IMG/VR virus record: IMGVR_UViG_3300036792_000096
Location: 26,658-90,657 of that record
From: a virus
Direction: 5' to 3' (one strand)
DNA: 64,000 nucleotides
In this document: piece by piece, positions 1 to 64,000 of the stretch
Layout: the number at the start of each line of letters is the position of its first letter
Numbering within the stretch: the stretch's first letter is position 1
The notes under the pieces: model-generated
The model's input: the letters and a program-made list of their open reading frames with translations, nothing else
What the model was told of the DNA's origin: nothing
The model's database searches: none
Position numbers and translations under genes: made by a program

Positions 1-177
1 CGCTACTTCAAGACGCTGGAAGAGGCTGAGCGCGACGAGCGGCGGAGCGTAGCCGTCAATCTACTCGGAGAGCATGGCATCGACCTCACCTATCGCTTCA
101 AGGGTTCGCTTGAGATGCTGGAAGCGCTGGCCGAAGTCGTCCGCACCGCCACCGTTGCCGAAACGGTGCAGGCATGA
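1..177 (+). CDS. hypothetical protein, 5' end missing
   Basis: The frame is open from the first base and stops at 175-177; only the last 58 residues are present. The piece is charged and helical (ERDERRSVAVNLLGEHGI) with no motif I recognise. Its TGA overlaps the ATG of the next gene (ATGA), so it belongs to the rightward early operon running to about 2095. Function unknown. Confidence 0.6.
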   Translation, partial: RYFKTLEEAERDERRSVAVNLLGEHGIDLTYRFKGSLEMLEALAEVVRTATVAETVQA

Positions 178-536
178 GCAACACCCACGACCTGCGGGGC
201 CTCTCCATGCCCCACTCCGACGTCAAGCTTCCCGACGGTCGCTCGGTCAGGGTTGGCCGGGGGGGAGCGGAGTACCTCGGGCGCATGGCCCGGGAGCGCT
301 GCGTTCCCCGGGGCGAGGTCACGGGTTGGGGCTATGGGGGCCAGCGGGGACGCTGCGGCATCGGCACCCAGTACGAGTACCTCAACCGCCTCGTGACGGC
401 GGGTCTCCTGCGCTACCGGTTCGAGCTCACCCCCGCAGAGCGCCAGCGGACCTCCTCGCAGGCCATGGTGGAGATCACGCCCGAAGGTCTGTACGTAGCC
501 CAGCAGCTCGGATTGACGGAAGGGAGTCAGTCGTGA
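174..536 (+). CDS. hypothetical protein, possible winged-helix fold
   Basis: A 120-residue protein whose ATG overlaps the preceding stop. The second half (residues about 60-115: GTQYEYLNRLVTAGLLRY, then ITPEGLYVAQQLG) resembles the recognition helix and wing of small winged-helix proteins in which a tyrosine/leucine helix is followed by a T-x-x-G turn. That assignment is inference from pattern only. It ends in a GTGA overlap with the next gene, implying translational coupling. Confidence 0.6.
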   Translation: MSNTHDLRGLSMPHSDVKLPDGRSVRVGRGGAEYLGRMARERCVPRGEVTGWGYGGQRGRCGIGTQYEYLNRLVTAGLLRYRFELTPAERQRTSSQAMVEITPEGLYVAQQLGLTEGSQS

Positions 537-742
537 ACGCAGGCACGTACTACGAGGTAGGAGATCAGTACGACATCCCGGCAGACGACCCGGAGGACCC
601 GACCGGGGACCCCACCGTCCACCACGGCCACCGAGTTACGGTCGTAGCAGTCGAACTCATCGCCGACTACGGGTCTGAGGGCGATGCTGTCACGGTTCAG
701 TGCTCGTGCGGCGAGAGCTGGACCTTCGCCGAGGAGGGTTAG
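533..742 (+). CDS. hypothetical small acidic protein
   Basis: A 69-residue acidic protein starting at a GTG that overlaps the preceding TGA. The first part is Asp/Pro-rich (DIPADDPEDPTGDP) and the C-terminal part carries a CSCGESW motif that could be half of a metal-binding knuckle. The longer upstream open frame is out of register with the overlapping gene and is rejected. Typical of actinophage early small genes; function unknown. Confidence 0.6.
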   Translation: MNAGTYYEVGDQYDIPADDPEDPTGDPTVHHGHRVTVVAVELIADYGSEGDAVTVQCSCGESWTFAEEG

Positions 743-744
743 CG

Positions 745-948
745 ATGACGATGCGAGTTCAGAATGGGATCAGCACCCTCATCCGCCAGCAGGTCGGTCC
801 CCACGCCCGACGCTCCGACATCGCCGCAGCCATGGCAACCGCCGGCATGGTGCGCCACGCGAGGCGGGCCGTAGACGAAGAGGAATTCGTGGATCAGGTC
901 GCGGAGGCATGGGCAGAGCGGGTCCGAGGCGAAGGGAGCGCCGCATGA
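745..948 (+). CDS. hypothetical small protein
   Basis: A 67-residue protein. ATG at 745 is chosen because a GAGGAGG ribosome site lies at about 730-736 and the preceding gene ends at 742. The sequence is helical and basic/acidic (ATAGMVRHARRAVDEEEFVD) with no recognised domain. It overlaps the next gene by ATGA. Confidence 0.6.
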   Translation: MTMRVQNGISTLIRQQVGPHARRSDIAAAMATAGMVRHARRAVDEEEFVDQVAEAWAERVRGEGSAA

Positions 949-1181
949 AGACTGAGAAGGAAGCAACGGAATCGAACTGGCGGAGCCCGGCAATGACGCA
1001 CTGCTGGCTCTGCCACGGCTGGGGCATGGTGGACCGTCGAACGCGGGACGAGACCTCGTGGTCGTACCCCACCGGGGGGCCAAATGGTCAGCGGTTCCCG
1101 GTCTATGAACTGCACCCTGCGTTCGCCTCGTGCGTCGGCGAACTCATTGAGTGCCCGGTTTGCAGGGGAGGCGCAACGTGA
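945..1181 (+). CDS. zinc-ribbon-like small protein
   Basis: A 78-residue protein with two cysteine pairs, CWLC near residue 20 and CPVC at the C-terminus, spaced as in small zinc-ribbon or DnaJ-like knuckles. The start overlaps the previous stop (ATGA) and its TGA overlaps the next GTG. Zinc binding is inferred from the cysteine pattern; role unknown. Confidence 0.6.
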   Translation: MKTEKEATESNWRSPAMTHCWLCHGWGMVDRRTRDETSWSYPTGGPNGQRFPVYELHPAFASCVGELIECPVCRGGAT

Positions 1182-1596
1182 AGACCACCCGAGTGCGAGG
1201 CCATGTACTGCTTGCTGGCGGTGACGCTTGCGAGCCTCGGATACCGCCAGTGTCCTATCGCCCAACGTGGGTGAGGTCAGAGCAGCGTATCGGCAAGGCC
1301 CTCTGCGAGTGCGGAGAGTGGAGTCCCGAACTCCCCAGCACCGCAGCCCGCCAGCGCTGGCACCGAGAGGTCCACAAGCCGGCCGTGGCTGCCTATATCA
1401 GGGACACGGCAGAGCGTACCGACGCAATTACTCTCACCGAGAGCCCCTCGCCGGTTCGGGACAGTACCGGGAAGCGATTGAGATCGCCCGGGATGGCGGC
1501 GATGAGGTGCGGGAACTCGTCATTGAGATCCCCGACAGCGCCGTGTCGAACCTGTTCAAGGTGCCCACGGTCGCTGGCAAGGCGGTGAGTGCATGA
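1178..1596 (+). CDS. hypothetical protein, reading frame broken near 1445
   Basis: The first part reads from the GTG at 1178 (overlapping the previous TGA) through CECGEWSPELP and RQRWHREVHKP in one frame. After about 1445 that frame turns Arg/Ser-rich and stops at 1588, while the neighbouring frame gives a sensible sequence (EIARDGGDEVRELVIEIPDS) that stops at 1596 and overlaps the next ATG in the ATGA style of this operon. I therefore read one gene with a -1 shift, from real frameshifting, a mutation or an assembly error in the CCCC run near 1445. The second frame has no start codon between 1390 and 1505. Function unknown. Confidence 0.45.
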
Positions 1597-1769
1597 GCGG
1601 CATCAACAAGGCGAGCAGATGGATCTACCGAGCTGGCCGGTTCTCGAGGGACATCCGGGCCGTGGAGCGCAGCGTCCAGACCGGCAGCCCCAAGCCTCTG
1701 CTCAAGCGTGTCGTGCGCAAGGCTGCGGGCCGGACCTACGGGCGCCTCATGCGGAGGGTGGGGTTGTAG
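1593..1769 (+). CDS. conserved small basic phage protein
   Basis: A 58-residue, strongly basic protein (MSGINKASRWIYRAGRF start, then a KRVVRKAAGR tail). Short proteins opening with I-N-K-A-x-R-W-x-Y-R are a recurring unnamed family in actinobacteriophages, as far as I recall. ATG overlaps the previous stop, supporting both this start and the 1596 end of the broken gene upstream. Confidence 0.65.
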   Translation: MSGINKASRWIYRAGRFSRDIRAVERSVQTGSPKPLLKRVVRKAAGRTYGRLMRRVGL

Positions 1770-2095
1770 TGGCCGACATCACGACGACAAGGAAGCCTAT
1801 GCCAGAGATCCAGCCTCCATCGGGGGAGTGGTTCATCGCGGTGAACAGCCTCTGGCGCTTGCTCCCCGAGTCTGAGCCGCATAAGTGCACCGTGCCGAGG
1901 TGGGGCCACGGGCGGTTCTCTCGGGATCCCCAGCAATGCTCGGGTCAGGCCATCGTGGGACTCGGGGGATCATTCTATTGCTCCGAGCATCTTGAGAGCA
2001 CGGGTCTCTGGATTGAGGACGGCAAGGTCGTCATGTGGGACTGGCCGGGCAGCGGAACCAGATTCACGCCCCTCGCCTCGGCGAGAGATCGGTGA
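1769..2095 (+). CDS. hypothetical protein
   Basis: A protein of 108 residues if the GTG at 1769 (overlapping the preceding TAG) is used; ATG 1799 is a strong alternative because AAGGAAG lies just before it. It contains a C-x(n)-H stretch (QQCSGQAIVGLGGSFYCSEH) that may bind metal. The final residues look less natural than the body, see the note on 2096-2180. Last rightward gene before the convergent leftward operon. Confidence 0.55.
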   Translation: MADITTTRKPMPEIQPPSGEWFIAVNSLWRLLPESEPHKCTVPRWGHGRFSRDPQQCSGQAIVGLGGSFYCSEHLESTGLWIEDGKVVMWDWPGSGTRFTPLASARDR

Positions 2096-2180
2096 CCTTG
2101 CGGGCGAGCCCTGGTGGAAGACCGAGGAGACCCGAGAGAAGGTCAGGGCGCAGCTACAGCGCTGCCTTGACTGCCTGAAG

Positions 2181-2315
2181 TTAGTCCGCCGTCGGCTCCT
2201 GTGGCTTCCTGTGCAGCGCAATCATGGTCTTTACAGCCATGACCCACATGAGCACGGCAGCCGTGCCAGTGACCTCAAGCAGGATGACCCAGAACGCCCA
2301 CTGCATGCCGCTCAT
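2181..2315 (-). CDS. small single-span membrane protein
   Basis: A 44-residue protein, almost all one hydrophobic helix (WAFWVILLEVTGTAAVLMWV) followed by a short polar tail with K/R residues. The ATG at 2315 is chosen over an upstream in-frame start because GGAGGAG sits before it and it overlaps the stop of the upstream gene (ATGA). Last gene of the leftward operon, convergent with the gene ending at 2095. Function unknown. Confidence 0.6.
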   Translation of the reverse strand: MSGMQWAFWVILLEVTGTAAVLMWVMAVKTMIALHRKPQEPTAD

Positions 2316-2641
2316 GGCCTCTCCTCCGTAGTCTCGTTCTGCCAATACGGCCATGCGTCTTGATCCACGGGGGCATCCGGGGCAGGCCATGCTTGGATCT
2401 GCTTACCAGTCACCTTCCACGACCACAGGCAGTCTGGACAGATCCCTCTGTCTCCTACCTGCGCTAAGGGTTGAGAGCAGTCTGGACAGGCACCTTCGGA
2501 GACGTGACCGAGCATCGCGCTGAAACTCTGGCTCGGCCCCAGCAGGGACCACAACACGACTGACTCCAGGTCGGTGATGACGAAGAGACGATCTCCCGAG
2601 CATCCGTGCACTAGGACGCTCTCTGGTGGTGCTCCGCTCAT
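2312..2641 (-). CDS. zinc-ribbon protein
   Basis: A 109-residue protein with two CPDC knuckles (CPDCSQPLA and CPDCLWSW) about 15 residues apart, the pattern of a zinc ribbon, preceded by an N-terminal beta-rich part. Stop-start overlaps on both sides place it inside the leftward operon. Nucleic-acid or protein binding is plausible but not shown. Confidence 0.65.
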   Translation of the reverse strand: MSGAPPESVLVHGCSGDRLFVITDLESVVLWSLLGPSQSFSAMLGHVSEGACPDCSQPLAQVGDRGICPDCLWSWKVTGKQIQAWPAPDAPVDQDAWPYWQNETTEERP

Positions 2642-3018
2642 GACCCCTCCTCAGTGTGTTCGGCGTCTATTCGTCGCCAGCGGGTCGGTGTATCCCACCA
2701 CGTCTCCTCCCACGTCTCGAGGTGGCAGGTGTTCCCGAGGTCTCGCCAGTGCTCTAGCCAGTGCTGCGCATCCGTGATACCCCAGCGTCCCTCACGTCGG
2801 CTGTCGGCACTGTAGACGATGCCGGCGTTCGCATCGCTGACAACCCGCCAGTGCGTGACCTTCCGAGGCTCCAACTGCACCCACTTGCCGCCTACCTTCG
2901 CCCACCCGTCGGGGACGGCGTCGAGCGGGAGCCGAAACACGGCGGGGTACTGCTTGGCGTAGTCGAAGGCGGTCTCGCCCTGTGTCTCATCCGCTGCTGC
3001 CTTCGCTGACTCGCTCAT
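2638..3018 (-). CDS. hypothetical Trp-rich protein
   Basis: A 126-residue protein; the ATG at 3018 overlaps the preceding stop, whereas the longer frame upstream would overlap the neighbour and is rejected. It is unusually rich in Trp and His (QHWLEHWRDLG, WEETWWDTPTRWRR). No recognised domain. Confidence 0.6.
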   Translation of the reverse strand: MSESAKAAADETQGETAFDYAKQYPAVFRLPLDAVPDGWAKVGGKWVQLEPRKVTHWRVVSDANAGIVYSADSRREGRWGITDAQHWLEHWRDLGNTCHLETWEETWWDTPTRWRRIDAEHTEEGS

Positions 3019-3233
3019 GGGGCCACGTCCAATCCCAGCAAGCACCCGTAATCGTGCTGAAGGTGGGGAACGCCGGCCACCACCATGCAGCCGCACTCTG
3101 GACAGTGATACTGGCCGAGTGGGGCACCCGACAGGCGAACTGGATCCTCAGGACACGGCTGAAGTCCGTTGTGGTCCAGATGGGAACACACAGAGGCTTC
3201 GGCGCAGTGAATCGAGCACTGGGGTTCGCTCAT
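3015..3233 (-). CDS. cysteine-rich small protein
   Basis: A 72-residue protein with eight cysteines and several histidines, including YHCPECGCMVV near residue 45 and CSIHC near the N-terminus, suggesting a zinc-binding fold. Both ends overlap neighbours by four bases. Role unknown. Confidence 0.6.
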   Translation of the reverse strand: MSEPQCSIHCAEASVCSHLDHNGLQPCPEDPVRLSGAPLGQYHCPECGCMVVAGVPHLQHDYGCLLGLDVAP

Positions 3234-4030
3234 GCTGCCACCGGGCCGTGAGCAAGGATCTGGTGCAACTCCTCAGCGGTGAGCAACTCCAAGTCGTTCG
3301 AGGACAGTGACCGCTTGAGGACCACGGACGCGGCCTTGACGACCTTGAACCGACCTCCGAAGTTTTTGATGGCATCGGCAAGGAGTTCTGCGGCTTCGCC
3401 TGCCGTGGGAGCCGTAGGAGCAGCGCTCGCAGGCGTCTCCTCGGGCCAGCCGTTGGCGTAGGGGTCGGGCGGAGCGGTGGCCGCGGGCGCTGGGGTCGGA
3501 GCCGGTGGCTTGGCGGCAACGGGCGCCGGAGTGGCCGGGCGCTGTGCTGGAGCCGCCGCCTGTGGGGCTGCGCTTGCGGGTGCGGCGCTGTTCTTCCGCA
3601 GCCAAGCGAGGCACCGGGAGGCTTCCCGCTCCATGTCGCTGAGATCCACCTTGCCGGCGACCACGAGGTCTTTCACGTACGCCCAGGCGAACGAGGGATG
3701 CTTGGCGGCTTCCTGAGCGTTGTAGTCCGGGGGTGTCCACGGACGACCGCCCCCACGGTTCCCGCCCCGCTGCTCGGCCTCCACGACGCCGGGAAGCCCG
3801 CTGATGGTGCGGCTGGTAACCTTCCCCTCGCCGTCCTTCTTCTCGTAGACCTCGTACTCAAGCACCTCGCCCTTGCGCTCCCGGATGGCGTCGGCCAGTG
3901 CCTTGCTCCACACGAGCCAGCGCTGATCGTCACCGTCCGCTGCGGTCCAGTAGACCTTGCTGGCGTCGGCCCGCGTCGGCGTCGGCTCGGCGGTGATGGT
4001 GACGAGTGCGAAGGTCTTGCGTTCCCCCAT
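3230..4030 (-). CDS. hypothetical protein with Ala/Pro linker, possible OB-fold
   Basis: A 266-residue protein with three parts. Residues 1-85 are beta-rich (KTFALVTITAE, WLVWSKALADAIRERKGEVL, then EYEVYEKKDGEGKV) and could be an OB-like fold. Residues about 150-205 are an Ala/Pro/Thr linker. The C-terminal 60 residues are helical (AAELLADAIKNFGG). An AGGAGG site precedes the ATG. Lying in the same operon as SSB, a role in DNA replication or recombination is possible, but I do not recognise the family. Confidence 0.6.
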   Translation of the reverse strand: MGERKTFALVTITAEPTPTRADASKVYWTAADGDDQRWLVWSKALADAIRERKGEVLEYEVYEKKDGEGKVTSRTISGLPGVVEAEQRGGNRGGGRPWTPPDYNAQEAAKHPSFAWAYVKDLVVAGKVDLSDMEREASRCLAWLRKNSAAPASAAPQAAAPAQRPATPAPVAAKPPAPTPAPAATAPPDPYANGWPEETPASAAPTAPTAGEAAELLADAIKNFGGRFKVVKAASVVLKRSLSSNDLELLTAEELHQILAHGPVAA

Positions 4031-4072
4031 TTGCTGCCTCCTCTTCTGTGGCGCTCCGGGTTCTTCCGGGCG

Positions 4073-4411
4073 CTATCCCTGTGGTGCTTCGGCTGGTGCT
4101 GTGGTCTCGGTGATGCTGACTGCGATATCGCTGATCCATGTGACTGGTAGGGACCGCTCAATGGTGACCTTGGCGCCGTACTCCTCCAACAGTTTCGCTC
4201 GCTCCTCGGCGGACTTGCGGGAGAGGTACGTCTTCACCCGCGGCCATGAGAAGCTGAAATCGGTATCAGGATCGCCGTTCCAGTTCTTAGCGCCCGGGTG
4301 CTCCCATCCCTCTGGCTGCCAGTCCCAATTCCATTCGCCCTCAGCCGTGTGGTGACTGGTCGGATGGTAGGTGACGTGGAGCCGGTAGGCGTACAGTCTG
4401 CGCTTGCTCAT
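4073..4411 (-). CDS. hypothetical protein
   Basis: A 112-residue protein whose ATG overlaps the stop of ssb (ATGA); an in-frame extension to 4654 is the antisense of ssb and is rejected. Features are a Trp-rich middle (EGEWNWDWQPEGWEH) and a helical segment (LSRKSAEERAKLLEEYG). The 42-base gap to the next gene contains a weak GCGC/CCGG hairpin. Function unknown. Confidence 0.6.
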   Translation of the reverse strand: MSKRRLYAYRLHVTYHPTSHHTAEGEWNWDWQPEGWEHPGAKNWNGDPDTDFSFSWPRVKTYLSRKSAEERAKLLEEYGAKVTIERSLPVTWISDIAVSITETTAPAEAPQG

Positions 4412-4812
4412 GAGGCAACCTCCGCGGTGGTCTCCCCAGCGTCCCACGACCCGGGCCCTGACCGTCCAAGCTTCGTGACTGCGGCTGTGGCGTACGAGAG
4501 GTCCGGACCGATGGCGAAGGCGTTGATCTCCACCTTGGAGCGCTTGTCGCCCTCGGCGGTCTCCCACGAGCGGGATTCCAGCCGGCCGTTCACGATGATC
4601 CGGTGGCCTTTGTCCAGCGACTCTGCAACGTTTTCGGCGAGCTGCCGCCAGCACACCACATCAAGGAAATCCGTTGCTTCCACCTTCTCGCCGGCAGCGT
4701 TCGTCCACGAGCGGTTGACCGCTATCCCCAGCTTGGCGACTGCGACCCCGCCCGGGGTATAGCGAAGCTCCACGGAGCGGACGAGATTGCCCACGATTGT
4801 GATGTCGTTCAT
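4408..4812 (-). CDS. ssb: single-stranded DNA-binding protein
   Basis: A 134-residue OB-fold SSB. The family signature is clear: MNDITIVGNLVRSVELRYTP at the start, FLDVVCWRQLAENVAESLDK in the middle, then KGHRIIVNGRLESRSWE. It coats ssDNA during phage replication and recruits partners. The usual acidic C-terminal tip (DDDIPF-like) is absent, the protein ending in TTAEVAS, so host-partner recruitment may differ. A GGGAGGAAGG ribosome site precedes the ATG at 4812, which also overlaps the upstream stop. Confidence 0.93.
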   Translation of the reverse strand: MNDITIVGNLVRSVELRYTPGGVAVAKLGIAVNRSWTNAAGEKVEATDFLDVVCWRQLAENVAESLDKGHRIIVNGRLESRSWETAEGDKRSKVEINAFAIGPDLSYATAAVTKLGRSGPGSWDAGETTAEVAS

Positions 4813-5033
4813 GCTGTCACCTTCCTCCCTGCGAGGGGAGCGGCGATGGTGGCTACTTCGCCCGCTGCGCAGAACAGCGACGGTGCCATGGGGGATTCCC
4901 CCAGCACCCACTTCAGGGCGATCTTGGTGGCGAGCAGGCCCTCAAGCTGCTCAGAGGGGACGGTAGCCCGCCAGAGAGCGGACTCGACCCGTCTGAGCTC
5001 GTCTTGGATCTCAGCTTTCGTCTGGGGACTCAT
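4809..5033 (-). CDS. hypothetical small helical protein
   Basis: A 74-residue protein, helical at the N-terminus (AEIQDELRRVESALWRA) and coupled by four-base overlaps to ssb downstream and the next gene upstream. No recognised domain; co-expression with ssb hints at DNA metabolism only by association. Confidence 0.55.
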   Translation of the reverse strand: MSPQTKAEIQDELRRVESALWRATVPSEQLEGLLATKIALKWVLGESPMAPSLFCAAGEVATIAAPLAGRKVTA

Positions 5034-5278
5034 GCTGCACCGCCCACAACCCGGGCCACCGCGGCGAGAGCGTTAGCGCCGTCCTCGGCCTCCACGAGAG
5101 CCACCCTGTCAGCCGACATGGGAGGCACCTTGCGGAGCAACTTGCTCGGGCTCGCGAGCTGAGCGATGAAGTGGTCGGCCATGCTCACCAGCATGTTCAG
5201 GCCCCCGCCCCACGGGATCCATCCCTGACCGTCCATCCTGTTCACTTGCAGCCTGCACATCTCTTCCATCCTGACCAC
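5030..5278 (-). CDS. hypothetical small protein
   Basis: An 82-residue protein starting at GTG 5278 or the ATG three codons later; a GGGGAAAGG stretch lies just upstream. Contains a Met/Gly-rich N-terminus and an Ala-rich C-terminal helix (NALAAVARVVGGAA). Overlaps the downstream gene by ATGA. Function unknown. Confidence 0.5.
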   Translation of the reverse strand: MVRMEEMCRLQVNRMDGQGWIPWGGGLNMLVSMADHFIAQLASPSKLLRKVPPMSADRVALVEAEDGANALAAVARVVGGAA

Positions 5279-5312
5279 CTTTCCCCTTTCTCGGTGTGGC
5301 CGGTGCTTGGGT

Positions 5313-5843
5313 TCAGACCTCTGCTTGGGCGCTCTCGGCTGCGTCGGCCAAGTCCAGGTAGTCCCGGATCTCCTTGCGGAGTCGGGCGTCCAGCATCCGA
5401 CGGAAGATCAGGGTGGACCGACCGATGAACGACGGGCCGTAGAGGCGGTGCCCGTGCCCGTTACCCTTCGCGTCTGCCACGCCGATGCTCATCTGCCAGC
5501 AGCCCTGGTAGTCCTTGAAGACCTCGAGCGCCACTGTCGTCCCTGTGGTCGTGGTCTCTTCGGGGGTCTCGGTCTCCCCCTCTTCCAACCACGCCTGGAA
5601 CTCCTCTTCGATGGCGATGGCACGGGCACCGTGGCGGGTGACCTCGGCCAGCGTGCCGTTCGCTGCTGCGGACTCCCCCTCCTCAAAGCCCGCCTTGAAG
5701 GCTCTGCGGAGATGGGTAAAGGCTTCATGCCCGGTCTCGGGTGCCTCGTAGGGGTTCGGCATGGCACTGTCGGCGCCGTGCTCGAAGCCTGCGACGAACG
5801 CTGCCCGTAAGGACTCCTCTGTGACCTCTGCTGCTTCTGTCAT
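5313..5843 (-). CDS. hypothetical protein
   Basis: A 176-residue acidic protein. Residues 1-90 are helical with an F-x-A-G-F-E-x-G pattern seen twice (AAFVAGFEHGADSA and RAFKAGFEEGESAA), an internal duplication. Residues 100-150 are beta-rich (TTVALEVFKDYQGCWQMSIG). No named family recognised. Start at 5843 overlaps the upstream stop. Confidence 0.6.
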   Translation of the reverse strand: MTEAAEVTEESLRAAFVAGFEHGADSAMPNPYEAPETGHEAFTHLRRAFKAGFEEGESAAANGTLAEVTRHGARAIAIEEEFQAWLEEGETETPEETTTTGTTVALEVFKDYQGCWQMSIGVADAKGNGHGHRLYGPSFIGRSTLIFRRMLDARLRKEIRDYLDLADAAESAQAEV

Positions 5844-6091
5844 CGCTCTCCCTTTCTCGGCTTGCTGTCCACGAATGGAATCCCGGCCTCCGCTGCCTTT
5901 CTGAGCGCCATCTGGAGGAAGTCACTCTCGGACTGGTGGGCTGGGAACAGCGCCCGCACTGCGTCGGATCGTTCCTGCCGGCGCACCTTCTCCGACCACT
6001 CCTCCATCTCAGGCGTCCACATGCGGTGCATGTCCAAGCACGCTGCTTCCCACTCCCGTAGTGCATCGGCGATGGGCCGGATGTCGGTCAC
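5840..6091 (-). CDS. hypothetical small protein
   Basis: An 83-residue helical, Trp/Met-rich protein (REWEAACLDMHRMWTPEMEE) with a basic C-terminus, bounded by ATGA/GTGA overlaps. No recognised domain. Confidence 0.55.
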   Translation of the reverse strand: MTDIRPIADALREWEAACLDMHRMWTPEMEEWSEKVRRQERSDAVRALFPAHQSESDFLQMALRKAAEAGIPFVDSKPRKGER

Positions 6092-6450
6092 GAGGACGCT
6101 TCCTTGGCCTGCTTGAGCAGTGCCAGCACCTGATCCATCGTCTCATCGGGGTAATCGCTCCAGCGGGTATCGCATAGTTCGTTGATACGGTTCCGTCGCT
6201 CTCGGTCTGTCTGAGCAGCGGCGAGCCGTTCCCGGGCATCGGCTGGCGTGATGAGGTAGCGGCGGTGGTAGGTGCGACCTCCGATCTCGTGTCCGTGCGT
6301 GTTCCAGCGGGAGTCGTCGCTGAGGACAACTTGGGTGGCCGTGCGCTTGGAGACCGTAAGAACTGAACCGGAAGAGGGACCCCAATTCTGCGGCTCGATC
6401 ACTCCGACCTCGTCGCCGACGGTCAGGGTCTCAACGTTTAGGTACTCCAC
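6088..6450 (-). CDS. hypothetical protein with SH3-like beta region
   Basis: A 120-residue protein from GTG 6450. Residues 8-70 look like a small beta barrel (LTVGDEVGVIEPQNWGPSS, SVLTVSKRTATQVVLSDD), followed by a helical segment (ADARERLAAAQTDRERRNR). The barrel guess is inference. Overlaps the downstream gene by four bases. Confidence 0.55.
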   Translation of the reverse strand: MEYLNVETLTVGDEVGVIEPQNWGPSSGSVLTVSKRTATQVVLSDDSRWNTHGHEIGGRTYHRRYLITPADARERLAAAQTDRERRNRINELCDTRWSDYPDETMDQVLALLKQAKEASS

Positions 6451-6451
6451 C

Positions 6452-6694
6452 TCACACCACCTTTCCGGTTTGGCCTACGGGCTCCCCAACGGGCCGTACG
6501 AGCCACGAGTAGTCGGTCTCACTGTCGGGGAACCGTCCCCAGATCGTCAGCTGGTCCGAGCTCAGCCGCAGGCTGGCTGCGGAGTACCGGGGGCACTGGT
6601 GGAGGGTCTCAAGGGCTTGCAGCGCACCCAGCGGGCAGGTACGGAGGTGGTTGCCGTCAGCGTCGTAGAGGTTGACGCTCTGGGCTGCGGTCAT
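6452..6694 (-). CDS. hypothetical small protein
   Basis: An 80-residue protein with a beta-rich start (SVNLYDADGNHLRTCPLG), bounded by the neighbouring genes with gaps of only one or two bases. No recognised domain; second gene of the leftward operon after its promoter. Confidence 0.5.
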   Translation of the reverse strand: MTAAQSVNLYDADGNHLRTCPLGALQALETLHQCPRYSAASLRLSSDQLTIWGRFPDSETDYSWLVRPVGEPVGQTGKVV

Positions 6695-6696
6695 CG

Positions 6697-6894
6697 CTAG
6701 TAGGCGATCTTCTCAAGCCAGAGGATGACCGCCCTAGCCTCCATGGGTGTGATCTCGTGACGATGGGAAACCGTGGCTCCCATGATGTCGCCCTCGTGGA
6801 AGATCACGTACCCCGTGCCTCCGCCGGAACCGTTGGGCTGGAACACGGTCAACTGCATGCCGTTGGGACCTTCCCAAATCTGGAACTCAAGCAC
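6697..6894 (-). CDS. first gene of leftward operon, hypothetical
   Basis: A 65-residue protein read from the GTG at 6894, preferred over the in-frame start at 6954 because GAGGGAGG sits 6 bases upstream and the promoter -10 box (6925-6930) would fall inside the longer version. The body is beta-rich and Gly-rich (FQPNGSGGGTGYVIFHEGD), then a short helix. Function unknown. Confidence 0.6.
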   Translation of the reverse strand: MLEFQIWEGPNGMQLTVFQPNGSGGGTGYVIFHEGDIMGATVSHRHEITPMEARAVILWLEKIAY

Positions 6895-6924
6895 TCCGAA
6901 CCTCCCTCGTGTAGGTGTAGTGCC

Positions 6925-6954
6925 ATTGTACGGGTCTACCGTTACACGAGTCAA
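6925..6954 (-). promoter_or_regulatory. leftward early promoter
   Basis: On the minus strand TTGACT (6954-6949), an 18-base spacer and TACAAT (6930-6925) form a near-consensus sigma-70-type promoter, about 30 bases upstream of the GTG at 6894. It would drive the whole leftward operon down to 2181. Its -35 box lies inside the palindrome at 6950-6964. Confidence 0.75.
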
Positions 6955-6964
6955 TAGGCTTGAC
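6950..6964. promoter_or_regulatory. candidate operator palindrome
   Basis: GTCAA-TAGGC-TTGAC is a perfect 5+5 inverted repeat with a 5-base centre. It overlaps the leftward -35 box, and its right half (TTGACCC, 6960-6966) recurs at 6981-6987, 21 bases or two helical turns away, where it forms the rightward -35. The XRE protein encoded at 7016 is the obvious candidate ligand; binding is inferred. Confidence 0.55.
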
Positions 6965-6980
6965 CCATGTTTCCCCGTGG

Positions 6981-7009
6981 TTGACCCTAGCTACGTCGCG
7001 GCGTAGACT
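6981..7009 (+). promoter_or_regulatory. rightward promoter for a leaderless mRNA
   Basis: TTGACC (6981-6986), a 17-base spacer and TAGACT (7004-7009) form a good promoter. A start site 7 bases past the -10 box falls on 7016, the A of the regulator's ATG, and there is no Shine-Dalgarno sequence, so the transcript is predicted to be leaderless, a common arrangement in actinobacteria. Confidence 0.7.
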
Positions 7010-7015
7010 CCTGCC

Positions 7016-7237
7016 ATGGTCGTGCAAGCGGAGACCCTAGGTCAGCGCATCCGGCGTCTGCGTGGCGAGACCGGCATGACGCTCCGGGCCATGGCTGAGA
7101 AGGTGGACAAGCAGCCATCGACGCTTTTGGAGATTGAGAAGGACCGCTCGGACCCGAAACTCTCGACGCTTCGGGCCATCGCTGGCAAGCTCGGGCAGAC
7201 TCCGGCTGAGTTGCTTGAGGGAGTGAGGGAGCCGTGA
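7016..7237 (+). CDS. XRE-family HTH regulator (Cro/CI-like)
   Basis: A 73-residue protein that is essentially one lambda-repressor-like HTH: LGQRIRRLRGETGMTLRAMA, then KQPSTLLEIEKDRSDPKLST as recognition helix and following turn. It should bind the TTGAC half-sites in the adjacent divergent control region and repress one or both promoters. It has no dimerisation or protease domain, so it resembles Cro or short SinR-like regulators. Predicted leaderless start at 7016; the end overlaps the next GTG. Confidence 0.85.
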   Translation: MVVQAETLGQRIRRLRGETGMTLRAMAEKVDKQPSTLLEIEKDRSDPKLSTLRAIAGKLGQTPAELLEGVREP

Positions 7238-7614
7238 CGGCTTCTGCCCGGCAGTGGGAAGTCTTCAAGGGCAAGTACAGCCGCTTGAGGGAACCCGCCA
7301 TAAGCGTTCACCCGAACGGCACATTGGTTCTCAACCGCTCGGCCGCGGAAGCTTTGGGCCATCCTGCTCGGGTATCCCTTGTTTTTGACGCCGAGGAAGG
7401 GCTGATAGGGGTCACGATTCTGCGAGGGGATGACCCCGGTTACGCGCTCCGCGCCAACGGTCAGATCGCAGCCAGAGCCCTGCTCCGACGGATGGCGTGG
7501 GAGCCAACAGAGGTACGGCGCTATGAAGCCCGCTGGTATGACGACGTGCTCGCGATCTCTCTGCAAGAGCCTGGAACGGTTGTCACCAGAATGCCAAAAT
7601 CGGAGTCAGCGTGA
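7234..7614 (+). CDS. conserved hypothetical protein, AbrB-like beta region
   Basis: A 126-residue protein from GTG 7234 coupled to the XRE gene. Residues about 20-70 (PAISVHPNGTLVLNRSAAEA, then VSLVFDAEEGLIGVTI) resemble a small actinobacterial family often found beside HTH genes, and vaguely AbrB/SpoVT swapped-hairpin proteins. The link to AbrB is tentative. It probably acts with the regulator upstream. Confidence 0.6.
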   Translation: MTASARQWEVFKGKYSRLREPAISVHPNGTLVLNRSAAEALGHPARVSLVFDAEEGLIGVTILRGDDPGYALRANGQIAARALLRRMAWEPTEVRRYEARWYDDVLAISLQEPGTVVTRMPKSESA

Positions 7615-7826
7615 GCGATCCCCGCTGGCGCTCCCGCCCCTTCGGTGCCGACACCTCCGCTCGTGGAGTGATAGCGGAGTGCCTGACGCTTCGCGACAGC
7701 TACTTCGAGCAGACGGACCCGCCACAGATTCCGCCGGGGATCTGGTCTGAGGCGGGAGCCATCGTCAACGCTCTGCGGGCTGCGGGGTTCGTGCTGCGCA
7801 GGACTAAGGAAGCGAGGCAACCGTGA
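7611..7826 (+). CDS. hypothetical small protein
   Basis: A 71-residue protein from a GTG overlapping the previous stop. Helical segments (GVIAECLTLRDSYFEQ, EAGAIVNALRAAGFVLRRT) flank a Pro-rich turn. No recognised domain. Confidence 0.55.
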   Translation: MSDPRWRSRPFGADTSARGVIAECLTLRDSYFEQTDPPQIPPGIWSEAGAIVNALRAAGFVLRRTKEARQP

Positions 7827-8011
7827 CTAGACGCCCATGGGAGATTTGGTACGGGCCGGCCGCGGATGGGACTCGGATACGACGGACGAAGTTCTACGAG
7901 ATTGACTGCGAGACCGGCGGGTGCGTGATCGACTCCACACCTAATGTCCGAGAGGCCGACAGGATTGCTCGGGTTCACCTAAAGACTCACCAGTCCAAGA
8001 GCACAGCGTGA
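7823..8011 (+). CDS. hypothetical small protein
   Basis: A 62-residue basic protein from a GTG overlapping the previous stop (WEIWYGPAADGTRIRRTKF, ending KTHQSKSTA). No recognised family. Co-transcribed with the HNH-like gene that follows. Confidence 0.5.
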   Translation: MTRRPWEIWYGPAADGTRIRRTKFYEIDCETGGCVIDSTPNVREADRIARVHLKTHQSKSTA

Positions 8012-8457
8012 AGCGGACCCAGATCCAGCGCCACACTCCCATGCCCCGCGGAGGCCCCCTGCGCCGCATCGTCGGCCTGACTTCCACCACGCCCCTCAAG
8101 CGCTACACGCCGGTCAACCCCGTCTCCCAGACCCGCAGGGACGAACGCCCGCAGCGTGACGCCTGCCGAGCCGTCGTGCTGGCCCGGGACCCGATCTGCA
8201 CCTTCCCCGGCTGCCGACGGTCGTCCACCGAGGTCCACGAGCTTCACCGAGGCGCAGGCCGGCACGCAGATTACTTGGACCCTGAGATGTGTCGGGGCGT
8301 CTGCGGGCTCCGTGTCGGTGGCCCGCACCATTCGTGGCTGACTTTGAACCCTGAGAAGGCGTACCGGCTCGGGATGGCGCTACGGACCGGCGAGACGCTG
8401 GCGGATCTGGCCGTGGGCACCGCGGCTCTGGCCCGGGAGTTGGGAGCTCCGGAGTGA
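8008..8457 (+). CDS. HNH-like / NinG-like endonuclease, degenerate
   Basis: A 149-residue protein. Residues 1-50 are basic with two short K-R-x-T-P motifs, as in phage HNH/NinG-type nucleases. A zinc knuckle CTFPGCRRSSTEVHELHR (about 63-80) supplies the first His region and a second C...H segment (CRGVCGLRVGGPHHSW) the rest. The canonical central Asn is not obvious, so activity is uncertain. Expected role would be cutting DNA during recombination or packaging. Confidence 0.65.
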   Translation: MKRTQIQRHTPMPRGGPLRRIVGLTSTTPLKRYTPVNPVSQTRRDERPQRDACRAVVLARDPICTFPGCRRSSTEVHELHRGAGRHADYLDPEMCRGVCGLRVGGPHHSWLTLNPEKAYRLGMALRTGETLADLAVGTAALARELGAPE

Positions 8458-8636
8458 GGATCTACTTCGATCCTCGAGACTGGTGGATCGGCTATTACCG
8501 TGGCCCGCATCATCACTACGTCTGCCCGCTGCCGACTCTGGTGATCCGTTGGAGACGGCCCGTTCGGCTGGATGCGGACGGATTCTGTAGACATGGGCTA
8601 GCAGCGGGAGTCGGTTGCCATGTGTGCGATGCCTGA
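8454..8636 (+). CDS. conserved small actinophage protein
   Basis: A 60-residue protein opening MRIYFDPRDWWIGYYRGP and continuing YVCPLPTLVIRW. I recall short proteins with the F-D-P-R-D-W-W-I-G motif from many actinobacteriophages, always unnamed. A C-terminal CRHG...CHVC pattern may bind zinc. GTG start overlaps the previous stop. Confidence 0.65.
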   Translation: MRIYFDPRDWWIGYYRGPHHHYVCPLPTLVIRWRRPVRLDADGFCRHGLAAGVGCHVCDA

Positions 8637-8913
8637 CCGAACTCCCATGATCTTCGTTGAGCTCCAACTCCGCCCCTCGCCCCCAGAGGGCGCTGTCCCC
8701 TACTTCTGGGGGGTCTCCACGCTTACCTTCTACACCTCCTATGGCGGAGAGAAGATCTGGGAGGCTGACCTCTCGCCTCTCCCGTATCCCAAACACGTGG
8801 AGAAGCGAGACGGCTTCGGCTGGGTGCTCGTTCTCGAGTACACCCACGAGGATGCCAAGCGGGTGCTGGCCGGGATGGGGCTGCCGGAGTGCGTGGTGGG
8901 GGAGACGGCGTGA
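8620..8913 (+). CDS. hypothetical protein
   Basis: A 97-residue protein; ATG 8620 (after GGGAG) or ATG 8629 are possible starts, either one overlapping the previous gene. Beta-rich (YFWGVSTLTFYTSYGGEKIW) with a C-terminal helix (EDAKRVLAGMGLPEC). It overlaps the methyltransferase start by GTGA. Function unknown. Confidence 0.55.
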   Translation: MCAMPDRTPMIFVELQLRPSPPEGAVPYFWGVSTLTFYTSYGGEKIWEADLSPLPYPKHVEKRDGFGWVLVLEYTHEDAKRVLAGMGLPECVVGETA

Positions 8914-9656
8914 TCCAGCCCTACTACGAGGATGACTTCACCAGCGTCTATCATGCCGACGCCAGAGAGATCCTCGCTGTCCTCCGGGAGGCGATGCCGT
9001 GGGAGGTTGCGATTGTGGATCCTCCCTACGGTGAGACCTCGCTCGAGTGGGACCGCTGGATAGACGGATGGCCCGCTCTCATGCCCGGGAACTCCATGTG
9101 GTGCTTCGGGTCCATGCGGATGTTCCTCGAGCACGCCTCAGAGTTTGCCTCATGGCGCTTCGCTCAGGACATGGTGTGGGAGAAGGGCAACGGGAGTGGG
9201 TTCGACACAGATCGCTTCAAGCGAGTCCACGAGGTTATCACGCATTGGTACCGAGGTCCGTGGGATGAGGTTCGCCATGTTACGCCCCGAGTCCAGGGCG
9301 AAGTGGATGCTGGTGAGGCGGTGCGGCGACGAACGCCTACGAGCGCTCCGCATCGGAGCCAGATTGGCACGAAGCGAGCTTGGGCTGAGGACGGTACGCG
9401 GCTCATGCGGTCGGTCGTCAAGGTTTCCTCATGCCGTGGCTATGCTCAGCACCCGACACAGAAGCCTGAGGGCATCCTTGCTCCCCTGATCGAGTACAGC
9501 GCCACTCCGGGCCCCCTCGTGTGCGACCCCTTCATGGGTTCGGGCTCAACCCTGGTCACCGCCAAGCGCCTCGGCCGGCGTGCGGTCGGTATTGAGATTG
9601 ACGAGAAGTTCTGTGAGATCGCGGCGGGTCGACTGAGCCAAGACGTGCTCGTGTGA
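8910..9656 (+). CDS. DNA (N4-cytosine or N6-adenine) methyltransferase
   Basis: A 248-residue methyltransferase of the N6_N4_Mtase class. The catalytic motif IVDPPYG is at residues 35-41 and the SAM-binding FMGSGSTLVTAK is near 208, the order of beta-class enzymes. A typical HPTQKP motif precedes the SAM loop. No restriction partner is nearby, so it is most likely an orphan that protects phage DNA from host restriction. GTG 8910 overlaps the previous stop. N4 versus N6 specificity cannot be told from motifs. Confidence 0.9.
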   Translation: MIQPYYEDDFTSVYHADAREILAVLREAMPWEVAIVDPPYGETSLEWDRWIDGWPALMPGNSMWCFGSMRMFLEHASEFASWRFAQDMVWEKGNGSGFDTDRFKRVHEVITHWYRGPWDEVRHVTPRVQGEVDAGEAVRRRTPTSAPHRSQIGTKRAWAEDGTRLMRSVVKVSSCRGYAQHPTQKPEGILAPLIEYSATPGPLVCDPFMGSGSTLVTAKRLGRRAVGIEIDEKFCEIAAGRLSQDVLV

Positions 9657-9901
9657 TCGTTGACCCCAAGCAGCTCGAGGGGTGCCGCTGCGTAGCGGAG
9701 GGCAAGTGGGGCGACGCCTTCACGGGTGAGTTCCGGCTGGACCCCGCTTTGGGTGGCTACCGGGTCTGGAAACCGAAATGTCCGGATGGCTCCCGATGCG
9801 AGTCTGTGTTGTTGCGGGGCGATGACGTGCGAATCATGTTCGGGCCACCGCCGAAGGCGACTCAGCGGACTTGGGGCGAGGCTCAGGGGTCGCTGCTCTA
9901 G
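9653..9901 (+). CDS. hypothetical small protein
   Basis: An 82-residue protein from GTG 9653, overlapping the methyltransferase stop. It has three cysteines (CRC, then CPDG and C) and a beta-rich body (GEFRLDPALGGYRVWKP). Its TAG (9899-9901) interlocks with the stop of the converging gene (CTAG at 9898-9901). Function unknown. Confidence 0.5.
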   Translation: MIVDPKQLEGCRCVAEGKWGDAFTGEFRLDPALGGYRVWKPKCPDGSRCESVLLRGDDVRIMFGPPPKATQRTWGEAQGSLL

Positions 9902-10401
9902 CCCACCTGAATCTGCACAACCTGCTTGCCGTACTGCCTCGCCTCCCAGCACGAGGCCATCCACACGTCAAGGTCAGTCCCCCACCCGATGCGGTCCAGC
10001 ACCGTCGCCACGTAGCCGGCAAGGGGACCGGTGAGGATCCGGATGTGGGAACCGAGCGGCAGCATGTTCATCGCCACGACGCCAATAGCGACAGGTTCCC
10101 CAGAGGCCGTGATCCATCCCCCGCCGCAATTGACAGAGTAGGCCGTCGAGAGGACGGTGAGATGCCCCGAGCCAGCGCCCTCCGTTGTAGTGGGCGTGGG
10201 TACCGACCTTATATGCACGGCCGCTCCGTTTTCCCGCGCTGGCGGGGCAGGAATCTTGGGCGCCTGAGGCGGTGCAGGGGATGCCGTGACTTTGGGCAGT
10301 GTGGGGACTTCGGACCCGGCCTTCGCGGTCACCGAAAAGACCTGACGACTGCGCACCGTCGCCGAGCCTGAGCCAAGTAGGGGGCTCGCCAGCACCACCA
10401 T
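9898..10401 (-). CDS. 3D-domain protein (double-psi beta-barrel), secreted or anchored
   Basis: A 167-residue protein whose C-terminal 100 residues match the 3D (Asp-Asp-Asp) / RlpA-like double-psi barrel: STAYSVNCGGGW, MLPLGSHIRIL, and the closing DRIGWGTDLDVWMAS. Such domains occur in peptidoglycan-modifying proteins, so a cell-wall role is likely. A Pro/Ala linker precedes it. The N-terminus is hydrophobic (MVVLASPLLGSGS); in-frame codons upstream of the ATG continue the hydrophobic run (PLAGLAAVV) back to a TAG, but contain no ATG, GTG or TTG, so the true start is unsettled. Confidence 0.75.
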   Translation of the reverse strand: MVVLASPLLGSGSATVRSRQVFSVTAKAGSEVPTLPKVTASPAPPQAPKIPAPPARENGAAVHIRSVPTPTTTEGAGSGHLTVLSTAYSVNCGGGWITASGEPVAIGVVAMNMLPLGSHIRILTGPLAGYVATVLDRIGWGTDLDVWMASCWEARQYGKQVVQIQVG

Positions 10402-10490
10402 GACTACCGCAGCGAGCCCCGCTAGGGGGGTTCGGGCCGAGATTCGGCAGAGTCTAGCGGACTATCGGGCGCAGTGGTGGATTTCGAGAG

Positions 10491-10574
10491 TCAGCGCCGC
10501 ACTAGCCAGCGACTGACGAAGAACGCTAGGAGGCCGATCACCGCTAGCCCGCCAATCGTCAGAGGCCAGTTCAC
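10491..10574 (-). CDS. 27-residue membrane peptide
   Basis: A GTG overlapping the upstream TGA opens a 27-residue peptide that is one transmembrane helix (LTIGGLAVIGLLAFFVSRWL) with an Arg tail. The size is tiny, but the position and coupling support translation. Between it and the 3D-domain gene (10402-10490) I see nothing further apart from the unstarted in-frame leader noted there. Confidence 0.5.
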   Translation of the reverse strand: MNWPLTIGGLAVIGLLAFFVSRWLVRR

Positions 10575-11056
10575 GGCACTAGGCCCTTGGCGACCTTCAC
10601 TGCCTCGGACACGGCACCAAACACACGTGCGACTTCCTGCTTGGGGTCGGGAGGCTCCCAGTGGTTCAGTGGGACCACGGAGTGATCCTCTAGGCATTCC
10701 CCGACCGCTCTGATCCCGTCCCCGCCCAAGCCGTTGGCGAAGGGCTTCACCGTGACCGTGATCCGCACCCGGTGCCCACCCTCAAAGGTTCGTGCGATGG
10801 GGCCAGCGCAGCACTCCTCAAGGCCCTTCGGGAGACTGGTCATGCGGATTGCGCGGATATGCCCGTGGACTTGGGGAAGGTCCGTGAGGTAGAGGTGGAA
10901 GCTCGGCTGGTAGAAGGCTGGGTGCGCAGCCTCGTCCAGCATGGCGTTGAGCAGGCCCCGACGTCGGCTGCGCTTGCGGATCCGCAGGACTCCGAGCTCA
11001 CCCTCGTACGTGTGGCGCCCAGTCGGTAGCGGCTCGGCGAGAAGTGGCACGATCAT
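10571..11056 (-). CDS. hypothetical protein
   Basis: A 161-residue protein from ATG 11056, which overlaps the upstream stop and follows AAGGGGGA. It has a basic patch (RIRKRSRRRGLLNAMLDEA) and a beta-rich second half (HRVRITVTVKPFANG). The longer in-frame extension is antisense to the next gene and rejected. No family recognised. Confidence 0.6.
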   Translation of the reverse strand: MIVPLLAEPLPTGRHTYEGELGVLRIRKRSRRRGLLNAMLDEAAHPAFYQPSFHLYLTDLPQVHGHIRAIRMTSLPKGLEECCAGPIARTFEGGHRVRITVTVKPFANGLGGDGIRAVGECLEDHSVVPLNHWEPPDPKQEVARVFGAVSEAVKVAKGLVP

Positions 11057-11286
11057 TCCCCCTTCGCTTGCTTGGTCAACTCTCCTACTCTGGTGTGGGA
11101 GAGGCCGGTCACTGCTGCGATCTGGCGGATGCTCATGCCGGCGCCCTTCATGGTGTGGAGATCCTGAGCCCTCGCCGCTCGGAGCTCGGTCAGCGACTCC
11201 TCGGCGTAGGCGATGGCCCGCTCCCGTGCCCTCCACGCGTCGAGGTCGATGGGGAGATCTACGGAGGTGCGGACCGTGACCTTCAC
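11053..11286 (-). CDS. small HTH protein
   Basis: A 77-residue protein from GTG 11286. Residues 45-75 form a helix-turn-helix of the sigma-70 region 4 or MarR type (MSIRQIAAVTGLSHTRVGEL), preceded by a charged helix (RARERAIAYAEESLTELRA). A DNA-binding regulator is likely; targets may include the divergent promoters just upstream. Confidence 0.7.
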   Translation of the reverse strand: MKVTVRTSVDLPIDLDAWRARERAIAYAEESLTELRAARAQDLHTMKGAGMSIRQIAAVTGLSHTRVGELTKQAKGE

Positions 11287-11525
11287 GGGGTGTCTCCGTA
11301 CAACGCCTGAACGAGATCCTTCTCCGGGATCTCCAGTGCCTGAAGGAACTCCCACAGGGGAATCTGCACGCTTTCGATGTCTACAATGTGGTCATAGTGT
11401 CCCGAGATACTCAGGAGCCGAGATCGCTTGGTGTAGTGGATCCGCACCCCTGATTCAGCGCCGCCGGTCAGGACGGTCTGCTTCTCGGACTTGCACCATC
11501 CAAGACTGCTGGGTTCGGTTCTCAC
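11283..11525 (-). CDS. hypothetical protein
   Basis: An 80-residue protein. GTG 11525 is preferred over a TTG two codons earlier because it overlaps the upstream TGA and has GAGGAGG about 7 bases before it. Contains a beta-rich middle and an acidic helix (IPLWEFLQALEIPEKDLV). No recognised domain. Confidence 0.55.
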   Translation of the reverse strand: MRTEPSSLGWCKSEKQTVLTGGAESGVRIHYTKRSRLLSISGHYDHIVDIESVQIPLWEFLQALEIPEKDLVQALYGDTP

Positions 11526-11707
11526 TGCCAAACCTCCTCTCCGGTTCTAACGAGCTGACCCGCCTCATGTCGGGCGAGGATGACGCGAAGCTCGGCAGCG
11601 ATGCTCTCAAGAGTCTCTGCTGCGTCGCGGATCTCCTCAGCCGTGGGGCTATTGGCAAGCGTCACCGAGATCTCCTGCACGCTACGGCTGATACCGTTGT
11701 CAGCCAT
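11522..11707 (-). CDS. small helical protein, first gene of leftward operon
   Basis: A 61-residue helical protein (AEEIRDAAETLESIAAELRV, then LARHEAGQLV) from ATG 11707, preceded by AGAGAGGAGAG. It is the first gene after the leftward promoter at 11743-11771. Function unknown; a small coiled-coil partner protein is possible. Confidence 0.6.
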   Translation of the reverse strand: MADNGISRSVQEISVTLANSPTAEEIRDAAETLESIAAELRVILARHEAGQLVRTGEEVWQ

Positions 11708-11742
11708 CCGACTCTCCTCTCTGTGTGCTCCTGACAAGACAC

Positions 11743-11771
11743 AGTGTACACTTCTGCGGACGCTCTGGCAA
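11743..11771 (-). promoter_or_regulatory. leftward promoter of the second divergent switch
   Basis: On the minus strand TTGCCA (11771-11766), exactly 17 bases and TACACT (11748-11743) form a sigma-70-type promoter about 35 bases upstream of the ATG at 11707. It would transcribe 11707 down to 9898. Confidence 0.65.
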
Positions 11772-11790
11772 TAGCCTAGGACACAATTCC

Positions 11791-11802
11791 TGTCCGTGGA
11801 CA
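11791..11802. promoter_or_regulatory. candidate operator palindrome
   Basis: TGTCC-GT-GGACA is a perfect inverted repeat lying between the two divergent promoters and covering the rightward -35 box (TGGACA, 11797-11802). A repressor site is the natural reading; the HTH protein at 11053-11286 is one candidate ligand. Confidence 0.45.
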
Positions 11803-11826
11803 GAACGTCGCTGGAAGTCGTACGAT
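11797..11826 (+). promoter_or_regulatory. rightward promoter, near-leaderless
   Basis: TGGACA (11797-11802), 18 bases and TACGAT (11821-11826). A start site 7 bases on lies near 11833, only about 5 bases before the ATG at 11838, with no room for a Shine-Dalgarno site. The same TACGAT-to-ATG geometry recurs at 53589-53605. Confidence 0.55.
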
Positions 11827-11837
11827 ATGCGCCACTC

Positions 11838-12044
11838 ATGACCCGCTTGCTTGGCGTCCCCGAGACCTGCCCCCACTGCCGCCAACCGACGCATGGGATC
11901 CTGTTCTGCGCCTGTGGGCGCCTCACGACAGAACGGGCCAAACCCGACCGTCAGGGCTACCGGGAGCGTAAGGCTGGCGGTAGGAGCCGGGATTCCAGCC
12001 CCAAGGCCGTAGCCCGACGTCGGTCCAAGTTGGCGGGGGCGTAG
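11838..12044 (+). CDS. zinc-knuckle basic protein
   Basis: A 68-residue protein. ATG 11838 is preferred to GTG 11796 because the promoter -10 box lies between them. It has CPHCRQPTHGILFCACG, a four-cysteine zinc knuckle, then a basic disordered tail (RSRDSSPKAVARRRSK). Probably nucleic-acid binding; no named family. Confidence 0.6.
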   Translation: MTRLLGVPETCPHCRQPTHGILFCACGRLTTERAKPDRQGYRERKAGGRSRDSSPKAVARRRSKLAGA

Positions 12045-12353
12045 ATGGCGCTGCGCAGCATCGTGGACGAGTTCGTATGCGGGCCGAGCGGCATTGATCC
12101 CGGCTGCCCCTTCTGCGACGGCACCGGGACCGTCTGCGAGGATCACCCCGAGCGTCCATGGCACGGCACCGCTGGGGAGGATGTCGGTTGTCCGTGTCAC
12201 CAAGCCGGGATGCCCTGCAAGGACGGCCGTAAGCTGCTCGGCTCGCTTGACGGGCTGGCGCGGGAAGGCAGTCGGACGTATGTTCCGTACCCAGACTCCC
12301 CGACTGTTCCGGTAGGGGGCTACAACGACGCCAATCTCAGTGGTAAGCCATGA
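12045..12353 (+). CDS. cysteine-rich protein (DnaJ-like zinc motif)
   Basis: A 102-residue protein with CPFCDGTGTVC near residue 21 and GCPCHQAGMPC near 50, echoing DnaJ-type CxxCxGxG repeats. Zinc binding is likely. It starts directly after the previous TAG and ends in an ATGA overlap. Function unknown. Confidence 0.6.
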   Translation: MALRSIVDEFVCGPSGIDPGCPFCDGTGTVCEDHPERPWHGTAGEDVGCPCHQAGMPCKDGRKLLGSLDGLAREGSRTYVPYPDSPTVPVGGYNDANLSGKP

Positions 12354-12694
12354 GCGAGGTGCTCGCAGAGCCGACAAACCTCCAATGCGTCTGGTCCACC
12401 CCCGACTGCCCCATCCCGCCCGGGACCGTCCTGACCGCTCTCCCACCGCTCGAGGGCTCGCTCAGGGACGCCTATGACCTCGTGGTCGCCCTTGTGTGGG
12501 CCTATCCCCACCGTGGCGCGTCGCACCGAGAGATTGCCGTGGGGCTGGGGTGCTCCTCGAGCGCCGCTCACGGTTGGGTTGCCGAGTTGCGGAGGCTGGG
12601 ATACCTCACCGCCGGTCACGCCGTAGGCCGGTCGGGGAACAGGGCTCCGAACACCATCCGGCCGGCGGTAGTCCCGCACCGAGCCAGTGCCTAA
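12350..12694 (+). CDS. winged-helix DNA-binding protein
   Basis: A 114-residue protein with a winged-helix region at about 45-90: YPHRGASHREIAVGLGCSSS as helix-turn-helix, then HGWVAELRRLGYL as recognition helix. It could regulate the late operon or act with the ParB-methyltransferase that follows at once. ATG overlaps the previous stop. Confidence 0.65.
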   Translation: MSEVLAEPTNLQCVWSTPDCPIPPGTVLTALPPLEGSLRDAYDLVVALVWAYPHRGASHREIAVGLGCSSSAAHGWVAELRRLGYLTAGHAVGRSGNRAPNTIRPAVVPHRASA

Positions 12695-12699
12695 CTGAC

Positions 12700-14376
12700 G
12701 TGCCCCCCGAACCGTGGCGTAACCGGATCGTCGGCGAGGGCGAGGAAGCGCCTGACCAGCTTCTAGCCAACCCGTTCAACTTCCGCATCCACCCCAAGGC
12801 ACAGCAGGACGGTGTAAGCGGGTCTCTGAACGATCTAGGCTGGATACAGCGGATTATCGTCAACCGGGCCACCGGCCATGTCATTGACGGTCACGCCCGG
12901 GTAGAACTCGCAATCAGCCGTGGTGAGCCGTCGGTGCCTGTCGTCTACGTAGACGTGACGCCGGAAGAGGAGCGCAAGGCCCTAGCCGTGTTCGACGCCC
13001 TCGGTGCCTTGGCTGCCATCGACGGCCCGAAGCTGGGTGAGTTGCTCGCCTCCATCTCCACCGAAGACCCGGATCTGGAGCGGATGCTGACGGATCTGGC
13101 TGGGGCCAATGGTGTGACCTTCGGAATGGGAGGCCGAGAACCGGAGGCGGACAACCTAGAGCAAGAGGTAGCCCGCGCAACCCTAGCGGAGCGGTTTCTC
13201 ATCCCGCCCTTCTCCGTCCTTGACGCCCGACAGGGGTACTGGCAGGAACGTAAGCGAGCGTGGCTCGCCCTTGGTATCCGGTCTGAGTTGGGGCGTGGGG
13301 AGACCCTGACGTATGTGGGCCGGGAGGACGAGACAGGAGAATCCGACGCGACGTGTCGTCCAGTGTCTCGTCCTCCCGGCCCACAGCGAAACGGCCAAGT
13401 GAGTCCAGGCGGGTCGCCGGGCGCGGCGACCCGCCTCAATCAGAACGGCAAGACGGAGCGGGGCGATGGCGCTGGACACCCGCTTACGTACAAGGGGCAG
13501 GAGTCGCTCCATGTGAACGAACCCGGATCGCGTTCAGCGACTCCTGCCCCTTCCCGTCGCATGACCTACGCTACGGGCTCTGCGGAGGACTTCACATCTC
13601 AGCGCATCCTTGAGCAGGTCCCTGCTCAAGGATCAGGAACGTCCATCTTCGATCCCGTGCTGTGCGAGGTGGTCTATCGCTGGTTCTGCCCGCCCGGGGG
13701 GCGTGTGCTGGACCCCTTCGCCGGGGGTAGCGTCCGTGGTGTTGTGGCGTCTCTTCTTGGGCGCTCGTACACGGGCATCGACCTATCCGAGGCACAGGTA
13801 GTGGCCAACAGAGGGCAAGGGGAGGCTCTCTGTTCACGTTCGCTAGATAGTGCAGTGGCACCTATGCCGCGGTGGTTCATGGGTGATAGCAGCAACATTG
13901 CCGCGGACTGGCCTCCGTCCGATGCCATGTTCGATCTCGTGTTCTCCTGCCCGCCGTACTTTGACCTTGAGGTTTACACGGATTCGCCTGCTGACCTCTC
14001 ACAGGCACCCGACTATGAGGCGTTCGTGGATGCGCTGGGCACCATCCTCACCGCCTCTGCTGGCCGACTCGCCGATGATCGGTTCGTGGTGTTGGTCATG
14101 GGAGAGGCCCGCAACGGGCGGGGCGACCTGTACGGGCTTGTGCCGGGCACCGTCAAGGCCGCCGGGCGAGCGGGGCTGACGTACTACAACGAGGCGATTC
14201 TTGTGACGATGGTCGGGTCGCTGCCGCTCCGGGTCGGGCGGGCCTTCCCCGTCTCTCGGAAGCTTGGGCGTACTCACCAAACCGTTCTCGTGTTCGTTAA
14301 GGGGGACGCTACCCGGGCCGCGGCTGCATGCGGTCATGTAGAGGTGGGGGATGTACCCGAGAGCGTCAACGCATGA
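12700..14376 (+). CDS. ParB/sulfiredoxin-domain and DNA methyltransferase fusion
   Basis: A 558-residue protein from GTG 12700; an open frame continues upstream but is the shadow of the winged-helix gene. Residues 20-130 are a ParB-N-like domain (LLANPFNFRIHPKAQQDG, then GHVIDGHARVELAISRGEP). Residues about 170-190 carry LDARQGYWQERKRAWLALGI, a segment I recall from phage ParB-methylase fusions. From about 330 comes an N4/N6 methyltransferase: LDPFAGGSVRG (SAM site) and SCPPYFDLE near 417 (catalytic). The linker at about 205-312 is low-complexity and its DNA contains four perfect inverted repeats. It probably modifies phage DNA against restriction; the ParB part may direct it to sites near the terminase genes. 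Confidence 0.85.
   Translation: MPPEPWRNRIVGEGEEAPDQLLANPFNFRIHPKAQQDGVSGSLNDLGWIQRIIVNRATGHVIDGHARVELAISRGEPSVPVVYVDVTPEEERKALAVFDALGALAAIDGPKLGELLASISTEDPDLERMLTDLAGANGVTFGMGGREPEADNLEQEVARATLAERFLIPPFSVLDARQGYWQERKRAWLALGIRSELGRGETLTYVGREDETGESDATCRPVSRPPGPQRNGQVSPGGSPGAATRLNQNGKTERGDGAGHPLTYKGQESLHVNEPGSRSATPAPSRRMTYATGSAEDFTSQRILEQVPAQGSGTSIFDPVLCEVVYRWFCPPGGRVLDPFAGGSVRGVVASLLGRSYTGIDLSEAQVVANRGQGEALCSRSLDSAVAPMPRWFMGDSSNIAADWPPSDAMFDLVFSCPPYFDLEVYTDSPADLSQAPDYEAFVDALGTILTASAGRLADDRFVVLVMGEARNGRGDLYGLVPGTVKAAGRAGLTYYNEAILVTMVGSLPLRVGRAFPVSRKLGRTHQTVLVFVKGDATRAAAACGHVEVGDVPESVNA
13314..13385. repeat. inverted repeat 1, 22-bp perfect arms
   Basis: Arms at 13314-13335 and 13364-13385 are exact reverse complements (22 bp) with a 28-base loop that itself holds CGAC-GT-GTCG. 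They lie inside the linker of the ParB-methyltransferase gene without breaking its frame. A stem this long is unexpected in coding DNA. Confidence 0.9.
13407..13436. repeat. inverted repeat 2, 13-bp perfect arms
   Basis: AGGCGGGTCGCCG (13407-13419), a 4-base loop GGCG, and its exact complement CGGCGACCCGCCT (13424-13436). A very stable GC hairpin 22 bases downstream of repeat 1 in the same gene. Confidence 0.9.
13492..13552. repeat. inverted repeat 3, 17-bp perfect arms
   Basis: AAGGGGCAGGAGTCGCT at 13492-13508 is matched exactly by its reverse complement at 13536-13552, with a 27-base loop. Geometry (long arms, loop near 27-28) is close to repeat 1, although the arm sequence differs. Confidence 0.9.
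13606..13633. repeat. inverted repeat 4, 13-bp perfect arms
   Basis: ATCCTTGAGCAGG (13606-13618), two bases, and the exact complement CCTGCTCAAGGAT (13621-13633). Almost a perfect palindrome, the fourth member of the cluster and the one closest to the methyltransferase SAM motif. Confidence 0.9.
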
Positions 14377-14873
14377 CCACTCCCACTCGGACGCCCCTCG
14401 CCGTCGTCGGGACAACCAAAGGACAGGACAAATCAGGCAACACGTCCGCGGCCTCTCGTCGCCAGATTGAAGCTGCCGAGAAGCAGCGACAAGCCGTAGC
14501 CCTTCGCCACCACGGGGCAACCTTCCAGCAGATCGCAGACCAACTTGGCTACACCAACCCGTCGGCCGCCCGCAAAGCCTTCCTCAAGGCCCTCGAGCGC
14601 TGGGGTGTGGAGGATGTCACCGACCTGCGCGCCGCCGAGGTGGCCCGGCTGGACTCCTACCTCCTTGTCGTCGCCACGAAGGTCAAGGCGGGTGAACTGA
14701 AGGCCGTTGAGACCGCACTCAAGATCAGCGAGCGCCGTGCGAAACTCTTGGGTCTAGACCAGCCTACAAAGGTGGTCATCACCGAGGATCTCTTGGAGGC
14801 CGAGCGTGACAAGCTCCGTGAGCGGGTCGCCACGCTCCGTGTCGTCGGAGGAGCGTCGTCTAGCGCTCCTTGA
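14373..14873 (+). CDS. terS: terminase small subunit (probable)
   Basis: A 166-residue protein directly upstream of terL and overlapping the ParB-methyltransferase stop (ATGA). Residues 30-75 form an HTH (RQAVALRHHGATFQQIADQL) as in small terminases that recognise the packaging site, followed by long helices for oligomerisation (ARLDSYLLVVATKVKAGELK) and a basic segment. It would bind the phage pac or cos site and hand DNA to the large subunit. Confidence 0.75.
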   Translation: MTTPTRTPLAVVGTTKGQDKSGNTSAASRRQIEAAEKQRQAVALRHHGATFQQIADQLGYTNPSAARKAFLKALERWGVEDVTDLRAAEVARLDSYLLVVATKVKAGELKAVETALKISERRAKLLGLDQPTKVVITEDLLEAERDKLRERVATLRVVGGASSSAP

Positions 14874-16338
14874 CGAGATCGCAGCGCTTCAGGCCGAGGA
14901 GCGGGCGCTACTGGCCGAAGCGGAGGTCACGAGGTTCTCCGGATACCGGGACCACCCTGTGGAGTTCGTCCGGGAGGTTCTCCGGGAGGAGATGTGGAGC
15001 AAGCAGGAAGAAATCCTCCGCTCCGTCTACCGGGATCGCCGAACCATCGTCAGTGCCTGTTTCGCTTCAGGGAAGACGTGGATAGCGGCCCGCCTCCTCG
15101 CGCAGTGGATCTCGACCGATCCTGGTGCGATCGCCATCACGACCGCCTCCGTCGGCCGGCAGGTAGCAGGACAGCTCTGGGGCGAGGTCCGCAACCTCTG
15201 GCGACGAGGAGTGACGCTGCCGGGCCAACTGGACCCCGCGCCCGGTGTCTCGCTTCCTGGGGATCTGCTCCCGAAGGCCCCTGAATGGATGGTGACGCCG
15301 GGCAGGAACTTCGCCATGGGCTTCAGCACGAACGACCCCAACCGCTTCTCTGGCTGGCACGGGGGGCGTGTCCTCGTGATCCTGGACGAGGCCGAGGGTA
15401 TTGACGATGACCTGTGGGACATCATGGAAGGCCAACTCTCCACAGGTGACACGGCCGTCCTGGCGCTCGGGAACCCCGACCCGGAGGGCATCCTCGGTGG
15501 CTTCCAGCACGCAGCATCTTCTCCGCTCTGGCACCACATCACGATCAGCGCCTTCGACACGCCGAACCTGATCGCCGGCCGGGACGACGTGGCTCCCTAC
15601 CTCGTGACCCGTCGCTGGGTGGAGGAACGCCGGCAGGAGTGGGGCGAGGACGACCCTCGGTGGATCACGAAGGTGCTCGGCCAGTTCGTGGAGGGCTCCG
15701 CGGCCAAGCACGTCATTCCTCTGTCGTGGTTCGAGCGGGCCGTGGACCGGCCCGGCGTGACGGCGGTGACTGAGAAGCCAGTGACGGGTTTGGACATAGC
15801 CCGGTTCGGCACCGACGACAGCGCCATTGTGATCCGTCAGGGTCCCCTCGTGCTCCACATGGAGCGCAAACACGGGTTCTCAGGCCCGGAGGTGGGGGGC
15901 TGGGCAATCGCCCGTATGCGCCAGCACGGCTCGGCAGTGGTGAACGGTGACAGCGGAGGGCTAGGCGGGCCGGTGCTGGATTTCATCCGTGAGACGCCGG
16001 GGATCCGCGTGCAGGACATCAATGCCGGCTCGAGGGCGGACGACAACGAGCGGTTCGTGCGCAAGCGGGACGAGCTCTGGTGGGGGGCTCGGGAACGCTT
16101 TGAGACCGACCGGATCGTCCTGCCGAGGAAGTTGGGTTCGGAGGTGGAGATCCTCAAGGGCCAAGTGACTCCGGTCCGCTACTCGTACCGGGTAGACGGC
16201 CGGATTGAGGTTGAGTCGAAGGACTCCATGGCGAAGCGGGGCCTTCCCTCGCCCGACCTCGCCGACGCTCTCTGTCTCGCCTTCATCGCCCCGTGGACGG
16301 CCCGCACCAACCTCCGCGACCTCATGGGCGGAGGCTAA
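14806..16338 (+). CDS. terL: terminase large subunit
   Basis: A 510-residue packaging motor from GTG 14806 (GTG 14818 and 14839 are alternatives; all overlap terS). ATPase domain: Walker A-like ACFASGKT at 84-91, a deviant form common in terminases, and Walker B VLVILDEAEG at 189-198. Nuclease domain: GLDIARFGTDDSA around D330, NGDSGGLGGPVLD, and the distal SPDLADALCLAF, the three acidic positions of the RNase H-like fold. It cuts concatemers and pumps DNA into proheads. Confidence 0.95.
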   Translation: MTSSVSGSPRSVSSEERRLALLDEIAALQAEERALLAEAEVTRFSGYRDHPVEFVREVLREEMWSKQEEILRSVYRDRRTIVSACFASGKTWIAARLLAQWISTDPGAIAITTASVGRQVAGQLWGEVRNLWRRGVTLPGQLDPAPGVSLPGDLLPKAPEWMVTPGRNFAMGFSTNDPNRFSGWHGGRVLVILDEAEGIDDDLWDIMEGQLSTGDTAVLALGNPDPEGILGGFQHAASSPLWHHITISAFDTPNLIAGRDDVAPYLVTRRWVEERRQEWGEDDPRWITKVLGQFVEGSAAKHVIPLSWFERAVDRPGVTAVTEKPVTGLDIARFGTDDSAIVIRQGPLVLHMERKHGFSGPEVGGWAIARMRQHGSAVVNGDSGGLGGPVLDFIRETPGIRVQDINAGSRADDNERFVRKRDELWWGARERFETDRIVLPRKLGSEVEILKGQVTPVRYSYRVDGRIEVESKDSMAKRGLPSPDLADALCLAFIAPWTARTNLRDLMGGG

Positions 16339-16603
16339 GACTAGGATGGAACCTCGCGAAGTCGTATGCTTGGCGATACTTTTCGCGCTCTCGGGTGAGG
16401 GAGGAGCTTCAAGGTTGCCGGAACACCCTCGTCCCCTTGACGTTGCAATCGCGGCCAGAGCCGCGGTGAATGCGCGCCGTAGGCGTTCGCACAGTGTAAA
16501 ATGGATGGTAGGTAGGAGCCCCGCGTCGTCTGACCGACCGGGGCCATGGACGAAGCCTCTCAGGAAGGCACCGTCGTGTTACACACTACAGCAGGGTTGC
16601 CGC
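16339..16603 (+). other. 265-base stretch without a convincing gene
   Basis: Between terL and the next gene. An open frame starts at ATG 16346 but its composition is poor. I see an extended -10-like GTGTAAAAT at about 16494-16502, a GCCCCG/CGGGGC stem around 16518-16545, and AGGAAGG followed by GTG 16576 that opens a 13-codon frame ending at 16617 and overlapping the next start, a possible leader peptide. The region is less GC-rich than its surroundings. Confidence 0.35.
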
Positions 16604-16876
16604 GTGGCGAAGTTTAAGCGCGCGGTCAAGCAATGTGAAGGTCCGCCAGTCTCCGTTGGGTTCAAAGTGTGTCGAGACTGTGGCGAGCATCTATGGATCC
16701 AAGACTTCACCACAACTCCGTGGACCAAGGACGGTCGGGGTAAATTCTGCTTCGTGTGGGACTTGCCGTGGGCGGTTCCGTCATCGACGGAGGTAGTCGC
16801 CAGAGCGATGCGTGTCTGGGTTGCGCCTGTGATTGTGTACAGCCTCCTGAGTGCGGTCCAAGGGCACTCGGCATGA
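16604..16876 (+). CDS. hypothetical cysteine-containing protein
   Basis: Read from GTG 16604 this gives 90 residues: a basic start (VAKFKRAVKQCEG), a CRDCGEHLWIQDF knuckle and a hydrophobic C-terminal half. Its TGA overlaps the ATG of the next gene, which supports the frame at the 3' end. After KFC the frame loses the expected second CxxC while a neighbouring frame stays cysteine-rich, so a frameshift near 16750 is possible. Less GC-rich than neighbours. Function unknown. Confidence 0.4.
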   Translation: MAKFKRAVKQCEGPPVSVGFKVCRDCGEHLWIQDFTTTPWTKDGRGKFCFVWDLPWAVPSSTEVVARAMRVWVAPVIVYSLLSAVQGHSA

Positions 16877-17259
16877 AGCAAGAGGCGCCTACAGCGCTGG
16901 ATCTCCTACTGGGGTCGCTCGCTGTACTGCGGGCTACACATTTTCTGATTCATGATCAATGGCCACCTATGGTCCAAGCGCGCAACTGGCTATCGCGGCA
17001 TGTGGACGAAGAGTCCGTATGGATGGAGTTGTCCCGGTGTTCTTGGTGTCAAGGATTGTGGATAAGCCCCCTTGTGGCTTTGTCGATAAAGCGATACCCG
17101 AGGGTCAGATGGCTGCTGCTGGGGCCGGCGCTCTCGGGCGTGGTGGGGCTGCTCTCGACGGCTGACAGCGCCTTGGCTCGGATGTGGGCGACCGTGCCAG
17201 CAGAGAGGGAGTGGGAGCCTACGGGGCCCGGGGAGTGGAGACGCAATGCCTCCCTGTGA
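16873..17259 (+). CDS. DUF1360-like membrane protein
   Basis: A 128-residue protein with an N-terminal hydrophobic helix (ALDLLLGSLAVLRATHFL), the motif RCSWCQGLWISP near 60, and a second hydrophobic stretch (WLLLGPALSGVVGLLSTA). The C-x-W-C-x-G-x-W motif between two membrane segments matches DUF1360 proteins found in phage head gene clusters. Role unknown; probably an inner-membrane protein. Confidence 0.7.
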   Translation: MKQEAPTALDLLLGSLAVLRATHFLIHDQWPPMVQARNWLSRHVDEESVWMELSRCSWCQGLWISPLVALSIKRYPRVRWLLLGPALSGVVGLLSTADSALARMWATVPAEREWEPTGPGEWRRNASL

Positions 17260-17268
17260 CGCCGTCTG

Positions 17269-17526
17269 ATGGCCGAGGCAGAGAACGGCGCTGGCCCCCT
17301 CAGCCTCTCGGCAGCCGAGGCGCTGGGGCTCCTGAGTCTCCATTCCAAGGTTCCCGTGGACAGCATGGACCCGGAGGCGCTGGGGGCGGTAGGGCGGATG
17401 CACGCCGAGCTCTGGCTTATCATGGAGGACGCCCGTACCTTGCAGGCCGGCGCCGATGAGGCGACAGGCAATGGCGCTACGCCGAAGCGCAAGCCCCGCT
17501 CATCCGTCCTGACGCCTCGCACGTGA
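17269..17526 (+). CDS. hypothetical small protein
   Basis: An 85-residue helical protein (LSAAEALGLLSLHSKVPVDS, then MHAELWLIMEDARTLQAG) located just before portal and coupled to it by a GTGA overlap. Possibly a head-assembly accessory; no family recognised. Confidence 0.55.
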   Translation: MAEAENGAGPLSLSAAEALGLLSLHSKVPVDSMDPEALGAVGRMHAELWLIMEDARTLQAGADEATGNGATPKRKPRSSVLTPRT

Positions 17527-20102
17527 ACCGGGTTCTCACCCTCGCCGGTTCACCGCAGCGCACCCTTGCACCGTCTGATGTAACCCTGACGCCTGTAATG
17601 AAGATGCCCCGCCGTCGGGGTCTGATCGCCTCGGCAGCGCCCCTCGCCATCGACCTCGCATCGTCCATGGAAGTGCGCAGGACCCGGCAGGCGCAGCAAC
17701 AGATGGCGTGGCAGTTCTTCCGAGGTATAGGGGCTTGTTGGTATGGGTCGATGTTCAAAAGTAACGCTATCTCTCAACTGCGCATTTTTCCAGCAGAGCA
17801 ACGGGGGACCCGAGACGACCCGGTTCCCATTGATGACCCGTATTCCTTGCAGCAAGTCTGTCTGGACGACATGGCGAACGGGTTCTCCGGGCTGGAGCTC
17901 GGTCACGCCCCCATCCTCGCCTCGGCAACGCTGCAAGACTCAGTAGCCGGCGAGGCGTATTGGTACTCACGTCCAGACGAGGAGACCGGGGAGAATCGCT
18001 TTGAGATCCTCTCCATTGAGGAACTTGAGATGGGAGGTGCTTCGGGGTTCCAGATCCGCCGCTACCCGGGCGCCATTCCCGAGCCGATCCTTCCCGAGCG
18101 GGGAGACAAGATCGCCCGAATGTGGACGCCCTCGCCGGAGTGGAAGGATCTGGCTACCTCACCGATGCTTGTGCAGCACGACACGCTCGAGGAGTTGTGG
18201 CTACTGATCCAAGCTGGTATCGCGGCGGCGAAGTCCAGGCTCGTCGGCGGCAAGATCGTCACCATCCCCGAGGAGCTGGACCTCGATACGCCGGCAGGCC
18301 CAGACGATGAGCCGACACCCTTTGAGACGGAACTCCGCCGGGCCGGCGCTACAGCGATTCGAGACCCCGCCTCGCCTCTGCGCTGGTTCCCGGTTCTGAT
18401 CCGGGGCAAAGCCGACTACCTCAAACCAGAGTTCATCCATGTCGTTGACCTCTACAAAGACATGCCCAAAGAGGTCAGGGACGCAATCCTAGAGCTACGT
18501 ACGCGCTTCGCCCATGACTTCGACCTACCTACAGAACTTTTAACGGGTTTAGGTGACATGACGCATTGGAACGCCTGGATCGTGGACTCCATGACGTGGC
18601 CCCACCTCCGCCCCGTCGCTCAGAGGGTCCTCGCTAACCTCACCGTCTGTGCCTACCGCCCGCTCCTCATTGCCGGCGGCATGGACCCCCGAGAAGCCGC
18701 CACACAGGTCATCGGCTACGACGAAGGGCTTGTCGTCAGCAAGCCCGACCGCTCCGCCGCGGCGACGGTAGGCGTGGAGCACGGGTTCGTCGGCAACGAG
18801 GCATGGATGCGGAGCAACGGGTTCGACCCGGAGACGGACAAGCCATCCGAGGTCGAGCGGGCACGGATCTTCGGTATGCGCTGGGGCGACCCGGGCTTGG
18901 CGTCCGTCGGCTCGCCACCCGGGATCTGGGACAAGGCCACCGGCCGCATCGCCACCCGAGTCACCGAAGAGGAGAAGGGTGTCCCGGGCGTCAGCCCCGT
19001 CCAGCAGGACGCCGGCCCGGCCGGACCCGTCCAGCCTGCACCGGGCCCTCCCGAGCCGAAACCGGCACCCGGCGCCCCCGTACCCGCCCCGCCCGCTCCC
19101 GCCTCACGTCCACCGACCCCACCAGCGCAGCCCGCCGTGGCAGCGTCGGGCAACGGGCACGGCAAGCGCCTGGGAACCTTCGCCGCCATCCCGGCCGCCG
19201 ACCCGCCAGCGAACCACGTCAAGCGAGCCAAGCTGAAGCGGTTGGGGACGAAGCTGGGCGCCATCGACCGGGACCTCCTCCAGCGCCTCTCCGTCCTCGC
19301 CGACGACCGCCTCCACGCGACCGTCAGGACCGTGGGAAGCAAGCTTCGGAGCGCCGCCCAGGGCCGGCCGGTAGCGCCTACGCTGCGGGGCATGGACACG
19401 CTTCAGATCCCCCGCATGCTCGGCTCCAAGGGCTCCCACGCCCTCGGCCTCAACGACCACCTCGAAGTAGATGCTGCTGCGGCATCCTTCGCCGCCAAGG
19501 CCGTACCATGGCTCACGAGCGCTCAGGAAGCGGCCTTGCGCCAGATCGCCGATGCCACCGGCCAGGACTACGAGGAGTTGGCAGCCGAGTCCGAGTCTCA
19601 GCGCTCCGACTGGATCACGGCGGCGGAGGCGGCTCTCACCGCGGGCTTCGCCTCCATGGCCTTGGGGTTCTTGTACAACCCCTCGCAGCCGGAAGGACCG
19701 GGTGAGATGCCCGACACCATGGCCCCGCGGGACGCCATCCGTAGCGCCATGCAGCTTGCTGGCGGGGGAGACCCCGGCTCAGGCCCGCCGCTGGGGATCG
19801 GGACGGGGCCGCTCGCTACCGACGCCTTGGATTCGGGCGGGGCGGCCGTGGACGGGTGGACGTGGGACTACACCGACAGCGCCCGCACCACATTCCCGGG
19901 CCATCTACAGTTGGACGGCATAGAGTTTGCCTCTTGGGAGGACGACCAATTGCTAGTCCAGCCTGAGGACGATTGGGTTGATACGGCGCCGTATTATTCA
20001 ATTTCTGATCATCCGGGATGCTCTTGCGGTGTCACCCCGACTGTGATTCCAGTGGAGGATCTGGCGGCATCCGACGGGGAACTAGTGGGAGTGGAAGCGT
20101 GA
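17523..20102 (+). CDS. portal protein with C-terminal MuF-like extension
   Basis: An 859-residue protein. Residues 1-490 are a siphovirus portal: helical clip and stem features such as EELWLLIQAGIAAAKSRLVG and LLTGLGDMTHWNAWIVDSM, with position after terL. Residues 495-560 are a Pro/Ala linker. The last 290 residues are a MuF-like minor head domain (VPWLTSAQEAALRQIADATG, SDWITAAEAALTAGFASMA), ending in a GCSCGVTPTV cysteine motif. Separate portal and MuF genes are usual, so this is a fusion. It forms the dodecameric DNA entry channel; the MuF part probably sits inside the capsid. Codon composition turns AT-richer over the last 150 bases. Confidence 0.88.
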   Translation: MNRVLTLAGSPQRTLAPSDVTLTPVMKMPRRRGLIASAAPLAIDLASSMEVRRTRQAQQQMAWQFFRGIGACWYGSMFKSNAISQLRIFPAEQRGTRDDPVPIDDPYSLQQVCLDDMANGFSGLELGHAPILASATLQDSVAGEAYWYSRPDEETGENRFEILSIEELEMGGASGFQIRRYPGAIPEPILPERGDKIARMWTPSPEWKDLATSPMLVQHDTLEELWLLIQAGIAAAKSRLVGGKIVTIPEELDLDTPAGPDDEPTPFETELRRAGATAIRDPASPLRWFPVLIRGKADYLKPEFIHVVDLYKDMPKEVRDAILELRTRFAHDFDLPTELLTGLGDMTHWNAWIVDSMTWPHLRPVAQRVLANLTVCAYRPLLIAGGMDPREAATQVIGYDEGLVVSKPDRSAAATVGVEHGFVGNEAWMRSNGFDPETDKPSEVERARIFGMRWGDPGLASVGSPPGIWDKATGRIATRVTEEEKGVPGVSPVQQDAGPAGPVQPAPGPPEPKPAPGAPVPAPPAPASRPPTPPAQPAVAASGNGHGKRLGTFAAIPAADPPANHVKRAKLKRLGTKLGAIDRDLLQRLSVLADDRLHATVRTVGSKLRSAAQGRPVAPTLRGMDTLQIPRMLGSKGSHALGLNDHLEVDAAAASFAAKAVPWLTSAQEAALRQIADATGQDYEELAAESESQRSDWITAAEAALTAGFASMALGFLYNPSQPEGPGEMPDTMAPRDAIRSAMQLAGGGDPGSGPPLGIGTGPLATDALDSGGAAVDGWTWDYTDSARTTFPGHLQLDGIEFASWEDDQLLVQPEDDWVDTAPYYSISDHPGCSCGVTPTVIPVEDLAASDGELVGVEA

Positions 20103-20671
20103 CGGACTTAGGATCGGTGACTTACCTCTGTGCCTACCTCTACGTAAATGGCGTACCCGCCATCCACGGCGCCGAGTCGGGCTCAACCACGTCCCTCTGC
20201 GGCTACCCAGTGACGCTCTCGGACGACCCATTTCCCCCCACGACTCCAACTCTGGTATGTGACGAGTGCTGGAAAGCGGTCGAATATCCACCCGAGCGAC
20301 TCGCCTACATGGAGCGAGCGAATGCGGCGGTGCGAAACCTCCTTCCCCGGTTCAGTGCGCAGCGCGGAGGGATCCGCTACCGACCTCCGTCTGAGTGGGT
20401 GCCACCCCCGCCGTCGGTACCGCGTCCCACGAGGCGTGAGCGGGTAGGGCTCTGGCTCTACCGACACCTTCCCCGGCGCTGGGTATGGGAGGCACGCGAG
20501 GTGGGCCACGATGGCGACTATTGGCAGGTCTTCTGCGGTACCGAGGCATGGGCGCGCTCGGCCTGCGAATGGCAGGCGGGCAAGCCCATCGACTGGTCAG
20601 ACGAGGATGAGTCCTTCCCCTACTCGGTAAGGCGGGTTCGGGCCAAGGTGATCCGCCGGGTGGAATTGTGA
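20099..20671 (+). CDS. hypothetical protein
   Basis: A 190-residue protein from a GTG overlapping the portal stop. Residues 25-65 contain LCGYP and LVCDECW, a possible zinc site. The C-terminal half is Arg/Trp-rich (ERVGLWLYRHLPRRWVWEAR). No recognised family. Confidence 0.55.
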   Translation: MTDLGSVTYLCAYLYVNGVPAIHGAESGSTTSLCGYPVTLSDDPFPPTTPTLVCDECWKAVEYPPERLAYMERANAAVRNLLPRFSAQRGGIRYRPPSEWVPPPPSVPRPTRRERVGLWLYRHLPRRWVWEAREVGHDGDYWQVFCGTEAWARSACEWQAGKPIDWSDEDESFPYSVRRVRAKVIRRVEL

Positions 20672-20880
20672 GCGATTCCAGATCAGTCCGTGTTCAACTT
20701 CGGATTGAGGTCCGTCAGCCTCCACCTATTTCGGACGCCCTAAATGCGGACATCCTGAAGTCAGGGGGTCTCTGTGAGCCATTGGGGCCTGAATGGGTGG
20801 AATTAAGGCCGGGTGCGATGTTCTGGGTTCCAGAGGAGACGCCCTTTGGGCAGATCCTCATGCGTCGTAAGTCCGAGTAG
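20668..20880 (+). CDS. hypothetical small protein
   Basis: A 70-residue protein from a GTG overlapping the previous stop; beta-rich (SVRVQLRIEVRQPPPISDAL, ELRPGAMFWVPEETPFG). AT content is slightly raised. Function unknown. Confidence 0.5.
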   Translation: MSDSRSVRVQLRIEVRQPPPISDALNADILKSGGLCEPLGPEWVELRPGAMFWVPEETPFGQILMRRKSE

Positions 20881-20893
20881 AGGGAGAACGCCC

Positions 20894-21181
20894 ATGACAG
20901 TCCGTGACAAGCTGCACCAAATCGCCGAGGACATCCGCCACGCCTTCCCCGGTCACGCCGAGGACCTTCACCAGGTAGCGGACACGGTTGAGATCCCGCC
21001 CGACACGAACGCGCCGCCGGCCGAGCAGGTCGACCTCGATGCGGCGCAGGCCGAGATTGCGAACTGGCCCGCTGAGGAAGCAGCCGCAGTGGAACCAAGC
21101 CCCGCAGCAGAACCGGCTCCCGCTGCGGCCACCCCAGAGGCGCCAGCACCGCCCGCAGCAGCACCCCCAGCGGCCACGTAG
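20894..21181 (+). CDS. hypothetical Ala/Pro-rich protein
   Basis: A 95-residue protein with GAGGGAGAA before its ATG. The N-terminal 40 residues form an amphipathic helical region (KLHQIAEDIRHAFPGHAED); the rest is an acidic Ala/Pro tail. The composition resembles small scaffold or linker proteins; no firm assignment. Confidence 0.55.
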   Translation: MTVRDKLHQIAEDIRHAFPGHAEDLHQVADTVEIPPDTNAPPAEQVDLDAAQAEIANWPAEEAAAVEPSPAAEPAPAAATPEAPAPPAAAPPAAT

Positions 21182-21193
21182 AAGGAGAGCCAC

Positions 21194-22075
21194 GTGGGCT
21201 CGGCAGCGACTCTCGTGATCTACCACGCTGACTGCTGGGATGGCTTCTGCGCGGCGTGGCTCATGCACCGCTACTACCCGGGCGACATTGCATTCCACGC
21301 CTCCCACTACGAGGATCCGCCTCCCAATGTGCGAGGCCACCGCGTCTTCGTGCTGGACTTCTCGTACCCCAGAGAGACCTTGGAAAAGATGGCGAAGGCC
21401 GCTGATGAACTGACCGTGCTTGACCACCACAAGACGGCAGAGGAAGCCTTAGCCGGGCTCCCGTACTGCACCTTCGACATGACGAAGTCTGGGGGGCAGC
21501 TAACTTGGGAGTGGCTCATGAAGGAGGGGTACCCGCCACCCAAACCGGCGGCTACCGGTTCGGCTTGGGAGCCTCCCGAACCGCCGTGGCTCGTGGACTA
21601 CACGGCCGACAGGGACCTATGGCGCTTTGCGCTACCCCGGTCCCGCGAGGTCAATGCGGCCTTGCGTTCCTACCCGCTCACCTTCGACGCGTGGGACGAT
21701 CTGGCTCGTCGCGGTCAGGGCCGTCTCCACGACGGGTTCGACTCGGAAGCGTTTGCCGACGAGGGCTCGGCCATTCTCCGGGCGGAATCTGTGGCTGTGC
21801 AGGCGCATGTCGCTGGGGCCAAGGAAATCGACATCGACGGCTATAAGGTGCTTGCGACCAACGCCACATGGCTGCATTCCGAGATCGCTGGCACGCTGGC
21901 GAAGGGGCGCCCGTTCGGCGCCACATGGTTCGAGCGGGATAACGTCCACCAATGGAGCCTCCGCTCAGACGAGCACGGCATCGACGTGGGAGAACTCGCA
22001 CGCCAGCACGGCGGTGGGGGCCATGTCCACGCGGCAGGATTCGAGGTACCTATCCCGGGAAGGACGAGCCCATGA
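21194..22075 (+). CDS. DHH-family phosphoesterase
   Basis: A 293-residue DHH/DHHA1 protein. Metal-binding motifs are in order: YHADCWDGFCAAWL at 10-23, VLDFSY with D55, LDHHKT at 76-81, and ADRDLWRF near 135. The glycine-rich substrate loop of DHHA1, HGGGGHVHAAGFEV, is near the C-terminus. Relatives hydrolyse short oligonucleotides, pApA, cyclic dinucleotides or polyphosphate with Mn2+. Presence in the head operon next to a second phosphoesterase suggests degradation of a nucleotide signal or nanoRNA, which is inference. GTG 21194 follows GGAGAG. Confidence 0.88.
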   Translation: MGSAATLVIYHADCWDGFCAAWLMHRYYPGDIAFHASHYEDPPPNVRGHRVFVLDFSYPRETLEKMAKAADELTVLDHHKTAEEALAGLPYCTFDMTKSGGQLTWEWLMKEGYPPPKPAATGSAWEPPEPPWLVDYTADRDLWRFALPRSREVNAALRSYPLTFDAWDDLARRGQGRLHDGFDSEAFADEGSAILRAESVAVQAHVAGAKEIDIDGYKVLATNATWLHSEIAGTLAKGRPFGATWFERDNVHQWSLRSDEHGIDVGELARQHGGGGHVHAAGFEVPIPGRTSP

Positions 22076-24684
22076 CCAAGACCGCCACCCGAAGCCGCCG
22101 CACCGTGACTGCTGCTACCCCTCCGCCTCCATCTGGCCCCACGGCACCGGCCCCAGACACGCCAGCGGCCCCCGTCGACCCCATGCCAGCATCCGGCATG
22201 GTCTGCCTGATCCTTGACGACGACACGACGAAAGCGCTCGACGCCGCCTTCCCGCCACCCGACGGCGCCACCGTTCCTGTTCCCAGACACGTCACCTTAA
22301 ATTTCTTGGGCGACGTGAGCGCGCTGGACCGGGACACCGTGGAATCGGCCATCTCCGCTGCCCTGTCGGACGCTGGCGAGGACGGAGACGCGGGATCGGC
22401 CGACGGCACGGAGACCATCTCGGGAGTCTTCGGGGGACTGGCACGGTTCACAGCCGAGACCGACGAGGACGGCAACGAGGGCAACGGCTCCCTGACGCCC
22501 ATCGTCGCCCTGTTCGACAGCCCCGGCTTGGACGATATCCAGGATGCCCTCGAGGACGCCCTGACGGCTGTGGGGATGCCAGAGCCGACGCATGGGTTTA
22601 CTGCCCACAGCACACTTTTCAGGGCGGACCTGGGGGACACGGCCACCGTCGCCTTCCCCGCCCCGCCAGCGGTCAAGGCCAGCTTCACCCAGATCGCCCT
22701 TGTCTGGGGCGACTACGCGGATGCGGCTAACGTGACCATGTTCCCGGTCGGGGGCTCGGGCGAAGGCACGCCCGCGGCAGCCCCTGCCCCCGAGGAGACA
22801 GGCCAGCAGGCCCACGTCATCAAGCACACCCATGCCCCGGGGGACCCGCTCAAGGACGAAGATGAGAACATGGGGGCGAAGCTGGCTGAGTCAGACATGC
22901 CGCCTCCGGTTGCCGCCGTGCCTGCCGCGCCCGATCCCGACGCCCCGGCACCCGCCGAGGAGCCGAGCGGCCGGCCCCCCGCCGTTCCGGGCCCGTTGGG
23001 AAGGTTCGAATGCCTGCTGGTTACCGAGGGTGAACCAACGGACGATGGCCGGATCATCAAGCCTGGCGCTCTGAGGTTCCGTGATCCGCCCCTTCCCTTC
23101 ACCTTCACCCTGATCGACTCGGGCCATGCCGATGCCCGCTTGGGCGGTGTCCTGACCGCCGTCACCCGAGACGGGGACGCCATCATGGGCGAGGGAATCT
23201 ACGCCGACAACGAGGACGGGTACGAGCTCAAGGCAGCCGTGGATCAGGGCCTGCTCACATGGGTGTCGATCGACGTCGGGGACGACACGGTCGATATCGG
23301 CCTGGATGCCGACGGCACGGAGACGATGGTGCTGCTGGACGGGCTGCTCATGGGCGCCTGTGCCCTTCCCTTCGCCGCGCAGAACACGACTTGGATCCGC
23401 TCCGTCCCCGGCTCGGAGGCGCCGATGAGTCCGGACGGGCCCGGTGGGCCGAGCATGCTCCCGCTCCCGGCCCTCTTGGCGTCCGCCGGGAAAGTCACGC
23501 TGCGGAGCGTCCCGACGGATGATTGGCAGTACGAGTCCCTGACGGCATCGGCCACCGTATGTGCCTGCGCTGGTCAGGACGAAGGGTCGGAACGCTTCGG
23601 AGCGCCTCTGTATCCCGAGGACGACTGGTTCAGCGTCCCACCGCCCGAGGACCTGACGCCGCTAACGGTGCTGGCGTCTGGGCAAGCCTACTTCCACGCC
23701 TCCGGGAACACCTGCCACATCGCCATCCCCGGAACGTGCATCAAGGCGAACGATCCGATGATGGATCGGGACTTCTCAGCGTTCCACAAGGGCCTTGACG
23801 GTCTCTCTCGGGGGATACTGACCGCCTCTGGCGAGCAGATTCAGGTAGGCCAAGTGACTCTGTACGGAGGCCATGCCGATGTGGCCCTGTCGGCTGACGC
23901 CGCTCGGCGGCACTACGACGAAACACGGAGCGCCATCCTTGATGTGCGCGCCGTGTGGGACTCCCGCAATGAGACCTTGTGGTGCTGCGGAGCCCTGCGC
24001 TACCGGGCGACGAAGGCGGAGGTGCAGGAACTGCGGGCCACAGGCCACGTCTCAATCGACTATCGCCTCCTGCTGCCTGACGGCAGCCCAGGACTACCGG
24101 GCCAGCGCGGAGCCAAGCTGCGCCTGATTGCCCTGCCCGTGATTCCTGTGGGTGGACTCCCGCCGATCAAGGCGTTCGCAGCGTCGGGCAACCTCGTGTC
24201 AGTGATCCTCTCGGATTCGAGCGAGTTCGGGCCGACGGGTGGCAGCGTCACGGACAAGGACTGGGACGGCTCGGCCAGCCGCTTCAACGATGCCCAGTAC
24301 CAGAAAGCGGCAGCCGCCTGCGACCCCGCGGACAAAGGAACCGTCAAATCCCGTTGTTTCCTCCCACATCACGAACCGGACGGCACGATCAATCGTAACG
24401 GCGTCCATGCTGCGGCGCAGCGCGTGGGAGCGCTCGAGGGCCGAAGCCCCGACGCTGTCAGTGCGGCCAAGGCCCATCTCCGCAACCACTACCGCACGGA
24501 CCTTGACGAGGATCCGCCCGACAGCCTCGGCCAGCCCAGCCAAGCCATGACCGCCGATGGGCTGCTGCTGGATCTGGCGAAGGACATGTACGGCCGACGG
24601 CTGGACGACGAAGCCTCCGCGCTGGCCGGGGTGCATCGCCAGGAAGTGGACCGGCTCGGAGGGAAGATCCTGACGCCCCGGTAG
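22072..24684 (+). CDS. 2H-phosphoesterase and capsid maturation protease fusion
   Basis: An 870-residue multidomain protein. Residues 40-225 look like a 2H phosphoesterase (2'-5' RNA-ligase-like): two H-x-T-L signatures, H73-VTL in PRHVTLNFLG and H179-STL in TAHSTLFRADLG, about 105 residues apart. Residues 305-450 resemble a phage prohead protease (RFECLLVTEGEPTDDGRIIK, TLIDSGHADARLGGV, GEGIYADN). A long middle region follows, then a C-terminal domain (residues about 765-850; SRFNDAQYQKAAAACDPADK, RSPDAVSAAKAHLRNHYR) common at the end of actinophage proteases. Position between portal and major capsid gene fits the protease. A 2H domain on this protein is unusual. Confidence 0.8.
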   Translation: MTKTATRSRRTVTAATPPPPSGPTAPAPDTPAAPVDPMPASGMVCLILDDDTTKALDAAFPPPDGATVPVPRHVTLNFLGDVSALDRDTVESAISAALSDAGEDGDAGSADGTETISGVFGGLARFTAETDEDGNEGNGSLTPIVALFDSPGLDDIQDALEDALTAVGMPEPTHGFTAHSTLFRADLGDTATVAFPAPPAVKASFTQIALVWGDYADAANVTMFPVGGSGEGTPAAAPAPEETGQQAHVIKHTHAPGDPLKDEDENMGAKLAESDMPPPVAAVPAAPDPDAPAPAEEPSGRPPAVPGPLGRFECLLVTEGEPTDDGRIIKPGALRFRDPPLPFTFTLIDSGHADARLGGVLTAVTRDGDAIMGEGIYADNEDGYELKAAVDQGLLTWVSIDVGDDTVDIGLDADGTETMVLLDGLLMGACALPFAAQNTTWIRSVPGSEAPMSPDGPGGPSMLPLPALLASAGKVTLRSVPTDDWQYESLTASATVCACAGQDEGSERFGAPLYPEDDWFSVPPPEDLTPLTVLASGQAYFHASGNTCHIAIPGTCIKANDPMMDRDFSAFHKGLDGLSRGILTASGEQIQVGQVTLYGGHADVALSADAARRHYDETRSAILDVRAVWDSRNETLWCCGALRYRATKAEVQELRATGHVSIDYRLLLPDGSPGLPGQRGAKLRLIALPVIPVGGLPPIKAFAASGNLVSVILSDSSEFGPTGGSVTDKDWDGSASRFNDAQYQKAAAACDPADKGTVKSRCFLPHHEPDGTINRNGVHAAAQRVGALEGRSPDAVSAAKAHLRNHYRTDLDEDPPDSLGQPSQAMTADGLLLDLAKDMYGRRLDDEASALAGVHRQEVDRLGGKILTPR

Positions 24685-24694
24685 GCGGGATGCG

Positions 24695-25033
24695 ATGATG
24701 TTGCGCATGAACGAACGGCCGATGCGCACCCCCGAGGTGGCCCGCATGCTGGGCGTGTCGTTCCGGCAACTCGACTACTGGTGTCGTGCCGGCTTCATCC
24801 CCGACGCCGAATCTCCCGGCTCCGGGCGTCAACGCTCATGGACCGCAGAGCAGGTACGGGCTGCGGAGGAGATCGCCACCGTCTTCGTCCTGCGAAGCGA
24901 CGAGAACCGTCACTCCCGTCCCGACTACGGGCGGCTCCTGACCCTCGTGCGCAACCTCCGGGCCATGGGGCTCGACCCGCTGGAGCTGGCAGGGGTGAAG
25001 GCCGATGCTGAGGCGACTCCGAGAAGCGCTTGA
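24695..25033 (+). CDS. MerR-like HTH protein
   Basis: A 112-residue protein beginning with a MerR-type winged HTH (MRTPEVARMLGVSFRQLDYW, then CRAGFIPDAESPGSGRQRSW) and followed by a helical region. ATG 24695 is used; ATG 24707 is possible. A DNA-binding regulator inside the head operon is out of place and might control the capsid promoter at 25880 or assist packaging. Confidence 0.75.
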   Translation: MMLRMNERPMRTPEVARMLGVSFRQLDYWCRAGFIPDAESPGSGRQRSWTAEQVRAAEEIATVFVLRSDENRHSRPDYGRLLTLVRNLRAMGLDPLELAGVKADAEATPRSA

Positions 25034-25220
25034 GCGGAGGCGGGACCGCAGGCAATGTCCCCACCCGGAGCACCGGGTACGCTGCGTGCATGGAGACGAG
25101 GCGGTGCTCTGCCGCTCCCGGCGCAAGTGCCTTGAGTGCAGTCGCTACCTTCCCGGCCCGCTTCCCGAGCGGTGCTGGTACACCGGGGAGCCCCACGTGT
25201 CGCTGAGGAAGCCTGAGTGA
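25005..25220 (+). CDS. conserved cysteine-rich actinophage protein
   Basis: A 71-residue protein overlapping the previous gene by 29 bases, with GGGGTGAAGG before its ATG. CVHGDEAVLCRSRRKCLECS followed by RYLPGPLPERCWYTGEPH matches a short, unnamed family (RCVHGDE...C..C...LPGPLP) that I recall from actinobacteriophage head regions. Likely zinc-binding. Confidence 0.65.
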   Translation: MLRRLREALERRRDRRQCPHPEHRVRCVHGDEAVLCRSRRKCLECSRYLPGPLPERCWYTGEPHVSLRKPE

Positions 25221-25579
25221 GCCTCATTGACGACCTTGCAGCACTCCTGCGGAACGCGCAGGATCACGAACGGCTGTTCGCAGCCATGACCCGATTGGAG
25301 ACGAGAATGGGAGCGATAGAGGACGCACTGGCAGCAGTGAACACGCAACTTTCGGACGCAGCGGCAGCCGCGAAGACCCGGGATACAGCAGAGCAGGCCG
25401 CACTGACGGCGCTGAACGACCACGTCGCGACACTGGAATCCGAACTCGCCGGAACCACGATCTCCGCGGCTGCGCAGGCGTCAATCGACGGGATCAAGGC
25501 ATCGATCGGTGTGATCGGCGGTCTCGATCCGGCTGCGGCTGCGGTCCCCCCTCCCGTCACGCCACCGGCCACGCCCTAG
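25217..25579 (+). CDS. coiled-coil protein, possible scaffold
   Basis: A 120-residue protein from a GTG overlapping the previous stop. It is one long helical, heptad-like region (DDLAALLRNAQDHERLFAAM, MGAIEDALAAVNTQLSDAAA) with a Pro/Ala tail. Placed just before the capsid gene, it could be a scaffold or a trimeric fibre stalk; neither is proven. Confidence 0.55.
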   Translation: MSLIDDLAALLRNAQDHERLFAAMTRLETRMGAIEDALAAVNTQLSDAAAAAKTRDTAEQAALTALNDHVATLESELAGTTISAAAQASIDGIKASIGVIGGLDPAAAAVPPPVTPPATP

Positions 25580-25832
25580 CGTTTTCCCAAATAGGGGCAG
25601 AGGCACCGAAGCGACTACAGCCAGGGATGAGCCCTCCAGCCGAGCAAGGTGAGGGACGGGTATGGCACAGCCGGGAGTGTGCTGCCAAGGGTCGCTGAGC
25701 CGAAGCCCCGCTCAAGAGAAGAACGGTGACAAACCGGTACCGGAGAGGACACACTCGGCTTGCTCTCCGGACCGGTCACCGCTAACATCGGATCGTCTAC
25801 AGCGAACGGAGGGACCTACCGGTTCCTCAGCG
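25580..25832 (+). ncRNA. candidate structured RNA or 5' regulatory region
   Basis: The 462 bases before the capsid start hold no gene. This part contains strong local structure: GCACA/TGTGC around 25665-25682, and a long interrupted hairpin with CGGTGAC (25724-25730) pairing GTCACCG (25775-25781) and CCGGAGAG (25740-25747) pairing CTCTCCGG (25763-25770). It ends at the terminator at 25833. I compared it by eye with common riboswitch consensus motifs and found no match. Confidence 0.4.
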
Positions 25833-25868
25833 ACGAGGCCCTACTTCCTTGGGGGCCTCGTTCCTTTT
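25833..25868 (+). terminator. intrinsic terminator before the capsid gene
   Basis: ACGAGGCCC (25833-25841) pairs exactly with GGGCCTCGT (25853-25861), followed by TCCTTTT. This is a rho-independent terminator or an attenuator splitting the head operon, and would end the structured transcript upstream. Confidence 0.7.
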
Positions 25869-25879
25869 CGTGGGACTAA

Positions 25880-25909
25880 TTGACAAGTCTCCACATCGCC
25901 AATCATGAT
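25880..25909 (+). promoter_or_regulatory. candidate capsid-gene promoter
   Basis: A consensus TTGACA (25880-25885), 18 bases and CATGAT (25904-25909, four of six matches) lie just after the terminator and about 130 bases before the capsid GTG. A CCACAT/ATGTGG inverted repeat overlaps the spacer. It would give the capsid gene its own strong transcript. Confidence 0.5.
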
Positions 25910-26041
25910 GTGGCCCAAGCACACCAGCGTCCAGACGGGCGCTAGCGGCGAGGGCGTCCAAGACGGGCGTCCGGCAAGGAAGCACCTCGGAGCCATCACG
26001 GCCCGTGATCTTGTCGGCGCGTCCTGTCGAAAGGCCCTCCC

Positions 26042-27913
26042 GTGCAACCCCACCCCCGCACCACAGGCTTCCGCTTTCCCGCGGGCAGCCCGTTCCCGCT
26101 GTGGCGACCGTTCCAAGTCTGTCTCGCCCCCGACGACGACAAGCCGGGCGCCGAGCCGCAGCCCCTGGTCCCCGAAGACCTCACCGCCCTCGACCAGAAG
26201 ACCCTCGCCCGCACCGAAGCGGACCTCCTGAAGAAGGGCAAGCGCCTCCAGGACGCCCCCGCCTCCGCCGAGACCGTGGCGGAACTCCGCGAGGTCGTGG
26301 GAGCGCTCGGCAAGGTCCGGGCCGAGGTCACCCGCCGAGCCGAGGAGGCAGCCCAGCACGAGGACGAGAAGGCAGCGCTCCTCGCCGAGCTCGAACCAGC
26401 CGCTGTCGCCGATGTCGAAGACCCCGAAGGCACAGAGCCCGCAGAGGGCGAGACCGAGGGCACCGAAGGCGAGCCGGCCGAGACGGCACCGGCCGCACCC
26501 GAGCCCGTGGGTATCGCCGCATCCGCCGACCCCGCGCCTGTCCCCGTCCGCACCCGGCCCCGGGCGCCGTCGGTCCGGGACATCCCGGCGAACGCCATCC
26601 GGCCCGAGCACCGCCCTCGCCTCGAAGCTCCCCGCTCCAAGGTGACCATCACCGCCTCGGGTGACGTGCCCGGCTTCTCCGCCGGAATGGCCCTGGATGA
26701 GAGCGAACTGGGGAAGGCCTTCGCTGACAAGGCCTGGTCCATGCTCCGCGGTGCGCCGAAGTCCCGGGACTACTCAACATCGTCGTCCGTGGTCTCCATC
26801 GGAGTGGAGTACCCCGAGGAGCGCACGCTCCGGGACAATGACACCACCACCTCCAACATGGCGAAGATCGAGGCGGTGACCGCCTCCGGGGCCCGCAAGC
26901 GGGGTCTGACCGCCAAGGGTCCGAACGCCATCGTCGCCGCCGGCGGTCTCTGCGCCCCCGTGGCCGTGGACTACAGCCTCATGACGCTCGGCACGCCGGC
27001 CCGGCCAGTCAAGGACGCCCTGGTGCGCTTCGGTGCCGAACGAGGCGGTCTCCGCTTCATCACCCCGCCGCACCTCAGCGATGTCGCCCCCGGCGTCTCG
27101 CTCTGGACGCACCAGACGGACGCCGCCTGGACAACGGGGATGCCGACGAAGCCCTTCGTCATCGTCACCTGTGGTACGGAGACCGTCGTGCAGGTCGACG
27201 CCATCACGCTCGGGATCGTCGTCGGCAACTTTGATCGCATGACCTTCCCGGAGCACTTCGCAGCTTGGTACAAGCTGGCGCAGGTCTACTTCGGCCGCTT
27301 CGCCGACTCGCACCTCCTCGACCAGATCGCAACCGCCTCCGTGGCGACCAACACCACCCAGGACCTTGGTGCCGCCCGGGACATCCTGGTCCACTTGGGT
27401 ACGGCTGCGGCCGGCTATCGGTCGCGCAACCGCATGGAGACCGACGAGATCCTCCAAGTGCTTCTGCCGGCGTGGACCCGGGACCTCATGCGGGCGGACT
27501 TTACCCGCCAGCACCCCGGCGACGAGGCGGTGCAGCTCGCGGACGGCGAGATCAACGGCTACCTGGCAGCCAGCAACCTCGAGCCGACGTGGTACCTCGA
27601 TGGCCCGAACACGGGCGTGAACCAAATCTTTACCAGCCAAGGCGCCGGGTCGCTCGAGGGATTCCCCGGCACCGTCCAGGCCTTCATGTTCGCCCCCGGC
27701 TCGTTCCTCCACCTGGACGGCGGAATGCTGGACCTCGGAGTGGAGATTCGGGACTTTACGTTAGATCTCCAAAATAGGGTAGGTGGCTTTCTTGAGACCT
27801 TCGAGGCAGTGGCGTATCACGGCGTTGAAGCCCTTCAAGTGAATATGCGGGTTTGTCCGTCTGGTGGAACGAGCGCTGCCGTTCTTCCATCCACGCCTTG
27901 CTACGGAAGCTAG
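26042..27913 (+). CDS. major capsid protein with N-terminal scaffold-like domain
   Basis: A 623-residue protein from GTG 26042. Residues 35-110 are a helical, charged segment (EDLTALDQKTLARTEADLLK, VAELREVVGALGKVRAEVTR) like the delta/scaffold domain of HK97-type capsids; 110-190 are an acidic/Pro linker where the protease would cut. From about 200 the sequence fits an HK97-fold shell protein (FADSHLLDQIATASVATNTT, ILQVLLPAWTRDLMRADFTR, then DFTLDLQNRVGGFLETFEAV). It forms the icosahedral shell after cleavage by the upstream protease. The last 150 bases are AT-richer than the rest. Confidence 0.85.
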   Translation: MQPHPRTTGFRFPAGSPFPLWRPFQVCLAPDDDKPGAEPQPLVPEDLTALDQKTLARTEADLLKKGKRLQDAPASAETVAELREVVGALGKVRAEVTRRAEEAAQHEDEKAALLAELEPAAVADVEDPEGTEPAEGETEGTEGEPAETAPAAPEPVGIAASADPAPVPVRTRPRAPSVRDIPANAIRPEHRPRLEAPRSKVTITASGDVPGFSAGMALDESELGKAFADKAWSMLRGAPKSRDYSTSSSVVSIGVEYPEERTLRDNDTTTSNMAKIEAVTASGARKRGLTAKGPNAIVAAGGLCAPVAVDYSLMTLGTPARPVKDALVRFGAERGGLRFITPPHLSDVAPGVSLWTHQTDAAWTTGMPTKPFVIVTCGTETVVQVDAITLGIVVGNFDRMTFPEHFAAWYKLAQVYFGRFADSHLLDQIATASVATNTTQDLGAARDILVHLGTAAAGYRSRNRMETDEILQVLLPAWTRDLMRADFTRQHPGDEAVQLADGEINGYLAASNLEPTWYLDGPNTGVNQIFTSQGAGSLEGFPGTVQAFMFAPGSFLHLDGGMLDLGVEIRDFTLDLQNRVGGFLETFEAVAYHGVEALQVNMRVCPSGGTSAAVLPSTPCYGS

Positions 27914-27930
27914 TGAGACAGGTTCAGAGG

Positions 27931-29019
27931 TCAGGCTGGGGTCGGCTTCGGCTGGCCCCAGCCGGGCATGTCCCGCGGGTCGTAGATCACGCCGAGGCTT
28001 CCGGGCTCAGACCCCATCCGTCGCTCCTTACGGGCGCGGGCCTCACGCCACTCCTCCGGCGTCCGGTTGTACTTCTCGTTGTTGCAGGGTTGGCACGCAC
28101 CCGTCACGTTCCAGCGCGTGTGGGAACCCCCGCGGGCCAAGGGAACGATGTGCTCGACAACGAGGGGTGGCCGGTGCAGATGGCAGTACGAGCAGACGCC
28201 GACCTGTTCGGCCATCATCTCTGCGACCTGCTCGCCGGTCAGGTCATTCACGGGGGCTCCGAGCTCGAGTGCCCTGCGCTGGTTGGTGTAGTTCCGGTAC
28301 CGCTCTGGGTCCTTTGCCTTACCTTTGCGGTACGCTGCCGCTCCCTTGCCCGCTTGCTGAAAACGGATCTGGCGCAGGGCCTTGAGCTGAGGATTCTCTC
28401 CCATCGCTGGCATATGCGGCAGCACGCCTTGCTCACGTCGGCGCACCTTCAGAGCGCCCTTGGTGCAGGCCTTGCATACTGGCGAGGGACCCTCGTAGTT
28501 GTCCCGTTTGTTCCTCACGATGTAGTAGTCGGTGAGCGGCTTCCACTTGCCGCAGAGGAAACAGACCTGACCCTCCACGCTCTCCACGGCCGTGACCTCG
28601 CGGAAGCGCCGGATCTCCATGCCAGCAGCCCGGCGGGCCTTTTCACCAGCCACCTTCATCCCAGCAGTAGTGCAGTCCTTGCAGCGGTAATCCGTGATCC
28701 CGTCCTCTCGTGGATAGAACTCGCTGACCGGCTTCACCTGATCGCAGGTCCGGCACAACCGTTGCCCGTCACCCACCACGACCTCCCGAGAAGCGTCAAG
28801 GTGGGCGAAGTGGTGTTCGGGGCAGCGTCCTCGCATGTAGGCAGGAACGGAGCATCCGGGCTCTTGGCAAGGCAACGCATCCGGTCCCACCGATTCCAGG
28901 AACCGCTGCGTCTTGGTAGCCCGCATGTCGTGCATCCCGCAGAGTCCGTGCGTGCGGGAGGGCTTGTCGCACGAGGGATGACCGCAGATTCCGCGGCTCC
29001 CTTTGATACCCTTGGGCAT
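27931..29019 (-). CDS. HNH endonuclease with several zinc knuckles
   Basis: A 362-residue protein on the opposite strand to all its neighbours. Zinc pairs include CGHPSCDKPSRTHGLCGMH at the start, CRTCDQVKPVSEFY, CFLCGKWKPLTDYY and CKACTKG. The C-terminal HNH domain is intact: CSYCHLHRPPLVVEHIVPLA, then WNVTGACQPCNNEKYNRTPE. Size, multiple DNA-binding knuckles and antisense insertion immediately after the capsid gene suggest a free-standing homing endonuclease. A role in packaging is less likely at this position. Confidence 0.85.
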   Translation of the reverse strand: MPKGIKGSRGICGHPSCDKPSRTHGLCGMHDMRATKTQRFLESVGPDALPCQEPGCSVPAYMRGRCPEHHFAHLDASREVVVGDGQRLCRTCDQVKPVSEFYPREDGITDYRCKDCTTAGMKVAGEKARRAAGMEIRRFREVTAVESVEGQVCFLCGKWKPLTDYYIVRNKRDNYEGPSPVCKACTKGALKVRRREQGVLPHMPAMGENPQLKALRQIRFQQAGKGAAAYRKGKAKDPERYRNYTNQRRALELGAPVNDLTGEQVAEMMAEQVGVCSYCHLHRPPLVVEHIVPLARGGSHTRWNVTGACQPCNNEKYNRTPEEWREARARKERRMGSEPGSLGVIYDPRDMPGWGQPKPTPA

Positions 29020-29138
29020 GTCGCTGACCTCTCGCTAGGTTGCGGCCGGGTCCCCGGGTGTCTCACCACCGCGGGGGCCTTCTCTTCTCCCACCATTCTA
29101 CGGATGGGTACCGACACCCAGAGCCGGGAAATGGCCGC

Positions 29139-30137
29139 ATGAAAGAACCCTCAGAAATGCCCCGGCGCATCGCCCTGTGGGGAAACTTCGGAGTGCCTTG
29201 GACGACGGAAACTCACGTCGCTCTGTCTCTCGAATCCCTCGGCCACACCGTCATCCGGCTGCAAGAGGGGACGGTACGGGCGGTGGACTTCGCTGAGCGA
29301 GTCATCGCCGAGGGATGCTCACTGGCAATCTGGATTCAGACGTACGGTTTAGCCGTCACCGGTGGCACCGCAGAGGAACGCTACGGCGCGCTAGCCCGAC
29401 TCCGGGAGGCCGGCATCCCGACCATGGGGTTTCACTTGGACAGGTTCTGGGATGTCAAGGACGGCCGAGCAGACCGAATCCCCACGGAGCCCTTCTTCCG
29501 CACGGACCTGCTTGCCACGGCCGACGAGGGTGGGGGGCGGTGGCAGGAACAGGGGATCAACGCCGTGTGGTCCCCGCCAGGCATCTACCACGGCGAGGCG
29601 GTGCGAGGGACGCCTCGCCGTGAGTACCGCAGCCCCGTCGTCTTCGTCGGCAGTTGGCGGGGGGTCTACCACCCCGAGTGGACGCACCGCCGGGAACTCG
29701 TCCAGCATCTCCAAACCCGCTGGCGCCATGAGTGCGCCTTCTGGCCGCGAGGCGAAGCCGTCCGTGGCCAAAACCTGATCGACCTCTACGCCTCCGTCGA
29801 TATCGTGGTGGGGGATTCGTTCATGACGCCCGGTTCCTACGCTTTCCACTCAGATCGAATTCCGGAGACTTTGGGTAGAGGGGCGTTTTTGGTCCATCCG
29901 TACAATCCGGGCTTGGAGACTCTGTACGAGGACGGCAAGCACCTCCGCTACTGGCCGCTCGGGGACTGGGCAGAACTGGACCGGCTCATCCGCTACTACC
30001 TAGACCACCCCGAGGAGCGGCAGGCCATCGCCGACGCCGGCCAGCGACACGTACAGGAGTCCCACACCTACAGAGAACGCATGAAGCGCCTGCTGCCGAT
30101 GGCTCTCGCCCTCAAGCCCGCTGAGGCTGCGGTATGA
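29139..30137 (+). CDS. glycosyltransferase (GT-B, Glyco_trans_1_2-like)
   Basis: A 332-residue protein from ATG 29139 (ATG 29157 possible). The N-terminal half has a Rossmann-like start (RRIALWGNFGVPWTTETHVA). The C-terminal half matches the family of phage and CgeB-like glycosyltransferases: LIDLYASVDIVVGDSF, SDRIPETLGRGAFLVHPYNP, and the terminal DHPEERQAIADAGQRHVQES. It transfers a sugar from a nucleotide donor. First gene of an accessory island between capsid and tail genes; see the island finding. Confidence 0.8.
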   Translation: MKEPSEMPRRIALWGNFGVPWTTETHVALSLESLGHTVIRLQEGTVRAVDFAERVIAEGCSLAIWIQTYGLAVTGGTAEERYGALARLREAGIPTMGFHLDRFWDVKDGRADRIPTEPFFRTDLLATADEGGGRWQEQGINAVWSPPGIYHGEAVRGTPRREYRSPVVFVGSWRGVYHPEWTHRRELVQHLQTRWRHECAFWPRGEAVRGQNLIDLYASVDIVVGDSFMTPGSYAFHSDRIPETLGRGAFLVHPYNPGLETLYEDGKHLRYWPLGDWAELDRLIRYYLDHPEERQAIADAGQRHVQESHTYRERMKRLLPMALALKPAEAAV

Positions 30138-30787
30138 GCGTGGATTGGGTCACGGAGGCCCTCACGGACGCCGAGCGGGAGCGGGCCTACTGGGACGCCA
30201 CAGCCGCATCCGAGAACGTCTGGGGCGAGCTGTGGTCGATTCCCGGCATGGGGTGGGAAGAGGGGATCGAAGCGTGTCTCGCCCAGATTGAGCCGATCCT
30301 CCACGGCTGCTCGGCTGGGCGCGTGCTTGAGCTCGGGTGCGGCATCGGGCGCCTTCTGCTCCCGCTGGCCGAGCACTGGTCTGACATGTCCTTCATCGGC
30401 GTGGACTGCTCCGCGGCCCTGCTGACGAAGGCACGGGCGGCAACGAAGAGTGCCGGGCTCGGCAATGTCCGCTACATCGCCGGGGATGGCCGCAACCTCC
30501 CCCGCTCCCTCCCGGCGCGGTTCCAGGCGGCGTACTCCGTGCTGACCTTCCAGCACGTCCCGCCCGAGGCGCAGAGTTCCTACCTCAGCCAGATCGCAGC
30601 CAAGCTTGACGCTGGGGGCCTCCTGCGCCTGCAGTTCGTCCAGGCCGACATCGACCACTTCCTCTCGCATGGCATACCGCCCGAGACGATGGCGCAGTGG
30701 TGCGCTGAGGCGGGCCTGACGGTCGTCGCGCTGGACCGGGGCGTCATTGACGAGTCGTGGGCATGGATCACGGCGACGAAACTGTGA
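30134..30787 (+). CDS. SAM-dependent methyltransferase (class I)
   Basis: A 217-residue methyltransferase. Motif I RVLELGCGIGRLLLPLAE is at 63-80, then FIGVDCSAALLTKARAA, a GDGRNLPR acidic loop and FQAAYSVLTFQHVPPEAQ, the standard Methyltransf_11/25 order. Substrate unknown; in this setting a sugar or glycan intermediate is likely. ATG overlaps the upstream glycosyltransferase stop. Confidence 0.85.
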   Translation: MSVDWVTEALTDAERERAYWDATAASENVWGELWSIPGMGWEEGIEACLAQIEPILHGCSAGRVLELGCGIGRLLLPLAEHWSDMSFIGVDCSAALLTKARAATKSAGLGNVRYIAGDGRNLPRSLPARFQAAYSVLTFQHVPPEAQSSYLSQIAAKLDAGGLLRLQFVQADIDHFLSHGIPPETMAQWCAEAGLTVVALDRGVIDESWAWITATKL

Positions 30788-30981
30788 GCGGCGACATTAT
30801 GGACGACAGCATTCGCAGGGTTCGCTTCGAGGCACTGAAGTTGGCTGTGGGACGCGCAGACGAGCACCACAACGCTGACCAAGTCGTCCGTGCCGCGAAG
30901 GTGTTCGCATCGTTCATCGGTAACGGATCATCGCCGCTTGATGACGAAGACTCGGCAGAGACCGAGGAACCCAAGCCGTGA
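30784..30981 (+). CDS. hypothetical small protein in glycosylation island
   Basis: A 65-residue protein from GTG 30784, overlapping the methyltransferase stop (ATG 30799 is an alternative). Helical (RVRFEALKLAVGRADEHHNA, VVRAAKVFASFIG) with an acidic tail. No recognised family. Confidence 0.5.
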   Translation: MSGDIMDDSIRRVRFEALKLAVGRADEHHNADQVVRAAKVFASFIGNGSSPLDDEDSAETEEPKP

Positions 30982-31811
30982 CCGTCCAGACCCCGCACCC
31001 CAACGCGATGATCCACTGGCCCCGGATCGAATGCCTCCGCGGCCACGAGACGCACGACTCGGGATCGTTCCGCATCCGCCTCGGCGGTTCCACGGGCTAC
31101 CACGACTTCCCTCCGATCCCACAGCGCTTCGCCCGCGACTTCCACATGGAACTGTTCGACTGGACGAAGTACCGAGAGGTGGGGCCGTGGTGCCCCGGGG
31201 CTGGCGTGGAGTCCGAGGCCATCGCCGAGCTCGGTGTCTGGGAACCACGGGAGACCATCGTTGCCCTGACCGTCTTCGAGTCGGCCGATCCGGGCTCGCT
31301 GTGCGTGGACTTCGGGGCGCATGTCGGCTGGTACTCGCTCCTCGCCGCCTCCAGCGGTCTCGAGGTGCTGGCGTGGGAGTGCGACCCGGAGCCCCTCCGG
31401 CTGCTGCGCACGTCGGCCAACCTGAACGGCTGGAAGATCCGCACCCGCGGGACCCGCATCGGGGCGGACACGAAGCCTCTCCCGAAGACTGCGATTCGGT
31501 TGGCGAAACTGGACATCGAGGGAGCCGAGGAGCATGCGATCCGGATCCTTGGACCCTCCATCCGGGCCGGCCTCGTGGACCACATTCTCATGGAGGTCTC
31601 ACCCGTGTTCGCCGACTACTACCCGGCCCTAGTCCTCTCCCTGATCTCCAGAGGCTATGAGGCGTACCGGTTCCACGACAAGGCCCTCCCGCCACACCCA
31701 CTTGAGGAACTGCCACGGGATCTGATCCCGCTCATGCGGAACGTGGAGGCCGAGGTGGCGTCGTGGCATCAGGAGAGTGTCTGGTTCAAGCGGGTGGGGG
31801 CCTCGTGGTGA
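30978..31811 (+). CDS. FkbM-family methyltransferase
   Basis: A 277-residue protein with the FkbM pattern: VDFGAHVGWYSLLAASSG at 110-127, WECDPEPLRLLRTSANLNGW, and the diagnostic KLDIEGAEEHAIRILGP near 177. FkbM enzymes usually O-methylate sugars or glycan ends. GTG start overlaps the previous stop. Within this island it probably caps a phage-made glycan. Confidence 0.85.
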   Translation: MTVQTPHPNAMIHWPRIECLRGHETHDSGSFRIRLGGSTGYHDFPPIPQRFARDFHMELFDWTKYREVGPWCPGAGVESEAIAELGVWEPRETIVALTVFESADPGSLCVDFGAHVGWYSLLAASSGLEVLAWECDPEPLRLLRTSANLNGWKIRTRGTRIGADTKPLPKTAIRLAKLDIEGAEEHAIRILGPSIRAGLVDHILMEVSPVFADYYPALVLSLISRGYEAYRFHDKALPPHPLEELPRDLIPLMRNVEAEVASWHQESVWFKRVGASW

Positions 31812-32023
31812 GCGATCAGTCTGCGTGCCTCGGCAAGCGGTACCGAGACCCCATCACGGAGTACGAGGGCATCGCCACAGCACGGGTGGAGTACCTCGGC
31901 GGGGGTCGCGTCCAGATCCTCTTGGAGCGCGCTCGGTCGGATGGCAACCCGCAGGAGCACTACTTCTACGAGTCCCGGCTTGAACTCGTCACTCCGAAAC
32001 CGCCGATGGGGATCGGATCATGA
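31808..32023 (+). CDS. hypothetical small beta-rich protein
   Basis: A 71-residue protein from GTG 31808, overlapping the FkbM stop. Beta-rich (ATARVEYLGGGRVQILLERA, HYFYESRLELVTP), perhaps a small barrel. Flanked by glycan genes, but no domain is recognised. Confidence 0.5.
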   Translation: MSDQSACLGKRYRDPITEYEGIATARVEYLGGGRVQILLERARSDGNPQEHYFYESRLELVTPKPPMGIGS

Positions 32024-33777
32024 CCACCATTCCCGTGATCTACGTCTCGCGGCATGAGGGTATCTTGTCCCATCTGTACGCAGATATGGGCCTGCTGGAA
32101 TCCATCCTCGCTGGCACCGTCTGGAACCCGCCTGGGGCGTTCACCTTTGAGCACTACGTAGACGTGGGTCGGCCCGGCTCCGCCGATCCCGACGCCTTCC
32201 CGGCCGTGGCTGGCGCCGTTGTCATGGTCCCCGCCCGCCACCACACCTCTCCCGAAGATGTCCAGTGGCTGCTGGCCCAACTTGACCGCCTGTCGTGGTA
32301 TGTGACCGTCCTATGTGGTGACGAGGAATGGGCATTTCCGTGGCAGCGCATCCCCCGCTCCGAGCACCGGAAGGTGTGGGTCATGCAGCCCCGGCCAGAG
32401 CATGCCGGGCGCGTGGACGGGATGATCCCCGGTGGCTGGTATCCGGGGACGCGGGAGGGCATCAGTGTTGCTCAGGCCCGTCGGACAGCCTTGAAGCTCG
32501 ACGCATCCGATGAGCGCTACTGGGATGTTTTCTTCGCCGGTCAAGTCACCCACAGACGTCGCGAGGAATGCGCTGCCGTGCTGAGGGCGATGGACCCCCA
32601 GAGGCGGTTCCTCTACGAAACGAAGGGCTATCTCCAAGGGATGGCGCAGGACGAATACATGGCTCTCCTCTCCTCGGCCAAGGTAGTCCCCTGCCCGTCC
32701 GGGCCCTACACGGTAGACACCGCCCGGCCCTTGGAAGCGCTCGAGGCGGCCTGCGTGCCTGTCGTGGACACCCTGACGCCCCGGGGTGACGACTGGGACT
32801 ACTGGGGTCTTGTGTTCGGCCCTGATTGCCCCCTGCGGCGGATCCGGGATTGGGAGACCTTCCCCAAGGTGCTCACCGAGGAGTTGGCCGACTGGCCCAA
32901 CAACTCGAATCGTGTGTTCGCTTGGTGGCAGGGCTGGAAGCGGAGGATCACCCACCAGTTGCACGACGACATCGCCAGCGCATCGGGGGTTCCCCTAGTT
33001 CTTGACGGACCCGACGCCCTCGTGACGGTCCTCATTACCACGTCTCCCGCACCGTTGCACCCCTCGACCGCCCATCTTGAGGAGACCGTCGCGGCGGTGC
33101 GGGAGCAACTCCCTAACGCGGAGATCGTCATCGCCTGCGATGGGGTACGGCCGGAGTTGGCAGAGCGCGCTGCGGACTACGGCGAGTATCTCCGTCGGGT
33201 GCTGTGGCTGTGTAACTTCGAGTGGCGCAACGTGGTGCCGTTCGTCGCTGACGAGTGGCTACATCAGGCCGAGCTCACCCGCCGTGCTCTGAGCCTCGTG
33301 CGGTCCCCGCTCATGTTTTTCGTGGAACACGACCGGCCGCCCGTGGGACGGATCGACTGGCCGGGGCTCTGCGCCGTGGTGGGGTCGGGGGAGATCGACA
33401 TGGTCCGACTGCACGCCGAGGAAAGCATCCATCCCGAGCAGATGCACCTCATGCTTGGTGCCCAGACGCCGATCAGCGGAGTCCCGCTGCTCCGGACGGC
33501 GGCGTGGTGGCAACACCCGCACCTCTGCCGCACGGAGTGGTACCGGGGCATCCTCGCCGAGCACTTCCCGCCCGGAAGCCGGACGTTCATCGAAGACCGC
33601 CTCTACCAGCTTGCCGAGAATGACTTCTTCGACCACGGCCCCGGTTCGTGGCAGCGGTGGAAGCTCGCCATCTACTGCCCGCCGGGGAGCATCCTCCGCA
33701 GCCGTCACCTCAACAGCCGCAGCGATGCTCCCAAGGGCGAGATTTGGTTCGGCGAGACGGCGGAGGTGCCCGTATGA
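32020..33777 (+). CDS. two-domain glycosyltransferase-like protein
   Basis: A 585-residue protein. The first 330 residues resemble an exostosin/GT-B-like domain: RYWDVFFAGQVTHRRREECA, LQGMAQDEYMALLSSAKVVP, then PSGPYTVDTARPLEALEAAC with the acidic acceptor-donor loop. From about 335 a second, GT-A-like domain begins (ALVTVLITTSPAPLHPSTAH, NAEIVIACDGVRPELAERAA) and includes FVEHDRPPVG in place of a DxD. Two fused transferases could build a disaccharide. Assignment by pattern; substrates unknown. Confidence 0.65.
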   Translation: MTTIPVIYVSRHEGILSHLYADMGLLESILAGTVWNPPGAFTFEHYVDVGRPGSADPDAFPAVAGAVVMVPARHHTSPEDVQWLLAQLDRLSWYVTVLCGDEEWAFPWQRIPRSEHRKVWVMQPRPEHAGRVDGMIPGGWYPGTREGISVAQARRTALKLDASDERYWDVFFAGQVTHRRREECAAVLRAMDPQRRFLYETKGYLQGMAQDEYMALLSSAKVVPCPSGPYTVDTARPLEALEAACVPVVDTLTPRGDDWDYWGLVFGPDCPLRRIRDWETFPKVLTEELADWPNNSNRVFAWWQGWKRRITHQLHDDIASASGVPLVLDGPDALVTVLITTSPAPLHPSTAHLEETVAAVREQLPNAEIVIACDGVRPELAERAADYGEYLRRVLWLCNFEWRNVVPFVADEWLHQAELTRRALSLVRSPLMFFVEHDRPPVGRIDWPGLCAVVGSGEIDMVRLHAEESIHPEQMHLMLGAQTPISGVPLLRTAAWWQHPHLCRTEWYRGILAEHFPPGSRTFIEDRLYQLAENDFFDHGPGSWQRWKLAIYCPPGSILRSRHLNSRSDAPKGEIWFGETAEVPV

Positions 33778-34868
33778 CCGGGCCCCGCTGCGCTCTGCTG
33801 GTGCGTTCGGATCATAGGGGCCTCGGATATCAGTCCCACGGTTACTACCAGCACCTCTCGCCGGTCAAAACCCTCCACGTCCACATGACCTCGAACCTTG
33901 GGACATGGACACCCTACGCAGAGCACCGGGAGGCGTGGTATCCCGACGTGCGCTCAGCCAACTATGACGGCCACACGGGGCGGCTGGACGACGAGGCTGC
34001 TATTCGCTGGCTGCTGGCTGACGTGGATGTCCTGCTCTCGGCCGAGACCTTCTACGATTTCCGGGTCATCGGCTGGGCGCGGGAAGCGGGCGTCAAGACG
34101 GTCCTAGTCGGGAATCCGGAATTCCTCAGACCCGAAGTTCTGGTCAGTCCTCCTGACGTCCTCGTGATGCCCTCCCGCTGGCGGCTGGACACCATCCCCA
34201 ACGCCGTCCACCTCCCCCAGCCCGTGGACCGCAGCGTGTTCGCCTTCACGCCCCGCCCGCTGGTTCCTGACCGGCTCCGGTTCCTGCACGTCGTGGGCCA
34301 CCGGGCGGCGAGGGACCGGGCTGGGACGGATCTCGTGCTCGACTGCATCCGCTTCCTGCGCCACCGCATCGACCTCACCATCCGTTGTCAGGGCTCGCTC
34401 TCGGCCCCTCAGCAGTTGCTCCTACGGGGACTCAGGCGCCACCAGATCCCAACGGTGCTGTTGGGCGACGTGGACGATCCCCGGGCGCTGTACGAGGGCT
34501 ACGACGTGCTCCTGGCGCCGAGGAGGTATGGGGGCCTCTCGCTCACGCTCAACGAGGCAACTTCCTGCGGGCTGGCAATCATCGCCACGGACCGGGAGCC
34601 GGAACGCTTCGCCCTGCCGGCGGAGGCCCTCGTACCAGCCTACCGGGGGCGGGACGTGCAGTTCCAGGGCGGGACCTTCACGCTGGACGATGCCAACCCT
34701 CGGGACTTGGCCGAGGCCATCGACCGGCTCGTGGACGACCCCGCCGCGGTGGCCCGGCTCTCCGCGGCCTCAGACGCCTATGGGGAGTCCATCTCGTGGG
34801 AAACGCTGGCCCCGAAGTGGCGAGCGCTCCTTGAGCGGGCCACGACCATGACGGGAGTGGGACCGTGA
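33774..34868 (+). CDS. GT4-like glycosyltransferase
   Basis: A 364-residue GT-B protein. The C-terminal nucleotide-sugar domain shows ILTIRCQ-type beta strands, YEGYDVLLAPRRYGGLSLTL (the E/G loop of GT4 enzymes), EATSCGLAIIATDREPERFA and DPRDLAEAIDRLVDDPAAVA-like ending helices. ATG overlaps the upstream stop. It probably extends the glycan made by the preceding transferases. Confidence 0.78.
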   Translation: MTGPRCALLVRSDHRGLGYQSHGYYQHLSPVKTLHVHMTSNLGTWTPYAEHREAWYPDVRSANYDGHTGRLDDEAAIRWLLADVDVLLSAETFYDFRVIGWAREAGVKTVLVGNPEFLRPEVLVSPPDVLVMPSRWRLDTIPNAVHLPQPVDRSVFAFTPRPLVPDRLRFLHVVGHRAARDRAGTDLVLDCIRFLRHRIDLTIRCQGSLSAPQQLLLRGLRRHQIPTVLLGDVDDPRALYEGYDVLLAPRRYGGLSLTLNEATSCGLAIIATDREPERFALPAEALVPAYRGRDVQFQGGTFTLDDANPRDLAEAIDRLVDDPAAVARLSAASDAYGESISWETLAPKWRALLERATTMTGVGP

Positions 34869-35896
34869 TCGACGCCCTCGCTTCGCAACCCCACTACTTG
34901 AGGCATCTGTATCCCGTGTGGCAGGCGCTTCCAGAGGAGTACCGGGGGACGCTCTACCTGACCGGGCGAGCCTCGTGGGAGGCACCGTTCTACGACACCG
35001 GCCGGGTCTACAGCGGCCTCTTCCAGCGCCCCGGTCCCCGCGTACTCGTGGCCTCGCAGACCGACTACCGGCAGGTCAGCACGGGCCGGCGGGTCATCTA
35101 CATGAACCATGGCGCCGGCCAGAGCTACGGCGGAGACCCCGACCCGGCCGTGTCCCGGGACGCCTCCTATGCCGGCGGGGACGGCCAGGACCGCACCGAT
35201 CTCTTCCTCGTTCCCGGCCCGCATCCTGCGCAACGATGCCGGGAGCGCTATCCGGACATACCCGTGGTGGAGATCGGGTGCCCGGCACTAGACTCGTGGC
35301 TTAACCGGCCGGCGCGCCGGGAGCCACATGAGAAGCCGGTCGTTGCGCTCGCCTTCCAGCGCGCCACCCGCCACGGGGACTACCCGCTCTGCCCGGAGCA
35401 CGTCTCGGCGCTGCCCCACTACCTCTCGGCGCTGCCCGCTCTGATGGAGCGCTTCGAGGTGCTCGGCCACGGCCACCCGCGCGCTAAGGCCGGGCTCGAG
35501 GCGGTCTACGGCCCGCTCGGCATCCCGTGGGTGGACTGGGAAACGGTGATGCTCACGGCCGACGTTCTGTGCGTCGACAACAGCTCCATTGGGTTCGAGG
35601 CAGCCGCCATCGGCTTACCTGTCATTTGGCTGAACGCTCCGTGGTACCGACGAGAGATCGACCACGGGCTGCGCTTTTGGGGCACCGCTGGTGTGGGCAT
35701 GGAGGTAGACGAGCCGGCCGCTCTCGTCCCGACCGTTGAGACCGCCCTCCGAATCTGGCTAGGGTGGTACGGACTCGCACCAGCCGATCAGCAACTTTCG
35801 TATGTCTACACGCGCCTCGACGGGCACTGCGCCCAACGAGGCGCTGCGGCCATCGTCGCTCTGGACGCGGCCGAGCTCGCCGAGGTGCCCTCGTGA
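34865..35896 (+). CDS. CDP-glycerol glycerophosphotransferase-like protein
   Basis: A 343-residue protein from GTG 34865. The GT-B-like C-terminal part carries ADVLCVDNSSIGFEAAAIGL followed by PVIWLNAPWYRREIDHG, the D-N/Y-S-S-x-x-E motif of TagB/TagF-type glycerophosphotransferases, and YMNHGAGQSYGG in the N-terminal half replaces the usual H-G region. Known relatives add glycerol-phosphate or act as glycosyltransferases in teichoic-acid pathways. In a phage it may decorate the virion or alter host wall polymer. Confidence 0.7.
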   Translation: MIDALASQPHYLRHLYPVWQALPEEYRGTLYLTGRASWEAPFYDTGRVYSGLFQRPGPRVLVASQTDYRQVSTGRRVIYMNHGAGQSYGGDPDPAVSRDASYAGGDGQDRTDLFLVPGPHPAQRCRERYPDIPVVEIGCPALDSWLNRPARREPHEKPVVALAFQRATRHGDYPLCPEHVSALPHYLSALPALMERFEVLGHGHPRAKAGLEAVYGPLGIPWVDWETVMLTADVLCVDNSSIGFEAAAIGLPVIWLNAPWYRREIDHGLRFWGTAGVGMEVDEPAALVPTVETALRIWLGWYGLAPADQQLSYVYTRLDGHCAQRGAAAIVALDAAELAEVPS

Positions 35897-37068
35897 GCAT
35901 CGGAGGCCCCCGCACCCCCATCTTAGCCCCGGATCTCCTGCCGCCGATCACGTCGTTCATAGAGACCGCCCTATCGCCAGACGCATCAGAGATAAGAGAT
36001 GTAGGCGTGCGTTGGGGGACGGGGGCGGAGTTTCGGTCCATCGCCTGCTCGGGCGACGCCTCCGCGTTCGACGTCTGCGCGCTCCCGACCTTTCCCGACG
36101 GTGCCCGCTCGACGCTGGCGGACGTGGACCCCTTCGCCGTCGTGGTGCCGGACACATGCAGCGCCCTCGGCTACCTCTACAACGACTACCAGGCCCGGGC
36201 GCTGATGAAGCACAAGGCGTGGGAGTCCTTCGTCATCGCGCAGCAGTTCTGGTCAGGTGTCGTGATCCCGAACAGCTTCCACCTCGCCTCCGGCGGAGCT
36301 GTGACGGACATCTCCCCAAGCGGTGCCTCGCTGGCCCCGCATGAGGCTCTGGGGCTCATGGAGAGCGAACTAGGTGAATGTCTCCGGGGAGCCCGGGGCA
36401 TGATCTACGTCACCCCCAGGATCTTCGGCGAGCTGTTCCTGGCCGCCGGGCTCTACCGGCCCAACAACGGGCGGCAGGTCTTCACGCACATGGGAACCAT
36501 CGTGGCAGCCGACGCCGGATTCCCGGGCACGGACCCGAATGGCAATGTCGAATCCCCGACCGTGGAATGGATGTACGGGACGGCGCCCGCCAAGGTCTAC
36601 CGCTCGAACCCGGTCGTGTATCCCACCGAGGCCGACTACCGGAGCAATCCGAAGGCGTGGCAGGCGGTGGCGCGCGACCGCAACGACGTGACGTTCCGGG
36701 CGGAGTCCCTTGCGGCGATCGCTGTCGATCCGTGCTGCCTGTTGGCGATCCGGGTCGCGGTCGGAACGGCTACCGAGGAGGCGGTCAGCATCGGCTCGAC
36801 CGTGGTCGACCGCTCAGGCACGATCGCCGTCGGTGGCACACAGCAGACCCTCATGGCTGCCAACCCGAGCCGGCGCTACATCTTGATCGAGAACGTCTCC
36901 GCCGCTGATCTCTGGTTCAACTTCACGACGAACGCCGTCATCGGTGAGCCGTCGTTCCAGTTGCCCACCGGGGCCTCCTACGAGATGTCCGGGGACTTCG
37001 TGTCCACGGAGCGGGTCTCGATCATCGGTGCTGCCGGCGGTCAGGCGTTCACAGCGAAGGAGGGCTGA
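35893..37068 (+). CDS. virion structural protein (probable)
   Basis: A 391-residue protein from a GTG overlapping the previous stop. The pattern ALGLMESELGECLRGARGMIYVTP..., VFTHMGTIVAADAGFPGTDPNG and EWMYGTAPAKVYRSNP recalls an unnamed family of actinophage head-region proteins. The last 90 residues are a separate beta domain (ANPSRRYILIENVSAADLWF). Head decoration or minor head protein is my guess. Confidence 0.5.
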   Translation: MSIGGPRTPILAPDLLPPITSFIETALSPDASEIRDVGVRWGTGAEFRSIACSGDASAFDVCALPTFPDGARSTLADVDPFAVVVPDTCSALGYLYNDYQARALMKHKAWESFVIAQQFWSGVVIPNSFHLASGGAVTDISPSGASLAPHEALGLMESELGECLRGARGMIYVTPRIFGELFLAAGLYRPNNGRQVFTHMGTIVAADAGFPGTDPNGNVESPTVEWMYGTAPAKVYRSNPVVYPTEADYRSNPKAWQAVARDRNDVTFRAESLAAIAVDPCCLLAIRVAVGTATEEAVSIGSTVVDRSGTIAVGGTQQTLMAANPSRRYILIENVSAADLWFNFTTNAVIGEPSFQLPTGASYEMSGDFVSTERVSIIGAAGGQAFTAKEG

Positions 37069-38352
37069 GTGGGGTTCTCCTTCCCGTCCGGCGGGGCCGT
37101 CCTGAACCCAGGCGTCAACGTCAAAACCGCCTACGGTGCCAAGGGCGACGGCGTGACGGACGACACGACCGCCATCCGCAACGCCATCAACACCGAGGTT
37201 GCCAACTGCCAGACCGCCGGTACCTACTACGCTGAGCTCTTCTTCCCACCCGGCATCTACGTAGTGAACGGGGCCTACGTACAGGGCGGGGCGACCAGGG
37301 GCAACTCCATCCTCCCGCTTCCGGTCATCGCCACGACCATCCAGAAGGTGACGCTGGTGATCCGGGGTAGCCACGACGCAAGCGCGCTCCCGCACTGGCA
37401 GCAGACCGTGACGCAAAAGAACGGGGCGGTGCTGAAGACGACCCGCACTGACGGGACGAACGACGGCACCTATGGTGAGGCCAGCATCCTCGGGGGGCCT
37501 ACGCCAGCGCAGGGGTACGGCTTCGACACCTCCGTGTTCTCCAACATGCTCCTCACGGTCGATGGGCTCGTGCTTGTGGCACCTGCCAACCCGACCGTCT
37601 CGGGTCTCGACGCCCGGGGCTTGGCCGAATTCAACTTCGGGACGCTCGGCTTCGAGGCCGACCAGAACCCCACCAACGCCACCATCCCCGCCCACGCCTG
37701 GCAGTTCGGCGTCGGCATGCCCCAGAGCAACAACAACGACAACTGCAACGGGCTCTGGTACTCGTGCGAGGGGGCCTACTTCGGGATTCTGGTCGCCGAG
37801 CACACCTGCATTCAGAGCGTCAGGTGCATCTACTGCACCGACGGCATCTACTTCCAGCACGGCACGACCTTTCATGGATCCTGGATCGGCTACGCCTCGA
37901 TCGAGGCGTGCGCGGTTTGCCTGAACGGCTCAACGTCGAACAGCTTCAGCAAGGTCTACATCGACGTGCTGGACTTCGAGAACGGTGCTGGGGGGTTCGC
38001 ACCGCAGGCGCACATCTACGACCCGAACAACCTCATGTTCGGCAAGGTCGGGCTGGCGACGAACGACGCCATCTCAACGCTTGTCGTCAGCGGTGCGGCC
38101 AACCTCGAAGTCAAGAGCCTTCAGGCGGGCATCGGCCACGTCACTGCACCGGGCCTTCCTGCCACCACGGTCACCCTTGTCAACCCGTTCTGGCGCGACG
38201 CGGCGGTGACGATCACGGGCGGGACGGTTACGGCCATCGCCGTGGACGGGACCGCATCCGGCCTCACGTCTGGCACGGTCATCGTCCCCAGCGGCAAGAG
38301 CATCACGCTCACCTATTCGGTAGCCCCGACATGGACTTGGGTCATTTTCTAG
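37069..38352 (+). CDS. tailspike-like protein (pectate-lyase-type beta helix)
   Basis: A 427-residue protein from GTG 37069. The start VNVKTAYGAKGDGVTDDTTA with AELFFPPGIYVVNG matches the Pectate_lyase_3 entry of right-handed beta-helix tailspikes. Repeated short strands follow (residues 100-350), then a beta-rich C-terminal part (TVTAIAVDGTASGLTSGTVI). Such proteins bind and often cut surface polysaccharide. It lies directly after a glycan island rather than with the tail fibres. Confidence 0.75.
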   Translation: MGFSFPSGGAVLNPGVNVKTAYGAKGDGVTDDTTAIRNAINTEVANCQTAGTYYAELFFPPGIYVVNGAYVQGGATRGNSILPLPVIATTIQKVTLVIRGSHDASALPHWQQTVTQKNGAVLKTTRTDGTNDGTYGEASILGGPTPAQGYGFDTSVFSNMLLTVDGLVLVAPANPTVSGLDARGLAEFNFGTLGFEADQNPTNATIPAHAWQFGVGMPQSNNNDNCNGLWYSCEGAYFGILVAEHTCIQSVRCIYCTDGIYFQHGTTFHGSWIGYASIEACAVCLNGSTSNSFSKVYIDVLDFENGAGGFAPQAHIYDPNNLMFGKVGLATNDAISTLVVSGAANLEVKSLQAGIGHVTAPGLPATTVTLVNPFWRDAAVTITGGTVTAIAVDGTASGLTSGTVIVPSGKSITLTYSVAPTWTWVIF

Positions 38353-38380
38353 GCAGGCGACGACAGGAAGGGAGTGAGCA

Positions 38381-39028
38381 GTGGCAAACATGACGTGTAC
38401 GACAGCCTCGTTCGGCGCCTGCGGCATGCGGGTGGCACGACTCGGCCCGACGGGGATCCCCACGCCGGGAGCGAACAACCTCTATGAGACGGGCGCGCCT
38501 ATCGAGGTCAAGGCGACGTGGAACGTCAAGTCCGGCAACCGCTTCGAACAAAGGAACGGCTGCGGTGGGGTTTGCACCGTCGTCCAGCAGCAGGACGACA
38601 TTCAGGGCCTGACCCTCGCCATGACGCTCTGCCAGCTTGACGCCGAACTCATGGAGATGCTGACGGGTGGCTCGGTCATCTCGGTCGGCGGGAACTCGCT
38701 CGGCCATATGGTGCCGCCTCTCGGCCAGCAGCAGGCCAATGGGGTGTCCTTTGAGATCTGGACACAGGCGCAGATAGGCGGGGCGCAGGCCACGCAGTAC
38801 CCCTACATCCACTGGGTCTACCCACGGGTCACGTGGAGAGCGGGCGACGAGACATTCAATGAGGGCATCCTGAATGTCCCCTTTACGGGGGTATGCTACG
38901 AGAATCCGAATTACGAGGATGGAATCCTCGAAGAGTGGCCTACCAATATCACCGCAATACGGGCATGGATGCTAGACACCGCACTTCCGCCAAGCCTCTG
39001 CGGCTATCAGACTCTCGCACATTCCTAA
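38381..39028 (+). CDS. tail tube protein candidate
   Basis: A 215-residue protein with GGAAGGGAG before its GTG. Beta-rich, with a conserved-looking CTTASFGACGMRVARLG start, a NVKSGNRFEQRNGCGG loop and IHWVYPRVTWRAGDETFNEG, resembling major tail proteins. No other obvious tube protein lies next to the chaperone genes, which supports this but leaves the gene displaced upstream of the adaptor. The last 150 bases are AT-rich. Confidence 0.5.
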   Translation: MANMTCTTASFGACGMRVARLGPTGIPTPGANNLYETGAPIEVKATWNVKSGNRFEQRNGCGGVCTVVQQQDDIQGLTLAMTLCQLDAELMEMLTGGSVISVGGNSLGHMVPPLGQQQANGVSFEIWTQAQIGGAQATQYPYIHWVYPRVTWRAGDETFNEGILNVPFTGVCYENPNYEDGILEEWPTNITAIRAWMLDTALPPSLCGYQTLAHS

Positions 39029-39077
39029 TAACGGATAGGACGCCTGAGCGTTACGGCGCTCGTAGAGAGGAGCGAGC

Positions 39078-39389
39078 ATGGCAGACGTACAGCCAGGGCA
39101 GCGGTGGCGGCTGGTCAACGGGATCGGCAACACCGTCCCGGTTGGCGAGAACGCCGATGCCGTGCCCCTACCGTCGGGCATCGTCGGGGTGGTGCGGGAG
39201 TTGGTTCCCGCCGAGGTGCCCGGGGCTCACAACTTCGAGGAGGACTGCGCGATCTTGGAGTTCCCCATGGGTGACGTGACCTATGAGAACGGAGTTCCCC
39301 AACTCATTCAGACCTCGCGGGCCGTGTCCTTCGGCCTCCAGCACTTCGATGACCCGGGCTACTTCGCGCAGGTCGGAGAGGGGGAGTAG
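39078..39389 (+). CDS. hypothetical virion-region protein
   Basis: A 103-residue beta-rich protein (GQRWRLVNGIGNTVPVGENA, IVGVVRELVPAEVPG) with AGAGAGGAG before the ATG. Ends directly before the next gene. No named family. Confidence 0.55.
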   Translation: MADVQPGQRWRLVNGIGNTVPVGENADAVPLPSGIVGVVRELVPAEVPGAHNFEEDCAILEFPMGDVTYENGVPQLIQTSRAVSFGLQHFDDPGYFAQVGEGE

Positions 39390-39812
39390 ATGGCGGGCTC
39401 CGGCCAGTTCTCACGCCTCGGCAAGACACGGGCCCTGAACGTCGTTCTGGGGCTCTCAGCCCCGACGACGTACTCGGGCTACATCGCCCTCACCACGACG
39501 GCGCCGACCGACTCAACTATCGGCACGGAGTACGCTGCCACCGGCTACGCCCGCCAGGCGGTGGCATGGACCTCCCCCACGGCCGCCGACCCGCCCGTGT
39601 CGTCCAACTCAGGAGCCCTCACCTTCGGACCCTTCACGGCCGGTACTGGCTCGACGATCTCCTACGGGGAACTGACCGACCAGAGCGCCGGGGCGATCAC
39701 GGCCACGACCCAGATGTATGCGTGGTGGACGTTCGGGACTGCCAAGACGCCGGCCAACGGAGACTCGGCCACCATCGCCATCGCGGCCCTGTCCATGAGC
39801 TTCACCGTCTGA
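39390..39812 (+). CDS. phage structural protein (GTSxY-type family)
   Basis: A 140-residue protein, LGKTRALNVVLGLSAPTTYS, then YIALTTTAPTDSTIGTEYAA and GYARQAVAWTSP. This layout (a leading helix, V/I-A-L-x-T-x-x-P-T-D and G-Y-A-R) is a recurrent family of small fibre-like or decoration proteins in phages. Probably on the virion surface. Confidence 0.6.
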   Translation: MAGSGQFSRLGKTRALNVVLGLSAPTTYSGYIALTTTAPTDSTIGTEYAATGYARQAVAWTSPTAADPPVSSNSGALTFGPFTAGTGSTISYGELTDQSAGAITATTQMYAWWTFGTAKTPANGDSATIAIAALSMSFTV

Positions 39813-39813
39813 C

Positions 39814-40053
39814 GTGGCCTTCTACTCGGTGGAGGTGGCGGACCATGTGGAGCCGGAGCAGGCGCTCACGAAGCTCAGGCGCTTCGCTCAGCAGCTCGGG
39901 CAGGGGGAGGCGCTATTGGTGCCTCTCCCTGCCGGCTTTCCGCCCGAGGCGGTACCAGGGCTTGCGTTCCACGTCCGCCACATCATGGAGCAGATCATCA
40001 AGGGCGACGTGCCCGGGGAGGTGCCGGAGCAGACCGAGCCGGTAGCGATGTGA
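39814..40053 (+). CDS. hypothetical small protein
   Basis: A 79-residue protein from GTG 39814. Helical (EPEQALTKLRRFAQQLGQGE) then a Pro-rich turn and a second helix (HVRHIMEQIIKGD). Small helical partners of this kind sit beside fibre genes; function unknown. Confidence 0.5.
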   Translation: MAFYSVEVADHVEPEQALTKLRRFAQQLGQGEALLVPLPAGFPPEAVPGLAFHVRHIMEQIIKGDVPGEVPEQTEPVAM

Positions 40054-40057
40054 GTCC

Positions 40058-40993
40058 GTGCCCGTCACCCTTGTCCAGAAGGCGGGAGCCCAGAGCGCAG
40101 GCAACACCACGGGCCTCGTGGTCACGCTGGGCTCGCCCCCCACGGCCGGCAATCTCCTCGTGGCCGCGTGCAACTCGGACGCCACGGTTGCCACGCCGGC
40201 AGGCTTCACTCTCGCCGTGTCTGCCGTCTCGGGTCAGGGCCTCTACATCTTCTATCGGGTTGTCCAGAGCGGCGACGGGTCCAGCGTGACCTTCGCCCCC
40301 AATGTCGCTGACTCATGTGCCGGCGGGGTGCTCGAGTATTCGGGCCTGACCGCCACGCCTCTTGACCAGACGGCATCGAACACGACTGGTAGCTCGGCAT
40401 CCTCGCTGGCGACGGGGACAACGGGGACAACCTCGCAGGCGGATGAGCTGATAATCGTCGTCGTCGGACCCCACGCCGGCAACAACCATCCGTGGGTGCT
40501 CCAGTCGTGGAGCGCGGGGTACACGTCGCAGATCGAGGAGCCCAACGGCCTCGCCACGGTCGGGTCTGCCTCGTCGGCGTGCCACATCGGTGACCGCATC
40601 GTTTCCGCAACGGGCACCTACTCGGCGACGGGGACATGGGCCCCGGCCTCAAGCGATGCGGGTGCCGCCATTGCCACATTCAAGATCACCCCGGGCGGAG
40701 CTAATCTGTCTCTCGCGGCGGACGGGCTGGCGTCCTCGAGCGGTACGGCCAGCGTCAATCTCACCGAGCCGCTCGCTGCGACCGGCCTCGCTTCCTCATC
40801 GGGGACTGCTGCAATCCGCGGCGTTTCGGGGCTCGCTGCTGGGGGCCTCGCGTCCTCAAGCGGTACGGCTACGATCAACCGCCTCATCCCGCTTGTGGCG
40901 CAGGGATTGGCCGCTAGCTTCGGTCAGGCGTCGTTCCCCACCACCGGGCCTCCCTACATCCCCGGCCCGACGTCGGCGAGGCGCATCGCATGA
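40058..40993 (+). CDS. adhesin-like virion protein with GLASSSGTA repeats
   Basis: A 311-residue protein from GTG 40058. Residues 1-205 form a beta-rich domain (PVTLVQKAGAQSAGNTTGLV, LLVAACNSDATVATPAGF) that is related in layout to the N-termini of the proteins at 49564 and 50428. Residues about 215-295 are four repeats around GLASSSGTA with spacing near 20 residues. The same repeats occur in 50428-52467. Probably a fibre or decoration protein; see the repeat finding. Confidence 0.65.
   Translation: MPVTLVQKAGAQSAGNTTGLVVTLGSPPTAGNLLVAACNSDATVATPAGFTLAVSAVSGQGLYIFYRVVQSGDGSSVTFAPNVADSCAGGVLEYSGLTATPLDQTASNTTGSSASSLATGTTGTTSQADELIIVVVGPHAGNNHPWVLQSWSAGYTSQIEEPNGLATVGSASSACHIGDRIVSATGTYSATGTWAPASSDAGAAIATFKITPGGANLSLAADGLASSSGTASVNLTEPLAATGLASSSGTAAIRGVSGLAAGGLASSSGTATINRLIPLVAQGLAASFGQASFPTTGPPYIPGPTSARRIA
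40724..40750 (+). repeat. 27-base direct repeat, copy 1
   Basis: This 27-base segment, coding GLASSSGTA, is identical to 51097-51123 about 10.4 kb downstream. It marks the start of repeat arrays in two different virion genes and could serve for homologous recombination between them. Confidence 0.85.
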
Positions 40994-42390
40994 GCGCCGA
41001 CGCCTTCTTCATCCGCCAGGGCGACACCTTGCCGATCTTCCGCTACCAACTGCTGGGGAGCAACGGCGCTCCGGCGGATCTCTCCTCGGCGCTCGGCGCC
41101 GTGCTTCAGATGGCCCCGCTGCTGGGGGGAGCGCTGAAGATCAACGCCCCCGTGACTATTCAGGCTGCCAACCCCGTTGCCGTGGTCACGAAGGCCCTCG
41201 CGAACAACGTGGCGACCCTCGGAACGTCGGGACCGCACGGGCTCATCCCCGGCACGGTGGCGCTCGTGGTAGGGGTTGACGCGACCTTCAACGGCGTTCC
41301 GGTCGTGGAATCGACCCCTACCCCCACGACGTTCACCTTCGCCCTTCAGGCCCCCAACGTCGCCTCGCAGGTGGCAAGCGGGACTGTCTCGGCACCCGGC
41401 ATCGTGACCTACTCGTGGCTCGCCGCAGACACGAGTGTGATCGGCAACTACGCCGGGAGCGTCGTCGTCACCTTCACGGGTGGCACCCAGACCTTCCCGT
41501 CGGGGCCCGACTCCTACATTCCGATTACCGTCACGGAGGCGATCCCCGCCGTCGAAGGGCTGCAAGCGGGGCCCTGCCTGCCGTGGACGGACGCCAACGC
41601 CGTGCGTGCATGCGTGGGCGGGCTTGACCCGAACCAGGATCTGGACACATGGATCGACGCCGCCTCCCAGATCCTCTACGCCTTGACCGGCCGGCAATAC
41701 AAGGGGCTCTGCATGGCGAAGATCCGCCCGGCCCATACGGAGTGCTCGTGCGGCGGAGCGTGCGGGGCGCACCTGTGGGGCTGGCCGTTCTCGGGTGGCT
41801 ACGGGTTCGGGCCGTTCGGACTCCCGGGCTGGGGTTACGGGTGGGGCGGTGGAGGAGGGGCGCGCTCCATTCTGCTCTGCGCCTCGGAGATCGACCTGGG
41901 CCAGGACGCCCGCGAGGTGCTCTCAGTGACCATCAACGGGGTGGCCGTGGACCCGGCGACGTACCGGCTTGACCCCCGCGGGAAGCTCGTACGCCAACCA
42001 GATGCGAACGGGAATCGGTTGATATGGCCCTGCTGTGCCCGTCTAGACGTGCCAAGTGGTGCCGTAGGCTCCTTTGAAGTCGTCTACACATATGGTCAGG
42101 CACCGCCCGAGAGTGTCGTCATGGCCTGCAACATCCTTGCCGGGCAGTTCGCCTTAGCCTGCAATCCCGGAACGGCTGGGATGTGCAAGCTTCCCAAACA
42201 CGTTCAGACCCTTACCCGACAATCGACCACTATGACCTTTGTCACCGATACGACGGTATATCTCGAAAAAGGTTATACGGGTCTGGAACTTGTGGACATG
42301 ACGATTAAGGCGACAAATCCAGCACATCTGGCACGCCGCGGCCGGGTTGTCTCCCCCGACATCCTTCCTCATCGGCTGATGAATCCGTGA
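40990..42390 (+). CDS. head-to-tail adaptor with N-terminal BppU/Ig-like domain
   Basis: A 466-residue protein. Residues 1-185 look like a BppU-type N-terminal domain (DAFFIRQGDTLPIFRYQLLG), split by an Ig-like insertion (SGPHGLIPGTVALVVG, PTPTTFTFALQAP). From about 190 comes a gp6-type adaptor: CLPWTDANAVRACVGGLDPN, LDTWIDAASQILYALTGRQY, GVAVDPATYRLDPRGKLVRQ, VYLEKGYTGLELVDMTIKA. A glycine/tryptophan loop (GWGYGWGGGGGA) sits between. Such a fusion of baseplate-type and neck domains is unusual. The stretch 42190-42330 is AT-rich. Confidence 0.7.
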   Translation: MSADAFFIRQGDTLPIFRYQLLGSNGAPADLSSALGAVLQMAPLLGGALKINAPVTIQAANPVAVVTKALANNVATLGTSGPHGLIPGTVALVVGVDATFNGVPVVESTPTPTTFTFALQAPNVASQVASGTVSAPGIVTYSWLAADTSVIGNYAGSVVVTFTGGTQTFPSGPDSYIPITVTEAIPAVEGLQAGPCLPWTDANAVRACVGGLDPNQDLDTWIDAASQILYALTGRQYKGLCMAKIRPAHTECSCGGACGAHLWGWPFSGGYGFGPFGLPGWGYGWGGGGGARSILLCASEIDLGQDAREVLSVTINGVAVDPATYRLDPRGKLVRQPDANGNRLIWPCCARLDVPSGAVGSFEVVYTYGQAPPESVVMACNILAGQFALACNPGTAGMCKLPKHVQTLTRQSTTMTFVTDTTVYLEKGYTGLELVDMTIKATNPAHLARRGRVVSPDILPHRLMNP

Positions 42391-42809
42391 GCACCTTCGC
42401 ATCCGACCTGGCACAACGGGTGCGCTACCGCGCCGCCGAGATAGCCGGGAATGCGAGAGCCGACCTTGAGCGGGAACTACAGCGTGCGGCTCCTGTCGGC
42501 ACGCCGGCCCCCTACCAGACGCACGAGCCGGGCGCTCTGCGAGACTCTGTAGCTGTCAACGTGCGGTTCGACCAGACCGTGTTCACCTTCACCGCCGTCG
42601 CTACGGCAGAGTACGCGAGTTTCACGGACTCAGGGACTTCGCCCCATCCGATCATTGCGGTAAATGTGCGAGTATTACGCTTTGAATGGCCCCGTGGAGG
42701 GTTACATCCCGCCTTTTTCAAACATGTCTCCCACCCCGGCCAGAATGCCTCTCACTGGTTCTCAAATACGCTCAGTCGCTGGCCCGACATCCTCGCGGGT
42801 GCCCAGTGA
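42387..42809 (+). CDS. head-tail connector (HK97 gp10-like)
   Basis: A 140-residue protein from a GTG overlapping the adaptor stop. The helix DLERELQRAAPVGTP, then GALRDSVAV, EYASFTDSGTSPHPI and the HPAFFKHVSHPGQ end fit the gp10-like stopper/connector family (A-P-V-x-T-G-x-L-R-x-S and P-x-x-G pattern). It would join neck and tail. Confidence 0.7.
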   Translation: MSTFASDLAQRVRYRAAEIAGNARADLERELQRAAPVGTPAPYQTHEPGALRDSVAVNVRFDQTVFTFTAVATAEYASFTDSGTSPHPIIAVNVRVLRFEWPRGGLHPAFFKHVSHPGQNASHWFSNTLSRWPDILAGAQ

Positions 42810-43279
42810 GCCTCGTTACCACTGCTCAGGCCATCCTCGCTACCGCCGTGACGGCATTGGGCTCGGCGGCTCCCGCCCGGCAGTACGTGGCGGCGGGTCT
42901 CGTGGCATACGACCAATGCGAGCAACTTACGTGTTCTTGGACCGTGGGAGGGATGTACCTCGCTGATCCCTTCCCGTCCCGCACCCTGAAGCCGGTTCGC
43001 TGTGCTGCCGTGGTCGCCGCTGATTTCCTGCTGGAATGCACGCGCTGCGTGCCGGTCATCACGAGCGATGCGGCACCTGATCCCGCCCTACTCACGTCCT
43101 CGGCCGAGGAGATCATGAGCGATGCCCAGACACTGTATTGCGCTCTCGTGGATGCCGCCCCGACCCTGTTCGGCGCTTGCCGGCTCTACTCGCTCGGCCC
43201 TGCTGTCCCCTACGGACCATCGGGAGCGGTCGGGGGGACTCGGATATCGATCACCGTGCAGATGGACTGTGGCTCTTGA
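42806..43279 (+). CDS. tail terminator candidate
   Basis: A 157-residue protein from GTG 42806 (GTGA overlap). Helical start (TTAQAILATAVTALGSAAPA), two CxxC-like pairs, and a beta C-terminus (GGTRISITVQMDCGS). Position between connector and chaperones is where the tail terminator is encoded in siphoviruses; the assignment rests on position. Confidence 0.5.
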   Translation: MSLVTTAQAILATAVTALGSAAPARQYVAAGLVAYDQCEQLTCSWTVGGMYLADPFPSRTLKPVRCAAVVAADFLLECTRCVPVITSDAAPDPALLTSSAEEIMSDAQTLYCALVDAAPTLFGACRLYSLGPAVPYGPSGAVGGTRISITVQMDCGS

Positions 43280-43323
43280 AACCCATCGAATTGGCGGCAT
43301 TCAGAGAGAGGAAGGAACAGGCA

Positions 43324-43731
43324 ATGGCTGACCCGAACAACCCGGTCGGGGATGAGGTTGTGGCGAACAAGAACGGCACCATCCGCATCGGGCTCGCCGG
43401 GCACATGTACTCGTGGCGCCGGCCGACGATTGGCGAGTTCCGGAAGTTCAACGAGCAGTGGGCGGAGGTGGCGACTCAGGAACGGGTGATTGTGGACACA
43501 GCGAATGCCATCCCTGTCGCCGAACGGTCAGCGACGTGGCGGTTCGACTATGAGGCGAAGTTGGCGGACCTCTTTGCTGAGTGGGCGCTCGGCGTGTTCC
43601 GGGTGTTGTGCGACAAGGAGCCGCCCGCGGTGGACGACCTTCCGCCGTGGATGGCGACGGCTCAGTTCCGCATGGATCTGGTGGAGCACTGGACGACGGT
43701 CCCTTTGGCGGCCTCTTCCAGCCGGCCGTAG
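43324..43731 (+). CDS. tail assembly chaperone, short form
   Basis: A 135-residue protein with AGGAAGGAA before its ATG. IRIGLAGHMYSWRRPTIGEF, then KLADLFAEWALGVFRVLCDK. It sits right before the tape measure gene and is the upstream half of the frameshift pair (G-type product). It ends 24 bases after the slippery site. Confidence 0.82.
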   Translation: MADPNNPVGDEVVANKNGTIRIGLAGHMYSWRRPTIGEFRKFNEQWAEVATQERVIVDTANAIPVAERSATWRFDYEAKLADLFAEWALGVFRVLCDKEPPAVDDLPPWMATAQFRMDLVEHWTTVPLAASSSRP

Positions 43732-44024
43732 CGGGGGAGGCTTCCTCGCTGGCCGGCGTGGGGCTCAGCGAGGTTGAGTCGCTCTACCGGCTGTTCTTCG
43801 AAGCGAAGGGGTGGAGTCCGAGGCAGGTTGACGAGTTGGAAATCTGGGAGGCAGCCGTGATGCTCGGGATCGGCAAGAGGGACTCTGCTGGCGGTGGAAC
43901 GCTCACGGGTAGGGCACTTCTTGCTGCCCGGGTCAAGGCTGCGGCCGAGGGCCGCCCACCGCCCTCAATCAGCCTCGTGCCGACCTCCTTACCGCCCGAC
44001 ATGGACCGGGGCTCGGGGGTGTAA
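43324..44024 (+). CDS. tail assembly chaperone, -1 frameshift product
   Basis: The GT-type product made when ribosomes slip back one base at 43701-43707. After TTVPL the second frame continues GGLFQPAVAGEASSLAGVGL, then VESLYRLFFEAKGWSPRQVD and EIWEAAVMLGIGKRDS, ending at 44024 next to the tape measure ATG. The second frame has no good start of its own. It binds the tape measure during tail assembly. Confidence 0.82.
43701..43707 (+). promoter_or_regulatory. programmed -1 frameshift slippery site CCCTTTG
   Basis: C-CCT-TTG is a perfect X-XXY-YYZ heptamer in the zero frame of the chaperone gene (codons at 43702 and 43705), 24 bases before its stop. Slippage re-pairs CCC and TTT and enters the long downstream frame. 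GC-rich sequence follows and could form a stimulatory stem. Confidence 0.8.
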
Positions 44025-47000
44025 ATGGCGGGCTTGACGGAGGAATTAACCCTCGATATCAGCGCAGCGCTCAGCAGCGTTGATGATCTGGCAAGCGCGC
44101 TCCAAGGTGCCGTCAGTGGTATCGGGGACGACCTCGCATCCCAGATCCAAGGCTCTCTCTCTGCCGTCGACCCATCCTCCCTCGGGGCCTCGATCACCGA
44201 GGAAGGCAATGCCGCCGTAGCGGCCATCGACCCCACGGTCGTGCTACAAGCCGACACGTCGCAGTTGGAAGCCGAGGGCAACGCCGCCCTGCAGGCGGTC
44301 AACGAGCAGGCGATCAGCAACGTCGCCACCGGGGTCGGGGACACGAGCGGGGTCATCGCCAAGGGGCCCTCAGTTACTGGCGAGACAGGCAAGGCCGTGG
44401 CCGAGCTGGGGGCGGCGGAGGCGGCAACGAAGGCCCTCGGAACGGCGCAGGCGGGGCTTGAGGGCAATGTCCAGGGCGTCACGTCGGCGCTGGGGCCATT
44501 CGGAGCGGCTCTCGGGGGCGTGGCTGCGGCTGCGGGGGTCTTCTACACCGAGGCCGTCAACGACGCAACTGCTCAACAGCGCCTCATCACCGTGTTCGGG
44601 GACTCGAAGGACGCCATCGAATCCGTGTCCCTCCCGGCCAACAACTTCAACCAGACGCTGGCCCAGATAGCCCAGAACACGGGTGCCTCCCTGCCGGGCC
44701 TCGAGGCTGCGAACGCCCACATCGGGGATCTGGGGCACTCGGCGGGGGCCACGAACACGCAGATCGCGGAGACGGCGAACCAGCTCACCGCCCTCGCCTC
44801 CTACCTGGCCGTGACGAACCCGGCCCTGGGCTCCGCGGACCAGATCGTCACCGGGCTCACGTCGTCTCTGGCTCGAGGCGGCCGAGCCTTGGCGAACTTC
44901 GGCCTCGCCATCCCGACCTCGGAGATCCTCACCCGGGCCGAGCAAGACACGGGGAAGCTCAGCACGCAGCTCACCGTCTACGACAAGACCGCCGCCGGCG
45001 CGGCGATCGCCTCCGAGCAGCTCGGGACCTCGCTCGGGAACGCCTATACCAAAGGCCAGAACGAGGCGGCGCTGGCGTTGCCGAAACTCGAGGAGACGCT
45101 GAAGGAAACGCTGGCGCAGGTGGGCACGCCGCTCATTGCCCCCATTCAGGAAACGTTCAGCGCGATCACTCCCGTGCTGGCGGAACTGGCGCAGACCATC
45201 GGCTCCGTGCTGGGGCCGGCGATCTCCACGGCCGCGACGATCTTCCAGGTGCTCGGGCCGATCCTCTCGACGGTCCTGAGCCTCCTCCAAGCCTTCAAGC
45301 CGGCTATCGAGCCCATGATCATCGCCTTCCTCGCCTTGAAGGCCGTTGCCCTCGCTGAGTCTCTTGCGACATGGGTTGCCGGGATCCTGGACATGGGCTC
45401 GGCACTGCTCACGGGTGCCGGCGCTGCGGGGACGCTGGCTACGGCTGAGGGGACGCTCGCCGCCTCTGCCGGGGCTGCCACGCTTGCTGAGGGTGAACTC
45501 GCCGCCGGGGCTGCGGCCACTTCTGCGGCGCTGACCACGACGGCAGGTGCCGCGAGCACGGCGAACCTCGCGCTGATTCCCCTTGTCGGCGCCGTGGTCC
45601 TCGGCGGGAACGAGCTCAAGAAGATCGACCCGTTGCCGGGGTTCTTCAAGAACCTCATTCAGGGAACCTCGGATGCCAACGACAAGATCGTGACTGCTAC
45701 CGCCTCCGCAGGGGCGCTCGGTGGGGCCTTGCAGGGAGCCGCTGGGGCAGCAGTCGTGGCGTCGGGTGCCGTGGCGCAGTTCGGCAACGACCTCGCCGCG
45801 GCCATGGTCAAGGCTGCCGGGGTCACAACTGCTGTGTCCGACGTGGAGAAGGCTAACGCCTCCCTCGTTACGAGCGCCACGGGGCAACTGAAGGGCGTCT
45901 CCACGGCGTTCGGGGACACGTCCACCGCCATCGACGCCGCCGCGAAGGCTGCCGAGAAGCAAGCCACGAGCACGGGTTCGGCGTCATCGGCGATGGCCAC
46001 CGCGGCCACCCATGCCAAGGATCTTCGGGACGCCGAGGCTGCCCTCGTGACCACGGAGCAGAACCTTGCCACGCTGGCGGCCGGTCCCACGGCGGAAGTC
46101 GTCGCGGCGGGACTGCTGAGTATTGAGTCTGCCGCCAAGACCACGCGGGACGCGCTTCAGAAGGTCAACGACACCAAGGCTGCGCTGGACACTCTTGCCG
46201 CGGGCCCGGGGGCGGAGCAACTCGCGGCGGGCTACCTCAGCATCGCCCAAGCCGCCGCCTCCACCCGGAATGCTCAGCAGGCCGTCGTGGACGCCCAGAA
46301 TGCTCTGAACCTCCTCGCTGGCGGCCCATCCGCTGCTACCGAGGCTCAGGCCCGGGAGAACGTCGCCAAGGCGCAGACCAACCAGGAGAAGGCGACCCTC
46401 GCCCTCTCTGACGCCACGACCTACCAGAACGCCGTGGACGCCCTAAGCTACGCCACGGCGCGCCAGCGGGAAGACGCACAGATCAAGGTCACCGAGGCGC
46501 AGTACGCCCTGACCGACGCCACGACCGCTCTCACCACGGCGCAGGCCGCCCTGCAGAAGCTCACGACCGACTCCCTGCCGGGCAGCCGGGCCATGGTGGA
46601 CGCCACGAACAAGCTTGCCGATGCCCGCCTCGCCGAGCAGGCCGCAGCCGACAACCAGGCCAAGGCGCAGAAGGCACAGGCGGACCTCATCGCCGCATCC
46701 GTCCCCGGCTCGGCTGCCATGACCGCAGCCACGAACGCCTTCTCCGATGCCCAGCTCGCCCTTGCCCAGGCGCAGGCGAACCAGGAGAAGGCGCAGGACG
46801 CCCAGAACAAATTGTTCACGGATGCGCTGCCGGGGAGTGTCGCCTACACCGCCGCTCTCAAGGCCGTTGCCGATGCTCAGGATCACCTTGCCTCGGTACA
46901 GGCATCGGGGGCCGCCACGGCTGCCAAGGCGGCGTCTGCGCAGGCTGCCACGAGCGTTGACGTGCTGGCTGACCTCGGCAAGAACCTTGATGCCCAGATC

Positions 47001-47888
47001 AAGCTGGAAAACGACTTCTATACGAACCTTCAGAAACTTCAGGCCGAGGGCGACACCGCCATCGTGGCGGAGCTGCTGGCCGAAGGGCCGACGAAGGGGG
47101 CCGCGGAGGCTTCTGCAATCGTCACCGCTACAGCGACGACTCGGCAAGCTCTGGAGACCAAAACCGAGACCCTGAAGACTGACGAGAAACAGCATGCCAA
47201 GGACATCGCCACCATCTTCGGGGCTAGCCTCAACCAGAACCTCATCGATACGTTCTCCACGCAACTCGCCAACGAGACTGCCTTCTTTGCGAACGTCAAG
47301 AAGATTTTTGACGCCGGGGACGCGGACCTTGCCAACGCACTCCTCGCTCAGGGACCCGTCCAGGGAGGCGCGCTGGCCCAAGCCGTAGCCAGCGCCACGC
47401 CTGCCGTGCAGAAGGCTCTTGAGGCGCAGGCCGAGCAACTGAAGGCATTCGAGAGCGGTGCGGGCAAGGACACCGGCACGGCCTACGGGCAAGGCGTCGT
47501 GGCCGGCATCGGGGCAGCCATCCCTGCCATCACGGCGGCTGGGGCCGTGGCTGGGGCGGCTGTGCATTCCGGTGCTGTCACGGCGCTGCAAGCGAAGTCT
47601 CCCTCTCGCCTCGCCATGGAACTCGCGGGCAACTACACCGACGGGCTCGTGCTAGGGCTCACGGGAGGCGTCCCCCTCGTGGCCTCGGCCGCCGTCCAGC
47701 TTGCGAACGCCATGGTGGTCTCGCCGGCCGTCACGGGTGGCCTCACGGTCGGGCAGGGCGGCACGACGACAGCAGTCACGGGCGGGGCCAACGTTACGCA
47801 GCACGTCACCGTCAATCAGGTGGCGCAGGACCCTGCGGCTACAGCATTCGCCGTATCCTCCCGGATAGCCCAGCAGGCGATGCGCTAG
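44025..47888 (+). CDS. tape measure protein
   Basis: A 1287-residue protein, the longest in the window. Ala/Gln/Thr-rich helical composition, a hydrophobic stretch near 150-165 and others around 430-500 (AEGTLAASAGAATLAEGELA, LALIPLVGAVVLGG), and coiled coil from about 660. Internal repeats: about 40-residue units around LPGSRAMVDATNKLADARLA in 840-960, two related units around AAGPTAEVVAAGLLSI in 680-770, and two longer units around LENDFYTNLQKLQAEGD and LANETAFFANVKKIFDAGD. It sets tail length; at about 0.15 nm per residue that would be roughly 190 nm. Long open frames on the opposite strand are composition artefacts. Confidence 0.93.
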   Translation: MAGLTEELTLDISAALSSVDDLASALQGAVSGIGDDLASQIQGSLSAVDPSSLGASITEEGNAAVAAIDPTVVLQADTSQLEAEGNAALQAVNEQAISNVATGVGDTSGVIAKGPSVTGETGKAVAELGAAEAATKALGTAQAGLEGNVQGVTSALGPFGAALGGVAAAAGVFYTEAVNDATAQQRLITVFGDSKDAIESVSLPANNFNQTLAQIAQNTGASLPGLEAANAHIGDLGHSAGATNTQIAETANQLTALASYLAVTNPALGSADQIVTGLTSSLARGGRALANFGLAIPTSEILTRAEQDTGKLSTQLTVYDKTAAGAAIASEQLGTSLGNAYTKGQNEAALALPKLEETLKETLAQVGTPLIAPIQETFSAITPVLAELAQTIGSVLGPAISTAATIFQVLGPILSTVLSLLQAFKPAIEPMIIAFLALKAVALAESLATWVAGILDMGSALLTGAGAAGTLATAEGTLAASAGAATLAEGELAAGAAATSAALTTTAGAASTANLALIPLVGAVVLGGNELKKIDPLPGFFKNLIQGTSDANDKIVTATASAGALGGALQGAAGAAVVASGAVAQFGNDLAAAMVKAAGVTTAVSDVEKANASLVTSATGQLKGVSTAFGDTSTAIDAAAKAAEKQATSTGSASSAMATAATHAKDLRDAEAALVTTEQNLATLAAGPTAEVVAAGLLSIESAAKTTRDALQKVNDTKAALDTLAAGPGAEQLAAGYLSIAQAAASTRNAQQAVVDAQNALNLLAGGPSAATEAQARENVAKAQTNQEKATLALSDATTYQNAVDALSYATARQREDAQIKVTEAQYALTDATTALTTAQAALQKLTTDSLPGSRAMVDATNKLADARLAEQAAADNQAKAQKAQADLIAASVPGSAAMTAATNAFSDAQLALAQAQANQEKAQDAQNKLFTDALPGSVAYTAALKAVADAQDHLASVQASGAATAAKAASAQAATSVDVLADLGKNLDAQIKLENDFYTNLQKLQAEGDTAIVAELLAEGPTKGAAEASAIVTATATTRQALETKTETLKTDEKQHAKDIATIFGASLNQNLIDTFSTQLANETAFFANVKKIFDAGDADLANALLAQGPVQGGALAQAVASATPAVQKALEAQAEQLKAFESGAGKDTGTAYGQGVVAGIGAAIPAITAAGAVAGAAVHSGAVTALQAKSPSRLAMELAGNYTDGLVLGLTGGVPLVASAAVQLANAMVVSPAVTGGLTVGQGGTTTAVTGGANVTQHVTVNQVAQDPAATAFAVSSRIAQQAMR

Positions 47889-47890
47889 CC

Positions 47891-48934
47891 ATGCAAGGCT
47901 ATTTGGTGCTCGATAACGTCGAAATCACTAATTCGGCCCGCACGCTCGCCTACCTCAGCCAGTTCATGCCTGTACAGGTCATGACTCCCACCTCGTGCGT
48001 GCCGTGCTCCGCGCTGGCGGGGACCTTCGGGAGCCCCTACTCGGACCCGGCGCCGTGGTATGACGCCTCCCGGCCCGAGAGCGCCTTCTTCTACGGGGTG
48101 CTCTTGGACTCGCTGGAATCCGCCTCCCCTCTCACGCGCTCCACGAAGCAACTGGCGAGCGGGGGACAGAGCATCGGGCAGACGACCGTCAAGGGGCGCA
48201 TCGTGCAGGCGTCGGGAGCGATGTACGCCGCCTCCGAGCAGGCGATGGACTACGGCGTCCGGTGGCTCGGCGCCGCGCTCAAAGGCCAGTGCGAGGATGT
48301 CTGCGGGCTCTCCACGCTCTGCCTCCTGCCGGCCTGCCCCGATCCGGGCCTACCGACCCGCTGGAGACGGCTCTACGACGCGGGCCTGATCGACGGGCCG
48401 GTTGTAGCTCCCATCGCCGGCATGAACGGCTGCATCCTGCGGAGCGTGTCGTGGCAGATCGCGGCGTCGAAGGGCTACCTCTTCGCCGAGCCTGTGACGG
48501 TGCTCAATCAAGCCCTCGTGGCGAACGTGAACGCCTGCGGCATCATCTCGACCACGCAATGGCTCGGGGACTCCACGACTCGCCTCACGGTCACGGCGGG
48601 CGGCCCCAGCTTCGTCCAGAACCTCTCCGTCAGCCTTGCCCCGCTGCGCTCGAACGAGTCGTGTCCGTCGCCGACGCCCCCGGTACTGAGCTTCACCGTC
48701 TCCCAGATTCCGCCCGGGACGAAGCTCTCCATTGACGGAGCACGGCGACGGGTGGAGGTCGTGGAGCTGGCCTCCGGGCTCGTCGTGGGAGGGCTGAACG
48801 TCATCGGGACGGGCGGGACGCCGATGGGGTGGATGGACATCGGACCCTGCGCCCGGGCGTGTGTCTGCGCCAAGGCCACAACCGTGAACTCCAACACGAC
48901 CGTCAAGCTTGAGCAGATAGACCGCGAGATTTAG
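47891..48934 (+). CDS. distal tail / minor tail protein
   Basis: A 347-residue protein directly after the tape measure gene, where the distal tail protein is expected. Beta-rich with many cysteines (CVPCSALAG, CEDVCGLSTLCLLPACPD, CARACVCAK). The start GYLVLDNVEITNSARTLAYL resembles distal tail proteins of actinophages. Probably forms the ring at the tail tip. Confidence 0.65.
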   Translation: MQGYLVLDNVEITNSARTLAYLSQFMPVQVMTPTSCVPCSALAGTFGSPYSDPAPWYDASRPESAFFYGVLLDSLESASPLTRSTKQLASGGQSIGQTTVKGRIVQASGAMYAASEQAMDYGVRWLGAALKGQCEDVCGLSTLCLLPACPDPGLPTRWRRLYDAGLIDGPVVAPIAGMNGCILRSVSWQIAASKGYLFAEPVTVLNQALVANVNACGIISTTQWLGDSTTRLTVTAGGPSFVQNLSVSLAPLRSNESCPSPTPPVLSFTVSQIPPGTKLSIDGARRRVEVVELASGLVVGGLNVIGTGGTPMGWMDIGPCARACVCAKATTVNSNTTVKLEQIDREI

Positions 48935-48945
48935 GAGGAGCGACC

Positions 48946-49557
48946 ATGACGTGCGTGGATCAGACCTCGGGGTGCGGCTGCCACCTGAGCGGGGGCAACT
49001 GCATCTCCATCACGGGCGATGGCTCAAGCGGCAACCCCTACCAGATCGCCCCGATCATCGACCCGTCCGGCTCGAACGCCCTCTCGTGTGGCGCGTCGGG
49101 TTTGCTGGCGGTCAACGCCGTACCGGCGGGGGCAATGATCCTCTGGCCCTCGAACGTCATCCCGGCGGGCTGGCTCGTATGCCAGGGGCAAGCCGTCTCC
49201 CGCACGACCTACGCGGGGATCTTCGCCGTCGTCGGCACGACCTACGGCGTCGGCGACGGAGTCACGACGTTCAACCTGCCGAACCTCCAGGGCCGGGTTC
49301 CCGTCGGCGTCAGCACGTCGGACTCAAGCTTCTACCTCTCGGTGACGGGCGGCGAGAAGACGCACACCCTGATCACGGCCGAGATGCCGAGCCACATCCA
49401 CAGTTACCCGAACGCCTCGACCGCGGGGGGTGGTGCGAACATCGTAGAGGGCTCTCCGAACGTCGCCACCGGGAACAACATGAACGCTACAGGAGGCGGG
49501 GGAGCACACAACAACCTCCAACCTTACCTCAGCGTTAACTACTTAATAAAGACGTAA
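48946..49557 (+). CDS. tail collar domain protein
   Basis: A 203-residue protein with the phage tail collar domain: PAGAMILWPSNVIPAGWLVC at 60-79, then VSRTTYAGIFAVVGTTYGVG and NLPNLQGRVPVG. The C-terminus has the typical ITAEMPSHIHSY and AHNNLQPYLSVNYLIKT trimerisation signature. It is a receptor-binding or fibre tip protein. AGGAGCGACC precedes the ATG. The final codons are AT-rich. Confidence 0.88.
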   Translation: MTCVDQTSGCGCHLSGGNCISITGDGSSGNPYQIAPIIDPSGSNALSCGASGLLAVNAVPAGAMILWPSNVIPAGWLVCQGQAVSRTTYAGIFAVVGTTYGVGDGVTTFNLPNLQGRVPVGVSTSDSSFYLSVTGGEKTHTLITAEMPSHIHSYPNASTAGGGANIVEGSPNVATGNNMNATGGGGAHNNLQPYLSVNYLIKT

Positions 49558-49563
49558 CCGACA

Positions 49564-50427
49564 TTGGCAACCATCTCCGTCGTTGGCTCAATGAAGACGG
49601 CGAACAACAACACCGCATTCGCCACTTCCATCGCGCTCACGCCGACCGCGGTGGGGAATCTGCAAGTCCTCGTCATTGAGACCAAGTACGCAGGCAACGC
49701 CAACCGGAAGGTGTTGGCGATCACGGGCGGGGGCGTGACCCTATGGACCAACGTGCTCCAGCGGTTCATGGCAGACACCATCCACGGTGCTGAGGTATGG
49801 ATCGGAGTCGTGACCTCCGTAGGCTCCCTCACGGCGACGGTGACCTATGTCAGCACCATCGGGCAGCAGGCGGGGTCGATCAACGGGCACGAACTGACCG
49901 CCGGCACTGGCTCGCTCACGATCTGGGCGGTCGACAAGACGGGGTTCAATGACCCGAACACGAACGCCACGACGTTTACCTATCCGGCCCTGATCTCAGC
50001 CAATGACGGGGAAGCGTACGTCGGGTACTTGGCGGTCACCTCTAGCGCCTCGGCCGGCTCCGGTTCAGGGTGGACCTACTCTCAGGATCTCCGTGGGAAT
50101 TGGGACGCGGTAAACCCTGCGGTAGGAGCAGCGGGGACCAGTGCCAGTACCTCGCAGACATCGGGCTCGGGACAGAAGTGGTTCACGGTGGGGGTGCTGA
50201 TCTCTGCTGCCGCTGATCCGGTGGCTCTGACCGGGATGGTGGGGACGAAGATGCAGACCACCTACACGGGCTCGAATGGCCGCTCCCTGACGTGCGTGGG
50301 AACGCTCACGTGGGTAGCAGGAAGCACGCAGGCGTGCGTCCAGACCCCGAGCGGGTACAGCGCCTTCGACATTGCGGCGATCACCGCGGCCTCTCCGTCG
50401 TCGGGCAGCCCCAGCGACCCGCACTAG
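49564..50427 (+). CDS. adhesin-like minor tail protein
   Basis: A 287-residue protein starting at TTG 49564 (no better start). Beta-rich: TISVVGSMKTANNNTAFATS, NLQVLVIETKYAGNANRKVL, EVWIGVVTSVGSLTATVTYV. Its first 200 residues share layout with 40058-40993 and the N-terminus of 50428-52467, so the three are likely paralogues. Probably a fibre component. Confidence 0.6.
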   Translation: MATISVVGSMKTANNNTAFATSIALTPTAVGNLQVLVIETKYAGNANRKVLAITGGGVTLWTNVLQRFMADTIHGAEVWIGVVTSVGSLTATVTYVSTIGQQAGSINGHELTAGTGSLTIWAVDKTGFNDPNTNATTFTYPALISANDGEAYVGYLAVTSSASAGSGSGWTYSQDLRGNWDAVNPAVGAAGTSASTSQTSGSGQKWFTVGVLISAAADPVALTGMVGTKMQTTYTGSNGRSLTCVGTLTWVAGSTQACVQTPSGYSAFDIAAITAASPSSGSPSDPH

Positions 50428-52467
50428 ATGGCGATCACCGCTGTCGGCTCGCTCGACTCGGCGACGGGTACGGCCCTTACCACACTTGCCCTGGCCGTCG
50501 GCTCCGCGTGCGCGGTGGGCGATGTGCGGGTCTTCTATGCCAAGGTGAACTCGAACACGATCACGGTGTCCTCGCTGTCGGGGGGCGATGTCACCACATG
50601 GCACAAGGGACCGTCCTACAACGACAATGCCGGGACCGTCGGCCATCACGAGATGTGGTGGGGGATCGCCACCGCGGCGGGCCACACGACGATCACGGTC
50701 ACGTGGTCATCGACCCCCACCGGGCTCGGCACAGACTTGGATTGCCGGACCTTCAGCAACGGGAACACGTCAACAACCTGGACGCTGGACTCCTCGAACA
50801 CAAGGGACAACGCCGCCTCTACGACGATCACCTACGCCAGCATCACGGCAGCGGGGACGGGGGAACTCGCCTGCTACCACGCCCGGTGTCCCTCTGGGGG
50901 CTCCTACGGCACCCCTTCGGGCGGTGGGACATGGGTGACGGCCACCGACGCCAACGGCAACCCGTACATCTACTCGCTATCGGTGGGATCGGGCGCGATA
51001 GCACCCACACAGACCACGACCTCCACCGACTCGCACACCATCGGCCTGCTGCTGATCGCCTCCGTGGGGGGTGCCAGTCTGCCCTTGGCGGCAGATGGGC
51101 TGGCGTCCTCGAGCGGTACGGCCTCGATCACCCTGACGGAACCGCTTGTCGCCGCGGGGCTAGCCTCATCGTCCGGCACCGCGACGCTGCCCGTTCTCAG
51201 GGCGCTGTCAGCCGCCGGTCTCGCATCCTCGTCCGGGTCCATTCAATTCACGGTCCTTCTCGCTGCCGATGGCCTCGCTGCGTCCAGCGGCACGGCGACT
51301 CTGCTCATTAAGCGAGTCCTGGCCGCAGCGGGCCTCGCGTCCTCGAGCGGCACGGCCGTGCTTGGTGCCATCCATCTCCCCGACCCCTTCACGGTCGTGG
51401 TGGGGGCGTACAAGCCCGCGATCCTCGGGTGCGGGACGTGGCGGGTGTTCCTCGCCTCGCGGGGAGGGATGCAGCTCCTGACCGAGCTCGACTACGAGAC
51501 CCTCACCGTCCAGCGCACCCTTGACAGCGCCTCCCAGACCTCCGTGATCCTGCTGGCAGACCGCAATCCGTCGTGCGCACCGCTGCTGGCTCAGGTCGAA
51601 CCGTTCCAGCACGAGATCGTGGCCTTCCGGGACTACCAGGCTGGGGATCCGCAGACGTGGGCCGGCCCGGTGATGGTCCCAACCTGGGACCCCATCTCCC
51701 TCCACATCGACGCCCGGGATCTCTTCTCGTGGTTCGATGTCCGCAACCTCCCTACTGATCGGGTGAACTTCTCCTCTGATCTGGCGGACATCTTCTCGGT
51801 CTACGTTCAGGACGCCCTCTCCCTCGACCCCTCCCCGGGAATCACCGTGTCCTTCATGGGAGAGATCGGCACTACCGGTATCCGTTCCGTCACCGCCCAG
51901 TCGGCTACCATCGCCGGGGACGCGCTGCGCGAGCTCTCCCGGTCGGGAGTGGACTTCACCACCGTCGGGCGCTCAATCCGGATCGGGGGCATGCCTCCCA
52001 CGGCCGCCACGACGATCCTCTACGACTCCGCTGTGATCCAGGACGCCAGTGGGGCTACCCCCAAGTTCGTCAAGCAAGGGCTCAACCTCGCCACGTCGGT
52101 GACGCTCAAGGGGGGGCAGGATGTGCTGGGGAACACGCTCTCGTCTACCGTGGGAGACAGCGACGGCATCCACGGCCTCGTCTCCCGGACCTCATCCGAG
52201 CCGCTGATCCTGGATCTTCTCTCGCTGACGAAGGCGGCAGCAGGCCGGCTCGCCTTCCTGAACCCCGCACCCCTCTACCTCACCTTGACCCTCAGTCCGC
52301 AGGCACCGATCCGCTTCGACCAGCTCATTCCCGGGATCCGGATCGACACGGCTTTCACGCTGGGGCTGATCCAAGTTGTCGGGAAGTTCCGCCTCAATCA
52401 GGTCGATGTGACCGTGGACCAGAACGGGGAGGCGGTGGCCCTCACCCTGACGCCGATGGTCGTATGA
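50428..52467 (+). CDS. minor tail protein fused to adhesin domain and repeats
   Basis: A 679-residue protein. Residues 1-205 are an adhesin-like beta domain paralogous to the upstream gene. Residues 210-315 hold five GLASSSGTA-type repeats. From about 325 a minor tail/baseplate-like protein starts (ELDYETLTVQRTLDSASQTS, FQHEIVAFRDYQAG, ISLHIDARDLFSWFDVRNLP), similar in layout to actinophage tail proteins of the Gp37-like type. The ends fit, the middle is an array, so the gene is probably a fusion. Confidence 0.65.
   Translation: MAITAVGSLDSATGTALTTLALAVGSACAVGDVRVFYAKVNSNTITVSSLSGGDVTTWHKGPSYNDNAGTVGHHEMWWGIATAAGHTTITVTWSSTPTGLGTDLDCRTFSNGNTSTTWTLDSSNTRDNAASTTITYASITAAGTGELACYHARCPSGGSYGTPSGGGTWVTATDANGNPYIYSLSVGSGAIAPTQTTTSTDSHTIGLLLIASVGGASLPLAADGLASSSGTASITLTEPLVAAGLASSSGTATLPVLRALSAAGLASSSGSIQFTVLLAADGLAASSGTATLLIKRVLAAAGLASSSGTAVLGAIHLPDPFTVVVGAYKPAILGCGTWRVFLASRGGMQLLTELDYETLTVQRTLDSASQTSVILLADRNPSCAPLLAQVEPFQHEIVAFRDYQAGDPQTWAGPVMVPTWDPISLHIDARDLFSWFDVRNLPTDRVNFSSDLADIFSVYVQDALSLDPSPGITVSFMGEIGTTGIRSVTAQSATIAGDALRELSRSGVDFTTVGRSIRIGGMPPTAATTILYDSAVIQDASGATPKFVKQGLNLATSVTLKGGQDVLGNTLSSTVGDSDGIHGLVSRTSSEPLILDLLSLTKAAAGRLAFLNPAPLYLTLTLSPQAPIRFDQLIPGIRIDTAFTLGLIQVVGKFRLNQVDVTVDQNGEAVALTLTPMVV
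51097..51123 (+). repeat. 27-base direct repeat, copy 2
   Basis: Identical to 40724-40750. The protein context is also nearly identical over about 33 residues (LAADGLASSSGTAS..LTEPL on both sides), pointing to recent copying between the two genes. Confidence 0.85.
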
Positions 52468-53126
52468 CGTATGGCGGCGAGCCACAGTTTCTCGGGGGCA
52501 TGATCGCCTCGCTCACGGAGCGTATGCGGGCGCTGGAGGCCCGGTTCCTGATCCCGGGCCCCCAGGGGCCACAGGGCCAGGTGGGGGCCATCGGCCCGCC
52601 CGGCGTGACGCTGCTCGGCTCTGTGCTCGTGACAGGATCCCCGGTGGCAGATGCGACGATCACGCTCCCCGTCGGTGCCGCGAGTGATCCGGGCCTTCGG
52701 ATCGGCTGCCACGTCAGGGGAGACGCAGCCGCGACGAACGCACTCTTGCAGGTCCAGATCAACCTTGACACCAGCTCCACGAAATACGATTCCTACCTCG
52801 CCGATGTGTCGGGCACCACACCCGCCTGGGCAGCGGCCGAGGTCATCGCTGGCAACTGGATGTCGCTCGGGGTCATGCCGGCCGGGACGGCGCCTGCGGA
52901 AACGTTCGGAGCCACGTTCATCGACATCCCGCACTTCTCGAACGGCACGGTTCACAAGACTCTGGCGAGCCGTACCGGCTACAAGCTGGCGAACTCGACG
53001 GGCAACGTCCAGACCGGCATAGGCGTGGGGTTCTGGCGCGTGACCGACCCGATCGTGATCCTGCGCATCTTCCCCTCGGCCGGCAATCTTGACGTGGGTA
53101 CGTTCATCTGGATCGCCCCCATATAA
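52464..53126 (+). CDS. tail fibre protein with collagen-like segment
   Basis: A 220-residue protein. Residues 30-47 carry GPQGPQGQVGAIGPPG, a short G-x-y collagen-like run, preceded by a helix (MIASLTERMRALEARF) that can trimerise. The rest is a beta-rich globular head (VLVTGSPVADATITLPVGAA). Typical of phage fibre stalk plus knob. ATG overlaps the previous stop. Confidence 0.68.
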   Translation: MTYGGEPQFLGGMIASLTERMRALEARFLIPGPQGPQGQVGAIGPPGVTLLGSVLVTGSPVADATITLPVGAASDPGLRIGCHVRGDAAATNALLQVQINLDTSSTKYDSYLADVSGTTPAWAAAEVIAGNWMSLGVMPAGTAPAETFGATFIDIPHFSNGTVHKTLASRTGYKLANSTGNVQTGIGVGFWRVTDPIVILRIFPSAGNLDVGTFIWIAPI

Positions 53127-53138
53127 AGGAGAGCCGTC

Positions 53139-53471
53139 GTGAGCACCCCGCCCGAACGTCTCGTCGTGAACCTGGCTGGTGGAGGGCCGCAGCGCGTCCC
53201 CCTGACCGGGGCGGACCTGGACGACTACAACGCCCGTTTAGCGGCTCTACCGGCTCAGGTCGCCGCGGACCAGACCGTCCAGGACAACGCTGCCACGATT
53301 CGCCAGCGAGCCCGTCAGGCCATCGCTGCCAACCTTGCCTATCTCGCCCTTCCGGCTCCCACCACGCAGGCTCAGGCGGTGACTCAGATCCTTGCGCAGG
53401 TGGCTGCTCTGACCCGACAGGTGGACGCCCTGATCCGCCTCGCCTTGGGAGCGTTCGATGACGTTACCTAG
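53139..53471 (+). CDS. hypothetical helical protein
   Basis: A 110-residue protein from GTG 53139 with AGGAGAG upstream. A short N-terminal part is followed by Ala/Gln-rich helices (QTVQDNAATIRQRARQAIAA, ILAQVAALTRQVDALIRLAL). It may be a small chaperone or attachment helix for the fibre; unnamed. Confidence 0.55.
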   Translation: MSTPPERLVVNLAGGGPQRVPLTGADLDDYNARLAALPAQVAADQTVQDNAATIRQRARQAIAANLAYLALPAPTTQAQAVTQILAQVAALTRQVDALIRLALGAFDDVT

Positions 53472-53604
53472 TGGCCCCGGCCCGTCCACACGGCATAGAG
53501 CAGGATTGCTGCCTGCACGGCGAGCGCGACGGCAAGCGGTATCAGAGCGGCGATTGGGGTCCCCCCTGTCGGCGTGGGCTGGACCGTCTACGATAGGGCC
53601 TGTG

Positions 53605-53691
53605 ATGGCCCTGACTCGGCTAGAGCGGTTCCTGCTCGCACTTGCCTTCGCCTTCGCCCTTATCGACCTCTGGCTGAGGCACGTCCGGTGA
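53605..53691 (+). CDS. 28-residue membrane peptide
   Basis: ATG 53605 opens a peptide of 28 residues, nearly all one hydrophobic helix (RFLLALAFAFALIDLWLR) with a basic end. TACGAT at 53589-53594 puts a start site about 4 bases before the ATG, as at 11838. Region 53472-53604 otherwise holds no plus-strand gene; an antisense frame there is discussed among rejected items. Confidence 0.45.
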   Translation: MALTRLERFLLALAFAFALIDLWLRHVR

Positions 53692-53714
53692 GCCCGCGGA
53701 TGGGAGGATAGCGA

Positions 53715-54647
53715 GTGACCATCGCCAGCATGCACGCCGTCTCCCTCGGCTTCCCTGAGAACCAGACGATGGCGGTTGACTACTCCGCCGGCCCGGTTGA
53801 TCCGTCGGAACTCGTGGCCGCGGGCTTCCTCGTCGTCATGCGGTACTTGGCACCGCTCCCGAACGGCAAGGTCATCACCATTGCCGAGCGTCAGGCCCTT
53901 CATGCGGCCGGTAGGGGCGTGGGGCTCGTGTGGGAGTGGTACGCCTCCCGTTGTCTCGAGGGTGCCGCAGCGGGCCAGCAGGACGGCACGGACGCTCGGC
54001 TACAGGCCGCGGCGCTCGGCTTCCCGGCGAGCTGGCCGCTCCTCGGCGCCGTGGACATGAACCCCACCGCAGCCCAGCGTCCGGTCATCGCTGCCTATCT
54101 TGAGGCTGGCGGTCTCTACCCCTACGGCAACGCCGCCATGATCGCCTACATGGAGGCCCGCGGGACCGCAGGGCACTCGTGGCTGATGGACTGGGGGGGC
54201 GGAACCTACGGGGACTACCACATTCACCAGACGGGGGGTCAGGTGACCATCGGCGGGGTGCAGTGCGACGTGAATGTCGTGGCGAACCCCGACTGCATCT
54301 GGTTCCCGCCCGGGGTCGTTCCCGTTGTCACACCACCCAGTGCTGTCCCCACGCTCGCCCCGAAGGAGGACGACATGCTCACGTTCACGAACCCACGGAC
54401 GGGCAAGCATTACCGTTGCTTCCCCGACGGCTCGGTCTACGTGTTCAACGCCGACGGTTCCCCTGGTGGTCCGTGGCTCGGGGGCCTCAACAACCATCCC
54501 GACTGGAAGGCGGGCGGAGGAATGGTCAACGGAGACCCGTTCATCTTCGGCGAGACTCCCGACGACGGCTATGTCATCACGACCCGGGACGCCGCGGGGA
54601 ACTTCCATCCCTACGCCTTCCCGCCCTCGGGCATCCTGGCGAAGTAG
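53715..54647 (+). CDS. endolysin with Rv2525c-like glycoside-hydrolase-like domain
   Basis: A 310-residue protein from GTG 53715. Residues 17-195 match the DUF1906/Rv2525c-like TIM-barrel family: TMAVDYSAGPVDPSELVAAG, VVMRYLAPL, GVGLVWEWYASRCLEGAAAG, WPLLGAVDMNP and YGDYHIHQT. Following a Pro/Thr linker (about 200-215), residues 220-310 are a beta-rich domain (FTNPRTGKHYRCFPDGSVYV, GGLNNHPDWKAGGGMVNGD) probably for wall binding. It would degrade peptidoglycan or wall polymer at lysis. No signal peptide is seen, so it should need a holin. Confidence 0.8.
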   Translation: MTIASMHAVSLGFPENQTMAVDYSAGPVDPSELVAAGFLVVMRYLAPLPNGKVITIAERQALHAAGRGVGLVWEWYASRCLEGAAAGQQDGTDARLQAAALGFPASWPLLGAVDMNPTAAQRPVIAAYLEAGGLYPYGNAAMIAYMEARGTAGHSWLMDWGGGTYGDYHIHQTGGQVTIGGVQCDVNVVANPDCIWFPPGVVPVVTPPSAVPTLAPKEDDMLTFTNPRTGKHYRCFPDGSVYVFNADGSPGGPWLGGLNNHPDWKAGGGMVNGDPFIFGETPDDGYVITTRDAAGNFHPYAFPPSGILAK

Positions 54648-54650
54648 TCA

Positions 54651-55028
54651 GTGCCCCCTGACGACCCCTACGACTGGCGCTCGGAGTTCATCGCCAGAAT
54701 CTCCCGTATCGAGGGGATTCTGGACAAGCTGGCCGATAAGATTCCCGACCTTCGGGAGATAGACCGGCAACGCTCGGCCATCGACAGTCTCACCTCCCAG
54801 GTAGGTCAGACGAAGGATCTGATCCAGTCGGCCGGGTTCATACGGGTTGAGGTAGGGGACGCCCGGATGGAGACGATCCGGATCGACAACAAGGCCAGAG
54901 ATGCCCGGATCAGCGCCTTGGAGGGCTCGGCCCGCTCGAACCGGAACCTGATCTACTCCACGCTCGCCTCAGTGGTCGCAGCGGTGCTCGGGGGTGGCAT
55001 TCTGCTCGTGCTGCGGACGAAGCCGTGA
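54651..55028 (+). CDS. XhlA-like coiled-coil membrane protein
   Basis: A 125-residue protein from GTG 54651. A coiled coil (RIEGILDKLADKIPDLREID, AIDSLTSQVGQTKDLIQSAG) is followed by a C-terminal membrane helix (LASVVAAVLGGGILLVL) and a basic end. This is the layout of haemolysin XhlA-type lysis accessories. Coupled to the next gene by GTGA. Confidence 0.68.
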   Translation: MPPDDPYDWRSEFIARISRIEGILDKLADKIPDLREIDRQRSAIDSLTSQVGQTKDLIQSAGFIRVEVGDARMETIRIDNKARDARISALEGSARSNRNLIYSTLASVVAAVLGGGILLVLRTKP

Positions 55029-55609
55029 AGCGCTTGGCGGGGTTGCTCGCGTACGTCCGGGACCGGTTCCCTATCGTTCTCTCGGTGACGGTCATGCTCG
55101 TAGTGACGATTGTCGTGCTGGGGGTGCTGTTCTTCCGGGTGGGAGCCGCCGGCCGGGCCGATGCCACCCGGGCAAAGCAGATCGCGGACCTCAAGAGCAA
55201 CGTCACGACCCTGAATGCCAACGTAGCCACACTGACGACTGGCTACTCGAGCCTCGCCGCTAACTATGTGGACCTCGCTAACAAGTACAACGACCTTGTA
55301 GGCGCGTACAGAACCCAAGCGGCGAGCAACTCTGCGCTGACGGATGCCGTCAACGCCTTCGGGGTGGCGCTTGGCAAGGCCGGGAGCGGACTCACCGCCG
55401 CGCAGGTAGCCCAACTTCGGACGCAACTGGCAGACCTCCGCCAGAGCGTAGGGGGGTCTACCGGGGCTCCCGTAGGGCAAACTCCCTACGCCACCCCCAT
55501 CCCCAAGGCCACCCCCACGCCCGTGCCGATCTGTCCGAATGCTCTGTTGAGCGTAGCCCCCGCCAGCATCTTGAACGTATGCTTGTCCAAAACCGGCCCA
55601 GCCCCGTAA
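55025..55609 (+). CDS. membrane-anchored coiled-coil lysis protein
   Basis: A 194-residue protein from GTG 55025. N-terminal membrane helix at about 15-38 (FPIVLSVTVMLVVTIVVLGV), then a periplasm/wall-facing coiled coil (KQIADLKSNVTTLNANVATL) and a Pro/Thr tail with two cysteines. Spanin-like or holin-partner role is possible; no family is certain. Confidence 0.6.
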   Translation: MKRLAGLLAYVRDRFPIVLSVTVMLVVTIVVLGVLFFRVGAAGRADATRAKQIADLKSNVTTLNANVATLTTGYSSLAANYVDLANKYNDLVGAYRTQAASNSALTDAVNAFGVALGKAGSGLTAAQVAQLRTQLADLRQSVGGSTGAPVGQTPYATPIPKATPTPVPICPNALLSVAPASILNVCLSKTGPAP

Positions 55610-55628
55610 CCCCCCGACGGGAGCGAAC

Positions 55629-55787
55629 ATGCCCGACGAACCGAAAGCCTCGCCCGAGGAGGACCCGTGGCGCACGGTGGTCGTGGACAAGTTAGACGGA
55701 GTACTATCCAAATTGGACAAGCTCCTTGCCCGACTGGAGACTGAGGAGCCGGTCCCGGTGCCGCGGAGGGCAAGCAATGGAGATTGA
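55629..55787 (+). CDS. small acidic helical protein
   Basis: A 52-residue protein with GACGGGAGC before its ATG: MPDEPKASPEEDPWRTVVVD, then the amphipathic DKLDGVLSKLDKLLARLE. It overlaps the next gene by 11 bases. Short, but the heptad helix and context are convincing. Function unknown. Confidence 0.55.
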   Translation: MPDEPKASPEEDPWRTVVVDKLDGVLSKLDKLLARLETEEPVPVPRRASNGD

Positions 55788-56196
55788 CGACGCCAAGCTA
55801 GCTGCGCTCATGGATAAGCTCACCGCCGTCGAACCCCGGCTTGATGAGGTTGTCCAGGTTCCTGTGAGGCAACGTCGGCAACGGAACGGCCTCATCGGTC
55901 TCGCCGTCGCCAGTGCGATCTTTGCCGCTGGGCTCTCCGTGGTGACATATCGGACTTCCTCCGAGGCTCAGCGCAACGCCGCGGCCGTTCGGCAGGCGGC
56001 AGTAACCCAGCGTCAGACATGCGAGTCCGGGAACGCCTTCCGGGCAGCGGACTTGGAGACGTGGAACACAGTGATCCAGACCTTCTCGGCCTCCCCGGGC
56101 CCGAACGCCAATCCCGCGCAGGTAGCAGCACTACAAGAACGGTTCAGGAAGATCCAAGCCATCATCACCACTAAGGACGCTCCCCGGAAGTGCTGA
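55777..56196 (+). CDS. single-span membrane protein
   Basis: A 139-residue protein from ATG 55777 after GGAGGG. A helical start (AKLAALMDKLTAVEPRLDEV) is followed by a basic patch, a membrane helix at about 38-58 (GLIGLAVASAIFAAGLSVVT) and an outside helical part. Belongs to the lysis/membrane cluster. Confidence 0.6.
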   Translation: MEIDDAKLAALMDKLTAVEPRLDEVVQVPVRQRRQRNGLIGLAVASAIFAAGLSVVTYRTSSEAQRNAAAVRQAAVTQRQTCESGNAFRAADLETWNTVIQTFSASPGPNANPAQVAALQERFRKIQAIITTKDAPRKC

Positions 56197-56243
56197 ACGG
56201 GTAGGCTTTTCACGTAGGCTCCCCCGACGAAAGGAAGGCGGAC

Positions 56244-56474
56244 ATGAGCACTCCCGCAGATACCACCCCAGCACCCGCCGCGCCGCATGTGAGTCTCCTC
56301 GCCCACTTGGAGTCGTTCATCCCCAAGTTCGAGTCCAAAGTGGGACTCGCTGAGCACGAGATGCCCCTTGCAGCCGACACGATCAAGGGCATCCTGGCCG
56401 TGTTCACGGACATCGAGGCGATGATCGCGGGTCTCCACCAGCCCACGGTTCCGACCACTGGGGGCCAGCAGTGA
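56244..56474 (+). CDS. hypothetical small helical protein
   Basis: A 76-residue protein with GAAAGGAAGG upstream of its ATG. Amphipathic helices (LLAHLESFIPKFESKVGLAE, TIKGILAVFTDIEAMIAGL) flanked by Pro/Thr ends. Overlaps the next gene by GTGA. No recognised family. Confidence 0.55.
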   Translation: MSTPADTTPAPAAPHVSLLAHLESFIPKFESKVGLAEHEMPLAADTIKGILAVFTDIEAMIAGLHQPTVPTTGGQQ

Positions 56475-56653
56475 CCGGCTTCCTTGACCTAGCCGTCGCT
56501 GCCCTGAACTTCCTCGGGAGCATCTTCGGGACCTTCGGCCACGTGGGGACGTTCTGCACGTCGATCCCGACGGCGCTGCACGTCACAGCGAACAGCGGGC
56601 TCGAGCTCTCCCCCACCATCCGTACGGCGCTGATCGGTACGCCTACCTGCTGA
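56471..56653 (+). CDS. small hydrophobic protein
   Basis: A 60-residue protein from GTG 56471. The first 35 residues are hydrophobic (FLDLAVAALNFLGSIFGTFG) and may insert in the membrane. Shares one base with the next gene (TGATG). Function unknown. Confidence 0.5.
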   Translation: MTGFLDLAVAALNFLGSIFGTFGHVGTFCTSIPTALHVTANSGLELSPTIRTALIGTPTC

Positions 56654-56835
56654 TGGGCGAACCCCAGACTCACTTCACGGATGCCGATGTTGTTGTGGTT
56701 CGGGTGCTTCATGAGGACGCCGACTTCATGACCCTAGAGATTGCAAAAGACGAGAACCGGGAACTTCGACTGGAGGAAGGGGACCGGTTCTACACGGTCA
56801 TCTTCACCAACGGGAAGCCTTGGGAGAACGCCTGA
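56653..56835 (+). CDS. hypothetical small protein
   Basis: A 60-residue acidic beta-rich protein (DADVVVVRVLHEDADFMTLE, RFYTVIFTNGKPW). It is coupled at both ends by TGATG overlaps. Not hydrophobic, unlike its neighbours. No family recognised. Confidence 0.5.
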   Translation: MGEPQTHFTDADVVVVRVLHEDADFMTLEIAKDENRELRLEEGDRFYTVIFTNGKPWENA

Positions 56836-57275
56836 TGGGGTTCGCACCCTTTCAGGCGTTCAAAAGCTTCGGGCAGACGTGGCTGCCGAACGCCTCCAAC
56901 TCGGTACCCGTTGTTGCCTCTCCCCCGACCCCTGCCGCTGTTCCTGTACCTCCTGCTGCGGGGGCTGGCCCGGGGGGTATGGCGCCTGTGGCACCGCCTA
57001 CGCCCGTGCTCCCCGTCACGCCGACGACTCCCGTTCTTCCGTCGGGGCCCACGCTGCCGATTGCGGGGACGATCACGACGCCGCAGGCGGACATAGGAGC
57101 GCGGACGCTGAACACCGGCTGGCAAGCTGGCCTTGTGGCGCTGCTCGTGGGTCTGCTCGGGCTCATCGGAGTCCATGTGAGCCCGGCCACGGTGGCTGGT
57201 ATCTTCGTGATCCTGACGCCAATCGTGACCTTCCTGTATCACCTGTTCCTGCACAAGAAGGCGGCAAAGGTCTGA
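56835..57275 (+). CDS. holin candidate
   Basis: A 146-residue protein. After a Pro-rich N-terminal 75 residues there are two predicted membrane helices (WQAGLVALLVGLLGLIGV and VAGIFVILTPIVTFLYHLFL) and a Lys-rich tail (HKKAAKV), the classical pattern of class II holins or phage LLH-type holins. It would form the lesion that lets the endolysin reach the wall. Confidence 0.65.
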   Translation: MGFAPFQAFKSFGQTWLPNASNSVPVVASPPTPAAVPVPPAAGAGPGGMAPVAPPTPVLPVTPTTPVLPSGPTLPIAGTITTPQADIGARTLNTGWQAGLVALLVGLLGLIGVHVSPATVAGIFVILTPIVTFLYHLFLHKKAAKV

Positions 57276-57487
57276 TGTCCTCCCTGCCCCCCGAACCGGA
57301 TCCCGTCCAGCCCGCCGACGCTCCCGGGGCCGGGCCCCTTCCAGCGCCCCGACCTCTGCTGCTGGCGTTCCTTCAGCGGCCTCAGTTCGGGCGTAACGCG
57401 GACGGGCTGCGATGGCCGACGTTCTACCTCGGTCCAGACGGGCTCCGGCTGCCTCTCGGACCGTGGGTCGTGACGTGGAGGACGTGA
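57275..57487 (+). CDS. hypothetical small protein
   Basis: A 70-residue protein whose ATG overlaps the holin stop (TGATG). Pro-rich start, then RWPTFYLGPDGLRLPLGPWV. The core F-Y-L-G-P-D-G-L-R resembles the tail of the short peptide at 57793, so this may be a small repeated family. Function unknown. Confidence 0.5.
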   Translation: MSSLPPEPDPVQPADAPGAGPLPAPRPLLLAFLQRPQFGRNADGLRWPTFYLGPDGLRLPLGPWVVTWRT

Positions 57488-57669
57488 GAGGACTGCTGGC
57501 GGTGCCCTTGGCTCTCGCCTTGGGCTATGTGCTGACCGTGATCGCCGCGCTCGTGGCCTATCCCCGTTTCGGGGTTGCCCGGTGGATCAGGGATGTGCTT
57601 GCCCTCGAAGGGTGGGTGTCCGACACGTTCTGGGGCACTGTGGGATGGTTGGCGTTCTGGTCACGCTGA
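57484..57669 (+). CDS. small membrane protein
   Basis: A 61-residue protein from GTG 57484. N-terminal helix LLAVPLALALGYVLTVIAAL is membrane-like, then RWIRDVLALEGWVSDTFW and a second hydrophobic end. Overlaps both neighbours. Confidence 0.5.
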   Translation: MRGLLAVPLALALGYVLTVIAALVAYPRFGVARWIRDVLALEGWVSDTFWGTVGWLAFWSR

Positions 57670-57872
57670 GACGGGCCGGGTGGATTCTGCCGGCGGGCCT
57701 TGTAGCCGGGCTCGGCTTGTATCTCGTGGTGCTGACGCCCTTGGGCCTGATGTTCCGGCGTCGGCCGCGCATCATGCGCACCGATGCGGGCTATGGGCTA
57801 CGGGTTGCCGTTCCTCACGTGGGGAGGGCTGTATCTGCCTGCTGGGCGCCGGCTGGTGTGGTGGCCCGCTGA
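57645..57872 (+). CDS. small membrane protein, C-terminal frame uncertain
   Basis: From ATG 57645 a 75-residue frame starts with a membrane helix (AGWILPAGLVAGLGLYLVVL) and a basic stretch (FRRRPRIMRTDAG). After about 57790 its codons look poor while the overlapping frame from 57793 looks better, so the 3' part may not be coding, or the gene may shift frame. See the separate entry. Confidence 0.4.
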   Translation: MVGVLVTLRRAGWILPAGLVAGLGLYLVVLTPLGLMFRRRPRIMRTDAGYGLRVAVPHVGRAVSACWAPAGVVAR

Positions 57873-57900
57873 CCCGAGGGCGCCCGATCCAGTGCCCTAG
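57793..57900 (+). CDS. 35-residue peptide overlapping the previous gene
   Basis: ATG 57793 to TAG 57898-57900 gives MGYGLPFLTWGGLYLPAGRR plus a Pro-rich tail, with GC-rich third positions as in real genes here. It has no clear ribosome site and overlaps the previous frame by 80 bases, so it may be the true C-terminus of that gene after a frameshift. Confidence 0.4.
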   Translation: MGYGLPFLTWGGLYLPAGRRLVWWPADPRAPDPVP

Positions 57901-57972
57901 CGAAGTCTAAAGGGAGGTGACGCCCACGCCGGTTCCCCAGCCCACCACAGCCCCTCTCCCGGGCTACACGTT

Positions 57973-58007
57973 ACAGAGCCCCCTGCCTTCGCGGCAGGGG
58001 GCTCTGT
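57973..58007. terminator. strong bidirectional terminator
   Basis: A perfect 15-bp stem, 57973-57987 with 57993-58007, and a 5-base TTCGC loop, followed by TCGTTG. It lies between the rightward late operon and the converging leftward operon and should stop both. The whole stretch 57901-58030 is otherwise non-coding. Confidence 0.88.
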
Positions 58008-58030
58008 TCGTTGCGGGTTGTGAGGAGTTA

Positions 58031-58711
58031 TTAGCTGCCCATCAGGGACAGCAGCGAGTCTGCGATGACCTGCGGGTCGGTCTCGGAACCGAAGGTGACG
58101 ACACGGAAGTTGTCGGGGTGATGTGCCTCCACCTTCTTGTAGGCGTTGAAGGTCTGGTCGTGCTCGGGACCGTAGCCGATGACGGCCATGACGACGTAGA
58201 CGGTCCCGCGGAGCTTCTCCATCTCGGCGACGAAGTCCTGGTAGTCGGCGGCTTCCCCGTCGGTGATGACGACAGCCAGAATGGCTGGACGCTCGTCCGC
58301 GGGCCGAGAACCGAACTCGTCCTTGTAGGTCTCGACCAGCACTTCCCAGCCGGGGACGATGTAGGTGCCCCCGCCCCACTCGATGGCACCCCACTTGTCG
58401 CGGACGTTCTCTGAGGAGAGATCGTCGATGCTGACCGCGTCCTCGGGCCCGCTGAAGAGAATCGTCATGACGCCCCCGGCGTCCTCCCCTGCCGCAGCTT
58501 CCTTCTCGGCTTGGGAGTCCTTGCCTTCCAGTGCCGCGACGAGAGCGCTGATGGCCTCCCCGATGACTTCGCGCCGCTGGATGTGGGAGTGCTCGGCCGC
58601 CTTGTAGGACATGGAGCCCGAGGTGTCGATCAGGAACATGGGTTCGGTCTCGGTGCCTGACGGCGCGACTGGACTCAGGTCGTTCTTGCTCGGTTCTGTG
58701 GTCACTGCCAT
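58031..58711 (-). CDS. von Willebrand factor A domain protein
   Basis: A 226-residue vWA protein. The metal-dependent adhesion motif LIDTSGSMS is at 27-35 (D29, S31, S33), GGGTYIVPGWEVLVETYKDE supplies the threonine position and VVITDGEAADY the distal Asp. No membrane segment. Cytosolic TerY/YfbK-type vWA proteins are metal-dependent scaffolds. Here it follows a PspA-like gene, a pairing also known from bacterial stress operons. AGAAGGGGAGAA precedes the ATG. Confidence 0.85.
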   Translation of the reverse strand: MAVTTEPSKNDLSPVAPSGTETEPMFLIDTSGSMSYKAAEHSHIQRREVIGEAISALVAALEGKDSQAEKEAAAGEDAGGVMTILFSGPEDAVSIDDLSSENVRDKWGAIEWGGGTYIVPGWEVLVETYKDEFGSRPADERPAILAVVITDGEAADYQDFVAEMEKLRGTVYVVMAVIGYGPEHDQTFNAYKKVEAHHPDNFRVVTFGSETDPQVIADSLLSLMGS

Positions 58712-58745
58712 GGTGCGTTCTCCCCTTCTGGATAGGTTGGTGCTG

Positions 58746-59534
58746 CTAACTGAAGAGTGCGTCCGTTCCCTTCACCGCCGCGTCCCGCGGCTCGTCTCGC
58801 TTCCCCCCTTCTGGTAGTGCGTCGCGGACTCTGGTGGCCTTAACCGGCTGTGGGGCTTCGTCTGCCCACCCCGCCATCAGCTCGTCGGCCGCGCCGGTCT
58901 GGGCAAGCGTGCTGTCGTCTAGCCCCATAGCTGCGGTGTCGAGAGCGTGCAGTTGCCCAGAGGCCCGCTCCTTGGCGAGACCCTGTTGGACCCGCTCTCG
59001 GACCTCGTTCAGGGAAGGTGTGGCCCGGGCTGCCATGCTGGCGATGTCCTCGTTGGCCCGGTTCAGGTTGTGCTGGACGGCCTGCTGGTCGACCTGGGCG
59101 TGCAGGGTCTTGGCGTCGGCGAGCGCCGCCGCCAGCTTCTCGCCGTTGACCCTGAAGGCTTCCTGAGCGTCGTCTGCGGCCTTCTTGGCGTCGTGGTAGG
59201 TCTGCTCCTCGATCGACAGCCGTTCCCTCGCTGCGGCCAGTTGCCGGGCGATGCCTGCCGCTGCGTCGCGGTGCCCCGCGGAGAAGGCTGCCTTGCCCTG
59301 ACGGTCCAGCCGGTCCACCAGGGCCAGATCCCTCTCGTAGGCGCCCTTGGCGGTCTCGGCCTGCCCCATCACGGTCGCGACGGCGTTCTCAAGCCGGTCG
59401 TGATCCTCTTGGTATTGCCGGATCGTCGTATCGATCACGGCGTGTGGATCAGCGTGGGCCTCGAGCGCCCTCGTGGCGCCGGCCTTCGCCAGGTCGTTCT
59501 CTCGCTGGAAAATCTCTCGCCATTTGAACGGCAT
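58746..59534 (-). CDS. PspA/Vipp1 (IM30)-family protein
   Basis: A 262-residue, almost wholly helical protein. It opens with a short amphipathic helix (PFKWREIFQRENDLAKAGAT), then a long hairpin coiled coil (TTIRQYQEDHDRLENAVATV, AKGAYERDLALVDRLDRQGK, LAAARERLSIEEQTYHDAKK) and further helices, as in PspA/Vipp1. Such proteins polymerise on membranes like ESCRT-III and protect the proton gradient. A GAGGAGGTAGACG site precedes the ATG. Few phages are known to encode one; with vWA and SLOG neighbours it suggests membrane-stress control. Confidence 0.8.
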   Translation of the reverse strand: MPFKWREIFQRENDLAKAGATRALEAHADPHAVIDTTIRQYQEDHDRLENAVATVMGQAETAKGAYERDLALVDRLDRQGKAAFSAGHRDAAAGIARQLAAARERLSIEEQTYHDAKKAADDAQEAFRVNGEKLAAALADAKTLHAQVDQQAVQHNLNRANEDIASMAARATPSLNEVRERVQQGLAKERASGQLHALDTAAMGLDDSTLAQTGAADELMAGWADEAPQPVKATRVRDALPEGGKRDEPRDAAVKGTDALFS

Positions 59535-59538
59535 TCGT

Positions 59539-60003
59539 CTACCTCCTCTGGGTTGATGGGAGTTCCTCTATTTGCGGGGGCCACAGGATCAGCCCGGCCA
59601 GTTTCCCGGCTGCCTTGGCCTTGCGGACAGTGTCAGCGGTTCCGCGGCTCTTTCTGTCCCAAAAAGCCTGCACATGATCGGCTGCCTCCACAAGTTGCCC
59701 GTTGCGCCAGAACGCGGCAGCAGGGAAGGTGGGGAAGGTCTGCTCAAAGACGTGAACACTCCTTCCCTCAGTGAGCGGACCTGTAGAGATGACTGTGACC
59801 CGCCATACCCCATCGACTTTGATGGGACGCCACGAATGGACGATGAGCCCAGACATTGCCGCCGCACGCTCCGCCTCCTGATCAACCCCTTGGGCCCCGC
59901 CCGAGACCACGACGGAGTCGTTCGGGAGGGTTCGGACGAACGCACGAACGGCGCCCAGATCCCCGTACCCTCGCGAGCCGACGATGGCCCACGTCTCACC
60001 CAT
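59539..60003 (-). CDS. SLOG-family protein (YspA/DprA-like Rossmann fold)
   Basis: A 154-residue protein. TWAIVGSRGYGD at 4-15, then VVVSGGAQGVDQEAERAA at 31-48, is the nucleotide-binding signature of YspA-like SLOG domains (DprA/LOG superfamily); WDRKSRGTADTVRKAKAAGK closes the fold. SLOG domains bind nucleotide-derived ligands and act as sensors or processors in stress and defence systems. Stops 5 bases before the PspA-like gene. ATG 60003 is chosen over the longer antisense-overlapping frame. Confidence 0.82.
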   Translation of the reverse strand: MGETWAIVGSRGYGDLGAVRAFVRTLPNDSVVVSGGAQGVDQEAERAAAMSGLIVHSWRPIKVDGVWRVTVISTGPLTEGRSVHVFEQTFPTFPAAAFWRNGQLVEAADHVQAFWDRKSRGTADTVRKAKAAGKLAGLILWPPQIEELPSTQRR

Positions 60004-60223
60004 GCTTGGGGCCTTTGTGGGCGATGGCGGTGAGGGCGTCGTTCTCCGCTCGCAGGCGTTCCAACTCGGCGTTGGCCTCGTCCAACTCGGCCCGAAGGTG
60101 CTCAATCTCAGCCAGCATTATAGGCGCGTATTTTGCGAACGCTACCGACCACGTCGGGTGCGTTTTCGCAGCAGCAGCCCATAGCGTTACTTCGTCTATT
60201 TCGTCTTGGGAAAGCGGTGCCAT
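59996..60223 (-). CDS. hypothetical coiled-coil protein
   Basis: A 75-residue protein from ATG 60223 (AAAGGGACCCC upstream), overlapping the SLOG gene by 8 bases. The last 35 residues are a strong coiled coil (IEHLRAELDEANAELERLRA). It may link the SLOG or PspA-like proteins; no recognised family. Confidence 0.6.
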   Translation of the reverse strand: MAPLSQDEIDEVTLWAAAAKTHPTWSVAFAKYAPIMLAEIEHLRAELDEANAELERLRAENDALTAIAHKGPKHG

Positions 60224-60257
60224 GGGGTCCCTTTCTGGCATGGTTGGGAACAGCGGT

Positions 60258-60767
60258 CTATCCCACATTCTCGACTCTCCGCAGGCGTTCTATGACGTAC
60301 TGCACGACCATGGAATCATTCGCCTTCCACGGGCGCCCGTCGGATGCCACCCGGGGCCATGCCAGCGTTGCGTTGGGGATCAGACGGGTCAGTTCGGCTC
60401 GGGTCCACATGGCCAGCGCCGTCTTCGTGGTGTGTCCCTGCGGGATCTCGCCACCCTTGCAGCGCGCCATGGAGCCGGGGGGGAGTTCGGGTGGACCCTC
60501 GTCTCGCAGGCGGTTGAGCGCCGACTCGATGCCGATCCCAGCCCGGTTGACCCGCGCTCCCGGGCCGAGCGCCTTGGCTGCCTCCTCAAGCGCCATCGCC
60601 TCGGCTACCGGGGACAGGTGGATCAGGAACGTCCCCTCATCCTCGGTTGGTAGCAGGCCGACAGCTTGAAGGCGCTTCGCGTCCTCGGGGTCCTTCTCGG
60701 CCATGAGCGCTGCAAGGAACTTGACGCCGCTCCAAGGGGAGCGTATCTGGTCGGTTGCTTCTGTCAC
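60258..60767 (-). CDS. hypothetical protein, first gene of PspA-vWA operon
   Basis: A 169-residue protein; GTG 60767 is chosen because AGGAGG lies 5 bases upstream. Mixed alpha/beta (VKFLAALMAEKDPEDAKRLQ, GTFLIHLSPVAEAMALEEAA, WTRAELTRLIPNATLAW). No family recognised. It is divergent from the HTH gene at 60908; a TAGACT box lies upstream but without a good -35. Confidence 0.6.
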   Translation of the reverse strand: MTEATDQIRSPWSGVKFLAALMAEKDPEDAKRLQAVGLLPTEDEGTFLIHLSPVAEAMALEEAAKALGPGARVNRAGIGIESALNRLRDEGPPELPPGSMARCKGGEIPQGHTTKTALAMWTRAELTRLIPNATLAWPRVASDGRPWKANDSMVVQYVIERLRRVENVG

Positions 60768-60907
60768 TCGCACCTCCTAGGCGTTTGCCCGTGAGTCTAG
60801 CAGGCCGTGGATGCTGTGGGGCGGATTGTGTGGTACCTTCTCCCCAGCGGGAACCTGCCAAGGGCGACTAGCGAGCCAAGGTGCCCGGGACGGAAGGGGA
60901 GGCCACA

Positions 60908-61144
60908 TTGACGGAGAACGGTTCACCGAGGTACCTCGTCTCAGGTGAGGCGGCCAAGATGCTCGGTGTCTCGCCGAGAACCGTCGGGCGTTGGGCCGAA
61001 GCGTACGGGCTGCCGTACTTCCTTACGCTCGGGGGTCACAGGCGCTTCCTTGAGGAAACGATCCTCGCACTGCGCGAGGCACTGACGGAGCCGGGGGTGG
61101 GGATCGAGGTGGCTGCGGGTCGGGTTCGGCGAGGACAGGCGTGA
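60908..61144 (+). CDS. MerR-type excisionase-like HTH protein
   Basis: A 78-residue protein. TTG 60908 is preferred to GTG 60881 because AAGGGGAGG lies 5 bases before it. YLVSGEAAKMLGVSPRTVGR, then WAEAYGLPYFLTLGGHRRF is a MerR/BldC/excisionase HTH with a wing. It may control the divergent operon or direct recombination. The non-coding stretch 60768-60907 holds the shared upstream region. Confidence 0.8.
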   Translation: MTENGSPRYLVSGEAAKMLGVSPRTVGRWAEAYGLPYFLTLGGHRRFLEETILALREALTEPGVGIEVAAGRVRRGQA

Positions 61145-61593
61145 AACAGGCCGCGGGGGATCTCTGGCGCTTCCCCTGCGACACCCTCTGCATCACGACC
61201 AACGGCACGCGTAAACACGACGGGCAAGCGGTCATGGGCCGCGGTGTGGCTGCTCAGGCGGCTCAGCGATGGCCGTGGCTGCCACAGGTGCTCGGGGACT
61301 CGCTGGTTGAGCACGGGAACCACGTCGCCGCCCTGTGGAAGCTGTTGGACACTCCGCTTCTCCTGTCATTCCCGGTCAAGCACCATTGGAGGGAGATAGC
61401 CGACTTGGGCCTGATCGTGCGCTCGTGCAGGGAACTCATGCGCCTCGCCGGCAAGCTCGGCCTCGGGCAGATCGCCCTTGTTCGGCCCGGCTGCGGGAAC
61501 GGCGGGCTGTCGTGGAAGGTGGTCGAGCCCCGCATCGCCCCGTTGCTGGATGACCGGGTGACCGTCGTCTACTCGGACGTGGTGGCCAGATGA
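61141..61593 (+). CDS. macro-domain protein
   Basis: A 150-residue single macro domain from GTG 61141. DTLCITTNGTRKHDGQ gives the adenosine-binding beta strand and Asn, AVMGRGVAAQAAQRWP at 30-45 is the phosphate loop (the G-x-G-x-A helix of macro domains), and VRPGCGNGGLSWKVVEP near 115 is the distal ribose loop. Related proteins bind or remove ADP-ribose, from proteins or DNA (DarG type), or hydrolyse ADP-ribose-1-phosphate. In a phage it probably counters a host ADP-ribosylating defence, which is inference. Confidence 0.83.
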   Translation: MKQAAGDLWRFPCDTLCITTNGTRKHDGQAVMGRGVAAQAAQRWPWLPQVLGDSLVEHGNHVAALWKLLDTPLLLSFPVKHHWREIADLGLIVRSCRELMRLAGKLGLGQIALVRPGCGNGGLSWKVVEPRIAPLLDDRVTVVYSDVVAR

Positions 61594-61635
61594 GCCCGCG
61601 CTCCTCTGCTCATGATGTATGCTACGTCGGCACAC

Positions 61636-62004
61636 ATGGATAGAACCTTTGGGGAGACGGTACGTCAGCAGCGCCTAGCCAAGCGTCTCGGCGTTCGGGA
61701 GCTGGCTCGCTCCCTTGGGCTGAGTGCCTCCTACGTCTGCGACATCGAGTTCGACCGAAGAACCCCTTCAGAGGACGTCCTGCGGAATCTCGCCATTGCC
61801 CTCGGGTTGAACGTTAACGACCTCATGGCACTGTCAGGGCGACTTGGGGAAGTGGGCGAGAACTACATGCGCCGCACGCCGGCCGTGGCGGATCTGGTGC
61901 GGGCCCTGGCGAGGCGCCGAGTGCCTAACGCTCAGGTGCGGGCCATCATCGGAGACCTTGACGATCTGCTCCGTACATACGAGGAAGGACGGACTGTGGC
62001 CTAG
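61636..62004 (+). CDS. XRE-family repressor
   Basis: A 122-residue protein. FGETVRQQRLAKRLGVRELA, then SLGLSASYVCDIEFDRRTPS is a classic lambda-type HTH; the remaining 50 residues are helical and likely dimerise. ATG 61636 is chosen over 61612: TATGCT at 61618-61623 could be the -10 box, again with a very short leader. Control of the replication genes downstream is likely. Confidence 0.82.
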   Translation: MDRTFGETVRQQRLAKRLGVRELARSLGLSASYVCDIEFDRRTPSEDVLRNLAIALGLNVNDLMALSGRLGEVGENYMRRTPAVADLVRALARRRVPNAQVRAIIGDLDDLLRTYEEGRTVA

Positions 62005-62011
62005 ACGCGGA

Positions 62012-62037
62012 GAGGCCCCCACGGGGGTGAGGGCCTC
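62012..62037 (+). terminator. hairpin, possible attenuator
   Basis: GAGGCCC (62012-62018) pairs with GGGCCTC (62031-62037) and the loop holds a CCC/GGG extension. No U tract follows, so it is a weak terminator or attenuator before the replication genes. Confidence 0.45.
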
Positions 62038-62092
62038 GCTGGTTCCCGTTGGACTTCCCCCGCCAAAAAGGAAGTGCCGGAAAGGACTTGCT

Positions 62093-62152
62093 ATGACTCT
62101 ATCACCGAACGGTGTAGAGGTGCAGGATTCGTCGCGCTCGGTGCGCTCATGA
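62093..62152 (+). CDS. 19-residue leader peptide (candidate)
   Basis: GGAAAGGACTTGCT before ATG 62093 is a good ribosome site, and the frame ends at 62152 in an ATGA overlap with the next gene. The peptide has no domain. It may exist to couple translation to the DnaB-N-like protein. Confidence 0.35.
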   Translation: MTLSPNGVEVQDSSRSVRS

Positions 62153-62592
62153 GTGCGCAACGCATCGTCCGCGGGTCAGGCGGTGGAAACCCCGCGTTCC
62201 CTCCGCACCTTCGGGAGCTCGAGGAGTCGTTCCTGTCGTCGCTGGGGTGGGGCCTCCACGTCAACTACGACCGGGAGGAACGCTTCGGCCGGCAGGTCTC
62301 AGAGGGCTTGGGGCTTGCCCCGGGTGACATCGCCTACCCGGATCTGCGAGACCTCTTCCTTGCCATCCGGGACGACTACCTCACCGCCGACGCGTTCACC
62401 TGGCAGGGGACCCGTCAGAAGCTCTGGCAGCGAGGCTGGTTCCAGGAGGACTGGAAGCGCCACACGACCTACGTAGACATTGTCTGCAACCAGTTCACCA
62501 CGGTCGGGGCCATCCCACGTCTGCGGACGCTGATTGAGCAGGAGGCGGCATTGCGCCGGGGCGAGAAGCACATAGACGGAGCCTACGAATGA
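62149..62592 (+). CDS. DnaB N-terminal-like protein
   Basis: A 147-residue protein. Residues 10-30 (PAFPPHLRELEESFLSSLGW) then DLRDLFLAIRDDYLTADAFT and WKRHTTYVDIVCNQFTT resemble the helical N-terminal collar of DnaB helicases. The ATPase half is missing here but a RecA-fold ATPase follows directly, so the pair looks like a split helicase or a helicase partner. Confidence 0.6.
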   Translation: MSAQRIVRGSGGGNPAFPPHLRELEESFLSSLGWGLHVNYDREERFGRQVSEGLGLAPGDIAYPDLRDLFLAIRDDYLTADAFTWQGTRQKLWQRGWFQEDWKRHTTYVDIVCNQFTTVGAIPRLRTLIEQEAALRRGEKHIDGAYE

Positions 62593-63884
62593 GCCTCCGC
62601 CGGCCAGAGGCGCAGCGCATCGGCGACGACTTCCTATTCACCTACCCCGTCGGTGGGATCAAGGTTGAGATGAGCTCGGTGAGCGAGTCTCGCCGCGAGG
62701 GAACACACGCCATGGTCGTCGTCCGGTCGAACGCGGGCAAGCTGTGCTGGACCCGGCTGAAGCTGGACAGCGACCGGGAGCGGAGCTCGCTGGCGAAGAC
62801 GCTGGCGAGCAAGAATGGCACTGCCGACTTCCCGTGGGCTGACGCTCTCGCTCAATGCGCCGAGATGGCCTGCGAGATGTATCAGGCGGGGGAGCCGACG
62901 GTGTTGCTGTGGGACGTACCGGCTCCCATGGAACCGTCCTACCTCTTAGATCCTCTCCTCCCTCTCAACGAAACGACGACGCTCTACGGCGATGGCGACG
63001 CGGGGAAAAGCTTGGTCGCCTTGAGGATGGCGCTTGCGGTGACATCCGACGCCCCGATGGAAGGCGTGAAGCTAGCGAGCAAACCGGGAGCGGTCATGTA
63101 CCTCGACTGGGAGACGAATGCGGAAACACACGCTAGGAGGATTCGACGTTTGGCCGCGGCGGAGGGGATCGTGACAGCCCCAAGGATCCACTACCGGAAG
63201 ATCAAGCGGGCTGTTGCCGACGAGATACGTGGGCTTCAGTACGAGATCGTAAAGCTTGGCGTGGTCCTGGTCATTGTGGACTCGCTGGGGGCTGCGGCCG
63301 GGATCACCTACGGAGATTCGATCAACGACCCGTCCGTCGGAGCCGGCGTGATGAACGCTCTGCGGGGGCTCAACGCAACCCGTCTCCTGATCCACCACAT
63401 GACCCATGATGCGGTCAAAAACGGAGGTTCGACAGCCCCGTTTGGATCGAGGTATTTCCGCAACTATTCACGGTGTTTGTGGGAGATGCGGCGAAGTCCT
63501 ATTTCAGAGGATGTAGCCCGGATTGCCCTGTTCAACCGAAAAATGAACGATGACGCTCGGCGGGAGCAACCAGTCGCCTACGAGATCGACTATGGGGGGC
63601 GAGGTGGTCCAATCCGTTTCCACAGCGTGGAGCTCGCCGACGACGCCGAGTTGATCCAGCACCTTCCGCTCGTTGACCAGGTTGTCCACTACCTTGAGCG
63701 CCAGCATGGGGCGCCGATGACGACGAAGGATCTCTGCGACCGGACTGGGAAGGATGCTGGCTCCCTTCGCCGGACCCTGAAAGGCAGTCCTCGAGTGACT
63801 GAACTTGACTCCGGCCAAGGCCGTTCGGGAGGCACCTACTGGGCGCTGGCTGCGCGAAGTTTGCGCGAGGTTGGGCATGAATGA
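62589..63884 (+). CDS. RepA-like RecA-fold ATPase / replicative helicase
   Basis: A 431-residue AAA_25/RepA-type ATPase. Walker A TLYGDGDAGKSLVALRMALA at 131-150, YLDWETNAETHARRIRR, Walker B VVLVIVDSLGAAAG at 225-238, then LLIHHMTHDAVKNGGSTAPF and GSRYFRNYSRCLWEMRR as sensor region. The last 70 residues form a winged helix (PMTTKDLCDRTGKDAGSLRR). It would unwind the origin, whose likely iterons overlap the gene's 3' end. ATG overlaps the previous stop. Confidence 0.85.
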   Translation: MSLRRPEAQRIGDDFLFTYPVGGIKVEMSSVSESRREGTHAMVVVRSNAGKLCWTRLKLDSDRERSSLAKTLASKNGTADFPWADALAQCAEMACEMYQAGEPTVLLWDVPAPMEPSYLLDPLLPLNETTTLYGDGDAGKSLVALRMALAVTSDAPMEGVKLASKPGAVMYLDWETNAETHARRIRRLAAAEGIVTAPRIHYRKIKRAVADEIRGLQYEIVKLGVVLVIVDSLGAAAGITYGDSINDPSVGAGVMNALRGLNATRLLIHHMTHDAVKNGGSTAPFGSRYFRNYSRCLWEMRRSPISEDVARIALFNRKMNDDARREQPVAYEIDYGGRGGPIRFHSVELADDAELIQHLPLVDQVVHYLERQHGAPMTTKDLCDRTGKDAGSLRRTLKGSPRVTELDSGQGRSGGTYWALAARSLREVGHE

Positions 63885-63962
63885 ACCTCGCGCAGTGCGC
63901 GAGGTGGGTGCGCGAAGTGCGCGAACCTCTACCCAAACCCGACGAAACAACCTCGCGCACTT
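63851..63962. repeat. iteron cluster, probable replication origin
   Basis: Seven copies of a TGCGCGA(A/G)G-type element lie here: 63851, 63862, inverted at 63884, 63896, 63909, 63918 (variant) and inverted at 63949. They cover the end of the helicase gene and about 80 bases after it. An AT-rich stretch with CGGAT...ATCCG (63970-63995) follows. Repeats next to a RepA-like gene and an AT-rich unwinding segment are the layout of an iteron origin. Confidence 0.65.
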
Positions 63963-63964
63963 GA
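63881..63964 (+). CDS. 27-residue frame inside the iterons
   Basis: ATG 63881 overlaps the helicase stop (ATGA) and opens 27 codons up to TGA 63962-63964. The peptide is mostly set by the repeats (MNLAQCARWVREVREPLPKP), so coding is doubtful. Confidence 0.2.
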   Translation: MNLAQCARWVREVREPLPKPDETTSRT

Positions 63965-64000
63965 ATATACACGGATGTCTATATCCGCAGGTCAGAGGCA

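Follow-up and report, generated by a model that had tools for sequence, protein, structure and literature searches.

Here, we describe an array of perfect hairpin-forming inverted repeats in the linker of a phage gene encoding a fused ParB-like/DNA methyltransferase protein (ParB-MTase), and our results indicate that these hairpins probably arose at the DNA level, through replication template switching, in a part of this protein family that is hypervariable, modular and predicted to be disordered. The analyzed stretch of DNA (64,000 nucleotides, hereafter the window) corresponds to bases 26658-90657 of the virus record G000, which has a total length of 90,657 bases. The same 33-nt inverted-repeat sequence was found at both ends of this record (window 63862-63894, and L086:10-42), which suggests a terminal repeat and a near-complete genome. 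A terminator-like hairpin of 15 bp with a 5-nt loop was also observed at window positions 57973-58007.

The ParB-MTase gene (12700..14376, + strand) was assigned by matches to phrog_15396 (ParB-like), phrog_498/12517 (methyltransferase) and PF01555, as well as by profile matches to ParB/Noc and methylase PDB chains. Its start codon is approximate, with 558 amino acids counted from 12700, and its reading frame comprises 626 codons and remains open across all four repeats. The ParB-like N-terminal domain (residues ~1-135; 12700..13104, +), anticipated in the original prediction, was recovered with high pLDDT and by a profile search in which positions 1-133 matched ParB, Noc and Spo0J chains (best E 5e-9). 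This domain is followed by a conserved helical segment ending in GYWQERKRAWLALGIRSELGRG (anchor A, residues 166-203; 13195..13308, +), nearly invariant among 56 homologues, then by the linker (residues 204-314; 13309..13641, +), which contains all four hairpins, and finally by a permuted methyltransferase domain (13642..14373, +), in which the motif X/I region (SIFDPVLCE..DPFAGGS) precedes motif IV (SCPPY) and for which Foldseek retrieved SAM-methyltransferase matches. Carrying the conserved DPFAGGS and SCPPY motifs together with the ParB-like domain, the product is predicted to be a permuted N6/N4 DNA methyltransferase fused to that domain. Regarding a helix-turn-helix, profile matches reach the N-terminal domain only and, among the matches listed, Foldseek gives the methyltransferase fold only. 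In an AlphaFold2 model built with the 56 homologues, both domains displayed high confidence, while pLDDT fell below 50 for residues 204-245 and 257-314; given that the hairpins occupy residues 205-312, the hairpin zone coincides with the predicted disordered linker. This linker had been described as low-complexity; it is predicted to be disordered and is not composed of simple sequence. A second N6/N4 methyltransferase gene of the window (CcrM-like, PF01555; 8889-9656) carries no hairpins.

Downstream, the start of the next gene (14373..14873, +) overlaps the methyltransferase stop; its product matches phrog_645, labelled 'Rnase E', and from its position is presumed to be a candidate small terminase. 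It is followed by the large terminase subunit gene (14806..16338, +; phrog_2). Since the ATG at 14373 lies 740 bases after 13633, the distance originally given between the last repeat and the terminase genes was correct.

The four exact inverted repeats, with arms of 22, 13, 17 and 13 bp, were verified in both coordinates and frame. Hairpin 1 (13314-13335/13364-13385; 13314..13385) has perfect 22-bp arms and a 28-nt loop; hairpin 2 (13407-13419/13424-13436; 13407..13436) has 13-bp arms around the 4-nt loop ggcg; hairpin 3 (13492-13508/13536-13552; 13492..13552) has 17-bp arms and a 27-nt loop, which encodes TYKGQESL.. and by eye resembles a YK.QG.L module of L024 and L451; and hairpin 4 (13606-13618/13621-13633; 13606..13633) has 13-bp arms around the loop tc and directly precedes anchor B (GTSIFDPVL). 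Within the window the arms differ from one another, as had been noted; at the family level, however, hairpin 2 is one copy of a recurring element, the module M1 (PGGSxxxAxxL) described below, and locus L037 shares its 13-nt arms exactly but carries the loop gacg. In a scan for perfect inverted repeats (arms of at least 11 bp, loops of up to 100 nt), these four were among the five longest of the 64-kb window. Codon-preserving shuffling of the gene does not account for them: 500 shuffles yielded a mean of 0.08 repeats with arms of at least 11 bp (maximum of 2, longest arm of 14), against the 4 observed, with a longest arm of 22. In addition, single-strand folding gave z scores of -11.6 (DNA) and -10.7 (RNA), with none of 100 shuffles folding equally well. 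These results confirm the four repeats, which far exceed chance expectation.

The hairpins recur among homologues. About 450 loci were fetched, and 218 distinct linkers were excised between the two conserved anchors, which were located by pattern; most searches and statistics used these linkers, which are mutually related and hence not independent. Most ParB-MTase homologues in this set have no long hairpins, whereas at least one was present in 27 of 102 distinct single-frame linkers, at least two in 12 of them, and arrays reach up to six in one linker; L164, the nearest relative in the tree, has five. Same-frame linkers contain 2.40 long hairpins per kb, against 0.13 per kb elsewhere in the same loci, and codon shuffling over 76 of these linkers gave 2.2 expected hairpins for 57 observed. 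A single clade-specific origin of the arrays was rejected, as the methyltransferase tree requires 14 state changes, at least six of them forced by supported branches. A Chloroflexi host might be suggested by the L164 contig, which was binned with a Chloroflexi genome, but only 6 of 301 genomes of the phylum have any match. Our search of the open-access literature returned no report of a hairpin-filled ParB-MTase linker.

In a set of fourteen phage records, G000 among them, the repeat density of the linker is 7.35 per kb, against 0.10 in low-hydrophobicity coding DNA (a crude proxy for disorder), 0.05 in other coding DNA and 0.21 in non-coding DNA. The enrichment therefore exceeds what a genome-wide habit, or tolerance of unstructured coding DNA alone, can explain: relative to other tolerant or non-coding DNA in these phages, the linker is 35-70 times richer. 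This same enrichment is evidence against template switching as the full account, since template switching alone does not explain it.

We also considered translational bypassing or frameshifting over the linker, and rejected it: the window frame is open, and by eye the homologues with domains in different frames look like separate cistrons, because a stop/start overlap (GTGA) or an entire inserted gene lies between the domains. In the linkers of L012, L039 and L041, the ParB and methyltransferase parts are interrupted or in different frames, with GTGA overlaps following G runs, which suggests translational coupling. A gene for a pyridoxal-phosphate (PLP)-dependent enzyme lies between the two parts, or is fused within or after them, in L094, L096, L154, L464 (Pam4), L466 (ZS04) and L070; this enzyme may be a candidate for a role in DNA hypermodification.

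The linkers were found to draw on about a dozen peptide modules, reused in varying order, among them M1 (PGGSxxxAxxL..GKTxRGDG), M2 (NGLLGESEQARSHY), M3 (FGQDLMRGEHVVG), M4 (DETSRKILA), and also NGILTSPGQY and GLLIDG. The modules differ in how often they occur as hairpins with arms of at least 9 bp (M2, 11/11 instances; M4, 13/14; M1, 14/57; M3, 8/115), and in homologues whose domains occupy separate reading frames the M1- and M3-type peptides are mostly hairpin-free. Even when the flanking domains are 83-92% identical, close relatives carry wholly different linkers, with hairpins swapped or missing. With respect to the refuting conditions originally named, codon shuffles do not account for the hairpins, but their loss in close relatives is observed. 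As DNA, M2 is present in ten of the 2.9 million viral contigs scanned, every one of them in this gene family, and a search of phage and plasmid collections gave no M2 match at useful similarity. Its sequence hardly differs at the DNA level between phages of different G+C content, or between phages with roughly 70% identity in methyltransferase DNA; therefore, a DNA-level constraint or recent exchange must supplement template switching.

The near-identity of M2 across phages of different G+C, together with the varied module order, could also be expected of mobile palindromic coding elements inserting in frame. The Rickettsia palindromic elements, like the linker modules, are horizontally moving, in-frame palindromic coding DNA, with one motif across many genes; the phage linkers, unlike these and unlike PARCELs, which also place one motif in many genes, contain many unrelated hairpin families within one gene family. 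PARCELs are horizontally moving, in-frame palindromic coding DNA (PMC2996958). Considering also the confinement of M2 to the ParB-MTase family and that no transposition marks were seen, we regard this origin as very unlikely.

The presence of a ParB-like domain, and of terminase genes lying directly 3' in the window and nearby in Mae-JY30 and ZS04, could suggest a self-encoded DNA site, on which that domain would load as on parS or from which packaging would proceed (pac/cos). The arms share no common motif, and arms, loops and hairpin number are not conserved; only the ParB N-domain was matched, the hairpin-bearing C5-methyltransferase described below has no ParB domain, and in phage ZS04 the linker is hairpin-free although the gene is near the terminase genes. 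Neither role, as proposed from the window sequence, is supported, the first in view of the lack of a shared motif, and the second in view of the hairpin-free homologues and the swapped or missing hairpins of close relatives, and we consider a DNA site highly improbable.

Within hairpins of the same module, the two arms were directly observed to change together. For a fixed stem, both-sided changes affected 10 of 14 pairs in M4, 7 of 13 in M1 and 3 of 12 in M2, while slid or shuffled controls gave far fewer such changes; picking the three sets as hairpin-bearing inflates the fraction paired and, to a smaller extent, the preponderance of both-sided over one-sided changes. In total, 47 cells were changed on both sides and 4 on one side, and all four one-sided cells are G-U, the only G-U among ~370 paired cells. 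In M4, for example, a serine codon is TCC or AGC, and the opposite arm is correspondingly GGA or GCT. Arm covariation and very stable folding would also be compatible with a role in the late mRNA, where RNA hairpins would slow down translating ribosomes, or would serve to protect or process the message in the stretch between the domains. Conversely, the near absence of wobble pairs, the similar numbers of G-T and A-C mismatches in loci with hairpins (3 vs 2), and the variable count, position and register of the hairpins, missing in most homologues, argue against selection on RNA, and an Rfam search returned only chance matches to microRNA precursors, all under gathering scores. A regulatory role in the late operon, as first suggested, is accordingly quite unlikely.

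The loops, in turn, were found inverted between unchanged arms. Loops of 2-4 nt form exact reverse-complement pairs in eight module families (gaa/ttc, twice; gga/tcc, in M1; ga/tc, three times; ct/ag; and tatc/gata), although the product of their chance values is only a rough guide because the families were defined by arm similarity. The strongest case is that of L010 and L011, whose sole difference over 4676 aligned bases is GA to TC in one loop; L367 and L374 differ by a one-base loop flip. Moreover, the M1 hairpin is imperfect in L009 and perfect in L012 and L038, in a comparison among loci rather than a time series. The homologous contigs are metagenomic assemblies, and it is possible that some loop flips or hairpins reflect assembly errors at palindromes.

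Exactly complementary arms with both-sided changes, and loops inverted between unchanged arms, are the marks of a template-switch hotspot. We favor template switching because arm homogenization and spacer inversion constitute its published signature: in yeast coding genes it homogenizes arms of 10-16 bp and inverts 2-5-nt spacers, including gaa to ttc and ga to tc in either direction (PMC8604942), and it has been proposed both to create and to maintain hairpins (PMC8794818). A replicating strand reaching a partial inverted repeat would jump to the other arm, on the same or the opposite strand, and then return; one arm would thereby become the exact reverse complement of the other, and the loop would be inverted if the switch crosses the center. 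Both outcomes would preserve length and reading frame, and the protein is proposed to survive such rewriting because the linker is unstructured. Modules with ready-made hairpins would also be traded and reordered between phages by recombination. We infer polymerase template switching rather than cruciform processing as the agent, although cruciform breakage and re-ligation could also produce the loop flips. The hairpins would have no further molecular role, and the gene would be favored through tolerance and frequent module exchange combined.

The proposal that DNA structure rather than protein was selected stands in part. Concerted arms, few G-U pairs and loop inversions point to a DNA-level process; however, protein selection also acts as a filter, since one codon phase is almost absent among hairpins. 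In same-frame linkers, hairpin axes fall in the three codon phases 45, 22 and 1 times, against 94, 56 and 93 for short chance repeats, so that the axis placing third codon positions opposite each other occurs in 1 of 68 hairpins and in 93 of 243 short chance repeats of the same linkers, related hairpins not being independent in these counts.

A second cluster was found in G000, outside the window, so that the density of long repeats in the ParB-MTase gene is not unique in this genome. It lies in a C5-cytosine methyltransferase gene (PF00145; L086:533-3202, i.e., G000:C1:533-3202) split by an intein (Hint domain and intein C-terminal motif) just ahead of the catalytic CQDIS. Its variable region (2355-2987) carries four long hairpins, with arms of 12, 23, 14 and 14, and a fifth is found further upstream in the gene (758-787), giving five hairpins against 0.06 in shuffles. 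One viral scan for relatives of this methyltransferase found none. Methyltransferase genes may become such hotspots because their variable regions often exchange modules, or because fast in-frame change is itself selected.

Multispecific phage C5-methyltransferases (SPbeta, phi3T, rho11, H2) have a modular variable region with rapid module exchange, whose modules are folded target-recognition units. The ParB-MTase linker shares the modular variable region and its rapid module exchange but is predicted to be disordered rather than a folded recognition domain. Hairpins are not a general trait of phage C5-methyltransferase variable regions, as none with an arm of at least 10 was found in five isolate-phage C5 genes. 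These observations bear on whether the palindromes are a selected diversification device, retained since switching, flips and module exchange quickly alter, in frame, a segment with influence on the partners or targets of the enzyme. Such hairpins are specific to the variable regions of methyltransferases, being present in many ParB-MTase linkers and in the C5-methyltransferase between 'RRNRVFLVGHLGG' and 'RRLTPLERERLQGFPDGW', and the modules are kept as peptides yet shuffled, flips altering 1-2 residues. Nevertheless, with the five isolate-phage regions and most ParB-MTase homologues lacking hairpins, and with the predicted disorder of the linker, we consider such a device rather unlikely. 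The broader form is unlikely as well: here, in two methyltransferases of unrelated type within one genome, palindromic modules would serve as in-frame flip/swap cassettes that keep changing the linker at a pace well above that of point mutation, and enzyme specificity would possibly change too.

Template switching, as the preferred reading, relates these linkers to several known systems. In plant chloroplast genomes, small hairpin loops between perfect inverted repeats flip repeatedly, mostly as single cases in non-coding DNA; the phage hairpins show the same repeated flipping of short loops, and differ in being coding and clustered. The yeast template-switch mutations likewise involve perfect and homogenized arms, inverted spacers, constant length and parallel flips, although as single hairpins scattered across genes (PMC8604942), whereas the phage hairpins form arrays of shuffled modules in one linker of one gene family. 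RNA-hairpin template switching similarly produces both-sided compensatory changes and loop inversion from one event, in RNA genes with conserved loops (PMC8794818), whereas in the phage case the DNA encodes protein, the loops are free, and nothing points to selection on RNA.

Previously known cases of template switching at inverted repeats are scattered single events. The ParB-MTase linkers provide, within one gene family, a dense and recurring natural record of what is probably such switching in coding sequence, comprising dozens of hairpins with concerted arm changes and inverted loops, and they caution that covariation within coding DNA does not necessarily denote functional RNA structure. 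Our findings open to testing how fast loops flip in phage populations, whether methyltransferase linkers tolerate or exploit these flips, and what makes hotspots of two unrelated methyltransferase genes in a single phage.

Follow-up and report, generated by a model that had tools for sequence, protein, structure and literature searches.

Phosphoesterase domains of the 2H superfamily, a type of enzyme that cleaves cyclic phosphates and signalling nucleotides, have been described as parts of phage head proteins. Iyer et al. (2017) noted, among polyvalent proteins, 2H domains joined to MuF or portal domains, and proposed for them a role as RNases, in the cleavage of signal nucleotides or in counter-defence (PMC5512222). 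According to the 2H section of that paper, these versions were never seen in association with RNA ligases (PMC5512222). Among the free enzymes, Arg130 of LigT is described as holding the water (PMC5283653). In the open-access literature searched, neither a paper on a 2H-protease fusion nor a virion proteome from a phage with fused 2H was found; the proteins listed in the available part of the virion proteome of Thermobifida phage P318 include none fused to 2H.

The gene considered here lies in a viral DNA stretch of 64,000 nucleotides (the window; positions 26,658 to 90,657 of IMG/VR record IMGVR_UViG_3300036792_000096), between the genes for the portal and the major head protein. Its product carries a 2H domain followed by two tandem protease domains, protA and protB (Table 1). 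The 2H fold, the intact motifs and the fusion itself are supported by computation, virtually beyond doubt. A sequence-only reading of the same DNA had described a capsid maturation protease with a 2H domain fused to its N-terminus, and its fold, its motifs and its protease label all hold. The location it gave was also right, the domain and its Pro/Ala-rich linker occupying roughly 22189-22986, and the two H-x-T-L motifs that it had put about 105 residues apart are separated by 106 (H73 and H179).

Table 1. Features of the fusion gene and of neighbouring genes, in window positions.
Feature	Coordinates	Strand	Basis
Portal protein gene	17523..20102	+	phrog_776, 7.4e-53
DHH/DHHA1 phosphoesterase gene, 4-base overlap with fusion gene	21194..22075	+	phrog_4771, 3.1e-76
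Ribosome-binding-like stretch GGGAAGGA ahead of ATG 22072	22057..22064	+	sequence
2H-protease fusion gene, 870 aa	22072..24684	+	open frame, upstream ribosome-binding-like stretch, profile matches along length
2H phosphoesterase domain, residues ~40-229	22189..22758	+	AlphaFold2, LigT/CPDase fold match, PF13563 below cut-off
Catalytic motif 1, H73-V-T-L	22288..22299	+	H and T in 60/60 rows
Catalytic motif 2, H179-S-T-L-F-R184	22606..22623	+	H in 60/60, T in 57/60 rows
Pro/Ala-rich linker, residues 226-305, possible cleavage region	22747..22986	+	composition; cleavage inferred
protA, first protease domain, residues ~311-460	23002..23451	+	assemblin fold, invariant H352/S399, phrog_859/phrog_21470
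protB, second H...S domain, residues ~520-665	23629..24066	+	invariant H601/S661, phrog_29860 kinship; low model confidence
C-terminal module of ~90 residues, residues ~742-829	24295..24558	+	tblastn to L185
Major head protein gene	26042..27913	+	phrog_777, 3.1e-69

The AlphaFold2 model of the 2H domain (pLDDT 86.5, pTM 0.84) predicts a two-lobed 2H fold. Over the whole domain, it matches the solved 2H enzymes Deinococcus drCPDase (Z 16.0), PH0099 and TT0787 (15.4), E. coli LigT (15.0) and Usb1 (14.4), and the best Foldseek match is LigT (E 8.6e-8). By fold the domain is nearest to LigT and bacterial 2',3'-cyclic phosphodiesterases; it is not filed as a member of TIGR02258 (LigT / RNA 2',3'-cyclic phosphodiesterase), for which the window protein scores 20 bits against a cut-off of 65.7.

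The motif pair on its own is weak evidence because shuffled sequences also yield such pairs (402 of 20,000 whole-protein shuffles and 38 of 20,000 domain shuffles). Profile matches and conservation add to it. PF13563 (2'-5' RNA ligase superfamily, 2_5_RNA_ligase2) reaches 15.2 bits on residues 70-212, under the cut-off of 27; it scores 29.4 bits, above that cut-off, in a relative that is 67% identical (L010), and matches 60 of 63 relatives at E up to 0.01. H73, the threonine after it and H179 are invariant in all 60 aligned rows (for 58 of which the search pattern itself demanded the first motif), and the threonine of the second motif is present in 57. In 15 hand-picked 2H domains, both histidines occur in 15 and the second threonine in 14. 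The sequence-only reading had named a predicted fold unlike 2H proteins, or poor conservation of either histidine, as grounds against its 2H claim; the fold came out as 2H, with both histidines retained in 60/60 rows. R184, five residues past the second histidine, occupies the place of LigT Arg130; an arginine stands there in the window protein and L010, and in 3/60 rows overall, with tyrosine in 56/60. Most of this family is distant: the 2H domain of L010 is 70% identical to that of the window, and the other relatives range from 17 to 32%. Compared alone with phage records, the window domain matched six at E up to 1, the best of them at 0.02, which is weak by itself, and the wider family was reached via the Edmundo and ValentiniPuff sequences.

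The remainder of the protein is a capsid maturation protease, as its assemblin fold, its His/Ser residues and its portal/head gene context indicate. The model of the protease region has a mean pLDDT of 66.8, so the fold comparison used its first ~145 residues, and protB received no fold assignment. In this comparison, residues ~306-448 of the protein adopt the assemblin fold, and protA matches T4 gp21 (Z 10.9, rmsd 2.5 over 121 residues) and herpes proteases (Z 8-9.7); plain Foldseek with the protease-region model gave nothing at E up to 0.001 (best 2.7e-2). Both H352 and S399 of protA, like H601 and S661 of protB, are invariant in 32 of 32 rows. protA matches the profiles phrog_859/phrog_21470, and protB is related to phrog_29860 (4.7e-7). 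Pfam Peptidase_S78 is absent from the window-protein matches at E up to 1, and in the related proteins L003 and L005 its score falls just under the cut-off. The C-terminal module is 68% identical to L185:2654-2929 by tblastn, and in L185 it is sited between the 2H domain and the protease.

Immediately upstream, the DHH/DHHA1 gene raised the idea of a conserved DHH-2H module degrading nucleotides in two steps. This idea was rejected, as the DHH gene has no counterpart in the other loci fetched; by tblastn over the loci fetched to that point, the DHH protein matched only in the window's own locus.

Of 80 related viral loci, 60 encode the 2H domain and a recognised head domain within a single reading frame, in ten arrangements, and the other 20 showed no recognised head domain in that frame; the scan started from domains already fused to head proteins, so this share is not an unbiased rate. 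The partners include several protease types (S78, XkdF, protA/protB), MuF, portal and capsid proteins, the last three also without a protease. In Chidiebere, Teardrop and E3, where 2H is a gene of its own, that gene adjoins portal and head genes. L010, L185, L090 and L094 have the same order as the window protein (2H-protA-protB, no MuF), the 5' ends of the latter two being cut off by contig ends. No close relatives in bacterial genomes were found for the 2H-protA-protB alignment. The 2H domain is optional and dispensable for maturation, as none of 80 loci with related proteases carries one. On the tree, the arrangement changed at least 12 to 14 times, so the head, and not any one partner, is the constant feature. 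Independent origins of the fusions are suggestive only, the AU tests being borderline (p 0.037 and 0.0385) and run after the first tree had been seen. The sequence-only reading had called such a fusion not standard in phage proteases, which is true of most of them. Even so, the fusion has recurred, and databases already contain it: phage records annotate such genes as 'RNA ligase' or as 'head maturation protease'. The rarity that it implied does not stand, given that 2H-MuF and 2H-portal fusions were published in 2017 (PMC5512222).

The occurrence of head-protein fusions in many phages suggests that the 2H domain acts within the virus particle or is brought in by it. In the reading favoured here, the two HxT motifs would line one active site, acting without metal on an RNA-type phosphate, with 2',3'-cyclic phosphates, 2'-5' linkages and cyclic signal nucleotides as candidate substrates. 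The fusion would be made late, and its protease part would bring it to the assembling head. The linker, with 16 P and 16 A among its 80 residues, would probably be a target of the protease, whose cut would leave the enzyme within the head; the enzyme's likeliest fate would be ejection with the DNA, whereupon it may blunt a nucleotide-signal or RNA-cutting host defence before phage gene expression. The domain is very probably an active enzyme, and the many head-protein partners make its entry into the procapsid likely as well. Its retention in the virion and ejection have a chance slightly short of even, and a counter-defence role, exerted on defence nucleotides or damaged RNA ends, is about equally uncertain. 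The reading as a whole, a LigT-like 2H enzyme carried to the procapsid via the protease, ejected and used in counter-defence, is tentative and somewhat more likely to fail than to hold.

Alternatively, the enzyme might stay undelivered and do its work late, either in the assembling head or in the infected cell, destroying signal nucleotides raised when the host senses proheads, for instance in protease-triggered CBASS. In 2024 a prohead protease was reported as a trigger of CBASS, and a signal-cutting domain on such a protease is therefore a clear, testable hypothesis. Fusion to several unrelated proteases fits this link with the protease, and, because proteases are often degraded or lost once maturation is done, work at the assembly stage would fit better than delivery. 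However, the domain also occurs in MuF, portal and capsid fusions that lack a protease, so a role tied to the protease would not hold throughout; the nearest relative is not Acb1, and cleavage of a cyclic signal is only putative; late action of this kind is held to be unlikely. Far less credible is the narrow form of the sequence-only reading, an Acb1-type anti-CBASS nuclease. Acb1 shares the superfamily and the HxT/HxT tetrad plan of the active site (PMC9117128), and Pfam Acb1 matches 6 of the 63 relatives (best 5e-6), but its fold similarity to the domain is Z 10.0-10.5 (10.5 for phage BCSR5 Acb1) against 15-16 for LigT-type enzymes, the shorter Acb1 lowering its Z. Sequence profile comparison likewise gives 2.4e-15 for LigT-type enzymes against 1.5e-4 and 0.007 for Acb1, and Pfam Acb1 (PF23474) is absent from the window-protein matches at E up to 1, a search in which HMMER filters may drop weak ones. 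Membership of Acb1 is not supported on these grounds, and the earlier link to Acb1 reduces to the shared superfamily.

The nearest solved relatives, LigT and 2',3'-cyclic phosphodiesterases, and the place of R184 would also suit RNA repair, with the 2H domain healing the 2',3'-cyclic phosphate ends that host RNases or anticodon nucleases produce, in preparation for re-sealing. Against this, neither RtcB nor a PF09414 ligase was found in the 90,657-base record, which may be a fragment (a PF09511 search, silent in all 14 control genomes, is uninformative for it), the 2H versions of Iyer et al. lack the ligase association noted above, and repair has no need of addressing to the head; such a role is quite improbable. 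As for a non-catalytic binder or scaffold part, such as an RNA- or nucleotide-binding spacer in the procapsid, the end-domain position on a late head protein and the optional presence of 2H would agree with it, but the catalytic H, T and H, which a domain serving only to bind should have lost, are invariant despite 17-32% identity. It merits as little credence as the Acb1-type nuclease.

More broadly, and with greater doubt than the favoured reading of this gene, head-addressed 2H enzymes may be a general class of virion cargo, repeatedly joined to whichever protein enters the procapsid, released by the protease, ejected, and erasing nucleotide signals or RNA-damage ends before expression. If so, counter-defence would not wait for early genes but start as the particle comes in, and many actinophage genes now labelled 'RNA ligase' would be misnamed, because the domain that they match is of the 2H type and not ATP-grasp or RtcB. 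Arthrobacter Edmundo, Gordonia Tangent and GTE6, and Streptomyces TP1604 offer culturable models for delivery, cleavage and substrate.

Among known systems, the window protein resembles the fusions of Iyer et al. in joining 2H to a phage head protein, but its partner is a maturation protease, which their 2H section does not name (PMC5512222). The actinophage proteins Edmundo gp18, Tangent gp14, GTE6 Orf18, TP1604 gp11 and Rizwana gp17 also combine 2H in one frame with MuF, a protease or the two together, and differ in order or partner (2H-XkdF, protB-2H, MuF-2H-protA-protB). With LigT and drCPDase it shares the whole-domain fold, both HxT motifs and the arginine after the second histidine, although those are free enzymes and here the domain, below the TIGR02258 cut-off, is part of a head protein. 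Acb1, alike in superfamily and active site, is a free-standing early protein and more distant in fold and profile. Finally, protA shares its fold and its conserved His and Ser with the assemblin-type capsid proteases (T4 gp21, herpesvirus assemblin, S78), whereas the window protein combines two tandem H...S domains with an extra enzyme domain.

The sequence-only reading had seen a 2H phosphoesterase fused to a capsid maturation protease, and that observation is confirmed: both lie in one protein, whose gene has a portal gene (phrog_776, 7.4e-53) on one side and one for a major head protein (phrog_777, 3.1e-69) on the other. The window spans bases 26658-90657 of a 90,657-base IMG/VR virus record.

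Fusion protein, its segments and other genes of the window
Feature	Window position	Residues	Remark
2H-protease fusion gene	22072-24684	870
2H domain		~40-229
Pro/Ala-rich linker		226-305	16 P and 16 A among its 80 residues
First domain with conserved His and Ser (protA)		~311-460
Second domain with conserved His and Ser (protB)		~520-665
C-terminal small module	24295-24558	~742-829
DHH/DHHA1 phosphoesterase gene	21194-22075		4-base overlap with start of fusion gene
Single open frame	12496-14376		ParB-like families match the middle, a DNA methyltransferase family the C-terminal part
Glycosyltransferase-like genes	29040-30137; 33648-34868		phrog_28745, phrog_2170; amid structural genes

The 2H domain was assigned by profile and by fold. 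PF13563 covers residues 70-212 of the window protein at 15.2 bits, under the Pfam cut-off of 27, and TIGR02258 reaches 20 bits (cut-off 65.7); in L010, a relative with 67% identity, PF13563 scores 29.4 bits, above its cut-off. An AlphaFold2 model, for which window, L010 and 58 of 80 IMG/VR scan loci were aligned (60 sequences), has pLDDT 86.5 and pTM 0.84. Its best structural match is drCPDase (Z 16.0, rmsd 3.3, 166 aligned), followed by PH0099 and TT0787 (both Z 15.4), E. coli LigT (Z 15.0, rmsd 2.7, 160 aligned), human Usb1 (14.4), coronavirus ns2 (12.0) and rotavirus VP3 (11.3), with the anti-CBASS nuclease Acb1 (10.5 for BCSR5, 10.0 for FBB1) and penguinpox cGAMP phosphodiesterase (10.0) further down. 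The sequence profile gives E 2.4e-15 for drCPDase, and 1.5e-4 (BCSR5) and 0.007 (FBB1) for Acb1. Model fold and profile thus uphold the proposed 2H superfamily; the suggested kinship with Acb1 holds at that level, and since drCPDase and LigT surpass Acb1 in structural Z, and drCPDase also in profile E, the nearest branch is LigT-like.

The catalytic residues are well preserved. All 60 aligned rows keep the first His and Thr and the second His, and 57 keep the second Thr; because the search pattern applied to the 58 scan loci demanded only the first motif, the second His is an independent test of conservation. Among 15 hand-picked 2H domains, both His occur in all, and one domain lacks the second Thr. 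At position +5 from the second His, R184 corresponds to the place of LigT Arg130, which, according to excerpts of PMC5283653, holds the nucleophilic water together with His125; Arg stands there in only three of the 60 rows (window, L010, L099), and Tyr in 56. Invariance of catalytic residues across otherwise divergent domains argues for catalysis, so that the 2H domain would be a working enzyme. The earlier interpretation is partly supported: it stands as to fold and intact, conserved histidines, while the link to Acb1 is one of shared superfamily.

The model of residues 305-723 has a mean pLDDT of 66.8, with values near 90 for most of the initial 140 residues. Plain Foldseek returned weak matches (best E 2.7e-2), with herpesvirus protease and T4 gp21 near the top, while a second aligner gave T4 gp21 at Z 10.9 (rmsd 2.5, 121 aligned) and herpesvirus assemblins at Z 8.0-9.7. 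The window protein has no listed Pfam S78 match up to E 1. H352 and S399 of protA, like H601 and S661 of protB, are invariant in 32 rows. Of the two, protA is taken as the protease; protB, though conserved, has no assignment by fold. The C-terminal module of about 90 residues (WDGSASRFND...CFLPHHEPDGTINRNGVHAAAQ) lies between 2H and protease in another viral locus (L185:2654-2929; 68% identity), and appears from these positions to be a mobile piece.

Head-fused 2H domains are found well beyond the window. An IMG/VR scan seeded with five 2H domains gave 142 pattern matches and 87 relatives, of which 80 loci were kept; architectures were called with profiles derived from segments of the window, of phages and of the loci. 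A recognised head domain shares an open frame with 2H in 60 of the 80, a share that is not an unbiased rate since the seeds were themselves head-fused. The arrangements are S78-2H (21 loci), 2H-XkdF (12), MuF-2H-protA-protB (12) and p3894-2H (5), with portal-2H-MuF, 2H-capsid, MuF-2H, 2H-protA-protB, portal-2H and 2H-S78 in at most two each; 20 loci have no recognised head domain in frame, some being cut by contig ends. Library scans of 63 loci (17 were left out: near-duplicates, plus L087 and L092 as the longest) matched PF13563 in 60, LigT_PEase in 57, S78 in 21, Mu_F in 10, S78_2 in 9, Acb1 in 6 and Phage_portal in 4; the head maturation protease family phrog_18402, whose profile itself covers a 2H stretch, matched in 46. 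Among the arrangements seen in single scans are portal-2H-MuF (L029), portal-2H (L038) and, in L030, 2H together with a protease-capsid frame. The bacterial genomes searched yielded five loci; S78-2H accounts for three, two in Streptomyces and one in Planomonospora.

Among named phages, Edmundo gp18 and ValentiniPuff gp7 combine 2H with an XkdF protease. The ValentiniPuff 2H domain matched 211 phage records and the Edmundo protein 323, mostly from Gordonia, Mycobacterium, Arthrobacter and Streptomyces phages. Public labels for the same fused gene vary between RNA ligase, aldolase class I, portal protein, head maturation protease and hypothetical protein (as in the paired records H103/H104 and H79/H80); among the matches listed, one record of the Tangent gene (H103/H104) names it "RNA ligase", whereas its RefSeq twin has "head maturation protease". 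In the three inspected records with a short 2H gene (Chidiebere, Teardrop, E3), this gene stands alone amid portal and head genes. In Gordonia phage Chidiebere (L015:4755-6835) this gene, annotated as RNA ligase, is directly followed by one labelled a VIP2-like ADP-ribosyltransferase; the pair lies downstream of the portal gene.

A scan with three 2H-less protease domains gave 272 relatives, and in the retrieved DNA of the 80 loci kept there was no 2H match (0/80). Window-like proteases led to two loci, L185 and L186 (the L010 contig), and both carry 2H in the same frame; L185 has the window's order, 2H-protA-protB. Being optional, the 2H domain is argued to be accessory rather than an assembly part. 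In a quick tree of 86 domains, window and L010 are joined (SH-aLRT 100), then L185 (85); the Streptomyces-type MuF-2H-protA-protB set lies elsewhere in the tree. Arrangement changes number at least 14 on this tree and 12 on an 80-row tree without six long-branch rows. On the latter, single groups were rejected for all protA-linked (p 0.037) and all XkdF-linked (p 0.0385) 2H domains, in tests made after the first tree was known. Several independent joinings of 2H to head proteins are likely from these trees, but not proven.

All partners of 2H share entry into the procapsid; in the simplest reading, it is the partner that would bring a working 2H enzyme into the head. Cutting of the linker may then release the domain, which could be delivered along with DNA and act on nucleotides used in defence or on damaged RNA ends. 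RtcB and PF09414 ligases were not found in the 90,657-base, possibly incomplete record, and a role in repair alone is less likely for that reason. The adjoining DHH/DHHA1 gene, for a short-oligonucleotide nuclease, is a suggestive functional hint; it is absent from all other fetched loci. According to a review (excerpts of PMC12409349), which cites Richmond-Buccola et al. 2024, there is an interaction between a prohead protease and a CBASS sensor.

Head-fused 2H itself is already known. Iyer et al. 2017 (PMC5512222) describe 2H domains joined to MuF or to portal domains and in no case accompanied by RNA ligases; they suggest that these domains act as RNases or break down counter-invader nucleotides. 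Excerpts of actinophage surveys (PMC7302621, PMC5513430, PMC13313380) report protease-capsid, MuF-protease and VIP2-MuF fusions, the 2H-protease fusion not being among them. What is new is 2H on a tandem-domain protease without MuF, and the window fusion is one case of a broader, testable head-fused 2H pattern. In the 1782-residue protein encoded at L092 (3099-8444), 2H is combined with a topoisomerase IB core and a Mu-like protease, so that it resembles a polyvalent protein. Iyer et al. 2017 (PMC5512222) also note assemblin-like peptidases at the C-terminal ends of polyvalent proteins.

Follow-up and report, generated by a model that had tools for sequence, protein, structure and literature searches.

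The window analysed here (64,000 nucleotides; bases 26,658–90,657 of an IMG/VR virus record of 90,657 bp, and so its right-hand part) carries near its right end a real and uncommon operon of five leftward genes (58031–60773), in which a predicted PspA/Vipp1 (ESCRT-III) relative is encoded together with a vWA protein and a SLOG-like protein. The best-supported explanation of the operon as a whole, held tentatively, is that it is an accessory operon whose PspA and vWA products would form a scaffold for membrane protection or rival exclusion; that the accessory genes simply cluster by chance is almost as probable, and the sealing of the membrane before lysis is the reading with least support. The preliminary description had placed five leftward ORFs here, converging on a lysis region, and had recognised PspA-like, vWA, SLOG and coiled-coil products. 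All five ORFs are present, and the four assignments are borne out by Pfam and PHROG profiles and, for PspA, by modelling.

Table 1. Positions of the features discussed; numbering is that of the window unless a sequence label (L002, L003, L099) precedes it.
Feature	Position	Strand	Remarks
Operon gene 1, unknown	60258..60773	-	171 aa, GTG start
Operon gene 2, coiled coil	59996..60268	-	90 aa, coiled coil in C-terminal half
Operon gene 3, SLOG	59539..60003	-	154 aa, ATG at 60003, DprA/YAcAr-like
Operon gene 4, PspA/IM30 (ESCRT-III superfamily)	58746..59534	-	262 aa
Operon gene 5, vWA	58031..58711	-	226 aa, PF00092 and MIDAS
15-bp perfect hairpin	57970..58008	.	probable terminator between convergent transcription units
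BldC/MerR-type HTH gene	60881..61144	+	candidate regulator of shared intergenic region; NF033787, PF12728
Macro-domain gene, DarG N-terminal-like	61141..61593	+	operon neighbour; NF048014, PADLOC, PF01661
VirB4	L002:15615-18296		record bases ~15.6-25.9 kb (with the next two)
TrbL/VirB6	L002:18293-19999		
Replic_Relax	L003:5003-5905		
C-5 cytosine methylase with Hint domain	L002:533-3202		
HNH endonuclease	27931-29019		opposite strand within rightward structural region
Glycosyltransferase-/methyltransferase-like gene run	29040-35896		structural block
PspA, short vWA and Band_7 genes of second contig	L099:6567-11367		within 5 kb

The five genes overlap or almost abut: from the first to the fifth, the junctions measure -11 bp, -8 bp, +4 nt, and +34 nt, the coiled-coil gene thus overlapping the genes on both sides. 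These tight overlaps, and the 4-nt gap between the SLOG and PspA genes, suggest coordinated expression. All five ORFs have a gene-like pattern of GC content by codon position; Shine-Dalgarno-like sequences precede both the PspA and vWA genes, with AGGAGG ahead of the PspA ATG. Immediately 3′ of the vWA gene, the hairpin has a folding energy of -37.7 kcal/mol against -17.8 (sd 2.6) for shuffles (z = -7.6); part of it is also detected on the + strand, and it separates the operon from the rightward lysis block, which consists of an endolysin-like gene (Rv2525c-type glycoside hydrolase) and several one-TM proteins. At the other end, the divergent HTH gene matches NF033787 at 3.8e-13 (below cut-off) and PF12728 at 8.5e-10. 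No sigma-70-like promoter was seen, which carries little weight for an actinobacterial virus. Accessory cargo with expression separate from that of the late genes would be consistent with this orientation, the insulation, and the divergent candidate regulator.

The virus is an uncultivated tailed one, and its terminase, portal, and major-head genes are inside the window. Left of the window, the record carries genes for VirB4 (AAA_10, 1e-41; Streptomyces-plasmid-like), TrbL/VirB6 (3.6e-8), and Replic_Relax (5.7e-11), and this combination of a conjugation-like module with tailed-phage structural genes may point either to a hybrid of phage and plasmid or to a chimaeric assembly; no integrase, serine recombinase, or ParA was found in the record. 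The host probably belongs to the Actinomycetota, since PspA homologues occur there (the only phylum searched), VirB4 most resembles Streptomyces plasmid proteins, and the HTH protein is BldC-like. Among other features are a C-5 cytosine methylase split by an intein-like Hint domain, an HNH endonuclease gene that may encode a homing endonuclease, and a run of glycosyltransferase- and methyltransferase-like genes between the major head and tail genes.

The fourth gene product matches PF04012 at 3.2e-19, its 69.8 bits lying well above the curated cut-off of 33.9. A single-sequence AlphaFold2 model (mean pLDDT 75.7) places helices at residues 5–26, 30–85, 89–192, 194–202, 208–212, and 215–225, which corresponds to the ESCRT-III-like layout of helix 0, a long helix 1, a hairpin of helices 2+3, and helices 4 and 5. 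When this model was compared with the PDB by Foldseek, the top 13 matches were all Vipp1 or PspA (best E 5.1e-4, probability 1.0), with TM-scores mostly of only 0.4–0.6 and, further down the list, the many unrelated matches that long helices attract. A plain coiled coil lacking the characteristic helices, the outcome that would have told against the preliminary description, is not what is modelled; profile and predicted fold instead identify the protein as a true PspA/Vipp1 relative.

Homologues match at E values up to 0.05 in 81 of 396 Actinomycetota genomes (best 1.2e-9), and the window protein shares with them the PF04012 profile of the Vipp1/PspA branch, the helix layout, and, in an alignment with 17 of them, 20–26% identity and the invariant N-terminal ADP...H...L block. 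It differs in being phage-borne and in two structural respects. Firstly, the conserved histidine lies 40 residues from the hairpin tip rather than 47, and the tip lies 63 residues from the QAKM-like motif rather than 70, so that each arm of the hairpin is exactly one heptad (7+7 residues) shorter than in all 17 homologues; the tip was placed two residues early in two of these, with the total length the same. Because each arm loses one heptad, the register of the hairpin is kept, as is expected of a selected, folding protein.

Secondly, helix 0 is weak. This N-terminal helix is the usual membrane anchor of PspA. Its mean hydrophobicity is 0.10 in the window protein, compared with 0.40–0.73 in 16 of the 17 homologues and 0.11 in the remaining one (L088); its hydrophobic moment, 0.404, is the lowest of the 18 (others 0.417–0.66) and is reached by 19% of shuffles of the first 28 residues. 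In Synechocystis PspA, helix 0 inserts into membranes, and the protein without it forms rods but loses membrane tubulation (PMC12358876). Given the weak helix 0, direct membrane remodelling by the viral protein is not to be assumed. PADLOC JetC matches to the same protein were treated as coiled-coil noise.

The vWA protein passes the PF00092 cut-off (1.1e-5; 26.2 bits against 23.8) and matches phrog_5359 at 2.2e-6. It is acidic (16 K+R, 40 D+E), and its MIDAS is complete (DxSxS as D29-x-S31-x-S33, then T116 and D151), which makes metal-dependent ligand binding plausible. Its profile matches set it apart from the TerF type: PF10138 does not list it at E values up to 1, whereas the vWA protein of actinophage Samisti12 matches that profile at 5.4e-26. 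Judged in the same way, it also stands outside phrog_7371, a vWA family common in phages, whose profile barely detects it (3.4e-5 in a search of four sequences, not significant against a database). The 396 Actinomycetota genomes contain no match to it. Its structural model is poor (pLDDT 52), and the matches of that model, including OatA, were therefore discarded as evidence; they reflect common Rossmann-type arrangements.

The third protein gives significant E values that fall below the Pfam cut-offs, for PF02481 (8.9e-6; 25.5 bits against 29.6) and for PF10686 (2.1e-4; 21.4 against 28.2); it also matches phrog_289 (4.2e-12) and, below cut-off, a DprA model (2.5e-5). It is thus SLOG-like without a firm family. 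With phage SLOG proteins of the YAcAr/DprA type it shares a small SLOG core and the GSRGYG and SGGAQGVDQEAE motifs, and it differs from them in these sub-threshold scores and in its operon company of PspA and vWA. The coiled-coil protein has only generic coiled-coil matches in Pfam, and the first gene product matches nothing in Pfam, PHROG, or NCBIfam. Across the divergent region, the macro protein matches NF048014 (1.8e-15, below the equivalog cut-off), PADLOC DarG (3e-16), and PF01661 (0.0052, below cut-off); no DarT-like neighbour was noticed, and the gene may be an anti-defence gene against ADP-ribosylation. For phages, it has been proposed that YAcAr SLOG and Macro domains produce and remove NAD-derived signals, as ADP-ribose signal toggles (PMC7824862); that the SLOG and macro proteins act as a pair in this virus is conjecture.

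The conserved linkage by which the preliminary description proposed to judge the operon is almost entirely lacking, as the five-gene set was found in no other virus by tblastn, IMG/VR scans, or profile checks. By tblastn, neither PspA nor vWA of the window has a homologue in 50,697 phage records (for vWA also at E values up to 10) or in 72,556 plasmids, and peptide-pattern scans returned nothing from IMG/VR (PspA, vWA) or from GTDB genomes (PspA). An alignment-led scan of 2.9 million IMG/VR contigs, a collection from which the window's own record was possibly left out, yielded a single PspA contig, IMGVR_UViG_3300050821_012817 (L099). An independent scan used a degenerate DNA pattern built on the N-terminal block of PspA; as a control, this pattern picks up the window itself together with 14 of the 20 bacterial PspA loci, and from IMG/VR it recovered only this contig and one false match (L125), where there is no PspA-like ORF. 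In IMG/VR, a PspA of this kind is very seldom encoded by a phage.

The second contig, which bears portal-, prohead protease/capsid-, and terminase-like ORFs (judged by eye), encodes a PspA of the same subfamily (PF04012, 1.8e-43) with a short vWA gene about 0.8 kb away. Co-occurrence of PspA and vWA therefore recurs in one other phage, but this vWA belongs to the widespread phrog_7371 family and is on the opposite strand, with another ORF between the divergent genes; a Band_7 flotillin is also present, and the 16.7 kb searched contain no homologue of the SLOG or coiled-coil proteins. The phrog_7371 family is widespread in actinophages and is recorded as of unknown function. Short vWA genes of this type occur in 215 phage records; the PspA profile found no PspA in the DNA around them in 17 further IMG/VR contigs, and none is annotated beside them in four named phages. 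Because this family mostly lacks PspA in the neighbourhoods examined, the linkage on the second contig is suggestive rather than proof. Actinophages Samisti12 and Sixama each have a vWA gene and a band-7 membrane protein gene no more than about 5 kb apart; Samisti12 has no PF04012 match, and neither does Acinetobacter phage ME3, one of whose proteins is named PspA/IM30 in UniProt.

In bacteria, a solute-binding-vWA gene lies close to PspA at about eight of 20 Actinomycetota loci, and three of four such genes checked by Pfam pass the vWA cut-off. This bacterial protein differs from the window vWA and is probably extracytoplasmic. Several of the loci adjoin a solute-binding-vWA or MurJ gene, which the window PspA does not; the main text of one comparative-genomics paper on the PSP system makes no mention of vWA.

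Published precedents exist among phages. Phage Ter modules with TelA and TerF-vWA have been proposed to build sub-membrane structures against superinfection (PMC7824862), and a terD-pspA pair is known from huge (Jug) phages (PMC12363816). The operon resembles these jumbo-phage systems (TerD, TerC, TerF-vWA, TelA) and the Jug pair in combining accessory vWA and membrane-associated scaffold genes for stress or exclusion; it differs in pairing PspA with a short generic vWA and SLOG, without TerD. As TerD (PF02342) has no match in the 90.7-kb record, which may be a fragment, this is not a Ter operon proper. The claim that such a set is unusual in a phage is accordingly softened: PspA of this kind is indeed very rare, but related phage systems are published and phage SLOG genes are ordinary.

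On the tentatively preferred explanation, the operon would be a moron-type unit carried by a tailed phage, or phage-plasmid, of actinobacteria, and its expression would probably be separate from that of the late lysis genes. The phage-adapted PspA would form polymers lining the membrane from the inside, either by itself or in mixture with the PspA of the host, and the vWA protein, which carries the MIDAS, would bind it as a metal-dependent adaptor; the resulting sub-membrane scaffold would limit membrane damage or exclude rival DNA during infection or carriage, and the SLOG and divergent macro proteins might bind or process an NAD/ADP-ribose-type signal. Superinfection exclusion or a response to alarm signals, both raised earlier, are possible outcomes. 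This explanation is supported by the overlapping arrangement of the genes in one direction and the single strong hairpin at their end, the family and fold of PspA, its compensated shortening, the complete MIDAS, the second phage cluster, the bacterial loci, and the phage precedents. It is weakened by a helix 0 that is the weakest of 18, by the lack of TerD, by the five-gene set not having been found in any other virus, and by the fact that, both on the second phage contig and at the bacterial loci, the vWA protein near PspA is of another family.

The SLOG gene may also simply be an unrelated common phage gene, which counts against the scaffold and leads to its closest rival, namely that the SLOG, coiled-coil, and first genes have nothing but a transcript in common with PspA–vWA. 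This somewhat less probable reading accords with the commonness of SLOG-type genes in phages (for example the DprA-like gene of Samisti12), with the frequency of short vWA genes, around which the 17 further contigs show no PspA, and with the lack of a second genome sharing the set; the coordinated expression suggested by the tight spacing, and the recurrence of vWA near PspA on another phage contig and at bacterial loci, speak against it. Rather unlikely is a decoy function, whereby the phage PspA would mix into host PspA assemblies or titrate PspA partners and so damp the envelope-stress response. Retention of the polymerising core and C-terminal helices alongside a feeble helix 0 is what such a decoy would look like, but one bacterial homologue is almost as weak, so that low amphipathicity may still work, and co-assembly at the observed identity with an inferred host's PspA is uncertain. 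Less likely again is a dedicated viral module in which the MIDAS vWA would control an ESCRT-III polymer adapted to the virus, in response to an NAD-derived signal of the SLOG and macro proteins, shutting out rival phages or plasmids or blunting host suicide responses. A lysis-timing device, in which PspA would maintain the proton motive force until the holin triggers, is very improbable, as the adjoining endolysin-like and one-TM genes lie on the other strand beyond a strong hairpin, the membrane anchor is weak, and nothing links the operon to the late phase; the earlier suggestion that it keeps the membrane sealed before lysis thus gains no specific support.

Phage-encoded ESCRT-III/PspA proteins have, to our knowledge, hardly been described. 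With a shortened viral PspA and a vWA partner for it, one could test directly if phages construct scaffolds beneath the membrane or subvert them; the pair would also allow the dispensability of helix 0 for such scaffolds to be probed.
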